Origin: Leuctra nigra
Lineage: Eukaryota > Arthropoda > Insecta > Plecoptera > Leuctridae
Reading direction: 5' to 3'
DNA length: 64,000 bases
Assembly: GCA_934045905.1 (NCBI GenBank)
Contig: OW203769.1
Span: 13,857,705 to 13,921,704 of the forward strand
Made by a program: the position numbers and the translations under genes. The notes beneath the pieces are model-generated. The model did no database searches. It saw nothing but the letters and a program-made list of their open reading frames with translations, and had not been told where the DNA came from. Of the stretch, positions 1 to 64,000 are shown in pieces. How positions within the stretch are numbered: position 1 is the first letter of the stretch; each line of letters starts with the position of its first letter.

Positions 1-1438
1 ACAGCTTGTGACGCATATGAAATAAACAATTACTAAATTCTTTTAAAAAAATCGCCATTTACGATTTGGTTACTACTAATGAAAATCTGTTGTATATTCA
101 TGTATAGTCTTTCGTGAAGAATAGCAAAGGTTTCATTCCAATCGGCCAACCCAGTTCCGAGATATGGCATATAACACTTCGGTTTTCAAAATGGCTGCTA
201 AACTTACTGCACTGCCACATAGAATTTATATCTACAATTAATGTGTATCATTTTAGGCTTTCTGAATATGTATTCATTGTATAGAATGGGGAATATAATA
301 ATTTTTAAATTTGAATGACGTCATTTCCGGGCTCATAAATAAAAACATTCTACTTTGACTGTTCCTATTCCATAAAGATGGCATTCCGAATCATTTGGCG
401 CTAGTTTCGTACTGATCGGTATACCAGTTTTCGAGATACAACGTTACTTCCGGTTTCAAAATGGCGGCTGAAATCTCTGACCCCTTGAATTTTAATTTAC
501 ACATGATAACATCTTATTAAGTTATTATAAGCTGTCTCAAATAGTATGTATTGTATCAAAATGTAAATTTGTGAGATTTTTAAAATGTGTAACGTCATTT
601 CCGGTTTTGCTATAAGAAACTGCAAATATTACTGATGATAAAACATAAAGTTGCCCGTCTAAATTGTGTGGCGCTGGTTTCGTTCAAATCTATTTAGCCA
701 ATATTAAGATATGATGTCACTTCCGGTTTAACAATTGCGGCTTCCGGTTGGTTTTGTAACAAGTCAAATGATATATCAGAAGTGCATACGTTACATAAAT
801 ATCAAAATAATCGGATCAACCTTTGTTGCCGAAATGCCAATCGATGTATTTCAAATTTCATGACGTCATTTCCGGTTTCGTTAACAAAATGTTTAGTCTT
901 TTGCTACTGATAATGCATATAGTTCACCGTCCGAATCGTTTGGCGCTATTTTCGCTCCAATCGGTTTAGCCGTTGTTGAGATATGACGTCACTTCCGGTT
1001 TCAAAATGGCGGCACAAAAAATTCATGGGGTGAAGGTTAAATCAGACGCCAAAAGTGCACACGTGGTAAAAATGTGAGATCAATCGGTTCAGCCGTTTAG
1101 GCTGTGGCCTTGTTACCGGATTTGAATTCCAGGAGACTACTACTGAGATTATTATTATTATTATTATGAAAACCGCCCTAAAACACTGTTTTCACGGCCC
1201 TCTAGCGCGCAAAGGGCGTAACCTATTGTTCCCAAATTTGGTATATGTTGTAGGGTGGGCCATAGCTCGAAATTAAGATATTTCGCAACAATGTGATATT
1301 TCCCAATTTTAAGATCCAGTAGGCCGAAAATGCCACTTTGATGCTTACAGTAAAAGTGGGTTGCTCCAGCCTTTTTAAATGAGAGTGTGCGCGCGCCGTA
1401 CGACTTGGCTGGCGTGGAGCGACCGCTCCACTAGATAG
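1..1438. repeat. Degenerate tandem repeat, ~272-bp period, with hairpin end
   Basis: Motif CGGTTT(C)AAAATGGCGGC recurs at about 180, 451, 724 and 996, a spacing of 271-273 bp. Each unit also carries TGACGTCA(T/C)TTCCGG and a TGGCGCTAGTTTCG-like segment. The block ends at 1416-1438 with the hairpin GTGGAGCGACCGCTCCAC followed by CTAGAT. A related inverted copy lies at 19105-20260 with the same terminus. A hairpin followed by CTAG resembles a Helitron 3' end, but that classification is inference. A short (TTA)n run lies near 1148-1166. The left end is cut by the window. Confidence 0.7.
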
Positions 1439-1955
1439 TTCCAATAGAAGTAGTTTTATATTAGCTAAATCATTCTACTCAGAGCATTTTCTTCGTTCAT
1501 TTAAAGATAATTTTACAAACTTCAAACATTGACGGGTGTTGACCGGAACGATGGGATTGCATTGGAAGTGATGCCATCGGCAAAATAAGATACTCTATTT
1601 TATTGTAATGATGCAGTAGCTCATCTAGTTGGAAATGAGCCTCAGAAGATTAACTGAAGTGCCGTCAATAGTTTAGGTTTGTTTTCTTGTTATCTTTTTC
1701 TTTTAAATTTAAAAATAAATCTAGGAATCAACTAGTATTCTAAATGTATTAAAATCCTTGTAGCTACTCTGGAGTGATTCAAGTTGTTGGTTTCTGAGAG
1801 GCCCAAATCAGGAACTTAAAACTGTCAAAAAATAGTCCCGAATGTAAGAAATGTAGTCAATTAAGTATTTCAAATGTCATCAAGCATGGCATAATATTCT
1901 TCGTTCGTTTGGTCTAATCTGGTATGCCACTAACCATCCGACTCATCACACTTAC

Positions 1956-2202
1956 AACGATATGCTTGGAGATGGGGAGAATCGATCTCATGGCCAGAGA
2001 GCGCACAGTTCCGAGATACACTGCCGGAGCGAGCGCCACCATCAGCTTGACCTTGGCATTGTACTCGGGCAGTGTAGAAGTCAGGACAAAGAACATCGCG
2101 CATCCCATGGAGTGCCCTATGTAGAAGAGTTGCTGCTGGTTCGTGGTCAGCAGGATGTAGTCGATGACGGCGGGGAGGTCGTAGACGCCCATCTCGTGGA
2201 AA
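1956..2202 (-). CDS. Lipase exon 4: catalytic serine
   Basis: The acceptor TTGTTTGTAG precedes 2202. The exon encodes [17 protein letters not shown], then [10 protein letters not shown] with the nucleophile serine, then LAPAVYLG. It ends at 1956 before a consensus GTAAGT donor. The 247 nt continue the frame left by exon 3. Confidence 0.88.
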
Positions 2203-5200
2203 CTACAAACAATTAGGGATTAACAAGGAAGTACTGTTCTTCAAAGAATGTTTTTAAAAATGCAGTACAAAGCACCTGTCAAATGTTTATTCTCATGTAT
2301 ACGAAGCCTTTAAGTTTCCGAAGTTTTCGTTTGAGTGGATTTCCAGTGGGGTTTGTTCTCTGGTGTTTGCTTTTGGCCGTCTAAAGAGCAGACAGCAGCG
2401 ACTTCCCGCCGAAAGTGCTGTTGGCATTATCAGATTGGTTGATTTAGAAGGATTCGAGCCAGAAAGCCTGAAGTCTGGCATGAAGAATGGCTCAATCCTG
2501 GCTCTACAGTTTTCGGAAGAACAACCAAGGCAACCACCAAACAACTACACTGGAAATCCATTCATCCGTCTAAGGCTCTGAACCACTTCGTGAACAGGTT
2601 CGGGCATGTTACCAACCACCTGTTCAGCCACTGTGCATACCCTGGGTTGCCCCCCTTGAAAGTTTTATTTGCAATCTGCATTTCTTTCATGAATATTTTT
2701 TTATGACATATCTCCTCGAAACATAACGTGAAACAAGACTATACGAGTAGATAAGGAACGTTTACCGATGTAGACTGTAGGTAATGTTGTGGGATCCTCA
2801 TTGGTTTCTGTTCAAGACATTAGGTCGTCTAGGGTATAGAGCCTATATACTGGGGAAGAGAGTGGCTAACTCGTGGGCGCCATCTTGGGCTCAAGTCATG
2901 GACGCTTGTCAAGGTCGTCAAGTTGGGTCCTACAGCCAGCTACTTGCCCACTGTTTGAGCACAAGATGGCGGCTCCCATTAAAGCCCCCCCCCCCTCAAT
3001 GGTTAATTCTTCAACCAATAGAAAGAAAACAGTCACCCAGTTGGCCACACACTTCCCCAGTAAATAGGCTCTCTTGTCTAGGGTTGTTGAAGTTGATTTA
3101 CCAACCTGTATTCCCAGAACTTGGGGTCGCTCGTCGATAGAGTCACGTGTCTCCTGTTGTAGAAGTTGCCTCTGGCGTTTCCCATCCAGACGTCGTAGCC
3201 TCGGTCAGCCAGGACGAATCCTGGAGAGAAGGAAGAAGATAGAGAAGTTGTTTATGTGCTCGGAAGCTTCGTTGGAGATGTTAGCGTCATGGTTTGGTCC
3301 TGCAGGGACCCTATTCTAGAACTTTTAAATTCCCAATTCCACTAGAATTCAATTCCATACAATGTTAATCCTTATGGCCGTGACTGAATTCCATCAGAAT
3401 GGAAATGGAAAATCGTTCTAGAATAGACCTCCAGTGGCTCTCGCTGCCGAGCAAAGTGTAATTGAGCGAGCTAATCTTTTGACACTTTCTCTCTGTGTGT
3501 TGTTTTTGTGTTTTTGCCAGCAGTGCCCAAGTCAAACAATCAACCAATCGATCTGAAATTCTGGCAAATACTAATGTAGTAAACTAAGTGGTATTGTGTA
3601 TAGTATTTGAACACGATTTTTTGAAATTTAAACTAGAACCATTTGACCGATCAACTCCAATTTTGACACCGTCATCGGCACCAACATTTTATGCGTTTAT
3701 GTCAATTTCCAGATTTTTTTCTGTTGTCAACTTTAAGATTAGATTAGTTTGGTTTAATTGCGCGTCAACGACGAGGTTATATTGCGCACATTATTTGTTT
3801 AACTTTGTTGATCATAATTGGAGGGCAAGAGGAGGGGGTCGACCTAACGGGCCCGATCCGGGGGAGTCCAGCACTGGTGGGAAAGCCAGGCCGGAATGGG
3901 GACGGACCGGGGGGTGTAAGGATTCGGGCCGACTGAACCCGATTTCAGGGGGATCACCATCTCGAGGGGGAAGGTCGGCCCGAGGGGACCGCAAATTCAC
4001 GGGAGGGCATGGTTAGGCCGACCCTGGCTGCTCTTGGTCTGGGCCTCACCACTGATCTGTCCGGCATGGGTAACCCTTACACATGAGCATATGCTCGCCG
4101 GCGTAGCTGCAATGGATCATTGGCCAACACAAACCCCACCACCGCGATAAGGTGACAGCCGTCGGGGGGTGTCAACTTTAAAAGTTATTGATATTTAACG
4201 GACATTTTATGCGTGTTTGTGAATATTTGTTAAATTTCTTGTAGACAATTTTAGAATTTATCCCTGCTACTTTCACGAATTTGTTTCAGCTCTTTCAAAG
4301 ACCTGTAGAGCAGAAACTTGTAAACGTATATTAATTCTTATGCACTACGAAGGCTCACTCATCAACGCGTTACACAGTGCGTTTTCCTATATTGTATCCT
4401 ATGGTGCAGCAAACGGTTTAGGACCACCATATGGCCTGACGTAACAAACCATGTCGCCGTCATCTCCGAGGCAATTCATCGCCTTTTCATAATCAACAAC
4501 ACTGTACTTCTCCTCTTCCTATCCCCACCAATGGACTACTATCTTGACGCGGTGGTGGGGCTTAAGGGGCCGCCTCACATAACGAGTGTTGGTCCTAACT
4601 AAGTGCAGTCCAGGGTCGACCTAGTCCCATGCCCTCCCCAAATTCGCGGGCCCCTCGGGCCGGCCTCCCCCCTCGAGATGGTGATCCCCCTGAAATCGGG
4701 TCCCACCAGCCCGAAGTCTCCCCCCCCCCCCGCGCGGTCTGTCCATTCTGTGCTGGCTTTCCCACCAGTTTCAGACTCCCCCGGATCGGGCCCGTGAGGT
4801 CGACCCCTCCCCATGTCCTCCACTTATGATCAACAAAGTGAAAAGTAAACATTAATGTGCGTAATATAACCTCGTTGTTGACGCGCCGTTAAACGATAAT
4901 ATCTAATCTAATCGAATCCTCTTCCTATCATGACTGTACCTAGAGAACTGTCCTCGCCGGCCAGCAGCCAAGAGTCTGAGGCGAGGAACATGCCGTGCAT
5001 GAGAATCACCGGGGCTCGAACCCTGGACGCATTTCCGTCCTTGCCATGCGGTATGCGATGTAGCGTGAGGATGTATCCGTCGTCAGTTGTCACCACGTGG
5101 GTCTCTGCAGGGTAGCCGTGACTGACCACCAACTCTTGCTGAAACAGGCGCTAATTATGAGCGAAACTATCAGTATCAGGCATGAGGAATACATATTAAT

Positions 5201-8200
5201 TGTTAATAAGGCTTTGTACGAGTCTTCAGAACAGTTGAATGATAATAATTTCAGTGCTTGTAATGGTTCATTAGTTTTATTTTGTCCTACATACGTTTAG
5301 TGCCTGAAAATTAGTAAAAAATATGGCACTAAACGTCTGTAGGATGAAATAAAACTAATAACCCATTCCAAACTATGAAATTATTTTCATTGAACTGAAC
5401 TGAATACTCGTACAAAGCCCTATTTTGTTAACAATTACATTGGTAAAAGATATTGATAAAAATCGAGAACGATATTCCATCTGAGCGAAGACAAAAATAC
5501 GCATCAGGATATCAGGACAAATAAACAGCTACTAGGAAAACGCTCAGTGTAACGCGTTGATGAGCGAGCACAGAACATGCAACATCCCCATAATAACGAC
5601 GCACGACACGGCACAAGACGATTTTCTCTGCAATTTTTCAATCTCCATAATACTCTGGATGAATAACAGATCCATTGTGTCGTGAAGTCTTACCTACATA
5701 CCTTCTCCAGAAATCTCTTGTGACATCCATACTAAACTCGTAAAATTACAATTAATACTTGACTGATTGGGCTTACAATATGTAAAATTTAATATTAAGT
5801 TGGTCTTGATCACCATGCAAAATTTGAACATAATGTGAACATTTTTATTGTCGACCAATCAGAAGACATTATTTAAACTTAAACCAATAAGAGGACTTGG
5901 CCTTCGTATACTGCATCCGATTTTATGCGCTAGTTTAAAAATGCTTTCATTTTACTGTACATTGTGGATAGCTTGGCTGCTCTACAGGCCTTGCCTTGGA
6001 ACAGAAGCTTAAAGAAGGCAGGGATGACAATTTAGTATACATTTTTCAAGATTATGGAATAAAATGATTAGTAGAGGGCCAAGTGGTATCCCGTAGGATC
6101 GTCGTGAAGGGAAGGTGCCACCTATCTCACTAAATGCATACATAGGTCCAAAACCTAAAAAGATTTGGTGCCACCCCCAGACCCCTGGCGGGGGCTGGGG
6201 GCTGGGGGCAAAAGTTATTAATTCCTGTATCCTACACGAAAAGACATAGAGGATTTTTTTTTTTATTTAAGATCAAAACTGAATGCCCTAATGTGAAAAA
6301 AATTTATTTAAAAAAATTTTGGCCGCCATCTTGGAAAAAAAAATTTGAAACATTAAGAATTTATATACACTTTAAATCGGTCATTGGACGAACAAATGTC
6401 CCAAACAAAAGTTATAGTACTCATAAAATGCAATAACTTTGTAATTTAAAATTTTTTTCTATCACCAATACTTTATGAGTAAGAGCCGATTTAGTGCCGT
6501 TTTTCGGAGCGGGATAGGGACTACACAATGTTAATTGATCTCGGGGGGCCTTGAACGGAGTGAATTTTACCGCTTTTTTATGACATCGTAGCGCCAAAAC
6601 CGTTCATCTGATCTAAAAAATCTTTGCGGCATATGAAAGGTACATTCTTTGGGTCAACTTTCCCGAATTCGCAACAATCTTCTGTTTTCCATTGTTGAGA
6701 AAAAGCAATATTTCTTGAATAGAAATCGAACTTATTTTCAATTCGTTTTTATGGAGGTAGTACAGGAACAAGTGGATTATACCGTAGGATTTTTGTGAAG
6801 GGGGCTGGCACCAAATGCCATTTGATAAAGCATGCTTTGAGATGTATGAAAAGTCATGGTGCCAACCTCGCAACCCTGGCCGGGGGCGGGGGCGGGGGGT
6901 ATTTTCCAAAAAATCGACGGTTTCAAAAAAAAAATCTGAAAAAATTGGCACACATAAATTGGATGATGTAATTTGAAAAAAAGAAAACAAAAATATCCAA
7001 CGCCGCCATCTTGGGGAAAAAAGGTTACAAAAAGAGCTTTTTATACATACTGAACAACGTGGGCCGGTTATTAAATTCCGGTTGGCGCAAGAAAAGGTCC
7101 AATGGGCGAGATATCGCTGTGATGAAACTTCTTCAGTAATTTGGCTGAACATCTCACATATTATAACAAACATACCAAGGTTTGATGTGTGAAAGTTTCA
7201 AAAACATTACTAATGTAGAAAAAAAGTTACAGCTGTTCGAATTTGGTTATCGAAAAGTCGATTAATTTGAGATCCGTTTAATTGATTTTTCGATAACCAT
7301 ATTCGAACAGCTGTAACTTTTTTTCTACATTAGTAATGTTTTTGAAACTTTCACATATCAAACCTTGGTATGTTTGTTATAATATGTGAGATGTTCAGCC
7401 AAATTACTGAAGAAGTTTTATCACAGCGATATCTCGCCCATTGGACCTTTTCTTGCGCCAACCGGAATTTAATAACCGGCCCACGTTGTTCAGTATGTAT
7501 AAAAAGCTCTTTTTGTAACCTTTTTTCCCCAAGATGGCGGCGTTGGATATTTTTGTTGTCTTTTTTTCAAATTACATAATCCAATTTATGTGTGCCAATT
7601 TATTCAGATTTTTTTTTGAAACCGTCGATTTTTTGGAAAATACCCCCCGCCCCCGCCCCCGGCCAGGGTTGCGAGGTTGGCACCATGACTTTTCATACAT
7701 CTCAAAGCATGCTTTATCAAATGGCATTTGGTGCCAGCCCCCTTCACAAAAATCCTACGGTATAATTCACTTGTTCCTGTACTACCTCCATAAAAACGAA
7801 TTGAAAATAAGTTCGATTTCTATTCAAGAAATATTGCTTTTTCTCAACAATGGAAAACAGAAGATTGTTGCGAATTCGGGAAAGTTGACCCAAAGAATGT
7901 ACCTTTCATATGCCGCAAAGATTTTTTAGATCGGATGAACGGTTTCGGCGCTACGATGTCATAAAAAAGCGGTAAAATTCACTCCGTTCAAGGTCCCCCG
8001 TGATCAATTAACATTGTGTAGTCCCTATCCCGCTCCGAAAAACGGCACTAAATCGGCTCTTACTCATAAAGTATTGGTGATAGAAAAAAATATTAAATTA
8101 CAAAGTTATTGCATTTTATGAGTACTATAACTTTTGTTTGGGACATTTGTTCGTCCAATGACCGATTTAAAGTGTATATAAATTCTTAATGTTTCAAATT

Positions 8201-9248
8201 TTTTTTTCCAAGATGGCGGCCAAAATTTTTTTAAATAAATTTTTTTCACAATAGGGCATTCAGTTTTGATCTTAAATAAAAAAAATTAATCCTCTATGTG
8301 ATTTCGTGTAGGGTACAGGAATGAATAACTTTAGCCCCCAGCCCCCAGCCCCCGCCAGGGGTCTGGGGGTGGCACCAACATTTTTTAGGATTTGGACCTA
8401 TATATGCATTTAGTGAGATAGGTGGCACCTTCCCTTCACGACGATCCTACGGGAGCTTTAAATCGACCTTTTGGCCCCCTACTAGATCTTAAAATGACAA
8501 ATCTTTTGAAAATAACGACAGATTAGACTGCAAATTGGCAAAAATATCTAAAATGTTGGTACCAATGACCACGCGAAGTTTCAAGTTGATCGGTCAATCT
8601 GTTCTAGTTTAAATGTCAAAAATCACATGAAAAATGGTTTTAAATTTGAACCAAAGGAGGATTTGGCTGAAACTTTTTATGATTGGGTACAATGTTGGTT
8701 GCAATGTTTTTGCAAAATTTCAAATTGATCGAAGCACCCAATCGAAAGATATTTTTTTTTTAAATTTGAACCAATCACGGGAGCCCATTCAAAAACGATC
8801 CCAGGGACCGCATAGATTACGTTAGTATGTGTACATAATTTCAGATCGATTGCTTGAGCGGTTTGACCTAAGCAGTGCCGAAAAAAAAAAAAAAAAAAAA
8901 CAGACAGACAGAGAAAGTGTCATAAGAGTACCGTGGTGACGCTCGCTACGCTCGCTCAATAACTTAACAAATTGTGATTGAACAAACAAAATATTAAATG
9001 CCAAGAACTTCGGTTGACGAAGTTTTGCTCAATACTTGATATTTCTCTAGCTTCAAAACATATCCCCGATTGTACTCGGGTCTAGTTACACATACTCTGT
9101 AACCTACCGTGTTCATGTACACCTCCGACATGGTCCTCAGCACATCCATGTCCAGAGGATGGTCGAGCAGTCGGTACCCTCCACTTGCAGTCACGTGACC
9201 AGCATATAGTCCGACCAACAGCACACGTAATACAACCAACACGTGCAT
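1956..9248 (-). CDS. Secreted acid-lipase-like gene (alpha/beta hydrolase), 3' end missing
   Basis: Four exons join in frame on the minus strand: 9248-9108, 5138-4940, 3220-3106 and 2202-1956. The product starts with a hydrophobic signal peptide (about residues 1-21). Next comes the N-terminal block typical of the acid/gastric lipase family ([21 protein letters not shown]), then the oxyanion-region [11 protein letters not shown], the segment [14 protein letters not shown], and the nucleophile elbow GHSMG with the catalytic serine. The enzyme would hydrolyse neutral lipid esters in the gut lumen, extracellularly or in lysosomes. The catalytic Asp and His lie in exons not seen; position 1955 begins a GTAAGT donor, so the gene continues beyond the left edge. 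About 234 residues are present of a family length near 400. Introns 1 and 2 are swollen by Helitrons and retroposons. No disabling change is visible. Confidence 0.88.
2203..3105. other. Lipase intron 3
   Basis: No element or RNA gene is recognised. A poly-C run lies near 2986-2994. Short ORFs on both strands have no recognisable domain. Confidence 0.5.
3106..3220 (-). CDS. Lipase exon 3: [12 protein letters not shown] block
   Basis: The acceptor TTCTCTCCAG is followed by a 115-nt exon encoding [19 protein letters not shown] then [10 protein letters not shown] and FWEY. The donor is GTTGGT at 3105. Phase 1 to 2 matches both neighbours. The block DVWxGNxRGNxYSR is a hallmark of acid lipases. 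Confidence 0.88.
3462..4390 (+). mobile_element. Non-autonomous Helitron, lipase intron 2
   Basis: It starts with TTGAGCGAGC after an A. It ends with the family hairpin around AACGCGTT followed by GCGTTTTCCTA; the final G of CTAG is mutated to T. Interior blocks (GATCTGAAATT, GACCGATCAACT, GCACTACGAAGG) match the better copies at 33027 and 56808. A retroposon has inserted at 3737-4169. Confidence 0.75.
3737..4169 (-). mobile_element. Unclassified retroposon with 12-bp target duplication
   Basis: It is flanked by perfect copies of TGTCAACTTTAA (3725-3736 and 4170-4181) inside a Helitron. The body is GC-rich. Read on the minus strand it ends in a short CTAAT-type tail, as seen for retroposons. 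Copies lie at 4524-4916 and about 24333-24565. No tRNA, 5S or 7SL head is recognised. It could be the 3' part of a LINE or an unusual SINE. Confidence 0.65.
4524..4916 (+). mobile_element. Second copy of the unclassified retroposon, opposite orientation
   Basis: It is bounded by the 13-bp duplication TCCTCTTCCTATC at 4511-4523 and 4917-4929. It is the inverse of 3737-4169, so the pair can fold together. The ATCTAATCTAATC tail is at the right end. The right duplication ends 11 bp before the lipase exon 2 donor side (4940), so the insertion lies almost at the splice site. A poly-C run lies at about 4721-4730. Confidence 0.68.
4940..5138 (-). CDS. Lipase exon 2: N-terminal lipase block and oxyanion region
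   Basis: The acceptor CTGTTTCAG precedes 5138 and the donor GTACAG begins at 4939. The exon is 199 nt, phase 0 to 1. It encodes [18 protein letters not shown], then LHRIPHG and [19 protein letters not shown], the most diagnostic part of the family. Confidence 0.88.
5198..5437. repeat. Foldback MITE in lipase intron 1
   Basis: AATTGTTAATAAGGCTTTGT at the left is repeated inverted at the right (ending ACAAAGCCCTATTTTGTTAA). The inversion extends over about 100 bp per arm, with TTTCAT/ATGAAA and CCTAC(A)GACGTTTAGTG matches to the centre. No coding capacity. Confidence 0.7.
5532..8959 (-). mobile_element. Helitron with a nested 2.4-kb foldback, lipase intron 1
   Basis: The left end, CTAGGAAAACGCTCAGTG, is the reverse complement of the 3' end. 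The right end, CGCTACGCTCGCTCAA, is the reverse complement of the 5' end. Flanks are A and T with no duplication. Removing 6069-8484 leaves about 1.0 kb, matching the copy at 56808-57803. A poly-A-like tract (8881-8900) lies near the 5' end, as in other copies. Confidence 0.85.
6069..8484. mobile_element. Long foldback element with ~1.2-kb inverted arms
   Basis: The two arms, about 6069-7264 and 7286-8484, are nearly identical inverted copies with a centre of about 10-20 nt near 7276. Termini are TAGTAG(A/G)GGGCC. Comparison with empty Helitron copies suggests a GAT duplication (6066-6068, 8485-8487). Each arm carries the same open stretch (up to 186 codons) in opposite direction, which I regard as non-coding. 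Such arms could form an RNA hairpin if transcribed with the lipase pre-mRNA. Confidence 0.85.
9108..9248 (-). CDS. Lipase exon 1: start and signal peptide
   Basis: The ATG at 9248 opens 47 codons with a hydrophobic leader ([19 protein letters not shown]), ending at AACACG before the donor GTAGGT in phase 0. The first 47 residues end EVYMNT and join directly to [10 protein letters not shown] of exon 2. The start is chosen because it gives a good signal peptide and the frame matches. Confidence 0.8.
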
Positions 9249-10368
9249 CCTTCAGCTGGAGCTTACAAACTATATGTTTCCAAAAGTTCACTGATGTTTG
9301 AAACAGAGAGACTGTAAACGTCCTACTTGTCAGTGGTCGTAGTAATGGGGTGGTGCGATTTACGTGGGGGTTGTTGGTCAGTAAAACTGGTGGAGGAATA
9401 ATATTATTTCATCAGTCATCACCCTTTACAAAATACTTGTGTTATAAAAAGTTATAATTCTAAACTCTCTTAAATTCTTAATCTTAAAAGCACTTGCCAA
9501 GATAATGTACAGCTGTTTACGAAAACGTGCGGATAATGTTCAGTAATGAAGGTACAGTAATTTACGAAGAAATAATATGTAGTAACCCACGTTTGACGAT
9601 CTTACACGTACACTATCAGTTATCACAACCTACTAAACGATCAACAGATAAACATCCGATTGTTTACATTGCAAACTTCTGGGTTCAAACGTCACCTTGA
9701 CATTGGTGGTTAAAAACTGCTGGATAACAATGTAATGAAGGGCATTTTGTTAAATGCGTAGATATACAAGTTGTATATATTAATATGTAATGGCAAGGTC
9801 GGAGGAAGACGCAGGTATTTGTACCAATCCATAAGACGATATGTTAACTAAATGCTAATGGCTATGATAAAAACTATCTAGTTAGCTCTCTTGTTGCTAG
9901 TCTTACGTGTAGTACGACTGTCCTAACATCCATGTGGTATTCAACGTTAGATAGAACAATATGTTTACAGAGGCTCGAAATGAAAACAATGGGTATAAAA
10001 AATCCGTATAAAAACAACAGCCAAGTCCCTCTTCAAGAAACCAACGAAGCAAGCTGGCTCAGGCAACTTGCACTCAGGATGTCCTGCGGCTGTCCTCTCT
10101 GACTGAGCTGTTTTCCTCAGTCGCAAATGTTGAGAGAAGGTTCCCTACTAGCTACAACCACTTCATACCCACAATCCATCTTTATATTAACTATTTTAAA
10201 TCGTTATGTTTTGGAGTCACTAGGTAGGTACAAAATAGTGCGACGTTGATCAATCAAATAAAATATGAAAATATATGATGAATGAAAATGATGAAGAGGT
10301 TAAGAGCTCTTGAAACATAAATGTCAACATTTCACCAAAATGCAAAAAAAACATCACCTCGTATTACT
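9249..10368. other. Upstream region of the lipase gene
   Basis: No gene is recognised. The lipase promoter should lie in the first few hundred bases, but no convincing core promoter motif stands out. The rest is AT-rich DNA. Confidence 0.4.
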
Positions 10369-10571
10369 TAAGCTGGCTTTCCATGCTCCGTCATCTTCCG
10401 TCAACGTCTGTCACCGTTTTACGAAAACGACCACGTGACCCGTCTCGACTAATCAGAGCCATCCCCAAAAATATCGGACGGCGAGGGATTGGTCGAGACG
10501 GGTCACGTGGTCGTTTTCGTCGGACGGAGACGGACGTTGACGGAAGATGACGAGCATGGAATACCAGCTTT
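10369..10571. repeat. Foldback MITE, ~200 bp
   Basis: The arms AAGCTGG(C/T)(T/A)TTCCATGCTC and GTCATCTTCCGTCAACGTC are repeated inverted at the right end. The inner part GACCACGTGACCCGTCTCGA also pairs with itself. Nearly the whole unit is palindromic. Confidence 0.8.
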
Positions 10572-10615
10572 ACTCGTAAATATCTGATACAATTCAGCTC
10601 ATTAATGTACACTCG

Positions 10616-10801
10616 ACAAATCATAAAACGGTATTTGAAAAAAATGGATTGTATGAAAAAAAATGTGATGACATCATCCGATGAAGTCTATGCTAACTCG
10701 TTATCAACCTTTAGTAGGTGAGATCTGATTTCATTGATAATAACAAGGATTTGTCCAGGAGCCAATCTGCTTCGTTCAAATACCGTTTTATGATTTGTTG
10801 G
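10616..10801. repeat. Foldback MITE, ~185 bp
   Basis: ACAAATCATAAAACGGTATT at 10616 is repeated inverted at about 10777-10800 (AATACCGTTTTATGATTTGT). The centre is unrelated AT-rich DNA. Confidence 0.75.
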
Positions 10802-11260
10802 TTGTATACCCAAAGCATTAAGTTGTGATAAAACTTATACCCCCTATCGCGACTACCAGTCGTACACAGAAGTAGTATAAGTTGCCTAAAATAGAGATAT
10901 TTGTATACAGAGGGGTGATTTGCAGGACTGGTTTGGTTTATGCACGTACTTTGGTAGGCAGACTAGAGATGTTTTGGTGTTGACCGTTTGGCACATTTCC
11001 GTATATCGGTCATGTCGTGCCAAGGGCAACACGTGGACCAGCGTCCTTAACCCGAGTGACTGAGATTGGTTTTATTTCCATCCCCGTGAGTGATGTCTTA
11101 TTGTGGTGTTCGAGGGGGGGGGGGGGGGGGGACACGAAACGCATGTGAGTTGTGGTCGCAGGTGTCTAGAGGGAGGTGGTGGACTCGGGGTGTAGACCTT
11201 CGAGCATATAGTTGTGGGTAGACTGTGGAGTTAGCACGACTGGAAAACTTGAATCAAACA
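10802..11260. other. Non-coding stretch with shared repeat and poly-G
   Basis: About 10860-10935 (AGTATAAGTTGCCTAAAATA ... GGTGATTTGCA) is closely repeated at about 45245-45315 on the same strand. A poly-G run lies at about 11115-11130. The segment at 11150-11200 weakly resembles the unit at 12180-12230. Confidence 0.5.
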
Positions 11261-11264
11261 TGTC

Positions 11265-11440
11265 GGCATGGATTTATTTATTAATTTATCGACATAAATA
11301 CCTGAACTAAATACCTGTAGAAACCTTTATTGTCTAATAATACTGAATACTGAACGCAACATTTGAAGGGTATACAGGGAAAGAACGCTGTAAGTCCATT
11401 TTTGAAAATATTAGTTTACTGTGCCATCTTGCAGTGATTT
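11265..11440 (+). repeat. Left part of a duplicated segment
   Basis: CATAAATACCTGAACTAAAT and following sequence to GCCATCTTGCAGTG match about 17970-18125 on the same strand. Together with 12070-12365 it forms one unit whose second copy is at 17954-18645. The first copy is interrupted by a Helitron fragment. Confidence 0.7.
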
Positions 11441-11559
11441 TTATAAACTTTCAAAATATTCCATATATTTTTAGAAAATATTGCCCCAAAGTCATAAAAA
11501 GGAAGTGAAATATCGATATCGATCGAATAGATACAAGTTTTAACAACGCACAGAAAACA

Positions 11560-12013
11560 TATACATTTATATTGAATTAAAATATGATCCACTCAATCAA
11601 CATAAAAGTATATGCATTTCTTCGAAATTTGAGAATAGCATCTAAGCACCCAGACATACTTCATTTCTGACAGTTATTAAAAATGTCAATAAGTGCATAT
11701 GTTTTTCACTGATTGGGATTAAAATTAGTAAAATAAGAGACATTGTTGGTCTTAAGGACCATGCAAAATATGAGTTTGATCAGATTTTTCGAAGACCATT
11801 TCATTTTTCAACCTCTCAGGAGATGTTTATTTAAATTTACACCAAAGAATGGATTTCAAAAAAATTTGGATATGCAAAAGAAAAGGTTGTCTGTACATGT
11901 GTGCAAAATTTCAGATCGATCGAAAAAACGGTGCAACTTCTATTGCTCCAGTTAACAGCAAAAAAAACAGAAGTCCGTGTCAAAGAGTCAAAAGGAGTCG
12001 CTCGCTCTATTAT
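11560..12013 (-). mobile_element. Truncated Helitron copy
   Basis: Its sequence (CACTCAATCAACATAAAAGT ... TGTGCAAAATTTCAGATCGATCG ... GTCGCTCGCTC) parallels the complete copy at 63070-63657. The CTAGGAAAACGC end is missing and the other end is degraded (CTCGCTCTATTATT). Confidence 0.65.
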
Positions 12014-12069
12014 TACGCAGCATTGTGCCCTAAAGCTGTACACAATATCACGTGACATTTCCACCCCCT

Positions 12070-12365
12070 ATCACTGCTTACGGGAGAAAGACAAGTCACG
12101 TGTTTGGATATGTTGGGAGAACGCAATGCTTCCTCTACCCAACTCTATGCGCGAATGTGCAGACACGCACCGCAAGAGTTGTGCTCTGAGGTGTTTAGAG
12201 GGCGGTGGTTGACTCGGAGTGTGGACACGCACAGTGCGTGCAGCGACAAGTGGCGGTTTCAAGAGTCAGGCACGAGGCCGTGTTGGTCCGTTCCCGTGTC
12301 AGATGCTTCACTTAGCAGAGCAATAGCAAGGGATGGTGATGCTTCAACTGTAAGCGTGATGATCT
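12070..12365 (+). repeat. Right part of the duplicated segment
   Basis: It is strongly similar to 18330-18640, including GTGGACACGCACAGTGCGTG, CAGCGACAAGTGGCGGT and CCGTGTTGGTCCGTTCCCGTG. One frame gives a shared peptide (SVDTHSACSDKW, then PCWSVPVSDA). Insertions between the copies break the frames differently, so coding is unlikely. It may be an old repeat family. Confidence 0.65.
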
Positions 12366-12748
12366 AGCACTGTTAGTGCACACATTACCTACTTACTGGA
12401 TACCGTTACAGTGTGACCAGGACTTCAGCCACACATTCAGCCATTCAGCTATACACATTTCTTTCTTATTTGGCTGATAAACCTATATTTTGGTACGGTA
12501 TCTTTATTCTAAAAGACGTTTTCTTTAAATTGAGACTATTTTCAATAATTTGTCATTGCTCTTGCGGTTTAAGGAGCAATTAAAGTACGATGTTCTGGGA
12601 GTGTTTCATCTCCCCCTGTGTTATCTTATGGGGTAATAATAACTTCAATCAAAAATATCAAATTGAGAGGCCGTGTCGATATATATCTATCCAACTAAAA
12701 TTTGCTCGCACAACGCAAGCCATAATTTCAATAATGTTTATACTTGAA

Positions 12749-12837
12749 TTTCTGACAGATGGAGCCTTTCTTATAATTTTCGGAGATACCCTTTATAGTT
12801 CAACCAATATATAAGAAAGGCTCCATCTGTCAGAAAT
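12749..12837. repeat. Small foldback MITE
   Basis: TTTCTGACAGATGGAGCCTT at the left is repeated inverted at the right end; the 89-bp unit is nearly palindromic apart from its loop. Confidence 0.75.
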
Positions 12838-13575
12838 CGTAGTATACCTACATAACATCGAAAGCCATGTCTTGCTCTTCGTGAGCTAATGTAATTTTGC
12901 TGGTTTGTCGATGCGGCCCTTCAATTATGTCATACGGTAGGGGAAATATATTTTGCGAGTTGTATGTATAATATGGTTTCAAGTAATGGAATATGGTTTC
13001 TTTGGTATGAATTACAAGAAATTCTCATTCCTATGACGGCCCTGGAACCCTCGTGGAAGCTGAATAATGTCGACTGGAATAATGTCGACTCACTCGTGTG
13101 ACAGGGTCTTTTCATGAAGTGGAATAATGTCGACTAAAAGTCGACGATATTCCAATAAAAGTACTTTATAATATTATCAACTGGAATTAAGTCAATTTTG
13201 AGTCGACCTTATTCCAGTGGAAAAGCGTCGACTAAAAGTCGACATAGTTCCAGATTTGGCACTTAAAATAAATTTTGATGAAGTGGAAGAAAGTCGACTC
13301 AAAAGTCGCTCTTATTCCAGTATCGTGAAAACACAGTCTTCGATTGTAAGAACGTCGACTCTCAGTCGACATTATTCCACTGGAATAATCTTGACTACAA
13401 GTCGACGTTCTTCCATTGGAATAATGTCGACTCCACTGACGTCACTAACGTATTCCACTGACGTCACACCTTGATTTGGCGCCATTTTTAAACGTGTTTA
13501 CGGTTCCCACAATTTAGTCTGATCTTTTTCTAACGCTGGACTTGTTTCAATGCAAAGCAACATTTCATTTCAGGA

Positions 13576-14040
13576 CTCGACTATTTTCACCGGTTGGTGG
13601 AAATAGCGTCAGAGGCTATTTTCATTGTGTGCACTCTTTTAAATATATTGTGTTTATTAAGAAGTTTATTTGTACAAATACATTTCGATTTTAAATGTAT
13701 TGTGTATTATTGATTATTCCCGAGTTTATTGCCTATTTATATTGTATGCGTCAGAGGCTATTTTCTTATTCTCACATTTTTATGTGTCAAAAAGTGTCAA
13801 AAAGTGTGGGATGAAAAATGGTAAAATAATAGAAAATGGTAGCAAATTTTGCCCAAACAAAATTTGAACTTGATCTGACCATTTTAGTTTATCTTCCAAT
13901 TAGAGGAGGATTTTTTTTATTCTAATTTTAACCAATGAACGGATTTTTAAAAAGAAAATGGGGTCTGCAAACAGAAAAGGTGGTCCGAACCCGTGTGCAC
14001 AATTTAGCTCGATTTGTGAAACGGTGTAACTTGCATTGCT
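13576..14040. other. Core of the GTCGAC element, left part
   Basis: AT-rich, with GCGTCAGAGGCTATTTTC repeated at about 13607 and 13748. From about 13850 it carries Helitron-like interior sequence (TTTAACCAATGAACGGATTT, GTGTGCACAATTTAGCTCGA). Confidence 0.5.
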
Positions 14041-14475
14041 CCGGATGCGAGAATGGAAACGACAAAGAGTTGCTTATGGGAGAAGCGGCTATTCCACTGA
14101 TATGCTCCGCTGCGCTGTTGAATGCGCGTAAGCGTGTATATTATGAACCAATCAGATATCGCAGACCCAATAGCTCAGTTGGTAAAGCATTGGCCTGTGG
14201 TGCAAAAGAACATCGGTTCGAATCCTGCCGCGGTCTCTCTTTTTATATTGCATTTTTCACAAGTTTTAATTCTGCCTAACCATAGAGTTATTTTTTATTT
14301 TAAGTTGCCCAGCTTAATTTTTCTCAAGTTAGAATTTGTCTACCCATAGAGAGTTTTATTCCCGAGGCTGCCCAGTAAAACGTATGCGCATTCTAACTGC
14401 ACAGCAAAGCAAATCAGCTCAATCAGCTGCTTCTCCCATAAGCAACTCTTTGTCGTTTCCATTCTCGCCTCCGGC
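14041..14475 (+). repeat. tRNA-derived repeat inside ~50-bp inverted arms
   Basis: Arms containing GAGAATGGAAACGACAAAGA lie at about 14048 and, inverted, at about 14450-14470. Between them, 14165-14238 resembles a tRNA: A-box-like TAGCTCAGTTGGTAAAGC, anticodon-position GTG (His-like), B-box GGTTCGAATCC. The T-stem pairs poorly, so this is a SINE head or pseudogene. The right flank (AGTTTTATTCC.GAGGCTGCC) recurs inverted at about 39870-39990. Confidence 0.6.
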
Positions 14476-14637
14476 GAGCAAACAAAACAAAAAGAAACAT
14501 AAAATTACAAATAAAAATTCTCAAGTTTCAATGAAAAACAAAAACAAAAACAAATACTTTTATGAGAATGTAGGTTTCTTTGGAAAACTTCCATGGAGTC
14601 AGGATGATATGAAGGGATGTGTGTTGTGAAAAATATC

Positions 14638-14710
14638 TGACCGAACCGGGACTCGAACCCGGGACCTCTCACTTGCCGGGCGAGAGCTCTACCAACTGAG
14701 CTACCCGATC
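14638..14710 (-). tRNA. tRNA-Ala(GGC)-like unit, probably a SINE head
   Basis: It folds as a full cloverleaf: acceptor GATCGGG with TTCGGTC (three wobbles), D-stem GCTC/GAGC, anticodon stem CTCGC/GTGAG, T-stem CCGGG/CCCGG. Position 33 is C instead of the invariant T, which argues against a functional tRNA. Flanking GATATTTTTCACAAC belongs to a repeat. It lies head to head with the next unit, 2 nt apart. Confidence 0.55.
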
Positions 14711-14712
14711 GG

Positions 14713-14785
14713 ACTCGGGTAGCTCAGTTGGTAGAGCTCTCGCCCGGCAAGTGAGAGGTCCCGGGTTCGAGCCCCGGTTCGGTCA
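14713..14785 (+). tRNA. tRNA-Ala(GGC)-like unit, mirror copy
   Basis: Inverted twin of 14638-14710; the two form an almost perfect palindrome extending about 60 bp further on each side (ATCCCTTCATAT flanks). The acceptor 5' strand reads ACTCGGG, which pairs worse than the twin. Internal A and B boxes (TAGCTCAGTTGG, GGTTCGAGCCC) are intact, so Pol III initiation is possible. Confidence 0.55.
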
Positions 14786-14939
14786 GATATTTTTCACAAC
14801 ACACATCCCTTCATATCAAATACTTTTATGTTGATTGAGTGGAACATATTTCAATTCAATAAGGATGTTGTTGCAATTAATATATTAATTAGATAAAAGA
14901 TTAATTGCCGTCTATTGACATGCAAATAAACGTCCGTCT

Positions 14940-15108
14940 AAACAGGCAAACCGTCTATACAGGCAAATGCTGGGAGGTAACCTACTAATAGGCCACGACC
15001 GTCTCCTTCCCACCATCCATCCTTACCTACTCTTCACCATCATCTCCCAATCATCATCATAATCATTCATCCGTCGCCATTAGCCTCTCTGCAGAACAGT
15101 GCGATGTC
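14940..15108 (+). mobile_element. 5'-truncated SINE copy
   Basis: CAGGCAAATGCTGGGAGGTA through CTCTGCAGAACAGTGCGA matches the body of the tRNA-headed SINE at 54081-54355. The tRNA head is missing. Confidence 0.7.
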
Positions 15109-15689
15109 AAGGGAATTCAAGTGATACCACGTGACTATAAGCATGTAAATCACGATATTTGCCTAAAAGGAAGAAGATAAAAGGAAGAAAATGAATTTTC
15201 CTCATTATATAAGTGATTCTATATACCACTTGACCTTTTTTTACCTCCAATATTTCCGTCCCGATTTTTTTTTTACATGAAATATTGCTTTGCATTGAAA
15301 CAAGTCCAGCGTTAGAATAAGCTCAGACTATAAATTGTGGGAACCGTAAACACGTTTAAAAATGGCGCCATATCAAGGTGTGACGTCAGTGGAATACGTT
15401 AGTGACGTCAGTGGAGTCGACATTATCCCAATGGAAGAACGTTGACTTGTAGTCGAGATTATTCCAGTGGAATAATGTCGACTGAGAGTCGACGTTCTTC
15501 CAATCGAGGACTGTGTTTTCACGATACTGGAATAAGAGCGACTTTTGAGTCGACTTCCTTCCACTTTATCAAAATTTATTTAAAGTGCCAAATCTGGAAG
15601 TATGTCGACTTTTAGTCGACATTATTCCACTTCATGAAAAGACCCTGTCACACGAGTGAGTCGACATTATTCCAGTCGACATTATTCAA

Positions 15690-16263
15690 GCGTCCCGAAC
15701 CCTCCTATGTAAAGTGATGCCCTCTTCTTCAAGCATTAAGACCCCCCTTCAAAGTGAAAATTGTCATATTTATGGATGTGTTATACATGATCAAGGAAAT
15801 CTTCCGCGAAAATTGAGATAATTTCATTATCTTTGCGTCAGAATAATGTTGAAAGATCGACGAATCTATCTACATTATTGTTTTAATCGAATAATTATTA
15901 TTTGCTTACCCCCAAATTTACAAACAACCCTTACATTTTAGAAAAACTAGGTTTTTTAGTGATTTATTGCGTCTCTCACAGAACGAGTATCAACATTTCG
16001 CAAATGGCCGGCCTCAAGAGACATCTTTTGGGAATCTACATAAAAAAATCAGGTCAATCGGAGACATATAGACCGGACAATATTTGATTAAGTATTCGAT
16101 TATCTTGGGCAATTCTGACGAACTGGAAGGAAGCTCTATTACACTGATAGCTAAATTTTTGACTTGCTCTCTCCGTGAAAAACTCACTTAAGGCCGATGC
16201 ACAATTCACGCAGACGGACGACGCGGACGGACGACGGAGACGGATACGATGACATGACATGAC
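15690..16263. other. Non-coding stretch
   Basis: No gene is recognised. Low-complexity GACGGACGACG repeats lie at 16211-16248, followed by GACAT repeats at 16250-16270. Confidence 0.4.
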
Positions 16264-16490
16264 ATGACATGTATTGAACCTTTATCTACATTTTCATCGC
16301 TTACTGTCATAATTGCTCCTACTATGTGGTCAGCATTTGTCGGGCACGAAAACGCTCCGTTTCTCGTCCGTCTCTCGTCCGTCTCTCACACGGAGCGTTT
16401 TCGTTCCCGACAAATGCTGGCTGACCACAGGAGCAAAGTAAGGACAGTAGCTAAGCGATGAAAATGTAGATAAAGATTCAATACATGTCA
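16264..16490. repeat. Foldback MITE, ~227 bp
   Basis: ATGACATGTATTGAA at the left and its inverse at the right bound arms of about 95 bp (TAGATAAAGATTCAATACAT; ACACGGAGCGTTTTCGT). The centre is CTCGTCCGTCTCTCGTCCGT. Confidence 0.8.
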
Positions 16491-16497
16491 TTTACTA

Positions 16498-17953
16498 TTA
16501 GTGAGGGCTGTTAGCACATACATTTGCCAAAATAGTGCAAAATGTGATACTAATTTTTCCTTTGGCAGTCTTATAGGAAATTTTCCGCTCTTTCATAATT
16601 TCGATATCCTCAAAAAATCGGGTGGTAATTTTGGGCCCCAGGGCTGTCCAAAGTGCCAAAAAGTGTGTATTTCATTGAAATTATAAAACTTTTGTAAATT
16701 TATTGTTCTTGTATAATAAACGATGTGTCAGGAACGTAAGATAAAAAAATAAAAATTCTAGGCCTAACGAAAGTTGTATTTATTCAAGAAATTAAATATG
16801 TCGGCGAGTAAGCTCTAAAATAGCCGCCATTTTCAGGGAATTCGTGTTTCAAGGTTGCAGTTGCTTATGTATGTTCATATTATGGACTTTTAACTTAAAA
16901 ATCTATGGGTCACGAAATTAACCCTTTGGGGGGTGGGGGGTGGAGCCCTAAAGGTTTCGATGTGTATACAATAGCCCACACTAGCTAGATAAAAATGGTT
17001 CCATGCACATACTAAAAAAAAAAAAAATGATCTCTTCAAAAAAAAAACGAGAACTCAAAATAATGCCGCCATCTTGGATAAAAAGAGCTTATATTTCTTT
17101 TTTGTCAATTTCAGTACGTTCTCCATACAATACGAAAAAGTTTATTTGACATAAAATATAGCACTAATTCTAATAAAGACATTTGTAATTTGCATATTCT
17201 ATGTATCTCCAACCGTTCTCCCTAAAACTTCATTTGTGTGTTGATAAAATGTCACAAGATAGGGATTTTAACATGTAATTTTAGTTCAGGAGGCGGTAAC
17301 TCAATACCTTTGCAGTGAACAGGGGATGAGCAAAGTAGCCAATTTATCATCATTTTTCAACTGCTGTGCGCAAAATAACGAAATATAAACGCGTCTCATC
17401 CAAGATGGCGGCATAATTTTGGGATCTCGTGATTTTTTCGAACAGAGCACAGTTTTATTAGTGTGTGCAAGAAATTATTAGTCTCTATCTACTATGGATT
17501 ATTTTACACACATCGAAACCTTTAGGTCTCCACCCCCCACCCCCAAAGGGTTAATTTCGCGATCCATCGATTTTTAAGTTAAATGTCCATAATATGAACA
17601 TACATAAGCAACTGCAACCTTGAAACACGAATTCCCTGAAAATGGCGGCTATTTTAGAGCTTACTCGCCGACATCTTTAATTTCTTGAATAAATACAACT
17701 TAGAATTTTGATTTTTTTATCGTACGTTCCTGACACATCGTTTATTATACAAGAACAATAAATTTACAAAAGTTTTATAATTTCACTGAAATACACACTT
17801 TTTGGCACTTTGGACAGCCCTGGGGCCCAAAATGGCCGCCCGATTTTTTGAGGATATCGAAATTATGAAAGAGCGGAAAATTTCCTATAAGACTGCCAAA
17901 GGAAAAATTTGTATCACATTTTGCACTATTTTTGTGCTTACATCCCTCACTAT
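16498..17953. mobile_element. hAT-like element with 8-bp duplication
   Basis: The flanking ATTTACTA at 16490-16497 and 17954-17961 is an exact 8-bp duplication. Termini are (T/A)TAGTGAGGG. Inverted arms span several hundred bases each, with a CAAAAGTTTTATAATTTC block and a GGGGCCCAAAAT block. An 8-bp duplication is typical of hAT and P superfamilies; assignment to hAT is inference. No transposase ORF. The insertion lies in the duplicated segment that resumes at 17954. Confidence 0.72.
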
Positions 17954-18645
17954 ATTTACTAATTTATCATCATAAATACCTGAACTAAATACCTGTAGAA
18001 ACCTAATATTTATATTGTCTAATTATATTGAATACTAAACACTACATTTGAAGGATTTACAAGGGAATAACGCTGTAAGTCCATTTTTTGAACAAATTAG
18101 TTTACGCGGTGTCATCTTGCAGTGCAAAAAACCGCCCTGCGAGGCAAAAATTGGGAGTTATTTGTTGTAATTTGAGCAGTTAAGCATCTCAGAATCGATT
18201 TTAAAATGTTTATATTCGAAAAAGTGCCCTGCGGGGCTAAAACTGGGCATGCCCCTCTGCCGCATGTCGCAATCGCCCCTACGATGAAAGTAGTTCCTAC
18301 GCGCCTGCCACCCTTAAATACTGCAGCGCTTACGGGTGAAAGCCATGGTCACGTGACATTTGGTCTGATATGGGACAGCGCAATGCCTCCTCTACCCGAC
18401 TATAAGGCTCGAAGGTGCAGACACGCACCGCAAGAGAATTGTGATCGGAGGTGTTCAACTCGACTCGGAGTGTGGACACGCACAGTGCGTGCAGCGACAA
18501 GTGGCGGTGTCGAGAGTCATGGCGTTCAGGCACGGGGCCGTGTTGGTCCGTTCCCGTGTCAGATGCTATGCTTCACTTAGCAGCAATAGCAAGGGATGGT
18601 GATGATTGTGAAGCGATCATGTCTTTTGGTTCTTCTCAACCTTAA
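17954..18645 (+). repeat. Second copy of the duplicated segment
   Basis: About 17970-18125 matches 11265-11440 and 18330-18640 matches 12070-12365. The middle (18130-18330) has no Helitron, unlike the first copy. No convincing gene. Confidence 0.68.
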
Positions 18646-19104
18646 CTAATTATCAGTTATCATGTAGACAACATATCTAGTGTCTAGTGATTGTAGGCAG
18701 CAGGCGATCTGTGACTAGATTTTTCTTGTAATACAAACAATATTTTATGAACAGCTGAGTTAGCTCAACTTGGAGTCCTGAACTATTTCCATTGTTAGAA
18801 TCATCTCCATTATTAGTTCCTCCAGACTCCAGTTGCGAGAACTAGGAGTAGGTACAGTCGTAGAAATAAGATCGTTGTACTCTGCTTCTCTCTGACCCAT
18901 TTCATAAACATGTTTTATATAGAGCAGAGAGAGAGAGAGAGAGAAATAGAGTACAACCAAATAATTTCCATTCTTGTTCATGAAATACTGGATTTAAAAC
19001 TGAAATTTAGAGATTTTTTTTTCTTTTACATAATTTCACATGCAGTTCGACATGCAGGAGAAGTTTTTTTGCTCAGTGGGTAGTACCTGAAAAAGAGAAG
19101 AAAA
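18646..19104. other. Non-coding stretch with (GA)n
   Basis: A GA microsatellite lies at about 18925-18944. No gene or mobile element is recognised. Confidence 0.5.
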
Positions 19105-20260
19105 TCTAGTGGAGCGGTCGCTCCACCCAGCCAAGTCGTACTATACACTCACAGTCACTCAACATACCGTAAATGCCTAATAAACTGAGGAGCAGACCAA
19201 ACACTTTTACTGTAAGCAACAACATGGCATTTTCGGCCTACTGGATCTCAAAATTGGTAAATCTCACATTGTTGCGAAATATCTTAATTTCGAGCTATGG
19301 CCCACCCCACTACATATACCAAATTTGGGAACAATAGGTTATGCCATTTGCGCGCTAGAGGACCGAGAAAACAGTGAAATTACACCACTTTCTGATTCTG
19401 AAGATGATGATGATTCTGATGATATCACGAAACGTCGCTATCACCGCCACAGCCTAAACGGCTGAACCGATCGACCTGAAATTTTTACCACATGTGCACT
19501 TTTGGCGTCTGAGGTGCCTTTTTATAAAACCAACCGGAAGCCGCCATTTTGAAACCGGAAGTGACGTCATAACTCAAAAACGTCTGGACCGATTAGAACG
19601 AAATTAGCGCCATTCGATTTAGATGGTCATCTATATGAAGTATCAATAAAAAAAATATTATTTTCTTATTTTCTAAACCGGAAGTGACGTCATAAATACG
19701 CAATATTTAACTTATTTCAACAAATTATACTTAAAATACGTACATAATTAACTTACATTGTAACATAGACAATACAATTTATATATTCAAGGTAGCAGTG
19801 TTCTCGGCCGCCATTCCTGAAACCGGAAGTGACGTCATATATCTAAAACGCCTGTACCGATTGCAACTGAACTAGCTCCTGCGTATTCATTCTGCTATTT
19901 ATTTGAAAAATCAATTGTGAAAAATGAATAAATAAATTAATGGTACCGGAAATGGCGGCAGGAACCACTAAATGAAACCGGAAGTGACGTCATATATTAC
20001 AAACGGCATGACCGATTTTACGGAAATATAGGGATTAGGAATTCAGATGGTCGTTCATGAAGGTATCAACTAGATAAAACTAGATTGTTTTCTTATTACC
20101 TATACCGGAATTCGGCCGCTATTTCAAAACCGGAAGTGACGTCATGTATCGAAAACGGCTGGATCGATTATAACGAAACTTAAGCTATTCTTCTTGGATA
20201 ATCATTTTCATCTTATACCAAACGCAACTTTTCATAGTAACCAAATCGGTTGAGGCGTAT
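19105..20260. repeat. Inverted copy of the repeat family at 1-1438
   Basis: It starts with the hairpin GTGGAGCGGTCGCTCCAC. AAACCGGAAGTGACGTCAT then recurs at about 19552, 19675, 19820, 19975 and 20128. The segment 19240-19370 matches 1200-1330 inverted. Confidence 0.7.
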
Positions 20261-20334
20261 TTTTTTAAAGAAATTAGTCCCTGCTCGGACATGTGCTACA
20301 AGCTGTATGAATAAACTAACAAAAGAAGTGATAT

Positions 20335-21458
20335 CCCAGAAAAAACACTCCGTGTAAAAATACCAGCCAAGTCTCTTTAACTATAAAAAAAAATAGAAGA
20401 AATCTAAAAATTCAGCACTGAAAAGGAGTGATATCAAAAAAGGAGCCAAGTCAACGAATTTTCCAAATTTTAATCGTACCATTGAAATAAAAATATCAAC
20501 CCCCGAGAAATACTTAAAAAAAGGACTTGGCGCATCGTTTTTTTAAAGACATTTTTCTATTCTTAAGCTTATGCCACTCACATACTACGTAGTTCAGAAA
20601 TGCCTAGAAAAATTGGGACAAAACTTTCAAATTAAATATTGAACATTCTGTAAAATATTTTAAATTTAAATATAAGTACGCAAAGAAACATAGCATTGTC
20701 TTACAAGCAATAAATACAGAACAGTTGTGTTTGTGATTGGTAGGTACCTATAGTTTTGTGGGTACATCAACATACCTACTACAGCATTATACTTTGAACC
20801 TTCTCGCCGTGTAATTAATTGCTATTAATTAACATTTTATACCAAAAAAATTCATAAATTACATAACGTATTACTTTAGATAAAAATCTAGTCAGTAATT
20901 ATTTGAGCAGCATGGCTCAGTGCACTAGTCACTTATACAAATCTCATTGACGGCCTTCTTGTAATGAGCGCTTTCGCTATTTCCCTCAGTCACGATATTG
21001 AGAAGTATGATTGATTAATATGACCCTAGAAATAGTGGCAATAACGAATAGACTAGGCCGCTTCCGTTTATTCGTTATTCGTTTATCCGTTTATTTCCTC
21101 TGAATATTGACAAAATACCAAAACTGCCAGTAGGTAAGAGTACTAGTTATATTAAAACGTAGTATGATTCGTCGATAATGAATGTGATATACTCAGGAAA
21201 ATATACTTGTAGAGTTCTTCCTATACTTTTAGGATAGAAAAGTGTCTTTAAAAAAACGATGCGCCAAGTCCTTTTTTTAAGTATTTCTCGGGGGTTGATA
21301 TTTTTATTTCAATGGTACGATTAAAATTTGGAAAATTCGTTGACTTGGCTCCTTTTTTGATATCACTCCTTTTCAGTGCTGAATTTTTAGATTTCGTCTA
21401 TTTTTTTTATAGTTAAAGAGACTTGGCTGGTATTTTTACACGGAGTGTTTTTTCTGGG
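20335..21458. mobile_element. DNA transposon-like element with ~230-bp inverted repeats
   Basis: The arms 20335-20570 and about 21230-21458 are near-identical inverted copies. They begin CCCAGAAAAAACACTCC and end near GATGCGCCAAGTCC. The core is non-coding. No clear target duplication is seen. Confidence 0.75.
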
Positions 21459-22645
21459 TTGTACCTACTCGAAACGTTGTCAATAAACGTTATTATGTCA
21501 AAACAGTCGTTCTCTAAAGAGATTATTGATCATGATATCTATTTACGTTATTAAAATCAATAGACCTGGAACACGTACAGAACTGCATTTTAAATGTTTG
21601 AAACAGCAGAGCTAAGTAGGTATATAATTTTTAATTTTAAATGTTTTCTATTTGCATCAATCATTCCTAAAATATATTTAAATCGATTAATTTTGTATAT
21701 TTCTTCATCAACCCCCAATATACTTTTGGCATCTGATTATTCCTTGCTCCTATAAATTTATTGTGACACCATTTTTGAAACGAAAGTGACGGGACGTCAT
21801 ATATATATATGGAGTGTCAAGAGAACCAGTATTATTTTTTTTAACTGAAAAATATTAAATTGGATAAATTGTTAAACAGATTTGTATGAAATCTGTCAAA
21901 AAATTTCGTTCCTCGAATCTCAATTTTAAAAAGTTTAAAGGGCGACAACTGTCAGTCAGAATACGAAAAATTACTATCATTTCATCTTGTCATGTTAATA
22001 GATAATTGATAAGTGCAAATGTGCCAACGGTATTGTAATAATTGATAATAATTATTGACTGTATTGCATATTAGTTCACATGAGATTTGTCTTATGGTAT
22101 CACCATTCTTTGAGCAGACTGTAATAGATATTTAATGTGTTGTGTTATGATGATGCATGAAATTGTTTAGTTTATAGCTATTTTATTACTATTTCAAGTG
22201 TCAGCAAGCGCTTAGTGTAAACAATTTGGGTCCAGTTACAGAGAGTGGGAGTGAGATCTGCAGGAATGTACCTTCTGTCCTAAAAATATGGAACCTTCTT
22301 GGTGTATAAAACAGTAGCGATTTGTTTTTATATTTATTTGCAGCTAAACGGTCCAATTCACAGAAAATTTTGGAAGAGATAAAATGAAGAAAACACTCCT
22401 ATTTATATCTAGAGCTTCTTTTATATCTATCTATTTTGGTTCTCCTACGTTCCCAATAGACATTTTGCGTCCAGCTTATTCCTTATGGGACTAAAACTCT
22501 TTGCACACTTTCGATTAAAATCACGTTTTTCGACTTGCTGCTCTCACTGTCACAACCGGATTGGTACCTTCTCATATGTCTTACAGATGTTAATAGTTTG
22601 ATGTGTAATTATGGTAAAATTTTAATTTCTGACTGTTGCCCCCCT
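21459..22645. other. AT-rich non-coding DNA
   Basis: A short (AT)n run lies at about 21799-21810. No gene is recognised. Confidence 0.4.
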
Positions 22646-22649
22646 TTAA

Positions 22650-23297
22650 GGTGGCTGTATATCACGTGACTTTTTAACCAAAAAGCTACACATTTTCTAT
22701 TGGATTTTCTATTTTTTCTATTTTTCTATTTTAGTATATCAAAGACTTCTCCCTCATCAGATAAGTTAGGACACATCTGTTGGAACATATCTACGCAGAA
22801 AAGATCTGCGAAAATAACATATTAGATGATTTTACTTCCTTGCACCTAAAAATTCTCAAATCAAGACCTGAAGTTGAAGGAAATTCTACGAGTTGCCAAG
22901 AACAGCAAACATTACTCTAATAAAAAGGCATATATGCATCACAAACCTGACGCAATGTCAGAATATATAACATGCGCTCTTTCTTCCTCTTTCCAACGAA
23001 ATGTTGAGATATTAATTATATCCACTATTATGAATGTAATGTTTAAACGAACAACACTTGGTTTTGACAGTCTTCACACGCGTATGTATACACGATATTT
23101 GTATTGTTTTTATTATTAAAATCACTGCAAAATTAAATAATATTGACTGCAAATATTGATAAGCTCCAGTATGCAGTGAATTTCCTTCATAAATCACCTT
23201 GGAATACTCAACATGAACGATGTAAGGTATGTACTCATAGGTAACTATTTCTTTTGATCGGATGTAGAGAAATAAAGTCACGTGATATACAGCCACC
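22650..23297. mobile_element. TTAA-flanked MITE (piggyBac-type target)
   Basis: TTAA flanks both ends (22646-22649, 23298-23301). The inverted termini are GGTGGCTGTATATCACGTGA, about 25 bp each. The TTAA duplication suggests mobilisation by a piggyBac-like transposase. The core holds no transposase. Confidence 0.72.
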
Positions 23298-23301
23298 TTA
23301 A

Positions 23302-23770
23302 GTGTAAGAAAATTTAAATTAACTGTACATATCTCATGTACCTATCTACTCTATATTTGGATATTGATGAAGATGATGCAATAACGAAATGATATTGAGA
23401 ATTTCAACGCAAAGATAATATCACTGAGCCACCTTAACCGATAACATCTACTTTTTGATAACTATGAAGATGCAATCACGCTATGGAAGCTGCTGAGTGT
23501 ACTCGAGGTATCAGATGATACGCTGGCGCTGCACTTGGTTGTTGTGATTGTGAAGGTCGGCCGGTGTTGCGCTTGCAACACTGGACAGGTCTCCATGATG
23601 TGACGTCATGGGGGTGTTGAGTGGCGTGTGGTGAGTGTAAGTGACGGTTTAGTGACATTCACCGCATCAGGAGAGGACAGAGTGAAGAGACGTATTCTAA
23701 GCTAGTTCAAGTAGCATCGCTTATCATCATCTGTTGATATCCTATACTTAGCACAGATTGTACACCAGAG
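23302..23770 (+). promoter_or_regulatory. Presumed promoter and 5' UTR region of the NACHT/ankyrin gene
   Basis: It lies between the TTAA element and the first ATG. Locally GC-richer DNA with TGACGTCATG (CRE-like) at about 23600. No TATA box is evident. The transcription start cannot be placed. Confidence 0.3.
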
Positions 23771-24307
23771 ATGGCTTCCAGAGCAGACAGAGTCCCCGGA
23801 GAAATGGCGGGTTCCAGAGCAGAGAGCAAAATTCCCATAGCAGTGAAGGGTCCAACTGTGGAGGCAGTTCCCCGAGCAGTGGTGGTTTCCAGAGCAGACG
23901 GGGGTTCCAGATCAGTAACGGGTCCCAGAGCAAGGCCTGGAAGTGTAGTGGCGGTTTCGGGCAGCTCCAAGTCACAGCCTAGAGAGTTGAATACATCGCT
24001 GAGAAGCCAGATTATAACACTCAATGACAAGATAAAGAAGGCTGAAGGAGATCACATGCATGAAATACAGAAATTAAATGAAGATCACAAGAAAAACACA
24101 AGGAAATTAAATGCATGTTACAAAAAAGAAAAACAGGAATTAAATGAAAAGCTAAATGAATTTATGAGTCAATATCTTGAGATGGAACAACGATTGAAAG
24201 ACGAAGCCATATGTAACGCACAGCTGAAACAGCAGGTCGCAGATCTACTCCATGACGTCGCAGCATCAAAAGTCGAAGAAGACAACTCAAAGATGGAAAT
24301 TAAACAA
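23771..24307 (+). CDS. NACHT/ankyrin gene exon 1: low-complexity N-terminus and coiled coil
   Basis: 179 codons from the ATG at 23771 to the GTAAGT donor at 24308, phase 0. The first 70 residues derive from a degenerate repeat around GGTTCCAGAGCAGA, giving Arg/Ala/Val/Ser-rich sequence. The rest is Lys/Glu-rich heptads (LNEKLNEFMSQYLEMEQRL), likely for oligomerisation. Confidence 0.72.
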
Positions 24308-27300
24308 GTAAGTTACTTATCAGATTTTGTTTTAGGTTATTGGTGGTTAAAGGCGACGGACCGGGTGTGGGGAGGGGGAGACCTGCCCGAGGGGCCCGCG
24401 AATTTGGTGGTGGGTATATGAGATTGGGTCGACCATGGCTGCTCTTTGTGGGTAACCCTTACACATACATGAGCATAAATGCTCGACAGACTTGCCAGGA
24501 TATCATTGGCCAACACAAAATATGTAACACTGCGCTAAGGTGGCAGCCGCCGGGGGTACACCTATACTTACTTATCAGGAAATTAGCCAGTTTTAAAAAT
24601 GATAACTTAACATATAATTTTCAATATTACGGCACTAGATAAAGAATATTATCAAAATGATCGAAAATCTATCCCAGGTTCACTGAAGAAAGGGTCACAA
24701 TATATAAGATTAATAATTTTAAGAAACCTTGACTCTGGGATCTGGCGTTATCGAAGAGAATAATGTGGAACATGATAAAGATTATATGATAATGGTGGAG
24801 CTGATAATAAGTGAATGTGATATGACAAATTACAATAGGATACTATTGCGTATTAAAGCAATTTAGATTACTAATTTAAGTTTTTAATTTCAGGACGAAG
24901 AATCAGGAGAGTTATCTGAAAGGTCAGTAAGACATTTAGTTTGCTTATGATCCCCATATAAATAAATACAATCCATGTAAGAAATCAGTAAAGTCTCCTT
25001 TACTAAAATAATAAAATAAAATAAAATTCAGCAATGTGAATTAGTGATATACAAAATGGGTCCATGTCAACAAAATGGAGCATTGGAAATTACATTTTAT
25101 TTTCGAGCTACGGCCCAACATACCACATGTTCCAAGTTTTCAAACAAGAAAGTATTCCTTTTACGACCTTGAGCAATGATTCACAAACGTTTGCGTTTTA
25201 CGGCCCTCGAATTCGATGTTTTATTATAAGTTTTTCAAATTATTGGACTGGTCCGCCCATCCCTGTACGCTATCAACGGAGCACAGTTTGAAAACTTGGG
25301 GATTCAAGTATTAAATCGTGTTGACTTTGTACCCATTTATTCAATCACTAATTTTCAGAGCTAATTTTTATTTATTTAAAAAATAAATAAACAAAATATG
25401 TAAATATGTAAGAATATTTAAATATGTAAAAATGTAAAAATATGTAAATATGTAAGAGGATATTTAATCTCTTTTTAAAACCAGATTCTCTTGTCCACAG
25501 TACAACAACCAACGCAAGTGTCATAAGAAGCTACATTAAGACACCAGGAAAATGCAGTTTAGAAGGACAAATGTTGGAGATCAAGTTGCTGGAACTGATC
25601 TTCTTGCGTGCCATCAACAGCGGCAGCTCCTTCTTCCTCGCGACAAACATAGCTGCAGCTGGAACCTTCGACGACATTGTCATTAGAATCCAGGAAGGTG
25701 ACAAGTGGTCGACCACACTCTTCCAGTTGAAGTACAAAGAAACGTCTACAATTGGATACGAGCATCTCCTTAGTTTTAAAAAGAATAAATTTGGTTTGGT
25801 AAAATTTTGTGATTCTTTTCTAAAAGTAAAAGAAGGATGTGGTTCAGCTGATTGTGAGTGGCCATGGAGGGGAGAGTTTGATGAATTCAAGTTCGTTCTC
25901 TACACAAATGCCAAGCCTGACAAAGATCTTATTGACCACGAAAAGGAATCTAAAGTTAAAATTGACACAATGTTTGCCTCATTCGCTTTCGGATCAGCGT
26001 TTCATTTTTCCGAGTTGTCCCCTATCTTCAAGTACATCGAAGAGATTGTGGAATTTAAACTAAAGATATCAGATTTAATTGAGTTAACTAAACGATCTTC
26101 CAAGGAAGAAATGGCCGAAGCCATAGAACAAAATGTATCACATTTTTATGTCTCGGATCAGAATAAAGAATTATTAACTAAGAAATGTAAACTTACGAAA
26201 GAGCCTTCGAAAAAGATTCTGCTTGACACATCTAAAGAGTTAACATCAGTCCAAGACATCTCATCGTACGAGATGTTCTTAAATAAAATGTTTATTTACA
26301 CAGGACAAGCGAAAGAGAATGAACTTGACTGCTTCATAACTTCAGAAATCAAGAAAGTTTTTAATTTTTCCAACGACACCGATGCTAATTCATTACACGC
26401 GTTGCTTTTTGATTATGTTCGAAAATGGTGGGGTGACAAAAATGCAGAGGGGTCGTGGCTTACAGAACATTCAGATATTTGGAAACACGTCATGTCTCGC
26501 AGAATATTTCAGTTGTCAGAAACAAAGGTAGCAGAATTTCAGAAAGACGGTATGCAGTTTGAATCAAAATTAAATGGACGTCTTTACAATACCATACAAG
26601 AATGCCGAAGGTTGAATATTGTTGTTCAAGATGGAGCTAATTCTTTGGTAGCGTCACAAGTGTATCAGGTATCAGGTAATAGTTTCCACATATTTACAGG
26701 ATCAAAGGAGCTGCTGACGAGGAAGGATGAGATTATCGCAGTTTGGAAGAACATCTTATGCCAAGGTCTCGTTATCGATTGTGATACAACTTTATCAGAT
26801 GAGGACACACTTGACATTTCTAATCAGTTGTTATCAGCATTTATTTCACAAGAAAATGTATCACTAATTTTGATCTCAACCAAAGACGACTCTATGGCAC
26901 AAACGTTACGTCCTGTACTGTTGCAGTCACAAATCGATGTACAATGGAGCGACCTAACTTCGGAAACCCAAATTACTCTGATGGCGACAACCATTAGATT
27001 TCAAGGTCACACGGTGCCCCTCAGTTCATTCGTGGGTGATGACCCCATTCGGATTAACCAGCAGTTACAAGGCATTCTGGCCGAGGTTTTGACTTCAGAA
27101 CTCGAAGTTGGTAGAGTCCTGGAGACTTTGATAGATTCTTACATTCCTCGTAGATTGACCCGGGACAATGTGGAGATTAGTGTTGAATCCTTGGCCGATG
27201 TTCCTGACAGAGTAGTGGTGTTGGTCGCCGAACCGGGGATGGGAAAGACAACGCTTGTCACACATCTGGCTCAAACTGCGAAGCTTGCAGATCCATCCAC

Positions 27301-29470
27301 TTGGGTCGTGCGGGTCAACTTGAACGACTGCACTACGTATCTTTCCAGACTCAATCCAGATCGTATCAACAAAGCCACATCAATTGATTTCCTCGCCCAG
27401 TTTGCATCTTCGATTGACTCTGATGTCGAAAGAAGCATATTGAAGAATCGTTTGTTGTTCTCAGGAAATGTGACTGCGTTTGTTGATGGGGTGGATGAAA
27501 TCTGTCCGTTCTATGAACAAACTGTTTGTTCCCTTTTGATAAATCTTCTTGAAACTAAAATCGAAATTATCTGTATAACGTCTCGAAAAGTGTCCCAAGT
27601 TAGTTTGGAAAAGGCACTGAAGGTAAAGGCTCACACTCTGGTAGCTTTCTCGCGAGAAGATCAGAAGCGTTTCTTTGAAGTTTTTTGGAAAGATAAAACT
27701 TTCAACCACGAAAGACCTCTCAGCACGTTTCTAGACAAAGTAATGCAACTTTTGGGAAACGGAATCATCGGGGGAACTTTGGCTGCGGGCAATGCCCATC
27801 AGAACCTCATGCTAGCAGAATATTTCAATCCAGACCTAAATTGCTATTTAGAAACCAGTTTAATAAAATTTCCAAACAAAATCAACATACTGAAGTTGTA
27901 TAATAGTTTTGTTTATAAAAAGCTTGAGAATTATAGTGAAACTAAAAGGAAAGATGATATGAAAAATGCTGCAATTCAAGTTGACAAAACACATCTTCGT
28001 ATTAGGATTCATGAAAACCATACGATTGCCGCGTTATTCCTTCTGCTTTCTCACGATGAATTCGAATCGATTGTTTCAAAGGACGGTCTTCAAGAGGACA
28101 CAATAGTCAGTCTTGAAAAAACAGGCATTATTAGCAATGTAACCAATGGCAAACCAAATTTCATCCAACGCTCGTATGCAGAATACTTTACATCCCTCTG
28201 GATATCGGTCAATTACCCAAAATTGCAAGTATTTCTTAGAAATACTCTTTTCCAGCCTCGATTTCAAGTTGTCAAGATATTTCTTGATCTCTAACTATCT
28301 GCTGACTGTAAGTTGCACATGCACATTATCAATCAGGACTTGGAGAAATTCAACAAGTTCTTGCAATCACGGTCGTCTTGGACAGAAGGATGTATAGATC
28401 GGACTGACTCTGGCGGGCGAACGGCTTTACATCTGGCAGCCTCGTGTAACAATCGCGAGAACCAAGTTTCTTTCGTGTCTAAACTCTTGGAACGTAAAGC
28501 AAAGGTTGACGTTCAAGACGATCTGTTGAAGTGGCGGCCATTGCAGTACGCTGATGCAACAGGTTCATGGAACGCCGTAGCTTTGTTATTGCAAGCGGGT
28601 GGGTTGGAAAATGACATGAAAGAGACAAAGAGGAGGATCAAGGTAGAGGTTTACAATGGCTTGATTCAGTACTTGTCATCCCCCAACGCCTGTTATGTTG
28701 ACCTAATGCTGTTGGCTTCACGTCACGGTGATGTGGAGGTTGTCAGGTACCTCGTCGAAGAGTGCGGTGCAGACGTCGAATGCCGTGGAGACGACGTCTC
28801 AAGTCCGATGCACAAGAGTGCTGAAGGCGGCCATGTTGACGTGATGGGTTTCCTATGGGCTCAAGGTGCGTCTTGCAATGTGCTCCAGGATATCAACTCC
28901 CTACCCTTGCATAACGTGGCAACAGTGCAGGCTGCGGAGTTTCTTGTCCAGCACGGTTCTTACGTCAACGCATTCAACCATAACGGAGAGTCTCCTCTCG
29001 CCTTGGCTTTGAGGAAAGCAAATGTTGATGTTGCCAGATGGTTGATCGATCACGAAGCTGATCTTGATGCAGTTACCTTGGAGGACTGTCCACATTGGTT
29101 GGCCTTTAATACAGGGTCCGTGGATCTAGAAGAGTACTTCGTACTGTTAGATCAATCTAAACGAGGTCAAGGAGTTACACAAATCATGTACAAGGAACTA
29201 GACCAAGTGAATGCGTCAGAAAGCAAGTTACTCTATAAACCTGTACACGATGGTGATTTAGAAGAAATGAACTCCCGTCTTGATGGTGGCCAGAAAACAA
29301 CACGAAGGCGTAAACATTGGGAATCTATGAACCACGTAGCGGGCGGGTCGCTTGATGTAAAATATCTTCGCAAATTAGGAGCAGACGCGAATGCAATACA
29401 CTCAAATAGAAATTCACTGACACAGTCTCTGCCAAGTGTTGTTTTAGGACGTTCATCTACATTTCCCTAA
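23771..29470 (+). CDS. Coiled coil - PD-(D/E)xK-like - NACHT - ankyrin STAND protein, interrupted by one in-frame TAA
   Basis: Exons 23771-24307, 24894-24922 and 25501-29470 join in one frame: 1119 residues to a TAA at 28292-28294, then 391 more codons in the same frame. Residues 1-70 are low-complexity and 70-180 form a charged coiled coil. Around residues 213-270 the pattern TFDDIVI ... FQLKYKE (D246/D247, Q264, K266) resembles a PD-(D/E)xK nuclease core as in Cap4/DUF4297 effectors. A middle region of unknown type follows. Walker A AEPGMGKTT is at 765-773 and Walker B VDGVDE near 850-855. FIQRSYAEYF near the NACHT C-terminus is typical of NACHT-ankyrin proteins. Ankyrin repeats follow the TAA. 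By family logic ankyrins sense, NACHT switches and the nuclease acts; the function here is inferred. Introns argue against bacterial contamination. It may be functional through readthrough or splicing, or a young pseudogene. Confidence 0.82.
24333..24565. mobile_element. Partial copy of the unclassified retroposon, intron 1
   Basis: GGGTAACCCTTACACAT, ATTGGCCAACACAAA and GGTGGCAGCCGCCGGGGG match 4060-4165 in the same window orientation. The copy lacks the CTAAT-tail side. Confidence 0.62.
24894..24922 (+). CDS. NACHT/ankyrin gene exon 2, 29-nt microexon
   Basis: Between TTTTAATTTCAG and the donor GTCAGT. It encodes DEESGELSE plus two bases. Without it exon 1 and exon 3 would be out of frame, which supports it, but a 29-nt exon needs transcript proof. 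Confidence 0.6.
25030..25365. repeat. Inverted-repeat element in intron 2
   Basis: AATTAGTGATATACAAAATGGGT at the left (shortened here) corresponds inverted to the right end ACCCATTTATTCAATCACTAA. The interior (CGAGCTACGGCCCA, TTTTACGGCCCTC) resembles 1200-1300 of the 272-bp-period family. Confidence 0.6.
25501..28294 (+). CDS. NACHT/ankyrin gene exon 3: nuclease-like and NACHT domains up to TAA
   Basis: The acceptor CTTGTCCACAG precedes 25501; the frame enters 23 codons before the internal ATG at 25571. The uninterrupted 907 codons from that ATG hold the nuclease-like core, Walker A at 27227 and Walker B at about 27479-27499. The stop is TAA at 28292, directly followed by CTA. Confidence 0.88.
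28295..29470 (+). CDS. Ankyrin-repeat continuation after the TAA
   Basis: The same frame stays open for 391 codons and ends at TAA 29468-29470. About six ankyrin-like repeats are visible: GGRTALHLAAS, DLMLLASRHGDVEVVRYLVE, SPMHKSAEGGHVDVMGFLW, LPLHNVATVQAAEFLVQHG, ESPLALALRKANVDVARWLI. Continuity of frame and domain order shows this was one protein. Confidence 0.82.
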   Translation, partial: LSADCKLHMHIINQDLEKFNKFLQSRSSWTEGCIDRTDSGGRTALHLAASCNNRENQVSFVSKLLERKAKVDVQDDLLKWRPLQYADATGSWNAVALLLQAGGLENDMKETKRRIKVEVYNGLIQYLSSPNACYVDLMLLASRHGDVEVVRYLVEECGADVECRGDDVSSPMHKSAEGGHVDVMGFLWAQGASCNVLQDINSLPLHNVATVQAAEFLVQHGSYVNAFNHNGESPLALALRKANVDVARWLIDHEADLDAVTLEDCPHWLAFNTGSVDLEEYFVLLDQSKRGQGVTQIMYKELDQVNASESKLLYKPVHDGDLEEMNSRLDGGQKTTRRRKHWESMNHVAGGSLDVKYLRKLGADANAIHSNRNSLTQSLPSVVLGRSSTFP

Positions 29471-30240
29471 GAGTAAGAACACCAAAAGTTAGCATACCAT
29501 GCAAGAATAACCGTTATAAACATTTTCAAACAAATATTTCTTGGAAATTAATATGGATAACCAAATGTTTGTATTGTGTATTTGGAATTAGCGTAATCTA
29601 TTAGTGTTCATCTATCTAACTACGAAGTTTAATAAATATATCAATAACACGGGGTTCCTGTTAGAGACACTGGAGGCACTCATATCGGAAAGCCAGGAGC
29701 TTACCTACATACCGTGTTCCTCGTGTCACATGAAGATTATGTAATCATTATTATTTATAACACCAAGATGTGATTACATTCGTCAAGTTCTATGAATGTA
29801 TCGCAAAAGTGTGTGTCAGGAATTACTCAAGTACCTAACCTTGAAAATTATTTTGTATTGTACTAATGAATAATGATCTCCCACTTCTATTAAAACACTT
29901 TGGAGTTTAATTTCTACATTCTTCCAATTCAATTCCTAGATCTCTATTGGGACTATATTATTTTTCAGAATCTTTCTGCAACTGCATGAATAATAATACT
30001 GTTTTTATTATCATTTGCTATTACTATATTTTATGTTTTTTTGTTATAATTACTTGAAGTACCTGTTGATTTCACTTGAAGAAGGTATTATAATAATACT
30101 TCTATAGCCTAATATTTTCAAAAGATGTAAAATGATTGTGTATTTAATATAAGTTAATATTAAAGTTACATTTCTTAAGTTAATTGTTTTCTTATAACCT
30201 AAATTTATAGTAATTGTTATTATTCAGTAAATTAATAAAC
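29471..30240 (+). other. 3' flank of the NACHT/ankyrin gene
   Basis: AATAAA at 29631-29636 is a plausible polyadenylation signal about 160 bp after the stop. The rest is AT-rich with no recognised element. Confidence 0.5.
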
Positions 30241-30245
30241 AATAG

Positions 30246-30292
30246 GCTATAGTATCAGTCGTGGATCAGTGTCCGGTGCGAGTCAGACTTTA
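30246..30292 (+). repeat. Left member of a 14-kb-spaced inverted repeat
   Basis: CAGTCGTGGATCAGTGTCCG and following GGTCAGACTTTAAAA-like sequence match 44592-44640 inverted. The pair brackets the LINE and its nested Helitron. Confidence 0.65.
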
Positions 30293-30360
30293 AAATACCC
30301 TCAATTTAGTAATTATTCATTATGCTCTTCCCCTCAGAAATAACGCTCCAACATATTAAA

Positions 30361-31361
30361 CTAGGAAAACGCTCTGTGTGACGCGTTTATGAGCGAGCAC
30401 GTATACGCGCAACACCTCGAACCAAAATTTTGTCTATTGAATATATCATTAAAAGCCAATATTTCTTCAATTTCGTCACAGAATTGTATGCAAATCTTAA
30501 AAAATTCCAAAAATATTGGTCGCAATAGCGATACAAAGTTTTAAGTTGATCGATTGAACCTTTATGATTGAATGGTTCCTTGTCTGGGACCACTCATGAT
30601 ATAAGTGTGTGTACACAATATCAGATCGATCAGCACAGGGATCGTGTAACTATCGTCAACAGTCGATCGACAACTCTTATGGGAGAATAACATTGACACG
30701 TCTGAGTCGATCGTCTACAAAGTCCAGTCAATGCTAAACTCTCATAAGAGTTGTCGAGCAAAGTTATACGATCGCAGTGCTGTTGATTATGAGTGTCATA
30801 ATTATGCGTTTGAAAGTTTCTGTTCTAACTACCTTGGAACATTAAAACTGAGGCGTCAATGTTGCCGTGATCCATAGCAACAAGCAAAATGTCCGTAAAA
30901 TGTCAATAACTATTGGATTTAAACACAGATTTGTCTGAAAATTGTCAAAAACACAGATAATGTTGGTCCCAATGACCATGCAAAGTTTTAAGTTGATCGG
31001 TCAAACGGTTCTAGTTTAAATTTCAAAAATAACAGTAAAGATGGTTTTAAATTTTAACTAATGGGAGGATTTGGCTGAAACTTTGTATGATTGGGTAAAA
31101 GGCTAGTGGTAATGACTTGTTAAAACTTCAAATGGATCAAACCAACCAATCGAAAGATAATTTTTTTTTAAATTTGAACCAATCAATGGATTTAAAAAAC
31201 ATTAGGGTCTGCAACGCCCAGAAATGGTCCGTACATGTGTGCAAAATTTCAGCTTGATCGAAAAAAAACTGTGACCTGTATATCGTCAGTAACAGAAAAA
31301 AAAAAAAAACAGAGGTCCGAGCCAAAGGAGCCAAAAGGAGACGCTCGCTTCGCTCGCTCAA
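30361..31361 (-). mobile_element. Non-autonomous Helitron
   Basis: CTAGGAAAACGCTC at 30361 and CGCTTCGCTCGCTCAA ending at 31361 are the two ends; flanks are A and T. Internally, ACAACTCTTATGGGAGAATA and its inverse (30670-30760) form a small foldback. An inverted repeat (TACCCTCAATTTAGTAATTA, about 30296; inverse about 31380-31405) lies just outside both ends, so the insertion hit a palindromic site or element. Confidence 0.8.
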
Positions 31362-31506
31362 TAATTGGCGGTCACTTGGCATAATGAATACTGACTAAAT
31401 TGAGGGTAAAGATTCAAATGTATTTATTTTGCATAGTAATTACATAATTACGGTGGCAAATGTCTATGATTAAATATTAATAAATTATAAAAAGATGCAA
31501 GAAAAA

Positions 31507-33026
31507 CTACTTTAGGTGAAGTGCCACTTTAAAGGCTCTTGCCGTTTCTGGCCATTCCTCCACCCAAAATCCCAGCTTATTCCACTCTGTGGTCGTTCTG
31601 TGCATAAATGAGTATTTTCCGATGTTCTTCTTAACTTGATTCACTTGTAGTTTGTACGGATGGTCCCTTCGTTGAGAATAGAAAGTACTGCTCTGAAGTC
31701 TCTGACCAATTTCTCCCCACCCTCCACATCCAACACAGGCTCTATACAAGTTACAGAGTCGGGCCGTCTTCCTTCTCTCTTCTAAAGAGGTCCACCCTAG
31801 CGACTGTAACATTGCCGTTGGGCTCTCGTATTGTGTGGTGAGAGTTCCGTTTTCTTCTACCTTCCAGAACCACCTTCTCCACTTCCCTGCCACCCTTCTT
31901 GCTGCCAATCTCTGCACATTTTCGACGCTTTTTATTTGTTGAATGACATAAGGATCCCACACTGCAGAAGCATACTCTAAGATTGGCCGGACTAACGACA
32001 GATAAGCTTTTTCTTTTACTGTGTTATCTGTGCCACGAAGGTTTCTCATAGCAAAGTTTATGCATTTTGTAGATTTAGTCACGACTCTTTCTACTTGCGG
32101 AGCCCAACTCATCTTATGGTTAAGGACTACTCCAAGATACTTGTACTCCTTTACCACCTCTAAGGGTTTCCCCCTGAGAAGAAGGTGTAGCTTTGTAGCA
32201 TTGCGTTTGGTGGAAAAGCACATTGCCTGACACTTGCCTACATTAAGTCCCATTCGATTTTCTTTTACCCATTCTTCTACTTTCACAAGATCTGATTGAA
32301 GTTCCTCAATATCATCACTGCTTTGAACAGATCGCAGAATTACGCAGTCATCTGCAAAGAGTCTTGTGCGTGAAGTAAGTCCATTCTTAATATCATTTAT
32401 GTAAATCAAAAAGAGAAGAGGTCCCAACACACTCCCCTGGGGAACACCTGATGTAACAGCTTGCTCTCTTGACTCTACATTTCCTACTCTCACCTTCTGC
32501 ACACGGCCGTCAAGAAAGTCGCCAACCCAGTTCATCACCCTTTTGTTTATCACTGTCCCCAGTTTAGCCATTAGTAGTGAGTGAGGAACCTTGTCGAAGG
32601 CCTTCTCGAAGTCAAGGAACACTGCAGCCACTTCTCCTCCCTGGTCAAGCTCGTCTGAAATATCTTGTACCAATCCAGTAAGCTGCGTCTCACATGAGTG
32701 AGCTCCTCTGAAGCCGTGTTGTTCTGGAACCATCCAGTTCTGCTCACTAATTGAAGTTCGGATGTATCTGTCAATCAGTTTTTCCATTAGCTTTGATATT
32801 GAAGCAGTGAGGCTGACTGGTCTATAATTGGCCACCCTTCCTCTCTCCCCTCCCTTAAATATTGGTATTATCGTTGCTTCTTTCCAGGCCCGAGGCAATT
32901 TTCCTAGCTTAAGAGAGAGCTGACATATTTGGGTAATGAATGGAGCAATTTGCAGTGCACATAATTTCAGAAATCTATTGCTTATTTGGTCTGGTCCCGG
33001 TGCTTTACCTGGCTTCAGTTTCCTAA
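31507..33026 (-). pseudogene. LINE ORF2, reverse transcriptase half
   Basis: Open from the Helitron junction (33026) to the TAA at 31507, 506 codons. It shows KPGKAPGPD, the fingers segment RPVSLTASISKLMEK, FLDFEKAFDKVPH (motif A), SGVPQGSVLGPLLF (motif B) and LFADDC (catalytic FADD motif C). The C-terminus contains the Cys/Trp-rich tail usual in non-LTR RTs. It would copy element RNA at a nicked target. It has lost its upstream half to the Helitron. Confidence 0.9.
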
Positions 33027-33672
33027 TTGAGCGAGCGTAGCGAGCGTCACCACGGTACTCTTATGGCACTTTCTCTGTGTGTTTTTTTTTTTTTTTTGTG
33101 GTCACAGCCCAGGTTAAACCGCTCAAGCAATCGATCTGAAATTTTGTACACATACTAACGTAATCGATGCGGTCCCTGGGATCGTTTTTGAATGGGCTCC
33201 CGTGATTGGTTCAAATTTAAAAAAAATTATCTTTCGATTGGGTGCTTCGATTAATTTGAAATTTAGCAAAAACATTGCAACCAACATTGTACCCAATCAT
33301 AAAAAGTTTCAGACATGGGGTTTTTGACATTTAAACTAGAACAGATTGACCGATCAACTTAAAACTTGGCGTGGTCATTGGTACCAACATTTTAGATATT
33401 TTTGCCAATTGTCAGTCTAATCTGTCGTTATTTTCAAAAGTTTTGTCATTTTAAGGTCATTTTATTCCATAATCTTGAAAAATGTATACTAAATTGTCAT
33501 CCCTGCCTTCTTTAAGCTTCTGTTCCAAGGCAAGGCCTGTAGAGCAGCCAAGCTATCCACAATGTGTGTGAATGTGTATCCACAGTAAAATGAAAGCATT
33601 TTTGAGCTAGCGCATAAAATCAATCGGATGCAGTACGAAGGCCAAATCCTCTAATTGGTTTAAGTTTAAATA

Positions 33673-34617
33673 ATGTTGTACAAAAACAAAAACTTGTATA
33701 TAGACTGCCAAGCACCTTTCCCCCTAAAAAGATTGAGATCTAAAAGAAGGTCGCAGCAATAATATATTGTTGAAACATTTTCGCACTTAAAATTCGTGAA
33801 ATCATTTCGCCCAGTTACTGCCGCCAAGCACAACATTATAAACCAAACATTGTACCCAAATTTGAGATTGAAAAAATCTCTATGTGAACCATCATAGTAT
33901 AAACTTTAAAACAATTATACTCATTTAAAACTAAAAATAGAAAGTATTCAAATTTTAAAAACGTAAACAAAATCAATTTAAAAACATTTTTTTTTTACAT
34001 AACTTAAAATACAAATTAAAAAAAATTATTTAAAATTAAATAAAACAAAATAAAAGTAAAAAAAATAAAAATAAAGCTTGGCGCATTGTGTCAAGGAGGG
34101 GGCAACATAAAAAGAAAATGTCGACCAAGGAGACGACGAAAGAAAGAGGAAGAAGAAGGTGATGAAGGAAAGAAGGAAGAAGTCAACATGACGGTGCAAA
34201 TTCAATGCGCCAAGCTTTATTTTTATTTTTTTTACTTTTATTTTGTTTTATTTAATTTTAAATAATTTTTTTTAATTTGTATTATAAGTTATGTAAAAAA
34301 AAATGTTTTTAAATTGATTTTGTTTACGTTTTTAAAATTTGAATACTTTCTATTTTTAGTTTTAAATGAGTATAATTGTTTTAAAGTTTATACTATGATG
34401 GTTCACATAGAGATTTTTTCAATCTCAAATTTGGGTACAATGTTTGGTTTATAATGTTGTGCTTGGCGGCAGTAACTGGGCGAAATGATTTCACGAATTT
34501 TAAGTGCGAAAATTTTTCAACAATATATTATTGCTGCGACCTTCTTTTAGATCTCAATCTTTTTAGGGGGAAAGGTGCTTGGCAGTCTATATACAAGTTT
34601 TTGTTTTTGTACAACAT
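33673..34617. mobile_element. Foldback element with ~450-bp arms
   Basis: Termini ATGTTGTACAAAAAC and its inverse. Arms (about 33673-34080 and 34205-34617) are near-perfect inverted copies around a purine-rich centre of AAG/GAAG repeats. The sequence GCTTGGCGCA lies at the inner ends of both arms. Confidence 0.82.
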
Positions 34618-35626
34618 GTCACATGAGGTGGTAGTTTACAGCAGCTTTCATTGATCATTGAGTGTTACCTATCATTACATTGTTAACGCCAACAACGTCA
34701 CTTTTTGTCTAAAAATTTCTGTTTTTCTTCCAATAGTTCCCAAGTTAGTATAACGAAAGGGTCAATTTCTTTTGGTTGAATATGAGTTATCTCAACTTTT
34801 AAATTGCTAAAAGTTCACAACTTGTGAATAACGTAAATTGTAGGTGTATTGTTCCGGTGTAGACCGGAATTTGTGCGTCATCTCGTACTACGCATATTAG
34901 TTGCCAGTTGGTAAACTGAAAGGTACACGAAAGGTAGATGATTGTAAATGCGTTTCCTTAATTTTAAATTCTTCTAAGTTCACTTTTTTGTGTAATTTAA
35001 ACTCTATTGGTAAAGCGTTAAGGCTTACAGATGTTTACAGCACATTTTAAATAAAATCCGGATGTGTTTTGGAAGGCAATATAACTTAAAAGGAACTTAT
35101 TTCATAAGTTAACTTTCCAGTTTCTGGAAACTTTCCAGGTAGGTAACTAACCAGTTCTTTATTTGAACTGGAACTAGTTCCTTTTTTTGAGGAACTAATC
35201 CAACACTGCTGTTTAGTGATAGTTCCATAACATGGATTATGCCGCAAATTTTTCCGCCAACAGTTTAAAAACGTACCAAAGATCACGAGTGGGGTTATGC
35301 AGAATATGCATATATAATTTTCTATTATTACCTACGGGTGATTTTTTAAATTAGGGGATGTTGGAAGGGATCAAGTATCATACGGTATGGGTTATTTCAC
35401 ATAGAATGAGTACACCAAATTTGGTTGAGATCGGTCAAAGGGTGTAGGAGAAAATAAGAACGTTCATACCAAGAAGCCTTTTCCTTTGTTCATGCGCAGA
35501 GAGACACTACTGAAAGTTAAAGGAATTACGGCAAAGGATGTGGCCATTTGATATTGCCTTGTTGTGAAAATTGATTTTGAAGATGTCAACCTAGAGTTCC
35601 TTTAAGATTAACTAGCTGAGCCACCT
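34618..35626. other. Non-coding DNA inside the nested block
   Basis: No gene is recognised. 35095-35190 contains repeated AGTTCC/GGAACT motifs. Confidence 0.4.
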
Positions 35627-36441
35627 GGGCCCTCATTCACGTACATGGGGTAAGCCATGATAGCGAGTGGTAAGGCGTGGTAGACCGGGTGGCAGTGGTA
35701 TCGGTATTCACGAAGAAGTTATCATGTCTTACCCCGGGGTAGAGTCTACCCCTACCTCGAGGCAGGGGTAAGCCGTGGTAACCAAGTTTGAAGTTGGTGG
35801 TAACTTATTGGTGGCCATTTTTAACTTGACATGTCTGTCAAAACAACTGTTTGATGTAATTCCTTCGCGTCGTCATCTGATCAGCTGTGTTGTGTGTTTA
35901 TTGTATCTAATTTGTCTTTTACTTACGTTTACTATGTTAGTTCATGTTTATTTAGTCATTCCACACAATATCGGATAGTATTATTGGTTCTAGTAAGTCA
36001 ATCCATGGACCATATAACCTCCAAAACATTTTCTTAAACACTAGATATAAGTAATAAACTTCATATTTTTATGTTGCAGAGTTAAGTTAACACTGAATTC
36101 ACCGTAGAAAACTATTGTTGCACCAGATTTTATTGAACTAACACATTGCATTCCGTATTTGTATAGTTTATCGTTTGGAATTGAACTGTCACTATTTTAA
36201 TAAAGACAAATGCACGCGCGCAGAAAATGATATTTGAATCTGATTGGTGGAATAATCCACTGCCTACTTAAAATTTACGTTCTATTTACACTATTCAAAT
36301 TTCAAGTAGGCAGTGACCTACCACCAATATACCACTGCTTCGTGAATACGAATGTGTCATTCACTACCCCGAGGTGGTAAGCAAGTGGTAGGCTACCCCG
36401 GGGTAGGCAAGGATAAGGACAATGTACGTGAATGAGGGCCC
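35627..36441. mobile_element. DNA transposon-like element, GGGCCCTCATTCACGTACAT ends
   Basis: A 20-bp inverted terminal repeat GGGCCCTCATTCACGTACAT at both ends. Subterminal GGGGTA/TACCCC and GTGGTA motifs are repeated on both sides. Similarity may extend outward (CACC). The short ORF inside (35775-35978) has hydrophobic sequence but no known domain. Superfamily not assigned. Confidence 0.72.
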
Positions 36442-36764
36442 TGGTGTTTATAGTGCTGGTTGGGAAGGAGTAGGACGTATATCATTAACAGTCACAAAAC
36501 ACACCAACACACGAACAAACCAACAAAGAACGGTCAACCTGATTGTACCTGACTGATTGCCAAGATACCCGAGAAGCTAAAGCACTATTTTTGCCGGAGA
36601 ACAGACGCATAATCCTTGATCACACGCTTATAAATTCCCTAAGGTGTCTACCGCTTACATCGGTATGTACGAGGGACAATCAATTAAAAATCAATGTACC
36701 TACCCATATTTTGTTTAAATCTCACTAAATGATAATTAACATAAAAAATCTCAAATGATTAAAA

Positions 36765-36822
<58 letters not shown>

Positions 36823-37014
36823 AACAATGAGAAAAAATGGTAACACGGAGCGTATTTTATTTCCTCGGTCCCATTCAGTGCCTACCTATACATTTAAAAA
36901 AAACTGTTGCTCGTCAAGACTCAAGTGAAAAAAACATTGTTTAAAATATGACTTTATCCAACACGTCATGTAATATACAAGCTAATGTTCAAATTCTTTT
37001 AAAAAGTACCAAAT
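36442..37014. repeat. Non-coding with (TA)n microsatellite
   Basis: An uninterrupted TA run occupies about 36768-36820. No gene in the remainder. Confidence 0.75.
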
Positions 37015-38475
37015 ATAGTTATGAATGTAATTTATGAATAAGATTTTTTTATTTCATTTTGAATGAAATGGCTTTAAATAAAAGTCCTTAACGATTACTA
37101 ATTTTACCCTAGGGACGTCTTCGAACGAGTCGTGTGCTTACTCATTGTCTTGAAGTATACAATTTTACAATAAATAGTGTGAAAATAAGTTATTTGAAAA
37201 TACAATTGTGCTAGAAGACAGCCTCCTACTGCAGCAGAATCTATTATGTTATATTCCAAAACAAGTGTCATCTACGTACATTTGTATTCGTTTAAAAGTG
37301 TCAAGACAACATAGGAAACCAAACCTCTGATACGCTCACAACACAACCCCCACCCCTAATCCACCAGCCACTGAATAGATCTGAATGTGAATTGTTTATT
37401 CTCCAAGCAATGACGATTCACGATATCAAATGACCTTTTATTGTTGTTGTTTATTGATTATGGTGTGTGTGTGGGGGGGGGGGGGGGAGGGGGTGTATGT
37501 GTTTATTACGCATAGATCATACAATCAATTAGTCTACCGGTCTTTATTCCTGATAGTGATGGCATATTGTTGATGCATCTAATTGATTTATTGTTTGTTT
37601 TGATATTTTAGACAGTATGAATTATTTCGTGCATTAGGTATTCTTTTAAAAATGCCATTGCATAATTGAACATGTTTGTAAACACCTTTCGCACAAGGCA
37701 TTCGATTGGCGTCAGAATACCATTGTTCATTGTGCGTAGTTAATCTATTATTCTTTATTCTACACAAAACGAAGTTTCCATACTCTCGAAACTGAAATAA
37801 ACTTAGATATTATAATATTCATACGTAAAGTAGTAGAAATAAAGATGTCATTATGGAACGGAATCGATGTCTGTTATTCGTTTGTATTATTGTCCCAATA
37901 CTTGAATATCCATAAATACTATCCAAACTAGTTTTCTCAAATGGTTGAAACTACGTCATATTCTGTCGTCATATTGAGGTACCTATTTTTGAGGTTTGAA
38001 TCTTTCAATGTGACAAAATTATGAAGTGCATAATGAATTCTTCTATGAACAGCACAATTAGTCGACAAATATCTATCGAGACGCAGTCTGCTGCCGATTT
38101 CTATAACAAGCAAATGGGCGAAGATTTCAACATGCAGTAAGTTAGTAGATGAACGGGAAGAGCGGAACGCTTAATATTGATAAATTTTCCACTTCCGGTT
38201 TGAAATTTTTGTTTTTTCTTGAAGTGGAGTGTCTAGCAATACATTGTCTTTAATGTTGCCAAATTTCAAAACTGTCGATGGACCCGTTTGACTTTTGAAA
38301 AAAATTAAAATTTAAAATTGGATAAATTCACTTCCGGTCAAAATATTTCAGATTTTCTTTCAGAAGTACGCGTGAGAAGGGGGACTCTATGTGTCTACCA
38401 AATTTCAACTCTCTAGACCAAACCGTGCAATCTGTAGAAAAGGGCAAGCAAAACGACGTGCCTAGCTAGCTAGCT

Positions 38476-38508
<33 letters not shown>

Positions 38509-38768
38509 CCATGAAAGTCAATCCTTGCATGTTTGAGGCCCAAAATTCACCCCGAAGGGATGAACGCAGCACTTTGATATTTGGTTAGGTGTTGTCAGGT
38601 GGCTAAATATACCCGATAACCATGATTTTCAACTTTCATTTCTCACTGCATGTATGCCTGTCGACACCTCGTTTCGACCACTTAAGCCGTTGCGGTATAA
38701 GTCTCTGGTAGTAGCTCGCACGTTGTATTAGAGCGGTGCTTGGCAGCGTCGAGCTAACGCCCGACTAG
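37015..38768 (+). repeat. Tandem duplication, unit 1
   Basis: ATAGTTATGAATGTAATTTA at the start, through CAACCCCCACCCC..., a poly-G run (about 37472-37486) and CACTTCCGGTTTGAAA, to the end CGCCCGACTAGA. It is the same sequence as unit 2 apart from small indels and one large insertion. Confidence 0.78.
38463..38509. repeat. Tetranucleotide microsatellite (CTAG)n(CCAG)n
   Basis: About three CTAG and eight CCAG units. The matching site in unit 2 (about 40783-40809) has only three CCAG units, so the tract changed length after the duplication. Confidence 0.85.
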
Positions 38769-39844
38769 ATATAGTTATGAATGTAATTTATGAATAAGAT
38801 TTTTCTAAAATTATTTTGAATGAAATAGCTTTAAAGAAAAGTCCTTTACGAATACTAATTTTACCCTGGGGAAGTCTTCTTCGAACGGGTTGTGTGCTTA
38901 CTCATTATCTTGAAGTATACAATTTTACAATAAATAGTGTGAAAATAAGTTATTTGAAAATACAACTGTGCTAGAAGACAGCCTCCTACTGCAGCAGAAT
39001 CTATTATGTTACATTCTAAAACAAGTGTCATCTACGTACATTTGTATTTCTTTTGTGTCAAGACAACATAGGAAACCAAACCTCTGATAATCACAACACA
39101 ACCCCCACCCCTTATCCACCAGCCACTGAATGTTTATCTCTAGATCTGAATTTGCTTTGTGTATTTTCCAAGCAATGGATTCACGATATTAATTGACCTT
39201 TTATTATTTGTTTATTGATTATGGTGTGTGTGTGATGGGGGGGGGGGGGGGTGTTTATGTGTTTATTACGCATAGATCATACAATCAATTAGTCTACCGG
39301 TCCTTATTCCTGATGATGATGGCATATTGTTGATACATCTAATTGATTTATTGTTTGCGTTTCGATATTTTAGACAGAATGAATTATTTCGTGCATTTAG
39401 GTAGGTATTCTTTTAAAAATGCCATTACATATTGTTGACCATGTTTGTAAGCTCACAGACGGAAGATTCCGCGTGAGGCAATCGATTGGCGTCAGAATAC
39501 AATACTATTGTTCATTGTGCGTAGTTAACCTATTATTCTTTATTCTACACAAAACGAAGTTTCCATACTCTCGAAACCGAAATAAATTTAGACATTATAA
39601 TATTCATAGGTACGTGAAGTAGTAGAACTAAAGATTTCATTATGAAACGGAATCGATGTCTGTTATTCGTTTGTTGTCTCAATACTTGGATATCCATAAT
39701 AACTATCCAAACGAGTTTTCTCAAATGGTTGATACTACGTCATATTCTGTCGTCATATTGAGGTATATTTGAGGTTTGAATCTTTCAATGTGACAAAATT
39801 ATGAAGTTCACCTAGAATTCTACGAGCGGCTAGAGACAGAAGGT

Positions 39845-40085
39845 GCTCCAGGCGGCGTAGGGCGCGCGCATAAGTTTTACTGGGCAGCCTAAGGAATAAA
39901 ACTCTCTATGGGTATATACAAAGTCGAACTGGCGAAAATTTAAACTGTGCAACTTAAAAAAATAACTCTATGGTTAGGCAGAATTAAAACTTGTAAAAAT
40001 TGCAAATAAAAAAGTACGACCCCGGCCGGATCGAACCTGCGACCCCTAACACCGTAAGCCAATGCACTGTCTATTGCGCCAACAG
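39845..40085 (-). mobile_element. tRNA-derived SINE-like repeat
   Basis: On the minus strand a tRNA-like head (about 40085-40018) has A-box-like TGGCGCAATAGACAGTGC and B-box GGTTCGATCC. The body downstream (TTTATTCCTTAGGCTGCCCA) matches about 14290-14390. T-arm pairing is imperfect. Confidence 0.6.
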
Positions 40086-40357
40086 GACGGCGATACTGTA
40101 TGCCGTTCGTAACCACTAAACTAGCAAATGGGCGAAGATTTCAACAAGACGCAATGTCGCTCGTCATACCTGCAGCATTACCTACGAACCTGATACTATC
40201 TGTGATCGCGATGGCAATCGGCGTGCCGCGATGGCGATGTTTCGGGTTATTGATGATCTACACAGCATCCCTCGACCTCTCATTTGAATATATATACTGG
40301 AAGATATCATCGCTTACACAAATTAAAAAAGGATGATGTGAAAAAAAAGTTTTTCTA

Positions 40358-40427
40358 GGATCGGGAATCGAACCCGTTATGCAGGAACACAAACCAGCTG
40401 CCTCCGATAATTCAGCTATTCAGGCCG
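40358..40427 (-). repeat. tRNA-like sequence, probably a SINE head or tRNA pseudogene
   Basis: The minus strand has a perfect T-arm CGGGTTCGATTCCCG, a D-arm-like AGCTGAATTATCGGAGGCAG and a plausible anticodon arm. Adjacent TTTTTTTTCAC and lack of clean acceptor pairing suggest a derived repeat. Confidence 0.45.
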
Positions 40428-41410
40428 ACAGGATATGTGGAGTTGACAGCGAAGCTGCTGTGTTGGTAGATGAAGGGGAAGAGCGGAACGCTTAATATTG
40501 ATAATTTTTCCACTTCCGGTTTGAAAATTTTGTTTTTTCTTGAAGTGGAGTGTCTAGCAATACATTGTCTTTAATGTTGCCAAATTTCAAAACTGTCGAT
40601 GGACCCGTTTGACTTTTGAAAAAAATTAAAATTTAAAATTGGATAAATTCACTTCCGGTCAAAATATTTCAGATTTTCTTTCAGAAGTACGCGTGAGAAG
40701 GGGGACTCTATGTGTCTACCAAATTTCAACTCTCTAGACCAAACCGTGCAATCTGTAGAAAAGGGCAAGCAAAACGACGTGCCTAGCTAGCTAGCTAGCC
40801 AGCCAGCCAACATGAAAGTCAATCCTTGCATGTTTGAGGCCCAAAATTCACCCCAAAGGGATGAACGCAGCACTTTGATATTTGGTTAGGTGTTGTCAGG
40901 TGGCTAAATATACCCGATAACCATGATTTTCAACTTTCATTTCTCACTGCATGTATGCCTGTCGACACCTCGTTTCGACCACTTAAGCCGTTGCGGTATA
41001 AGTCTCTGGTAGTAGCTCGCACGTTGTATGAGAGCGGTGCTTGGCAGCGTCGAGCTAGCGCCCGACTAGATGTCTTCTGATTGGTCGACAATAAAAATGT
41101 TCACATTAAGTTCAAATTTTGCATGGTGATCAAGACCAACTTAATATTAAATTTTACATATTGTAAGCCCAATCAGTCAAGTATTAATTGTAATTTTACC
41201 AGTTTAGTATGGGATGTCACAAGAGATTTCTGGAGAAGGTATGTAGGTAAGACAATTCACGGCACAATGGATCTGTTATTCATCCAGAGTATTATGGAGA
41301 TTGAAAAATTGCAGAGAAAATCGTCTTGTGCCGTGTCGTGCATCGTTACTATGGGGATGTTGCATGTTCTGTGCTCGCTCATCAACGCGTTACACTGAGC
41401 GTTTTCCTAG

Positions 41411-42780
41411 TTAGGTCAAACACCACTCTATCATGAATTCCTACAGGTGACACGTTAGTGATTTGATCTTCAATTTCTTCTCTTGTAAAGGGTGACCATT
41501 TTAGTTCCTCCTTTTGGAACACACTTGCATATTGATTACTAAAGGCTTCAGCTTTTTCACCATAACTTTGGCAAATGTTACCCTTTCCATCAAGCAAGAG
41601 AGGGGTTTTGTTTCCTCCCTTCTTTTGATTTCTCACATGCTTATACATATTATTCCAACTTTGTTGTAGATTTTTCTCGTCAAACATTTTGTGCATGTAT
41701 CTGTTTCTTGCATTCCGTTTTGCCACTTCTAGATCTTTACGTAATTTCTTAAAACTTTCCAGTCCATTGTTAGTTCGCTTCATCCTCCCATACATCTGTC
41801 TAGCTTTTTTCTTCAGCTTGAGTATCTTCTTGTTGTAGTAGGGGGGATCAGCATTTTCGGAAAGGTACTTTACAGGAATATATTCATCTTGGATGTCCTT
41901 GCATATCTGGCAAAAGCTGTCCCAGACATGATTCAAATCTTCAAATTTTCCCTTTCCACTTGTTGAATCCACTGGGTATATTTTTCTTGCAATTCTCTCT
42001 TAATCCCGTCCAAGTTCGCTTTGGCATAGCAGAACACTTTGGTTTTTAGCTTCATTTCAGCTTTTTCACATTTAGTCCATTCAATTTCTATGAGTGGAAT
42101 ATCATGGTCACTTATTCCACCAATGATTTCACTGCGCTGCCAAATGTCTTCTGGTTTCACTAAGACCACGTCTAGGATGTTACTAAGACTACTGTTCCTG
42201 GTTTGTCTTGTGCCGGATTGAACCGTTTGTGCAAATCCCAAATTGGCTAGTTTTCTAACGGCAAGCTGACTAACATTTCCTATTTCCTCATCACCTGCTT
42301 CCCAGGATACTCCAGGCAAGTTGAAGTCTCCTACGATGACTGTGTTGATGGCTTCATGTTGTTTCATCATTTCTTCTACTAGTTTTTCTATAATTTCGAG
42401 CCCTGAACCCGGCGGTCTGTAAACTGCTACCACATTCAAAACATTGGTACCTTCTTCTAATCTAACGCACAATAATTCCCAAAGATTATCGCTGAAAACA
42501 ATCCGACTTTGAATTCTTGAATGTACCGCGATTAAGATTCCTCCACCTTGACGGTTTCTATCTCTTCTGTGTACCACGTATGTAGCAGGGATAACTTCTG
42601 TCGAAAGAATGTCATCAACCAACCAAGTTTCTGTGGCTATAAGTACATCAAGTTGGTATATTTCTAAAAGAGTGCTTATCTTATCTACCTTATTCATAAT
42701 GCTACGGCAGTTGACATTAGCTAACCGGAGACCCAGTTTGCATGTCAGCTCACTCTCCTCCAGAACAATCTTGTCCGAAA
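41411..42780 (-). pseudogene. LINE ORF2, endonuclease half, frameshifted and cut
   Basis: An EEP-type endonuclease: GLRLANVNCRSIMNKVDKI, then LIATETWL (metal-binding Glu), IVGDFNLPG and ISDHDIPLIE (catalytic Asp/His). No upstream ATG is found between a stop near 42795 and the Met at 42697. Near 41950-41972 the frame shifts by one (42697-41933 frame to 41972-41411 frame). The linker to the RT ends VFDL at the Helitron junction. It would nick target DNA for retrotransposition. Confidence 0.87.
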
Positions 42781-42951
42781 AACCGTACTCTTATATTCAG
42801 ATCTCTTCTTCTGGTTTTCAGTTGGAAACTGGTCTTGTTTCTCAGAAAGATGTTCGTTCGGAAGATATTGATGCTTTTGCAGCTTCTGATGCTGATGTCG
42901 TCGTTGTTGTCCTTGTTGTTGTTGTTGCCCTTGTTGTTGTCGTCCTTGTTG

Positions 42952-44076
42952 TTATTGCCCTTGTTGTTCTTGTTGTTTCCAATGTTTTATACTATGATAT
43001 CGATTATTATATCGATTACTGATATCGATTATATGGTCTTGTTGATGTTGCTGTTGTTGTTCCTGCTGGTGCTCCCGACATCGCTGTTGCTTATGATGTA
43101 ATTTTTGGGTTTGCTGCTGCTGTGCATTTTGATTATTATTTTGTTCATCTTGTTGTTTCTTATCGTTCAACAATACTTGGGTTTGTTTCTGTGATTGACC
43201 ACATACATGCATTGCTACTGGATACTGTTGGTGTTCAACATAATATTGTACTTGGCATTGTTCATCTTGATGAGATATCTGTTCTCTCACTGTACAATTC
43301 ATGTCTACAGTCATCTGTTCAATGTCCAACCGATTTTTCTCTTGACTTTCTGTCACTTGTTCCATTAGCTTTTCGAGTCTAGTGGTAATCTCTTTCCATT
43401 GAACAACAAATTCCATTCTCTCCCCCGTTATCTTCTTGATTTCGTGTTCTAGTTCCTTACTACACAGCAACTTGTCGGAACACCTTTCTTTCTCCAATCT
43501 AATTAATTCGTCTATATTCCACACACTCCTTCTTTCCGGCTCTTCTTCCCATACCCGTCTCCTTTCGTTCTCTGCTTCCGCTTTCATTTTCCAATCCAAG
43601 AACATGCTCTTCATGTCTCTCAGCTCTTCTCTAAATCCCATTTCGTATACCATTCTTTCAGCAAACAATTCTATAGATTGTTCTTCTGATTGTTCCGTCT
43701 TCAACTTCATATCAGTCATATCTTTCTTTAAGTCTCGTAATTCTTCTATGAGATGTTCCAACATGAAGTTGTCATTATCCTTCATCTTTCCATCATCCAC
43801 TCGCGCAACTCTAACTTCCATTCCTTCTTGCTCTTCTATTCTGTCAGATTCACAGAGAAGAACCGCGTCCTTGCATTTGCATTCCTGACATTTCCAATTC
43901 TTTACCCCGGTTCTAAACTCTTCTTTCTCTCTCTCCTCTACTACACTTGCACATCTGAAGTGTAGTTTTACTGAACAGACCTCACACATTACTCCATTAA
44001 CACATCTCCTTAGACACTCATTGCATAATATCTTTTCTGAATCTGATGTTTGTGATGGTATTTTTCCTTGCGACAT
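42952..44076 (-). CDS. LINE ORF1: PHD-like finger, coiled coil, poly-Gln tail
   Basis: 374 codons. Residues about 18-70 hold a Cys/His pattern of PHD type (CNECLRRCVNGVMCEVC ... LHFRC ... WKCQECKC). The middle is Glu/Lys-rich coiled coil. The C-terminus is Gln/His-rich, encoded by a CAA/CAG repeat visible as TTG/TGT runs at about 42900-43170. ORF1 proteins of this LINE group bind element RNA and multimerise. This frame is intact, unlike ORF2. Confidence 0.75.
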   Translation of the reverse strand: MSQGKIPSQTSDSEKILCNECLRRCVNGVMCEVCSVKLHFRCASVVEEREKEEFRTGVKNWKCQECKCKDAVLLCESDRIEEQEGMEVRVARVDDGKMKDNDNFMLEHLIEELRDLKKDMTDMKLKTEQSEEQSIELFAERMVYEMGFREELRDMKSMFLDWKMKAEAENERRRVWEEEPERRSVWNIDELIRLEKERCSDKLLCSKELEHEIKKITGERMEFVVQWKEITTRLEKLMEQVTESQEKNRLDIEQMTVDMNCTVREQISHQDEQCQVQYYVEHQQYPVAMHVCGQSQKQTQVLLNDKKQQDEQNNNQNAQQQQTQKLHHKQQRCREHQQEQQQQHQQDHIIDISNRYNNRYHSIKHWKQQEQQGQ

Positions 44077-44330
44077 TCTAAAGACCGTGACTTTGCTTGA
44101 ACAAAAAAGTCTTCAAGTAAGCTTGAAAAATTAAACTTTTTTTTCCTCTGATATATTTTCTATAAAAATTCTATCTCACCAACATAAAATTTTGATCATA
44201 TCTTCGCTATTATAGCACGTAAATACAAATTTTATATCTATAAATACTTGCCAGTCCTTTGTTAGTCCGACAGTTATGATCTTTCTGGGTAAATCCACAA
44301 AAAGGCTCAATTTTTCGAATGTATTACTCA

Positions 44331-44498
44331 GGACCCTTACCTAATATCGCCAATTTTTCAGTAGCACCGTGTTACTGTAGCACGATCGGCTAGTTGCCAT
44401 GGCGACAATGTTAGCTCTTATGGCTAAAACTTTTAAAACAAAAGTTGTGCTACTGTAACACGGTGCTACTGAAATTTGGCGATATTAGGTAAGGGTCC
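44331..44498. repeat. Foldback MITE, 168 bp
   Basis: Inverted ends GGACCCTTACCTAATATCGC and about 55-bp arms including AGTAGCACCGTGTTAC(T/A)GTA. It lies just 5' of the LINE. Confidence 0.85.
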
Positions 44499-45066
44499 AG
44501 AGCGTCCCCGAGCTGCTTCAGTATACTGGAAGTCACGGCCTGACTTCTAAAGTCTGACCAGACTCTAATCTCTAAAGCCTGAGTTTTAAAGTCTGACCCG
44601 CCACCGGACACTAATCCACGACTGGTGCTTTATCCTATGTTTGTTTTACTGCTATTGTATTATGATTGACATGAGACGACTTTTCGATAGAATAAATTAA
44701 CTTTTTGTGTACTAATTGTAAATAAATGCAAATAAAATGTTGATAAATATTAAATTCAATAACATTCTACTCTCTTCTAGAAACTGTGATGACCTTCATT
44801 TGAACTCTCATTACAAAAAGAGATAAGTTTGTGGAACCGACTGATTGAAGTCGATTAGAACACGCCACTTACTTATACATAAGTATGTATGTACTAGTAC
44901 TACACTTCATCTACCGCATTGTGTAAATAAATTCTAAATGTTGTTATCAGGTGCAAACAAAGAGCGAGCAATATAATCTAAAAATTAAATCAATGTTCTC
45001 TGATCGTTACTGATTTAGGACAATTAAACAATTGGATGTTTTCGTAATAATTTGATAACTTTTCTG
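44499..45066. other. Non-coding DNA with right member of the 14-kb inverted repeat
   Basis: 44592-44640 is the inverse of 30246-30292. Before it, CTAAAGTCTGACCAGACT and AAAGTCTGACCCGCC repeat a short motif. No gene. Confidence 0.5.
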
Positions 45067-45159
45067 AAGTGGGTATTACACTATGCAATTCAAGTTGAGC
45101 AATTCAAATCTGCCGATTAGAATGGGTACAATTTGAATTGCATAGTGTAATACCCACTT
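45067..45159. repeat. Foldback MITE, 93 bp
   Basis: AAGTGGGTATTACACTATGC is repeated inverted at the right end; arms are about 31 bp. Confidence 0.85.
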
Positions 45160-47040
45160 AAGGAACATGTCTTGATAAAACATTGTGACCACCCGAAGCC
45201 TAGGTGTGTAGTCACCTCTATATGTACTGATAAAATTTACAGACGTAGTATAAGTTGCCTAAAATATTGATATTTGTATACAGAGAGGTGATTTGCAAGA
45301 TTGGTTTTGTTACTAGTTTTAATCAGAACATAACGAGGCAGCTGACAATCTCTCTGCTGTTTATTGGAGACCTCCCTAAATCTGTTGACAGTCTTACAAA
45401 GGTGCGGATCTGAGTATTTGTTTGTGCAAACCTGAGATGTAAACAGAAATGTAACACCATAACCCAGGTCACAGGATTCCTGCAAGGGGGGGGGACAAGG
45501 TAAACAATTTCCCACGGGGTAAGGGGGGTGTGAGGGCCGCGCCCCCAGCCTGTCCCGCAGGAATTTTTTGGGTTTTTGGACACTTTGAAATCCATTTTGA
45601 GGCGCAATGAGGTGTATTTCGTTGAAAAATTCAATATTAAAAAAATACCTTTGAGAGCATGCGCCTACATTGTTCCGCAAGGCATTTTTTGGGGTTTTAG
45701 ACAGTTGGAAATTATTGTTTTTTAGTTTTTTTTGTTTACAAAACAAAACTATACGTAAAACACCACAAAAATTATGTTTTCATGACATCCAAGAGGGGAT
45801 CTGCCCTTGCCCCCCCCCCCCCCCCCCTAAGACAACAGGATATAGCAGGCATAACGTCAATATGTCGACACTAACGACACACGCCTTAAATCCTGCGTCG
45901 AGTCGAGTTATAACTCCTCAGCAAATTATACTGGATGGCGAAGAACGGGAGACAAAATGTTGCGATGGCACCAATGACATATAGCTACAAGTCTAGAGCT
46001 ATATACTATACTATATACTATATACTGTGTAGCTTTTAACATCATTGGATGGCACAACTGCCAGTTCTATGACCCAGAAAAATTTGTCTTGATTTCTGTC
46101 TGATCAGCAACATTAACTCTGTTTTGCCAATCTCACCGTGTCAGATCATGTGCACCGAGGTGACACATATCGACTATATTATATTGTTTTGACATAACAA
46201 TACATTAATTAATTAATCAAAACATTGCAACTTATCAAACAACTTGATATATCGAGGTTCGAGTGCTCACTCTGCGATTATCTGTGTTTTAATCAGAGAT
46301 AACAGATCTGTGACGTCATTTAACTCTCTCAGTCTCAGATGTGCCAACCACTGACACACTGTTTAACATTAAACAGGCGTCGATCACGCAGTATTCTGAC
46401 GCGTCGACGTCGTTAATATCCCCGCACGCGATTGTGGCGCAGCGTGGTGGTTACTTCTCCAACTGTTCTGACACACGGCCTGCTTGGTGGTGGCGAGATC
46501 GCAATCAGGAAGGCGGTGGATAGCAGGGATACACGATACAACGACTTAAGAGGAAGGATCAAACGCCGTTATTATAGATAGTGGCATTTTCGTTGAAGAT
46601 GGAATTCCTAACTAAAACAGCTGTTAAATGTCGAAAAACATCTAAAATTTATAAAAAAAAATCATCACAAGGTATCAAGAAAGGGACAAGTCAAGAGCAA
46701 GGCGAGCAACTGATTTTAAAAATAAAAAATGCTTTTCGTGTCGTCTCTTAGTGTAATTTTACGTAGAAATAATTTTGATGCGTCAATCTACCATTGCTTT
46801 TTGCAGAATGAGCTACTTATGAGCTGACTTCTTAATTTGGTTTTTAAATATCAATTTAAATGAACTTGGCCCTTTTTGATATCTCAGTAGTTTTCTGTGC
46901 TGGTTTGAGGATTTTAATACTTTGATGATGTATGTTTGAAAAGATACTTGTGTGTTCATAATGTACCTATAGGCTTCGGAGCATTGTTTATAAAAATCTA
47001 AATATGTCCTGTCAATGTGTCTTCCAGATGGCTGTCCTCA
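45160..47040. other. Non-coding DNA
   Basis: About 45245-45315 repeats 10860-10935. Two diverged copies of a segment with GGAATTTTTTGGGTTTTTGGA lie near 45560 and 45685. A poly-C run lies at about 45811-45827. No gene is recognised. Confidence 0.45.
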
Positions 47041-47043
47041 TAA

Positions 47044-47795
47044 GGGGGGTGCGAATAGACCATTTTAAATATTATCTCGGTGGCTCTGCTTTCTAAGAAA
47101 AATCATATGCAGTTTTATTTCCAGACACCTTAGTCCCTGTTTTATCTATTGTTGAAACAGGGACTTATGTGTCTGGAAATCAAACTGCATATGATATTTC
47201 TTAGAAAGCAGAGCCACCGTGATAATATTTAAAATGGTCTATTGTTCAATTTTCAGAGAAGGGATAGGAAAAATTAAAATTCCAAGTATGATGGGAAATA
47301 TAGCAAAGGCGAAAAATACGATTGCCCACGAACACAATGGGGGGTCTGGGGGGAGGGCCCCCTAGTGCCATGCGGGTCCGGGGCGCATAGCCCCGGGAAA
47401 TTTTGAATTTCAAGATTAGATTTGGTGCATTTCTAAGCGATTTGTACACTATCTTTTTTATAAAAAAAATTATAAAAGAGGATTTTCTTTTAATTTAATA
47501 GGGAAATCAGAAGTGGTGGGCAAGAAAAATAAATCTTGGAATTAATAAATCTTATCAAATACAGCTTATTTGCTACTAAGGCAATTTGAGAGTTGTTTTT
47601 TGTGACAATTTATTTTTATAATTTTAGATTTATTTCAGAAAAAAGTAGGTATTTATTGTTTTGTTGATTAAAAGTCAAGCATTTTACAGAGGGGGGAAAA
47701 TTCTATCCCCCCCTGGGATGCTTTATTGGGAAACAGAGCCGGGGATGAAAAAACCAGTGGAAGGGGGGGATCCCCCCCCCATCAATTCGCACCCT
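47044..47795. repeat. Nested inverted repeats
   Basis: An inner foldback at about 47054-47243 has 90-bp arms (AATAGACCATTTTAAATATT; GGTGGCTCTGCTTTCTAAGA). The outer motif GGGTGCGAAT at 47047 recurs inverted at about 47786 (ATTCGCACCC), suggesting an element boundary. Confidence 0.65.
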
Positions 47796-48211
47796 GGTCC
47801 TCATGTAACACACAATGCATTGTTGCTCTAAAACAAAAGAAGTTCAAGCAACTAAAAGTATTCCAGAGCCCATTAGCGGCATGTACAGACATGTACTGCA
47901 GATCCACGGCCCTGTGGGAACCCCCTGCTGTGTATAGAGATGGCCGTGACATGTTATCTCTGCCGCCATCTGATTGCTTCACACAATTACATCAGACTAG
48001 CACGTGACTTGTACTAGTTCAGTATAGAAACGTGCAGAAATAGCAACAGGTGCTTTACATGAAGCTCAATACCAGTGTACAACAAATTAACAATTCATTT
48101 CACAAACTACTGCTGCCATGAACTACCTATAGTTCCAGTGAACAAAATCTGAATATGCATTAAGGTGCTGCAAGCGCGAGCGATTTTGCCGCGTGTTGCA
48201 GGCACTTTTTA

Positions 48212-48400
48212 GGATACGATTGGAGACGAAATGGGTTGACGAAATGATTTGAAATTTTAATCATGATTAGATAAAAGACAAACTTAGGGTTATCACGTGG
48301 TACATTTTTAATTTTTTGCTTCGTTTATTAAACATAGTAGTAAATCGTGATTAAAATTTGAGATCAATTAGTTCACGGGTTTCGTCTCCAATCGTATCGG
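48212..48400. repeat. Foldback repeat
   Basis: GGATACGATTGGAGACGAAA and AATTTTAATCATGATT pair with the right half (ATTTCGTCTCCAATCGTATC-like). GAGCGATTTTG flanks both sides. Confidence 0.65.
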
Positions 48401-48700
48401 AAATTTCATAGTTTTGAGCGATTTTGTTGAATAACCGGCGCCTAATTGACCAATGTAGGTGGGCGTTGCCTTATGAAAGACAAATGTATTACCATGGTAA
48501 CTCCAGGGTTGTTAGAAAAAACAATTTTTCATTCAAACAAATGAAATTTAGAAAGATCAAAGAAATAGCTCACACGTGTTTAATCTAATTTAATTTATCA
48601 CTTGAAATAGTACAATCAATATATTTAAATCATATAAATCATGTTTGATGATTTGCTGGACAATTATTACAGATGCTACAACGAAACAAATTATATTTTG

Positions 48701-49024
48701 CCAGGAGGCCAAGTCTTAAAACTTACGCTTTCAGGACGCAAACGCTCTAGGACGTCAACAAGTCCCATTTACTGTAAGAGTGATCGACATTGAAACATAA
48801 AGTCAAGCCACTTATTTGATTGTCATCCAGCAATCTATTGGAAACAATTTATTAACATTATAATTATTATTACAGATATTATACAGTCATAAAACCTTAT
48901 TCAAAATTAAGCTAAACAGTTCAAGGTAGATTTCAAGGTCATCATTCTTACAGTAAATGGGACTTTATGACGTCCTAGAGCGTTTGCGTCCTGAAAGCGT
49001 AAGTTTCAAGACTTGGCCTCCAGG
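48701..49024. repeat. Foldback MITE with ~80-bp arms
   Basis: CC(A/T)GGAGGCCAAGTCTT and GACGCAAACGCTCTAGGACG occur inverted at both ends, as does GTCCCATTTACTGTAAGA. Confidence 0.82.
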
Positions 49025-50199
49025 TATGTTGCCAAAGCGTTTTACTTTTTAATGGCGTCTGTCACTGGATAGTTTCGTCAACTTAAAAAGGCCCTTCCTC
49101 TCTTATGAGAAGTTAATTAAGACTGAACAATATTCAAGTAGATAGCTTAAAGCAATACTATTATTAACGGCAATTTGTTGATTGTAAAACTGTTAAATTC
49201 TGTACGAATTCAACATTTTTCTAATAATATCATGTGTTCAATTTGTTGTGTATACAAGCTCTTTGGTTGTGACCAAACATTGACTTTTGTTTTATGACGT
49301 CGTAGTTTGGTCAGATCTACACTGGTCAATTAACAAGGCACGAAGCAAAAATTAAAAAGGGCTACCAATATACAATCAGACAGATCATGTGAACATTCTA
49401 TCTAAGTTCCACCTACTTATGATTTTTTTCTCTCTTTATTTTCTAAAACGGCGTGTTCAGAATAAATAGTTCTGTATAGTTTTGTTTCAGAATAAATATG
49501 TATGTTTGTTTTTACTAAAAGACTGCATATTTATGGATTGTTACTATTACATTTAGGGCATGCCATTTCTCAGCAGGGGTGCGATCACATAAAATGATAG
49601 CTTTCCTTGTCACGGTTACAAGGAAACTTACATTACTTATGTAAGCCCACCCCTGATTGCACATGAATCGAAATGTGGCCATATTTGATGAACTGTCAAT
49701 TCAAGATTTGAACTAGAAGGCGGTGGAATCGTGGTATCAAAAGAAAAAAGCGTTTGTTACAAAGGATGGCTTGCGAATTGTCAAAAATACTAGGAGTGAT
49801 TGAGCTGATGTAATAATATGATAAGTTATGGTGAGATCATTCCAAGAGAACCAAACTAAAAGACACGAAATGAAAACACTTTCGGAAACTTCTGCATCAT
49901 CACGCATAGACCCCGTCAGAATCATTCCTTTCCTATTCGAATCCTGCCCTCTGATTGGCTGCTGGTATAATAACCGCTCCGATGCCTATCAGGGCATCAC
50001 AATGCCCGGCATGCGGTCCCACGAACCACTCTCCCAGATTATCAGCTCGCGTTCCCACATGCACAGTATCATTCCCAACTCATAGTTACACCGCCCATCC
50101 CGTTGATTTACGACCCTCTGGCACCAGCCACGTGGTCGTGACGTAATGCCGGGGTGCGAAGCCGGGTCTGTGGACATTTACCTAGTAGTGGAGCGAGAG
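49025..50199. other. Non-coding DNA
   Basis: No gene or element is recognised. 50109-50165 (CACGTGGTCGTGACGTAATG, GCGAAGCCGGGTCTGTGGAC) recurs inside the minisatellite at 50640. Confidence 0.4.
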
Positions 50200-50812
50200 T
50201 AGACACGGACATGTGGACTCAGTGCAAGGTAGGTCAAGGTGCTTAGATGCGCGCAGGAGGTAGGCCAAGGTGGTTAGATACACGTGCAAGGTGTTTTGAT
50301 GCACGCAGGAGGTAGGTCAAGGTGTTTAGATGCGCGCAGGAGGTAGGCCAAGGTGTTTAGATACACGTGCAAGGTGTTTTGATGCACGCAGGAGGTAGGT
50401 CAAGGTGTTTCGATACGCGCAGGAGGTAGGCCAAGGTGGTTAGATACACGTGCAAGGTGTTTTGATGCACGCAGGAGGTAGGTCAAGGTGTTTCGATGCA
50501 CGCAGGAGGTAGGCCAAGGTGGTTAGATGCGCGCAGGAGGTAGGCCAAGGTGGTTAGATGCACGCAGGAGGTAGGTCAAGGTGTTAAATTCACGCAGGAG
50601 GTAGGTCAAGGTGTTTAGATGCACGTGCAAGGTGCACCAGCCACGTGGTAGTGACGTAATGCCGGGGTGCGAAGCCGGGTCTGTGGACACTTACCTAGTG
50701 GTGGAGCGAGTAGACACGGCCATGTGGACTCAGTGCGAGGTAGGTCAAGGTGTTTAGATGATAACGTGCAAGGTGTTTCGATGCACGCAGGAGGTAGGTC
50801 AAGGTGCTTAGA
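50200..50812. repeat. Minisatellite
   Basis: Variants of AGGTAGG(T/C)CAAGGTG(T/G)TTAGAT and GCACGCAGG in a period near 27-33 bp, about 18 units. Two unit types alternate, the second being ACACGTGCAAGGTGTTTTGA. A non-repeat block (about 50637-50740) is a second copy of 50110-50235, showing a higher-order duplication. Confidence 0.85.
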
Positions 50813-51373
50813 TATGTCGATACCGCGTAAGTATAAGCGATACTAGATGGAGCCACCTGTATGGCAAGCTGTAATTTGAAGTAAGGCCGTGAAAGACTTC
50901 ATTTCGTTTTACACTAATATTACATGTACTTAGGACACTGTAATTAGATTTTTATGATGTATTTAGTTAGAATGTATGCTATTCTACATTACAGTTATTA
51001 TTACACCTTGCATCACCTTCAATATTCACAAATACATCGCCTATTCTCCATTTTAAACTTTGACTACATGTCACATAGAAATTAAACTCATTACAGTCTT
51101 AAAATGAGTTTTAATGAGTTGCAATGACCAATTTAAGTAGTATTATCCTTTGGTAGTCTGTTGTACTCTCGAATATCTTTAAAAATGTATATTACAGTGT
51201 CCTGGGTAAATAATATATATCATTCTAAAACGAAATGTAATCTTTCGCGGCCTAACACAGTATCCGGCAAGATGACGGTCGGTGACGACATAGATTTAAA
51301 GTATTATTACTAGATTTATTACATTAAAACGACGAATATGGAATACTAAAATTGAGATCAATTTGTATATGTA

Positions 51374-51463
51374 CGGTTGGTGACAGGCAAAGATGAACCC
51401 GCGCTGGCATGGGCCGCCCTATACCTGGCCATGTTAAACTGGGCTCATCTTTGCCTGTCCCCG
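51374..51463. repeat. Small foldback MITE, copy 1
   Basis: GGTGACAGGCAAAGATGAACCC and its inverse at the right, with TGGCATGGGCCGCCCTATA between. The copy at 62568-62665 has the same centre in opposite orientation. Confidence 0.82.
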
Positions 51464-51606
51464 AGAGTAGGTGAAACGTTAGGAGGTAATCACTACAGAC
51501 TGTCGTACCAACGGTGACGAGACTGTCACCCTGTCTCTTTGCACTTGCGTGAAACCTACAATCTCATCTCAGTTGTTCTTATATTCCTGTGCCTGTGTGG
51601 TTTCAG

Positions 51607-51715
51607 ACTCCAGCCAATGAGAATGAAGCATCCAGTCTGCCGAGGAAGGGATCCAAGAAGCTGGAGGTGCTGGCCAAGGCCATCACGATGTCCAGATCGC
51701 TGGCCAGTCGCGGTG
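51607..51715 (+). CDS. Exon-like segment of an unrecognised gene
   Basis: The acceptor GTGTGGTTTCAG and the donor GTGAGC enclose 109 nt with an open, GC-rich frame: TPANENEASSLPRKGSKKLE then VLAKAITMSRSLASR. Its composition differs sharply from the AT-rich surroundings. No partner exon is identified nearby. It may be one exon of a gene with very long introns, or chance. Confidence 0.35.
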
Positions 51716-54080
51716 GTGAGCATTGCCCTATTCCTGCAGGCCGGATTAGCCCACATCACCCTATTATAATACATGATGGATTTACTCCCACATCACCTCA
51801 TTAAAATGCATCTGACCATATCATGCTATTTTACATCCAAGAGTTGCTCCTTACCCTATTACACGGGATGCATGGATTACCCCGCATCACCCTATTCTGG
51901 CTAGTAGAATTTGTACCTACGTTTCTCCGAGTAATAATTCAAACTATAATTAACGTGTCCGGCATCCTGTATGGGGGGATGAAGGAGGGAAGATAAATAC
52001 TTAAAGTTTTATATTATTTCTATAAAAGGGCATGAGAACATTCACGCAGTGTTGAGAGATCCAGCCCGTCACATGTGACGTGAAAACATATCGACATATT
52101 CTATGTTTGAGTCTTAGATTTAGTCGTAATCGTGGTCTTATGGCATTTAACATTGGATCCATTTTCAATCACTCATTGAAATAAGAACTAAGTAAGACCA
52201 AAGAAAAAACCGAAAATGCAACAATTGCGAAATCTAAAATATTATCTTTCAATTATTATTTTCACATTTCTTAAAATTATTAATAAAAATGATAAACTGT
52301 AGTGGCTATATTAAAAATAACTATTTTTCAGAGTATGTACACTACACAACAAGGATTGATTGTCAAGGAACCTTACCAGCAGCCAATCCTTTTCTTTACG
52401 AGTACCAATTTTTATTGGTTTGAGTGTACTTTAAAATTGTGTTATGTAATATTGACACCATTTACGACAACTAAGTGTACAACATGAAACTGAAAGAAAG
52501 TTGGGTTTCCAAGTTTCACTTCAAGAACTCAAACTATTTCCTCATTCCAACTACTTCCGAGTGCTATTTGATTGATTCTCCAGATCAATAGCAATCACAT
52601 TCGATTACCTTGATGTGATTGGCAAACTTCTGCCATCACCGAGCTACGAACTCAGGACACGCGAGGCACGGCCCTCTGTATGCCTAATTACTGCACATTG
52701 TTGTTATCACAGCCACGCGGAAACTGTTCACACGGCCCTGTTTATACTAGTAGGCCGTGGCTCAGCGCGCATGGGAGAGTTTAGGGAGATTGCAAGCATG
52801 GAAATAGATTGATTGGTTCATGTAATTTGGTTTGAATTAATCGAATGAAAGTTGGAGCGTGATTGGCGGGCGATGAAGCCAGGACATCAGAGAATCTTGT
52901 TTGAAAATATGGAATGTTTTGACTCAACAGATTTGGTGGGCAATGAAGCTAAGAATACTTCAAAGTTTTAGTCTAGAATATTCGTAACATTCAATTCTTC
53001 ACGCCTAATTTGGAGTGAAAATAACCGGACAACAATCACACCCCTTGAAGCGAATCGAACCAACAAAATATTAAAAACCCCACTCGATTTTCATCAACAA
53101 CTCGTCGCGAACACGTCGATGAACCCTCCGGATTATTAATTACCCCCACTCCTTCGTCACACAGGTAGCTCCATTGTCCCCCCCCCACCCGGGGGAACTG
53201 ATTCGTCACACCTCCTGCTATACACTTTGACATATCGATCGACAGCGGTTGATAATAGCACACACTCGCACTGTATCGACCCACAGAGATATTCACTTCA
53301 CCTAGTACTTGCAAACACAGCGGGGGGGGGGGGGGGGGGGGGGGGGTGACCTCCAGGTGTCAAAACTTGAGAACCAATCAGAGTACCTACGTCATGGCGT
53401 CAAAACTCTTCAACAAACAACTCAAATCATGATGGATTTTGTGGCTTTTGATTTGAAGACTCTGAAAGTGGATTTAAGTAGAATGTGAGACAATAGAACA
53501 CACTTGGATTTTCAATGATTTTTAAGTAGAATGTGTGGCATTATGGCATCATATCGCTTATTTCATTGATCCTTCTAAAACGCTATGGTTACTGCATCTC
53601 TTGTGAAGATGAATAAATCACAAGAAAAGCTCATTTAACTTTTATCTGCATGCGATTTTAAAGCTTTTAAGTTTGTAAGAAGACAAAAGATTTAAACATT
53701 ATGTATTTTTTGAAGTTTTACTGTTCACTTTCTAGGATAATGGCGAAGATGAATGATTATTGTTAAAGAATAGGTAAGAACATACGGGGGGGAAGGAGGT
53801 GTCGTTGCCTATTAGGAAGTGAAAAAACACAATGAAATCTCTGTCCGAATATACTGTACGGGGTTCGATTATGGGTCCTCCAGAGCTGTGTCCTCCGGAG
53901 TCCTTCGAATATATCATAAATAAAATAATAAATGTGCCAAATAACAATCATCAGGACATCCAAGAACAACACTTTTGTTACATTTGACATCAATTATTCA
54001 CGGGTTTCTCTAATCGTGTCCGATTTTAAATCCTAGATCAAAGTTAAACTATAACTTATACATTTAATAATTCTTAAACG
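51716..54080. other. Non-coding DNA
   Basis: A poly-G run occupies about 53321-53346. CATCACCCTATTA-type motifs repeat at 51755-51895. No gene is recognised. Confidence 0.4.
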
Positions 54081-54355
54081 GAACAGGTTGGCTGAGTGGT
54101 AACGCTCTGAACTTGTATTCCGGAGGCCCGGGTTCGATTCCCGCGGCCGTCCTTCCGGACTGGTTTTTTTCGTGGTTTTCCCTCAGTCGACAGGCAAATG
54201 CTGGGAAGGTACCCTACTAATAGGGCACGACCGCCTCCTTCCCACCTTCCATCCTTACCTACTCTTCACCATCATCTCCCAATCATCATCATAATCATTC
54301 ATTCGTCGCCATTAGCCTCGCTGCAGAACAGTGCGACGTTAAGCCCCAGACAAAA
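54081..54355 (+). mobile_element. tRNA-derived SINE
   Basis: The head GGTTGGCTGAGTGGTAACGC has an A box and GGTTCGATTCC is the B box. The body contains CAGGCAAATGCTGGGAAGGT and CTGCAGAACAGTGCGACGTT, and the tail is A-rich (CAAAAAAATAATAA). A truncated copy is at 14940-15108, and a fragment of the inverse at about 55410-55450. Class II gene-like Ser/Leu-type head. Confidence 0.82.
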
Positions 54356-54949
54356 AAATAATAATCTCAATTTGCTCCGACTGCCGAGCTCAACGATATA
54401 GCTGTAAAACATGAAAGTACCCTAAGACTTCTCTTCTATCGCTGCGTATCATGTCGATTGATCTGGAGTCGATTGGGTCTTATTCCTGTCGGATGCGGCA
54501 AGTGGTTGGTGGAATGGAATGTTCGACGGTTTGAAGCGTGATCGTGAGGTATCAGCTCGCGCGCGCTCTGGCGGCATCACATGTCGTTGACACATCACGT
54601 GACCCTCAGATATGATAGCGCCAGATATACTAGTGGGAAGCACTTGAACCAGTCTATAGGTGGTCACACAGTAGATAGTAGTGGAACCTAGAGCCTGGTT
54701 TCAATGTTAAGACTGGAATAACAATAATAATTTTCTTATGTATAATAATACTAAGAAAGGAAACATTTAATTGAAGGAAAAACAAAAACCAATTAGCAAA
54801 AACCAAACTTTATCAATTCTACTATGCACAACATTCATTATTATGTTGATCATTGCTAAATTATAATTCATAGCTTGCACGAATTTCTATTGTTTTAAAT
54901 CAGCAATGCTAAATTATTGAATTTTCCACCTGAGGACAGACATTTTGTT
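54356..54949. other. Non-coding DNA
   Basis: No feature is recognised in this stretch. Confidence 0.4.
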
Positions 54950-55760
54950 GGAACGTTGACGGGTCAGATATATAACTTTATTGAGGTAAATCGATGTATG
55001 TTTGCAATGCGAGTGATTTCTCTTCGTACTAAAAATATCTCCGGAGCCTAAACAATTTCCCAGGTACTCATTAACTATAAAAATAGTCAAAAAATCAGAG
55101 AATCACATTATTCTGCGTGCCATCAAGATGGTGGCAGGCAACAATGAGATGGCATCACGTGCAAACTATGAATTTACAGTTTGCACAAACAATATAAAGT
55201 TTTTAACTCGCAATTCCGTAAATAGTCAACAGTTAAAGCAAATTTAAAAAGCTTCCAAATTCTTTCGTGGCTCTGTAAAAACTAGGTAATGCCCTTTTTT
55301 GATCTTGACTTTGATATTTAAAATTAGTTTTATTTGTAGTGTTGTTAAACGTCGCAATGTTCTGTAACTTGGCTAATGGCGACCACTGAATGATGACGGT
55401 GGTAAATATTAGGTAAGGATGGACGGTCGGAAGGAGGTGGTCGTAGCCTATTCACAGCTACACGAACGTCTTTTGTTTTACGTCATCAATACATAATATT
55501 GAAGTTTTCCCGAAGGACGGCCATTATTTTGGCACGTTGACGGGTCAGATTTAACTTATAAATGGAGATAAATCAATGTATTTTTAGAAGATCCTCTCCA
55601 TATTAAAGATTTCTTTGGAGACTAAAATTGCCCAGGTAACCATTAAAACTATGAAATATTGCCGAAAAAGCACAGAATTATAGCTAAACTGAATGGTGCC
55701 ATCAAGATGGTGGCAATAATGAATGTTATCATTTGAAAGTTGCCAAAAGTTAATATAATA
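54950..55760 (+). repeat. Two diverged direct repeats
   Basis: About 54925-55180 and 55505-55745 share GTTGACGGGTCAGAT, GCCATCAAGATGGTGGCA and the spacing between them. A SINE fragment lies between. Confidence 0.6.
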
Positions 55761-55804
55761 TCAAGTAAAAATAACATTTATGGATAAAAAAAACTATCTA
55801 CTAA

Positions 55805-55930
55805 CCTCTTAGCAATTACGAACTACTATGTAACCCCCTAGCAATTACTAACTAATATGTAACCTCCTAGCAATTACTAACTACTATGTAACCTCCAAGC
55901 AATTACTAACAACTACGTAACCTCCTAGCG
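55805..55930. repeat. Short tandem repeat, ~30-bp unit
   Basis: TATGTAACCTCCTAGCAATTAC-type units (here shortened: GTAACCTCCTAGCAATTAC) occur four to five times in tandem. Confidence 0.8.
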
Positions 55931-56243
55931 CATCGCTGATTTGAGTGCTGCGTCTCCCAATAACCTCAAACAATATGCGTGAGTGCTTCCACGCACAACC
56001 CATTGTGACATCACGCATTGTGACGAAACATATCCATCGTCATCGCAATCACAAAGCCCTCAGCAAGTGAGGGGAGGGAGGTGATGAAAAGTGGGGTTCA
56101 CTCCAGGGGTGGTTTCGTTCTGAATTGAACGCTGCCTTCAGTCCACCCATCACCTTCATACACGCAAGCGCGCCAAACCATTCCAGATGAGCGGGATAAT
56201 TGTAGTTATTAATTAGTTCTTAATTGGGTTCGCTGACGAGAAG

Positions 56244-56330
56244 ATGAGCACAGGTGCGAGGGAGAAGGAGATGGGGAAGCCGACGAGTGCGACGGAGAGA
56301 GTGATAGTCGTGAAGAAGGAGAAGGGAGGT
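56244..56330 (+). CDS. Possible first coding exon, unrecognised
   Basis: The ATG at 56244 opens a Lys/Glu/Thr-rich stretch (STGAREKEMGKPTSATERVI then VVKKEKGG) in locally GC-rich DNA, after a CpG-richer upstream region. The possible donor GTTCGT is weak. It has no known domain and no supporting downstream exon. Confidence 0.2.
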
Positions 56331-56807
56331 TCGTGGATGTTATATTGTTTTATAGGCTTCTATGATTGTCTGTCAAAGAAGGCGATTGTTTTTTTCTCTC
56401 TGCTTGTTAGATTGTGTATTATCTGTGGACATGCGATGCTGTGGGGTGGAATCTACTTGATGGGTTGTGTTTTGTGTTTTTATGTTTCATTTTAGCATTA
56501 TTTATAGAGCACAATTTCATATTTGGGTGGTGATCTTTTCTGTGTTGTTATGGGACATCGTTTATGGGGTAGTTTTGTTTGAAATTCGAGGATAGTTGAA
56601 TTTTAAGATAATATTTCGGGAAAAGTATAGATCATTCCAGAAATTTCTGGGCTAGTCTCTTTTAAAAATTGCCGTACAGTTGATTTTCCATTTCCAGATC
56701 TATAAATAAGATTTTACATATTTTTGTAAAACGTCAATAGATTTCTATGGAAAACCAAACTGCGTGTTAATATTTTTTTGTCAACATATATCCAAATAAT
56801 CACTGAA

Positions 56808-57803
56808 CTAGGAAAACGCTCAGTGTAACGCGTTGATGAGCGAGCACAGAACATGCAACATCCCCATAGTAACGATACACGACACGGCACAAGACGATTT
56901 TCTCTGCAATTTTTCAATCTCCATAATACTCTGGATGAATAACAGATCCATTGTGTCGTGAAGTCTTACCTACATACTTTCTCCAGAAATCTCTTGTGAC
57001 ATCCCATACTAAACTCGTAAAATTACAATTAATACTTGACTGATTGGGCTTACAATATGTAAAATTTAATATTAAGTTGGTCTTGATCACCATGCAAAAT
57101 TTGAACTTAATGTGAACATTTTGATTGTCGACCAATCAGAAGATATTATTTAAACTTAAACCAATTAGAGGATTTGTCCTTTGTACTGCATCCGATTTTA
57201 TGCGCTAGCTCAAAAATGCTTTCATTTTATTTTACATTGTGGATAGCTTGGCTGCTCTACAGGCCTTGCCTTGGAACAGAAGCTTAAAGAAGGCAGGGAT
57301 GACAATTTAGTATACATTTTTCAAGATTACGGAATAAAATGACCTTTAAATGACAAAACTTTTGAAAATAACGACAGATTAGACTGAAAATTGGCAAAAA
57401 TACCTCAAATGTTGGAACCAATGACCACGCGAAGTTTTAAGTTGATCGGTCAATCTGTTCAAGTTTAAATGTCAAAAATCACATGAAAAATGGTTTTAAA
57501 TTTGAACCAATAGGAGGATTTGGCTGAAACTTTTTATGATTGGGTACAATGTTGGTTGCAATGTTTTTGCTAAATTTCAAATTGATCGAAGCAACCAATC
57601 AAAAGATAATTTTTTTTAAATTTGAACCAATCACGGGAGCCCGTTCAAAAACGATCCCAGGGATCTCATAGATTACGTTAGTATGTGTACAAAAATTCAG
57701 ATCGATTGCTTGAGCGGTTTGACCTGGGCTGTGACCACAAAAAAAAAACACACAGAGAAAGTGCCATAAGAGTACCGTGGTAACGCTCGCTACGCTCGCT
57801 CAA
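56808..57803 (-). mobile_element. Non-autonomous Helitron, cleanest copy
   Basis: CTAGGAAAACGCTCAGTGTA starts at 56808 and CGCTACGCTCGCTCAA ends at 57803; 996 bp with no large insertion. Flanks A and T. The minus-strand 5' end contains the poly-T-like tract and CACTTTCTCTGTGTG shared by all copies. Confidence 0.87.
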
Positions 57804-60167
57804 TAATTGATATATAATTAAGTCATCATTGATAGACCACTGATGACTCAATTTTACCACACGAATGCCTATGTATACGCATCCATTAGCAATCTAAAAT
57901 GAATTTTCTACGAAAATATTAGTTACACCCACGATCAGAAAAATTGACGGTAAACTGCTACGTTGAAGCCGAATTACCCGCAATATTTGCTGATGAAGGA
58001 ACAGTTATTGTGTATGAGGGGGTTGGCTGTTTTTATAATTATACTCTTCAACCCTACATGCTCGACATCTTACTTTACCTGTGTTTTAACTTCACAGTAT
58101 ATCTATTATTGAAAAAGGACTTAGAATTTTGCAAGCAATTAAGTGCGGGTGTAGGTAAAATATTTTCATTATTTCCAAGTGGTTATCGTCACTTATGTGA
58201 AACACGAGCGTTCTTCCATCCGTTCTGTAATTTCTTCCTCACTTTGATTCACGACACAGTACAGTCAGAGTCAGTCGATTGCTTCTGCTCAAGGTCAATG
58301 CATCCCACTTCTGTCACCATGTAGTTTCAAGTTGTTCTGAGCTGAAAGATCCTATCTACCTCAGATCTTATATCTGATAATCCATGTTTAGGGGAATCCT
58401 ATTGTACAGGCGCGTAGGAACAGGTGTTAAGAAGTTCCCCCCCCCCCTCGAGCAGTATGCCCCCCCCCCCTTCATTAAAAAATTAAGCGTCCAAGAATCA
58501 TTTATAATTGTTTAAATTCTAAAATCAACTTGCGGGGCTAGAACTGGAAGGCTTCGCCGCCCACACCCCCTTCCCAATATCGCAGTCCCCCCCCCCCCTT
58601 CCCCCTAGATGAAATAAGCGCCTGCTCTTTAATCAAAGAAATGTCTATGTTTTTAAAGTCTATTTAAAAGCAAAACATCGCTAAAATCGCTTTTATATGA
58701 TTTTGTAGTGAACAATAAACAATTTAAAAGTTGTAACAACGTAAAATATTCAAAAAAATTGGAGCTTCTAGCGTGGATTCCATTTTGTGTATCTCGTGAC
58801 CTGATAGTGTTATACAGCCACAATTGTTTATAACAGTTAAGAGGAATGTTAGGGCAATCGTTTTCATTGTTGGAAGATTTCATTGCTGTTTTGTCTTTTT
58901 GTGCTATCTTATTTTGGGTAAAGTTGAACTACAATTAAGAATATATTGGTACTAATTGTATCATTTACGGTAAGGATCAAATATGTTATATGGTATGTTT
59001 ACAATTTCATTGATCATTGTTACGAATTTAACCAAATTTTCATTCATGGCAGTGCTCTGGAAATCGATATAAAAACGGGTTTATTGAAATTTCCACAAAT
59101 TTGCAAAGAGTACAAATTACTAATACACGATATAGTAGTTTTTCACTGATATCTATAGACACCGTGTGTTCAAACCCCAGCGCTACGAGTGAAAGAATAA
59201 GCAACATTTGTGGAAATGATGATCTTCAACTGTTTCATTTCTCATTGGCCGTGACCTAGCAACCGATCAAATGTCAACAAATGTACTCAAAATATTTCGG
59301 AATCAGAACCAAGTCGCGCAAATTACTATTGTGATCAGATTCAGTGAAATTGTGAACACTTTATTATCAATATTTTGTAGACGAATAAACATTAGATAAA
59401 CTTGTGTAAATTTTAAGGAGTGATGATGCGTAATATGTGCAGCAACATAACGTATAACTGCAGCGACTTGGACGCCTTGCCAAAGGTAAGCTTCCTTCCC
59501 ACAGATTAGGTGGCTCTGTCTGTACTTTTGCAGTGCCATCTGTTGTCTAAACACGCTGCCTATAGGTGGGAATTGAAAATATCAGGATGTCTGTTTCTGT
59601 ATGGCTGCAATGTACTGAAAGAAAAACTGCAACTTAGAAGTGATAAATCTTCAAAAATTATTCACGTTGGCCACATTTTCTTGATATATATGATACAGAA
59701 CACAAAAATGAAATCCGGAGATCCCCAAAAGACGTGAACCACTTTGGACACTTCTCGATCACGCAATGGCGGAAGAAGTATCAACTTTGACATGCCAATT
59801 AAGTTCCTCGATGTCAGAGGTCAGCGTGAGTTGATTGCTGCTAATCAAGGTGCATCTGTCAGCGTCTAGTTTCTGAGTGTATAATTGAGTGAAGTTCGTG
59901 TGCATGTCGGGTGCATTGGGATGCAATCCGATGCACTATATAAGACGTCACTACAAGTGATGCACTTACAGTCGACACTCGTACAGCAGGGGCAGGAGGT
60001 AAGTGGCAGTTGTAGGGGATGGTTATGGTTAGAAAAGGGTTCATCGATCGAGTGATATGTAAAAGAAGAATCTTCAATGAATACAGATAATATCATATCA
60101 AATATCGTTTTTATTAAATCATACTCTTTTTCATATTTTTGTTAACAAATTATGTATTCAAATATTA
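57804..60167. other. Non-coding DNA with poly-C runs
   Basis: Poly-C tracts occur at about 58437-58447, 58459-58470 and 58588-58598. A 126-codon ORF at 57944-58324 starts at TTG and has no known domain. At 59423-59485 a 21-codon ATG-led frame ends at the strong donor AAG|GTAAGC, a possible first exon. No gene is established. Confidence 0.4.
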
Positions 60168-60436
60168 CTAGGAAAACGCTCGGTGTAACGCGTTGATGAG
60201 CGATTACCGACACGCGCAACATCGCCAATCGAGCCCGATCCATTCAATCAAAGATAACTAACTACCTACATCATTACAGAATTTCATTGCAACTTGCCAT
60301 AAACACTCTGGAACAATTAAATAATACTAACAGATCAATGTACACTCGGCCAAACAAAACTTGAACGTTGACCAAATTTGAATGACTGCTGGTCATGTCC
60401 CATAACCAATCAAAGCTTGTTATTATCATTGAAATG

Positions 60437-61745
60437 TAGAGATGTGAACACCGGTAATATTACCGGTAATATTACCGGTAACGGTAATATTACGGTAATA
60501 TTACCCCCATCGTTGGTAACATTGTAACTTTCGGTAATTTTAGAGAAAAAAAAATAATGGAAGTGTTCAAATTTTGCCACAGTACACCACAGTGTAAAAA
60601 GAGGATGTATAGAGATTTGATTATATTTTTATAAATCAACAAGTTATACTGTAGGTACCGACATCTAAACATTATCAAATGTAATATTTTCCACGTTGGC
60701 TACTTATTTTTTTTAAATTTACTTTCTTTTACATAATATACTACCTAATTATTTTGAAGGAAGGGTCTTTCAGAGTTCGCTCTTTGATTGCAGGATATTT
60801 CACTGCGACTGTAAAAGCATGATGTTTAATTTCGTAATTGTTAATCATGATTCATGCCCATCCCAACATTTAATGAAAATTTACCTCGACTCGAAGTCTT
60901 TATTTAAGCAGAAATAACTAGGAAAACGCTCGGTGTATAACGCGCTAATGAGCGAGCACCCAAACGCGCAACATCTCCATCCAACCGGAATATCGTAATG
61001 CAAAGAAAACATACATCCATAGGAATTGAAATACGATCAAAATAAAATTACACGACTTCATTGAAAATGAGAATAGCCATCACTATGATCCATAAAGAAA
61101 AACAGATGTAAGTTGCACAGGAAATTAAATGACAATAAAATACCTTCTGGCATTCTATTTAAATATCAAATGAGTATACACGTTCTCTACCGATTAGGCT
61201 GAAAACTTATAAAATAAGAGAAAATGGTAGGTAGTAGTCTTAATGTCCAGGCAAAATTTGAACTTAATCGCAGCATTTTGATTTTTGACCAATCGTGAGA
61301 TATTTTCATTTTTACTCCAATCGAGGTAAGCTCACAAAAACTATACACGATTAAGCTAGAATAAATTTGTATGTACTATGCAAAAATTTTAGTTTGATCG
61401 GAAAAGAATGAGACCTCGTTTAATGTTTGGCGTCGGGCCAAACAAACAAACACAAAAAAACAGAAAGTGTCCAAAAGTGCAAAATGGAGTCGCTTTTTAC
61501 GCTCGCTCAATTAAAATCGCTATTGTAAAATTGAGATGTATACCTATCCTCAATCAATAAATAGTAAATACACAAATGTAAACTAAGTAATATGAAAAAA
61601 TTAATTAATTCACATTCATTAATTTTCTTACGCCATATAGTTAAAACTGCGCAGAAAATTCAATATTACCGTGCTCGGTAATGTTACCGGTAATATTACC
61701 GGTAATATTACCAATTTCAATGTTACCGGTAACTTTACATCTCTA
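60437..61745. mobile_element. hAT-like element with TTGAAATG duplication
   Basis: An exact 8-bp duplication TTGAAATG at 60429-60436 and 61746-61753. Ends are TAGAGATGT. Subterminal TTACCGGTAATATTACCGGT repeats occur on both sides and may be transposase-binding repeats. It contains the Helitron at 60918-61510; no transposase. Confidence 0.82.
60918..61510 (-). mobile_element. Short Helitron copy, 593 bp, inside the hAT-like element
   Basis: CTAGGAAAACGCTCGGTGTA at 60918 and TTACGCTCGCTCAA ending 61510; A and T flanks. It shares its length class and interior with 63070-63657. Confidence 0.85.
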
Positions 61746-61994
61746 TTGAAATGTGAGGTCATCTACTAGAGTGAGACAATGAGATCGCTTAGACTGACTT
61801 CTGATGGTGCGATCTTACATTTATCAGCCTATCAGATTTATTGAACGTTCAAGTTTTGTTTGGCCAAGTGTACCATGAATTTGATACTACTCCATCACTA
61901 CTTTTAGGCATATATTCAAAACACTTAAAGTAGCAATAAGCATGTGCATTCTTGACCGATTGGGCTGGAAATATGTAAAATATGAGATTGTTAC

Positions 61995-62140
61995 ATGTTG
62001 AGAATGCAGGTTTCTGTGAAAAACTTCCATGGAGTCAGGATGTAAGGAAGGGATGCTTTGTGAAAAATATCCGACCGAACCGGGTTCGAGCCCCGGTTCG
62101 GTCGGATATTGTTCACAACGCACATCCTTTCCTTCCATTG
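61995..62140. repeat. Collapsed copy of the head-to-head tRNA-like palindrome
   Basis: AACTTCCATGGAGTCAGGAT and GAAAAATATC lead into CCGACCGAACCGGG, then TTCGAGCCCCGGTTCGGTCGG (shortened). Flanks match those around 14570-14830. Only the T-arm halves remain, the rest of both tRNA-like bodies being deleted. Confidence 0.7.
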
Positions 62141-63069
62141 TTGCATGTGTTATCTAGTCGAAGCGATACTGATTGAATCCCCTGGCGGCAGATCTTTGAA
62201 CTCTGCTGTTTATTGCCTGCATGTGTGGTTACGATTTCAAAGGGAAATGAATGGCTTGCTTCAGCTTACAATTGGACTGAATGTTCTGTGATTGAAACAA
62301 CAGCGATTCTATTTCTGTACGGTGAAATGTGAATCTGCTATTTTCTTGATAACATGTTCCTAGTAAATTGATTCCTGGGAAACAGAGGGAGATGTCTAGA
62401 ATTTTATGCGGTTTTGTCTTTCAAAACAATTGGATCGTTTTTACTGTCATTCTACATGGTGTATATAGTCGCTTGCTGTTTTAAGCCTATTTGTGTCTCA
62501 ACAAATGGCGTCTAGAGGCTAAAATTTACAAATTCTCTGGAAATGGTATTATTTTGAAAAAAGTACCTATAGTCGGTGACAGGCAAAGATGAACCCTGTT
62601 TAGCATTGCCAGGTATAGGCCGGCCCATGCTATCGCGGGTTCATCTTTGCCTGTCACCGACCATAGTGCTGTTTTTTAAATCTTTCAAGGGATAATGGCG
62701 AAGTGGACAAATTAGTCATGGGGAATGGAACTATCAATATATTCCCCATGGGGGGATTCCATCCCCCCACATCCTCCCAATTCGACCACTTCATAGCTGG
62801 GAGGCAAAATATTTACTCTCTACGAAATAGGTCAAACAAACAAACAAAGATGACAGTATTTTTTGGCTTATTTTTCTTTCGTTTTTCAATCTTTTTGGAA
62901 ATCCAGTGAGGAAAAGGCCCCCTTGACCCCTCCCCCCTCCGTGTGAATATCCATTCGTCCTAGTGCAAATCATATAATCATATTATTTCATATAATGTGA
63001 ATAATGTGTCATTCTGACAATAGAATAGTGACTGCCGTGACATTTCATCATAATTATTGGACATCATTA
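62141..63069. other. Non-coding DNA
   Basis: No gene is recognised; only the MITE at 62568-62665 stands out. Small hairpins around 62740-62770 (CCCCATGGGGGGATTCCATC). Confidence 0.4.
62568..62665. repeat. Small foldback MITE, copy 2
   Basis: CTATAGTCGGTGACAGGCAA at the left and its near-inverse at the right. The centre is the reverse of the copy at 51374-51463. Confidence 0.82.
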
Positions 63070-63657
63070 CTAGGAAAACGCTCTGTAACGCGTTAATGAG
63101 CGAGCACGGGCACGTGCAAATACTCGAACCGGAAATGCGTGCTATACATCCATATTGAATTGAAATCTGATCACTCAATCAATATTAAAGTATAGCTTTT
63201 CATCGAAACTTGAAAATAGCATCTAAGCACCCTGGTACCTATAGCAAATCAGATTCAATTCAATTGGCACTGGAAAACATTTTATTTCGATACTTCATTA
63301 CTGACAGATATTAAAAATTTCAATAAGTTCACACGTTCTTAACTGATTGGGATGTAATTTTGTAAAATAAGAGACATTATAATGATCATGCAAAATATGA
63401 GTTTGATCAGAAATATCGAAGACCGTTTTCATTTTTAGCCTATCAGGAGATATTTATTTAAATTTTAACCAATAAATGGATTTCAAAAAAATTAGGGTCT
63501 GCAAACAGAGAAGGTTGGGTTTACATGTGTGCAAAATTTCAGATCGATCGGTGAAACGGTGCGACTTCTATTGCTCTATTAACAGCCAAAAAAAAAAAAA
63601 AAAAACAGAGGTCCGTGCCAAAAGAGCCAAAAGGAGACGCTCGCTTCGCTCGCTCAA
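63070..63657 (-). mobile_element. Short Helitron copy, 588 bp
   Basis: CTAGGAAAACGCTCTGTAAC at 63070 and CGCTTCGCTCGCTCAA ending 63657; flanks A and T. A poly-A tract at about 63588-63605 corresponds to poly-T near the 5' end. Confidence 0.85.
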
Positions 63658-64000
63658 TAAACGTCAGACAAAGTTGACAAACCCTTGAATTAACCACCCC
63701 TGCACACTCAAGCGGTCTCGTTAGGTAAAAGTGCAAGTGGAATTGTGTCGTCACGCTCCGTGTCAATAACCACCCCATGGCGTGTCCCGAGCTAATAACA
63801 ACGCGGCTATCACATATCATCTTCTACCGCCAGATGTCGCGTGTATCGCACAGGAACAGTCAGTCCGCCGTCAACCGCGCCGTGGAAAGTGTCTGGTTAT
63901 TTATATTCGTGGCACGGATCGCAGGCGATACACAGAAGTTAGAGTGCTAGGGAGATTTTACCACCATGGTCAAAGGAACTACTTGAGTGTTAAGAAAGTG
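63658..64000. other. GC-richer stretch at the right edge
   Basis: It contains a CCACCATGG context at 63961-63969 that opens only MVKGTT before TGA. This could be a 5' UTR with an upstream ORF, or chance. No gene can be called. Confidence 0.3.

Follow-up and report, generated by a model that had tools for sequence, protein, structure and literature searches.

Bacterial Avs systems with a Cap4-type nuclease, such as Avs3 (8dgc) and Avs4 (8dgf), are among the closest described systems to the gene family analyzed here. Within animals, comparison is offered by SAMD9 and SAMD9L, which are vertebrate proteins. Both are STAND-like and carry their own nuclease effector, and the other characterized eukaryotic STAND proteins are all adaptor-dependent, according to the available text of PMC13245274. 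The available parts of PMC11291478 describe DUF4297-HerA as a dsDNA nuclease that needs dimerization of its nuclease domains, and SeAvs3 as a protein assembled by a viral protein into a tetramer with paired nuclease domains. Among arthropods, the shrimp protein LvNLRC contains a NACHT domain, and an antiviral role is reported for it in the accessible portion of PMC12370184. NACHT homologs of prophage WO throughout arthropods and crustaceans were published in 2016 (Bordenstein & Bordenstein; PMC5062602, as far as its text is available), and NACHT, ankyrins and a latrotoxin-CTD are depicted there for the prophage WO protein. The words "nuclease", "endonuclease" and "DUF4297" do not occur in the available main text of that paper. 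An initial annotation of our locus, made from the sequence alone, had missed this description of related arthropod NACHT proteins.

We analyzed a stretch of 64,000 nucleotides from the insect Leuctra nigra (hereafter the window), located at C8:13857705-13921704. Its contig is 33 Mb long and belongs to an assembly of 144 contigs that totals 536 Mb. The predicted gene lies on the forward strand and is composed of three exons, join(23771..24307, 24894..24922, 25501..28294), with GT/AG borders and fitting phases. Exon 1 (23771..24307; 179 codons from the ATG at 23771) is predicted to encode a low-complexity, basic stretch and a coiled coil; it falls within an open frame (23738-24421) and is supported by splice signals, with a donor GTAAGT at 24308. 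A mini-exon of 29 nt (24894..24922), flanked by TTTCAG and GTCAGT, is inferred from splice signals and phase. The predicted exon 3 (25501..28294) encodes the nuclease-like domain, a helical region, a pre-NACHT region and the NACHT domain, and terminates with TAA. Its frame (25448-28291, +) contains 948 open codons, 914 of these from 25550 to the stop, and carries LATN..FDDIVIR..FQLKYK, Walker A, Walker B and SYAEYF; all the motifs first noticed in this gene (FDD...FQLKYK, AEPGMGKTT, VDGVDE and SYAEYF) are present there. The three-exon model also reproduces exactly the residue numbering of the initial annotation, giving E215, D246, D247, Q264 and K266. Block and model residue numbers below count from window position 25550, and adding 205 gives the protein residue number. 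Exon 1 matched a single place in the whole genome, itself, and its junction with the downstream exons is predicted from splice signals, as might be expected if the coiled coil and the nuclease-NACHT exon were separate genes. We consider this quite improbable: the splice borders and phases agree with the joined model, and proteins of Bacillus rossius (P0057) and Periplaneta (P0067/P0069) open, by eye, with coiled-coil-like stretches before the domain.

The joined gene belongs to a large family. The nuclease-NACHT protein yielded at least 69 match rows in the genome at E ≤ 1e-3 (best 50 of 215 candidates), which by our own count of rows represent about 47 places on ten contigs. With about 47 genomic occurrences of the block, and further ones in distant insects, its motif features lie far beyond chance. 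Bacterial contamination of the window was set aside given the 33-Mb contig and the spread of the family over ten contigs. Of 30 loci examined (window included), 25 span the block and were aligned over 968 columns; L020, L024, L025 and L016 (partial matches) and L029 (no block-spanning ORF) were left out. The 24 other copies present 34-52% identity to the window copy over block residues 1-914, and E10, D41, D42, Q59 and K61 (block numbering) are invariant in all 25 rows. We also observed four diverged copies clustered in about 45 kb on one strand (G000:C11:20215347-20260977), with open frames of 1595-1643 aa.

The PD-(D/E)xK-like domain (25550..25924; model residues 1-125, protein residues 206-330) was defined from AF2 models, PDB comparisons and hhalign alignments to a Cap4/DUF4297 set. 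The AF2 models predict an α-β-β-β-α-β core, as in the PD-(D/E)xK superfamily, and comparison of the model with PDB structures suggests the same fold as the DUF4297, Cap4 and Avs3 nucleases; the structural match to 9c1m_G covers model residues 1 to 320, that is, into the helical region. A restriction-endonuclease fold, whose absence from a confident model had been named beforehand as grounds for giving up the nuclease reading, was found in the predicted model. We then examined the signature residues in a domain alignment of 69 rows (25 from the same genome, the prophage copy and 43 of 70 retrieved proteins). The helix-1 glutamate E215 (25577..25579) is E in 61 of the 62 rows with a residue (7 rows gapped). 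In the FDD motif (25670..25675), D246 is conserved in 67/68 and D247 in 68/68 rows with a residue (1 row gapped), and Q264 and K266 of the QxK motif (Q264-L-K266; 25724..25732) are each present in 69/69 rows. The conservation of D246, Q264 and K266 among homologs, on which the nuclease reading also depended, was thereby recovered. The six least variable columns of this alignment are D42, Q59, K61, T119, D41 and E10 (block numbering).

Sequence searches were much less informative on the family to which this domain belongs. No nuclease family was assigned to it by Pfam, by NCBIfam (a few chance-level matches) or by a PDB sequence search. Pfam likewise found no nuclease in the domain of four insect relatives, the PIN_3 match of P0009 (E 0.063) sitting outside, at 796-903. 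None of ten domain slices was matched by PF14130 with the E threshold set at 10, in a search where most matches weaker than about 0.1 are removed by the HMMER filters. With PADLOC, two of ten domain slices were matched, L018 by LmuA (E 9.1e-6) and L022 by SAVED_PDDEXK (E 0.0073), and the other eight, including those of the window and the prophage, had no match; on whole blocks, LmuA was matched in 1 of 25. Lamassu LmuA and CBASS Cap4, which are also structural matches, are the sole PADLOC families matching the isolated domain. These nucleases are triggered by SMC-like partners or cyclic oligonucleotides and have no NACHT. PF14130 matched in 4 of 274 genomes of one class (3 above cut-off) and in neither of the two genomes holding L031 and L032, where controls likewise gave no match; no Cap4 relative was confirmed by the viral scans. 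Using hhalign, the domain reached 62.6-70.4% against eight Cap4/DUF4297 sequences (L044, L048-L053 and L046) and 17.0-22.6% against seven, with L046 left out. By comparison, the helical, pre-NACHT and NACHT segments reached at most 1.8%, and 40 column-shuffled Cap4 alignments at most 1.2%. The alignment with the Cap4-type L048 pairs FDD with HDD and QLK with QVK. Chance resemblance of the nuclease motif was ruled out by the 69-row conservation, the hhalign controls and the fold. These results suggest that the domain is a Cap4-like nuclease by its predicted fold and not a PF14130 member by score: the kinship with Cap4, DUF4297 and Avs nucleases first proposed is backed by structure and weak profile similarity, but not by sequence-level membership of PF14130.

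Some PD-(D/E)xK relatives are non-catalytic, and nuclease activity of the domain is a prediction. The N-terminal fold could then be a module that only binds nucleic acid or serves as a scaffold, with adaptors relaying the signal as they do for other animal NLRs. The metagenomic protein P0056 is compatible with this, as it contains two tandem nuclease-like copies in which FSD and FGD replace FDD. Nevertheless, the signature residues E, D, D, Q and K make up five of the six columns that vary least across the 69 sequences, and such constancy would be difficult to account for without catalysis. We further estimated dN/dS (NG86) for 14 hand-chosen pairs of paralogs. The nuclease-like domain presented values of 0.10-0.46 in 11 of the 14 pairs (3 pairs without a value), and the enzyme-like domain is therefore maintained. 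A non-catalytic module is unlikely in our view, and we retain a nuclease-like domain kept by selection. Ratios for the ankyrin part were obtained in 10 of the 14 pairs (0.495-0.705 in five and 0.145-0.343 in five), showing that this part is not uniformly faster-evolving than the nuclease-like domain.

The domain is followed by a helical region (26075..26689; model residues 176-380, from AF2 secondary structure) and by a pre-NACHT α/β region with the motif FQGH..PL (26690..27184), common to the bacterial L031 and the metagenomic P0001. The NACHT STAND NTPase (27185..28264) of the window copy matched Pfam NACHT with E 1.4e-5 and 25.4 bits, against a cut-off of 26.7; all 25 rows of the family alignment matched at E ≤ 1 (best E 9.6e-11). 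Walker A (AEPGMGKTT, 27227..27253; AEPGMGKT, 27227..27250) is invariant from A560 to K566 (AEPGMGK), and the Walker B residues D646, D649 and E650 (VDGVDE, 27482..27499) are invariant as well, in 25/25 rows (block numbering). The features of NACHT/STAND proteins are found together: Walker A, Walker B (DGxDE) and, in the model, a NACHT fold, which in PDB comparisons matches NLRC4, NLRP and NOD2. PDB sequence searches with the family gave no useful match. NCBIfam EruA, a NACHT antiphage protein, matched the P-loop region (27167-27280) in 25/25 rows at scores far under the model cut-off, with E 1.4e-10 as the best value.

The initial annotation had described one protein joining the nuclease, NACHT and ankyrin repeats, but it overlooked an in-frame TAA (28292..28294) between the last two. 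The ankyrin repeats it named are present (28295-29467; Pfam Ank_2, E 7.1e-27), in a same-frame ORF of 391 codons plus a stop (28295..29470). The joined-protein reading needs correction, because residue 1119, past the NACHT, would be the last one translated from the assembled copy. At the site of the TAA, 25 of the 28 other in-genome ORFs aligned there have a sense codon; of the remaining three, L027 and L030 finish before the junction and L020 has unrelated sequence there. The 28 ORFs were selected for having the longest open frames, and near-identical pairs (L012/L025 and L016/L017) occur among them, so the 25 read-through ORFs are not independent. This difference from the other copies, and the internal stops found in 7/69 genome match rows, argue that the window copy is a pseudogene, informative no further than the family. 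On the other hand, 914 codons are open before the stop (from 25550) and 391 after it, and dN/dS relative to L024 is 0.28 after the stop and 0.31 in the NACHT before it (dS about 0.9-1.2; 1.18 for the ankyrin ORF), such that any loss would be recent; a cryptic splice or a polymorphism at the stop may also be involved. Since selection after the stop resembles that in the NACHT, the TAA looks recent, allelic or due to an assembly error. We therefore consider a pseudogene a serious possibility, slightly short of an even chance. The product of this copy would be a nuclease-NACHT protein of 1119 residues without ankyrins, or null. Whichever applies to this copy, the layout of the family is [coiled coil or ankyrins] - PD-(D/E)xK-like - helical/pre-NACHT linker - NACHT - ankyrin repeats. 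In canonical NLRs (NACHT-LRR), the C-terminal repeats are LRRs; in the C-terminal ORF of the window, Pfam matched no LRR family, and ankyrin repeats take their place.

We further searched for relatives outside this genome. Scanning viral contigs with the family profile identified L033 and L034. L034 aligns with residues 2-900 of the query, at 27% identity in the best-matching segment. Its open frame counts 3785 codons within the locus and 4755 over the whole record, whereas the prophage NACHT gene of the L033 record (G001) is broken up into shorter frames, one of its matches containing a TAA. The L034 record comes from a WO prophage of Wolbachia: 17 phage records, every one of them from Wolbachia, are matched by its first 9 kb, with genes for terminase, portal and baseplate. 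The same record (G002; L034 / L055) contains a 602-aa protease-like ORF, which we take to be cif-like. On the L034 alignment, the window gene shares a family with the NACHT-ankyrin protein of prophage WO and with the arthropod homologs of that protein. The L034 block matched at least 54 proteins (7995 candidates scored), and those bearing organism names are all from insects: Helicoverpa, Mythimna, Spodoptera, Trichoplusia, Chrysodeixis, Heliothis, Arctia, Manduca, Ostrinia, Loxostege, Culex and Malaya, besides entries without an organism name. Their annotations read only "NACHT domain-containing", "uncharacterized" or similar. The nuclease-plus-helical part of paralog L018 retrieved 15 proteins, those with organism names being again from insects (Bacillus rossius, Cryptotermes, Blattella and Periplaneta). 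In four lepidopteran and Culex relatives, the nuclease-like domain is preceded by ankyrin-like stretches, found by Pfam in P0003 and P0009 and by eye in P0007 and P0015, unlike in the window gene with its coiled coil.

Searching proteins with the window protein, P0001 was the sole match among the best 8000 candidates. P0001, of metagenomic origin, and L031, from a MAG labeled Proteobacteria, overlap with the family in the pre-NACHT and NACHT regions only. In P0001, ankyrins lie ahead of the same linker, no nuclease-like domain was seen and the start is presumably OTU-like, which points, on sequence grounds, to an effector swap on the same pre-NACHT/NACHT chassis. The L032 match is confined to 44 residues around the P-loop. 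Tblastn of the window protein against phages and plasmids gave no match, and neither did a search of phages for near relatives of the NACHT stretch of L034. We built a FastTree phylogeny from 31 of the 69 rows (unrooted, with a midpoint for drawing only). The 13 copies from this genome form one clade (support 100) that groups with cockroaches, a termite, a stick insect and metagenome rows, and the prophage copy, whose composition was flagged as unlike the rest, falls with Culex and Lepidoptera, adjoining Lepidoptera (96). A recent Wolbachia insertion as the origin of the gene was ruled out, as the 13 copies stand apart from the prophage copy. Within the limits of an unrooted tree and the unusual prophage composition, the topology fits a lineage-specific expansion and host-to-phage transfer.

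What the analysis supports directly is the architecture and predicted fold, the conserved catalytic signature and P-loop, purifying selection, the number of copies and the spread of the family. By analogy with the known systems, the ankyrin repeats would sense a ligand and hold the protein closed, and ligand together with ATP exchange would open the NACHT. Oligomerization of the NACHT would then bring the N-terminal domains into pairs, as in DUF4297-HerA and SeAvs3, and this pairing would activate them as Mg-dependent, DNA-cleaving nucleases, like Avs3 and DUF4297-HerA. An immune role is likewise proposed by analogy. The family might instead serve to control transposons or maternally inherited symbionts, or act in reproductive conflict. 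This would fit the presence of the same architecture in the WO prophage of Wolbachia, next to the protease-like gene of that record, and the LINE reverse-transcriptase ORF and other LINE-like ORFs (by eye) of the window. The NACHT fold closest to inflammasome NLRs and an effector-like nuclease fold common to anti-phage systems argue against it, and we judge such a role improbable. With moderate confidence, we favor the reading of the locus as an interrupted member of an expanded arthropod NLR-like STAND family working as proposed above. Elsewhere in the window, the reverse-transcriptase ORF of a non-LTR retrotransposon (31507-33060, -; RVT_1, E 1.9e-33) lies about 2 kb downstream of the gene. 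A second LINE is suggested by eye on the same strand (41382-44112, -; ORFs 41382-41999, 41933-42790 and 42952-44112), with endonuclease-like and zinc-finger ORF1-like ORFs. At 14638-14785, two tRNA-Ala (GGC) genes, separated by a single base and in opposite orientation, are possibly a palindromic SINE.

A broader proposal is that arthropods hold a large, fast-duplicating family of Avs-like immune receptors whose built-in PD-(D/E)xK nuclease kills infected cells or destroys invader DNA without adaptors, and that phage WO took one from its insect hosts. We put this forward tentatively, at somewhat less than even chances. If true, a phylum regarded as NLR-poor would have its own counterpart of the inflammasome NLRs, and insects would gain a candidate class of intracellular sensors. 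An insect NACHT protein with its own restriction-type nuclease would tie animal NLRs directly to bacterial Avs, and a concrete role would be suggested for the NACHT gene carried by phage WO. In the open-licence literature, we found no description of a nuclease domain in arthropod NACHT proteins.

The layout of Avs, with an N-terminal effector, STAND and C-terminal repeats in one protein, is intact in relatives such as L004, L008 and P0057 and interrupted by the TAA in the window copy. Unlike Avs, the family consists of animal genes, its NACHT is closest to NLRC4, NLRP and NOD2 and ankyrins take the place of the Avs sensor. DUF4297-HerA differs in having nuclease and ATPase on two proteins, the ATPase being HerA and not STAND (PMC11291478, available parts). 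SAMD9 and SAMD9L differ by their tRNase-SA effector (an anticodon nuclease), a P-loop with Gly for Lys and another architecture (PMC13245274, available text). Within the open-licence literature searched, the arthropod NACHT homologs of prophage WO and the nuclease effector of SAMD9/9L were known, and no account of the PD-(D/E)xK domain of this family or of its Avs-like layout was found.
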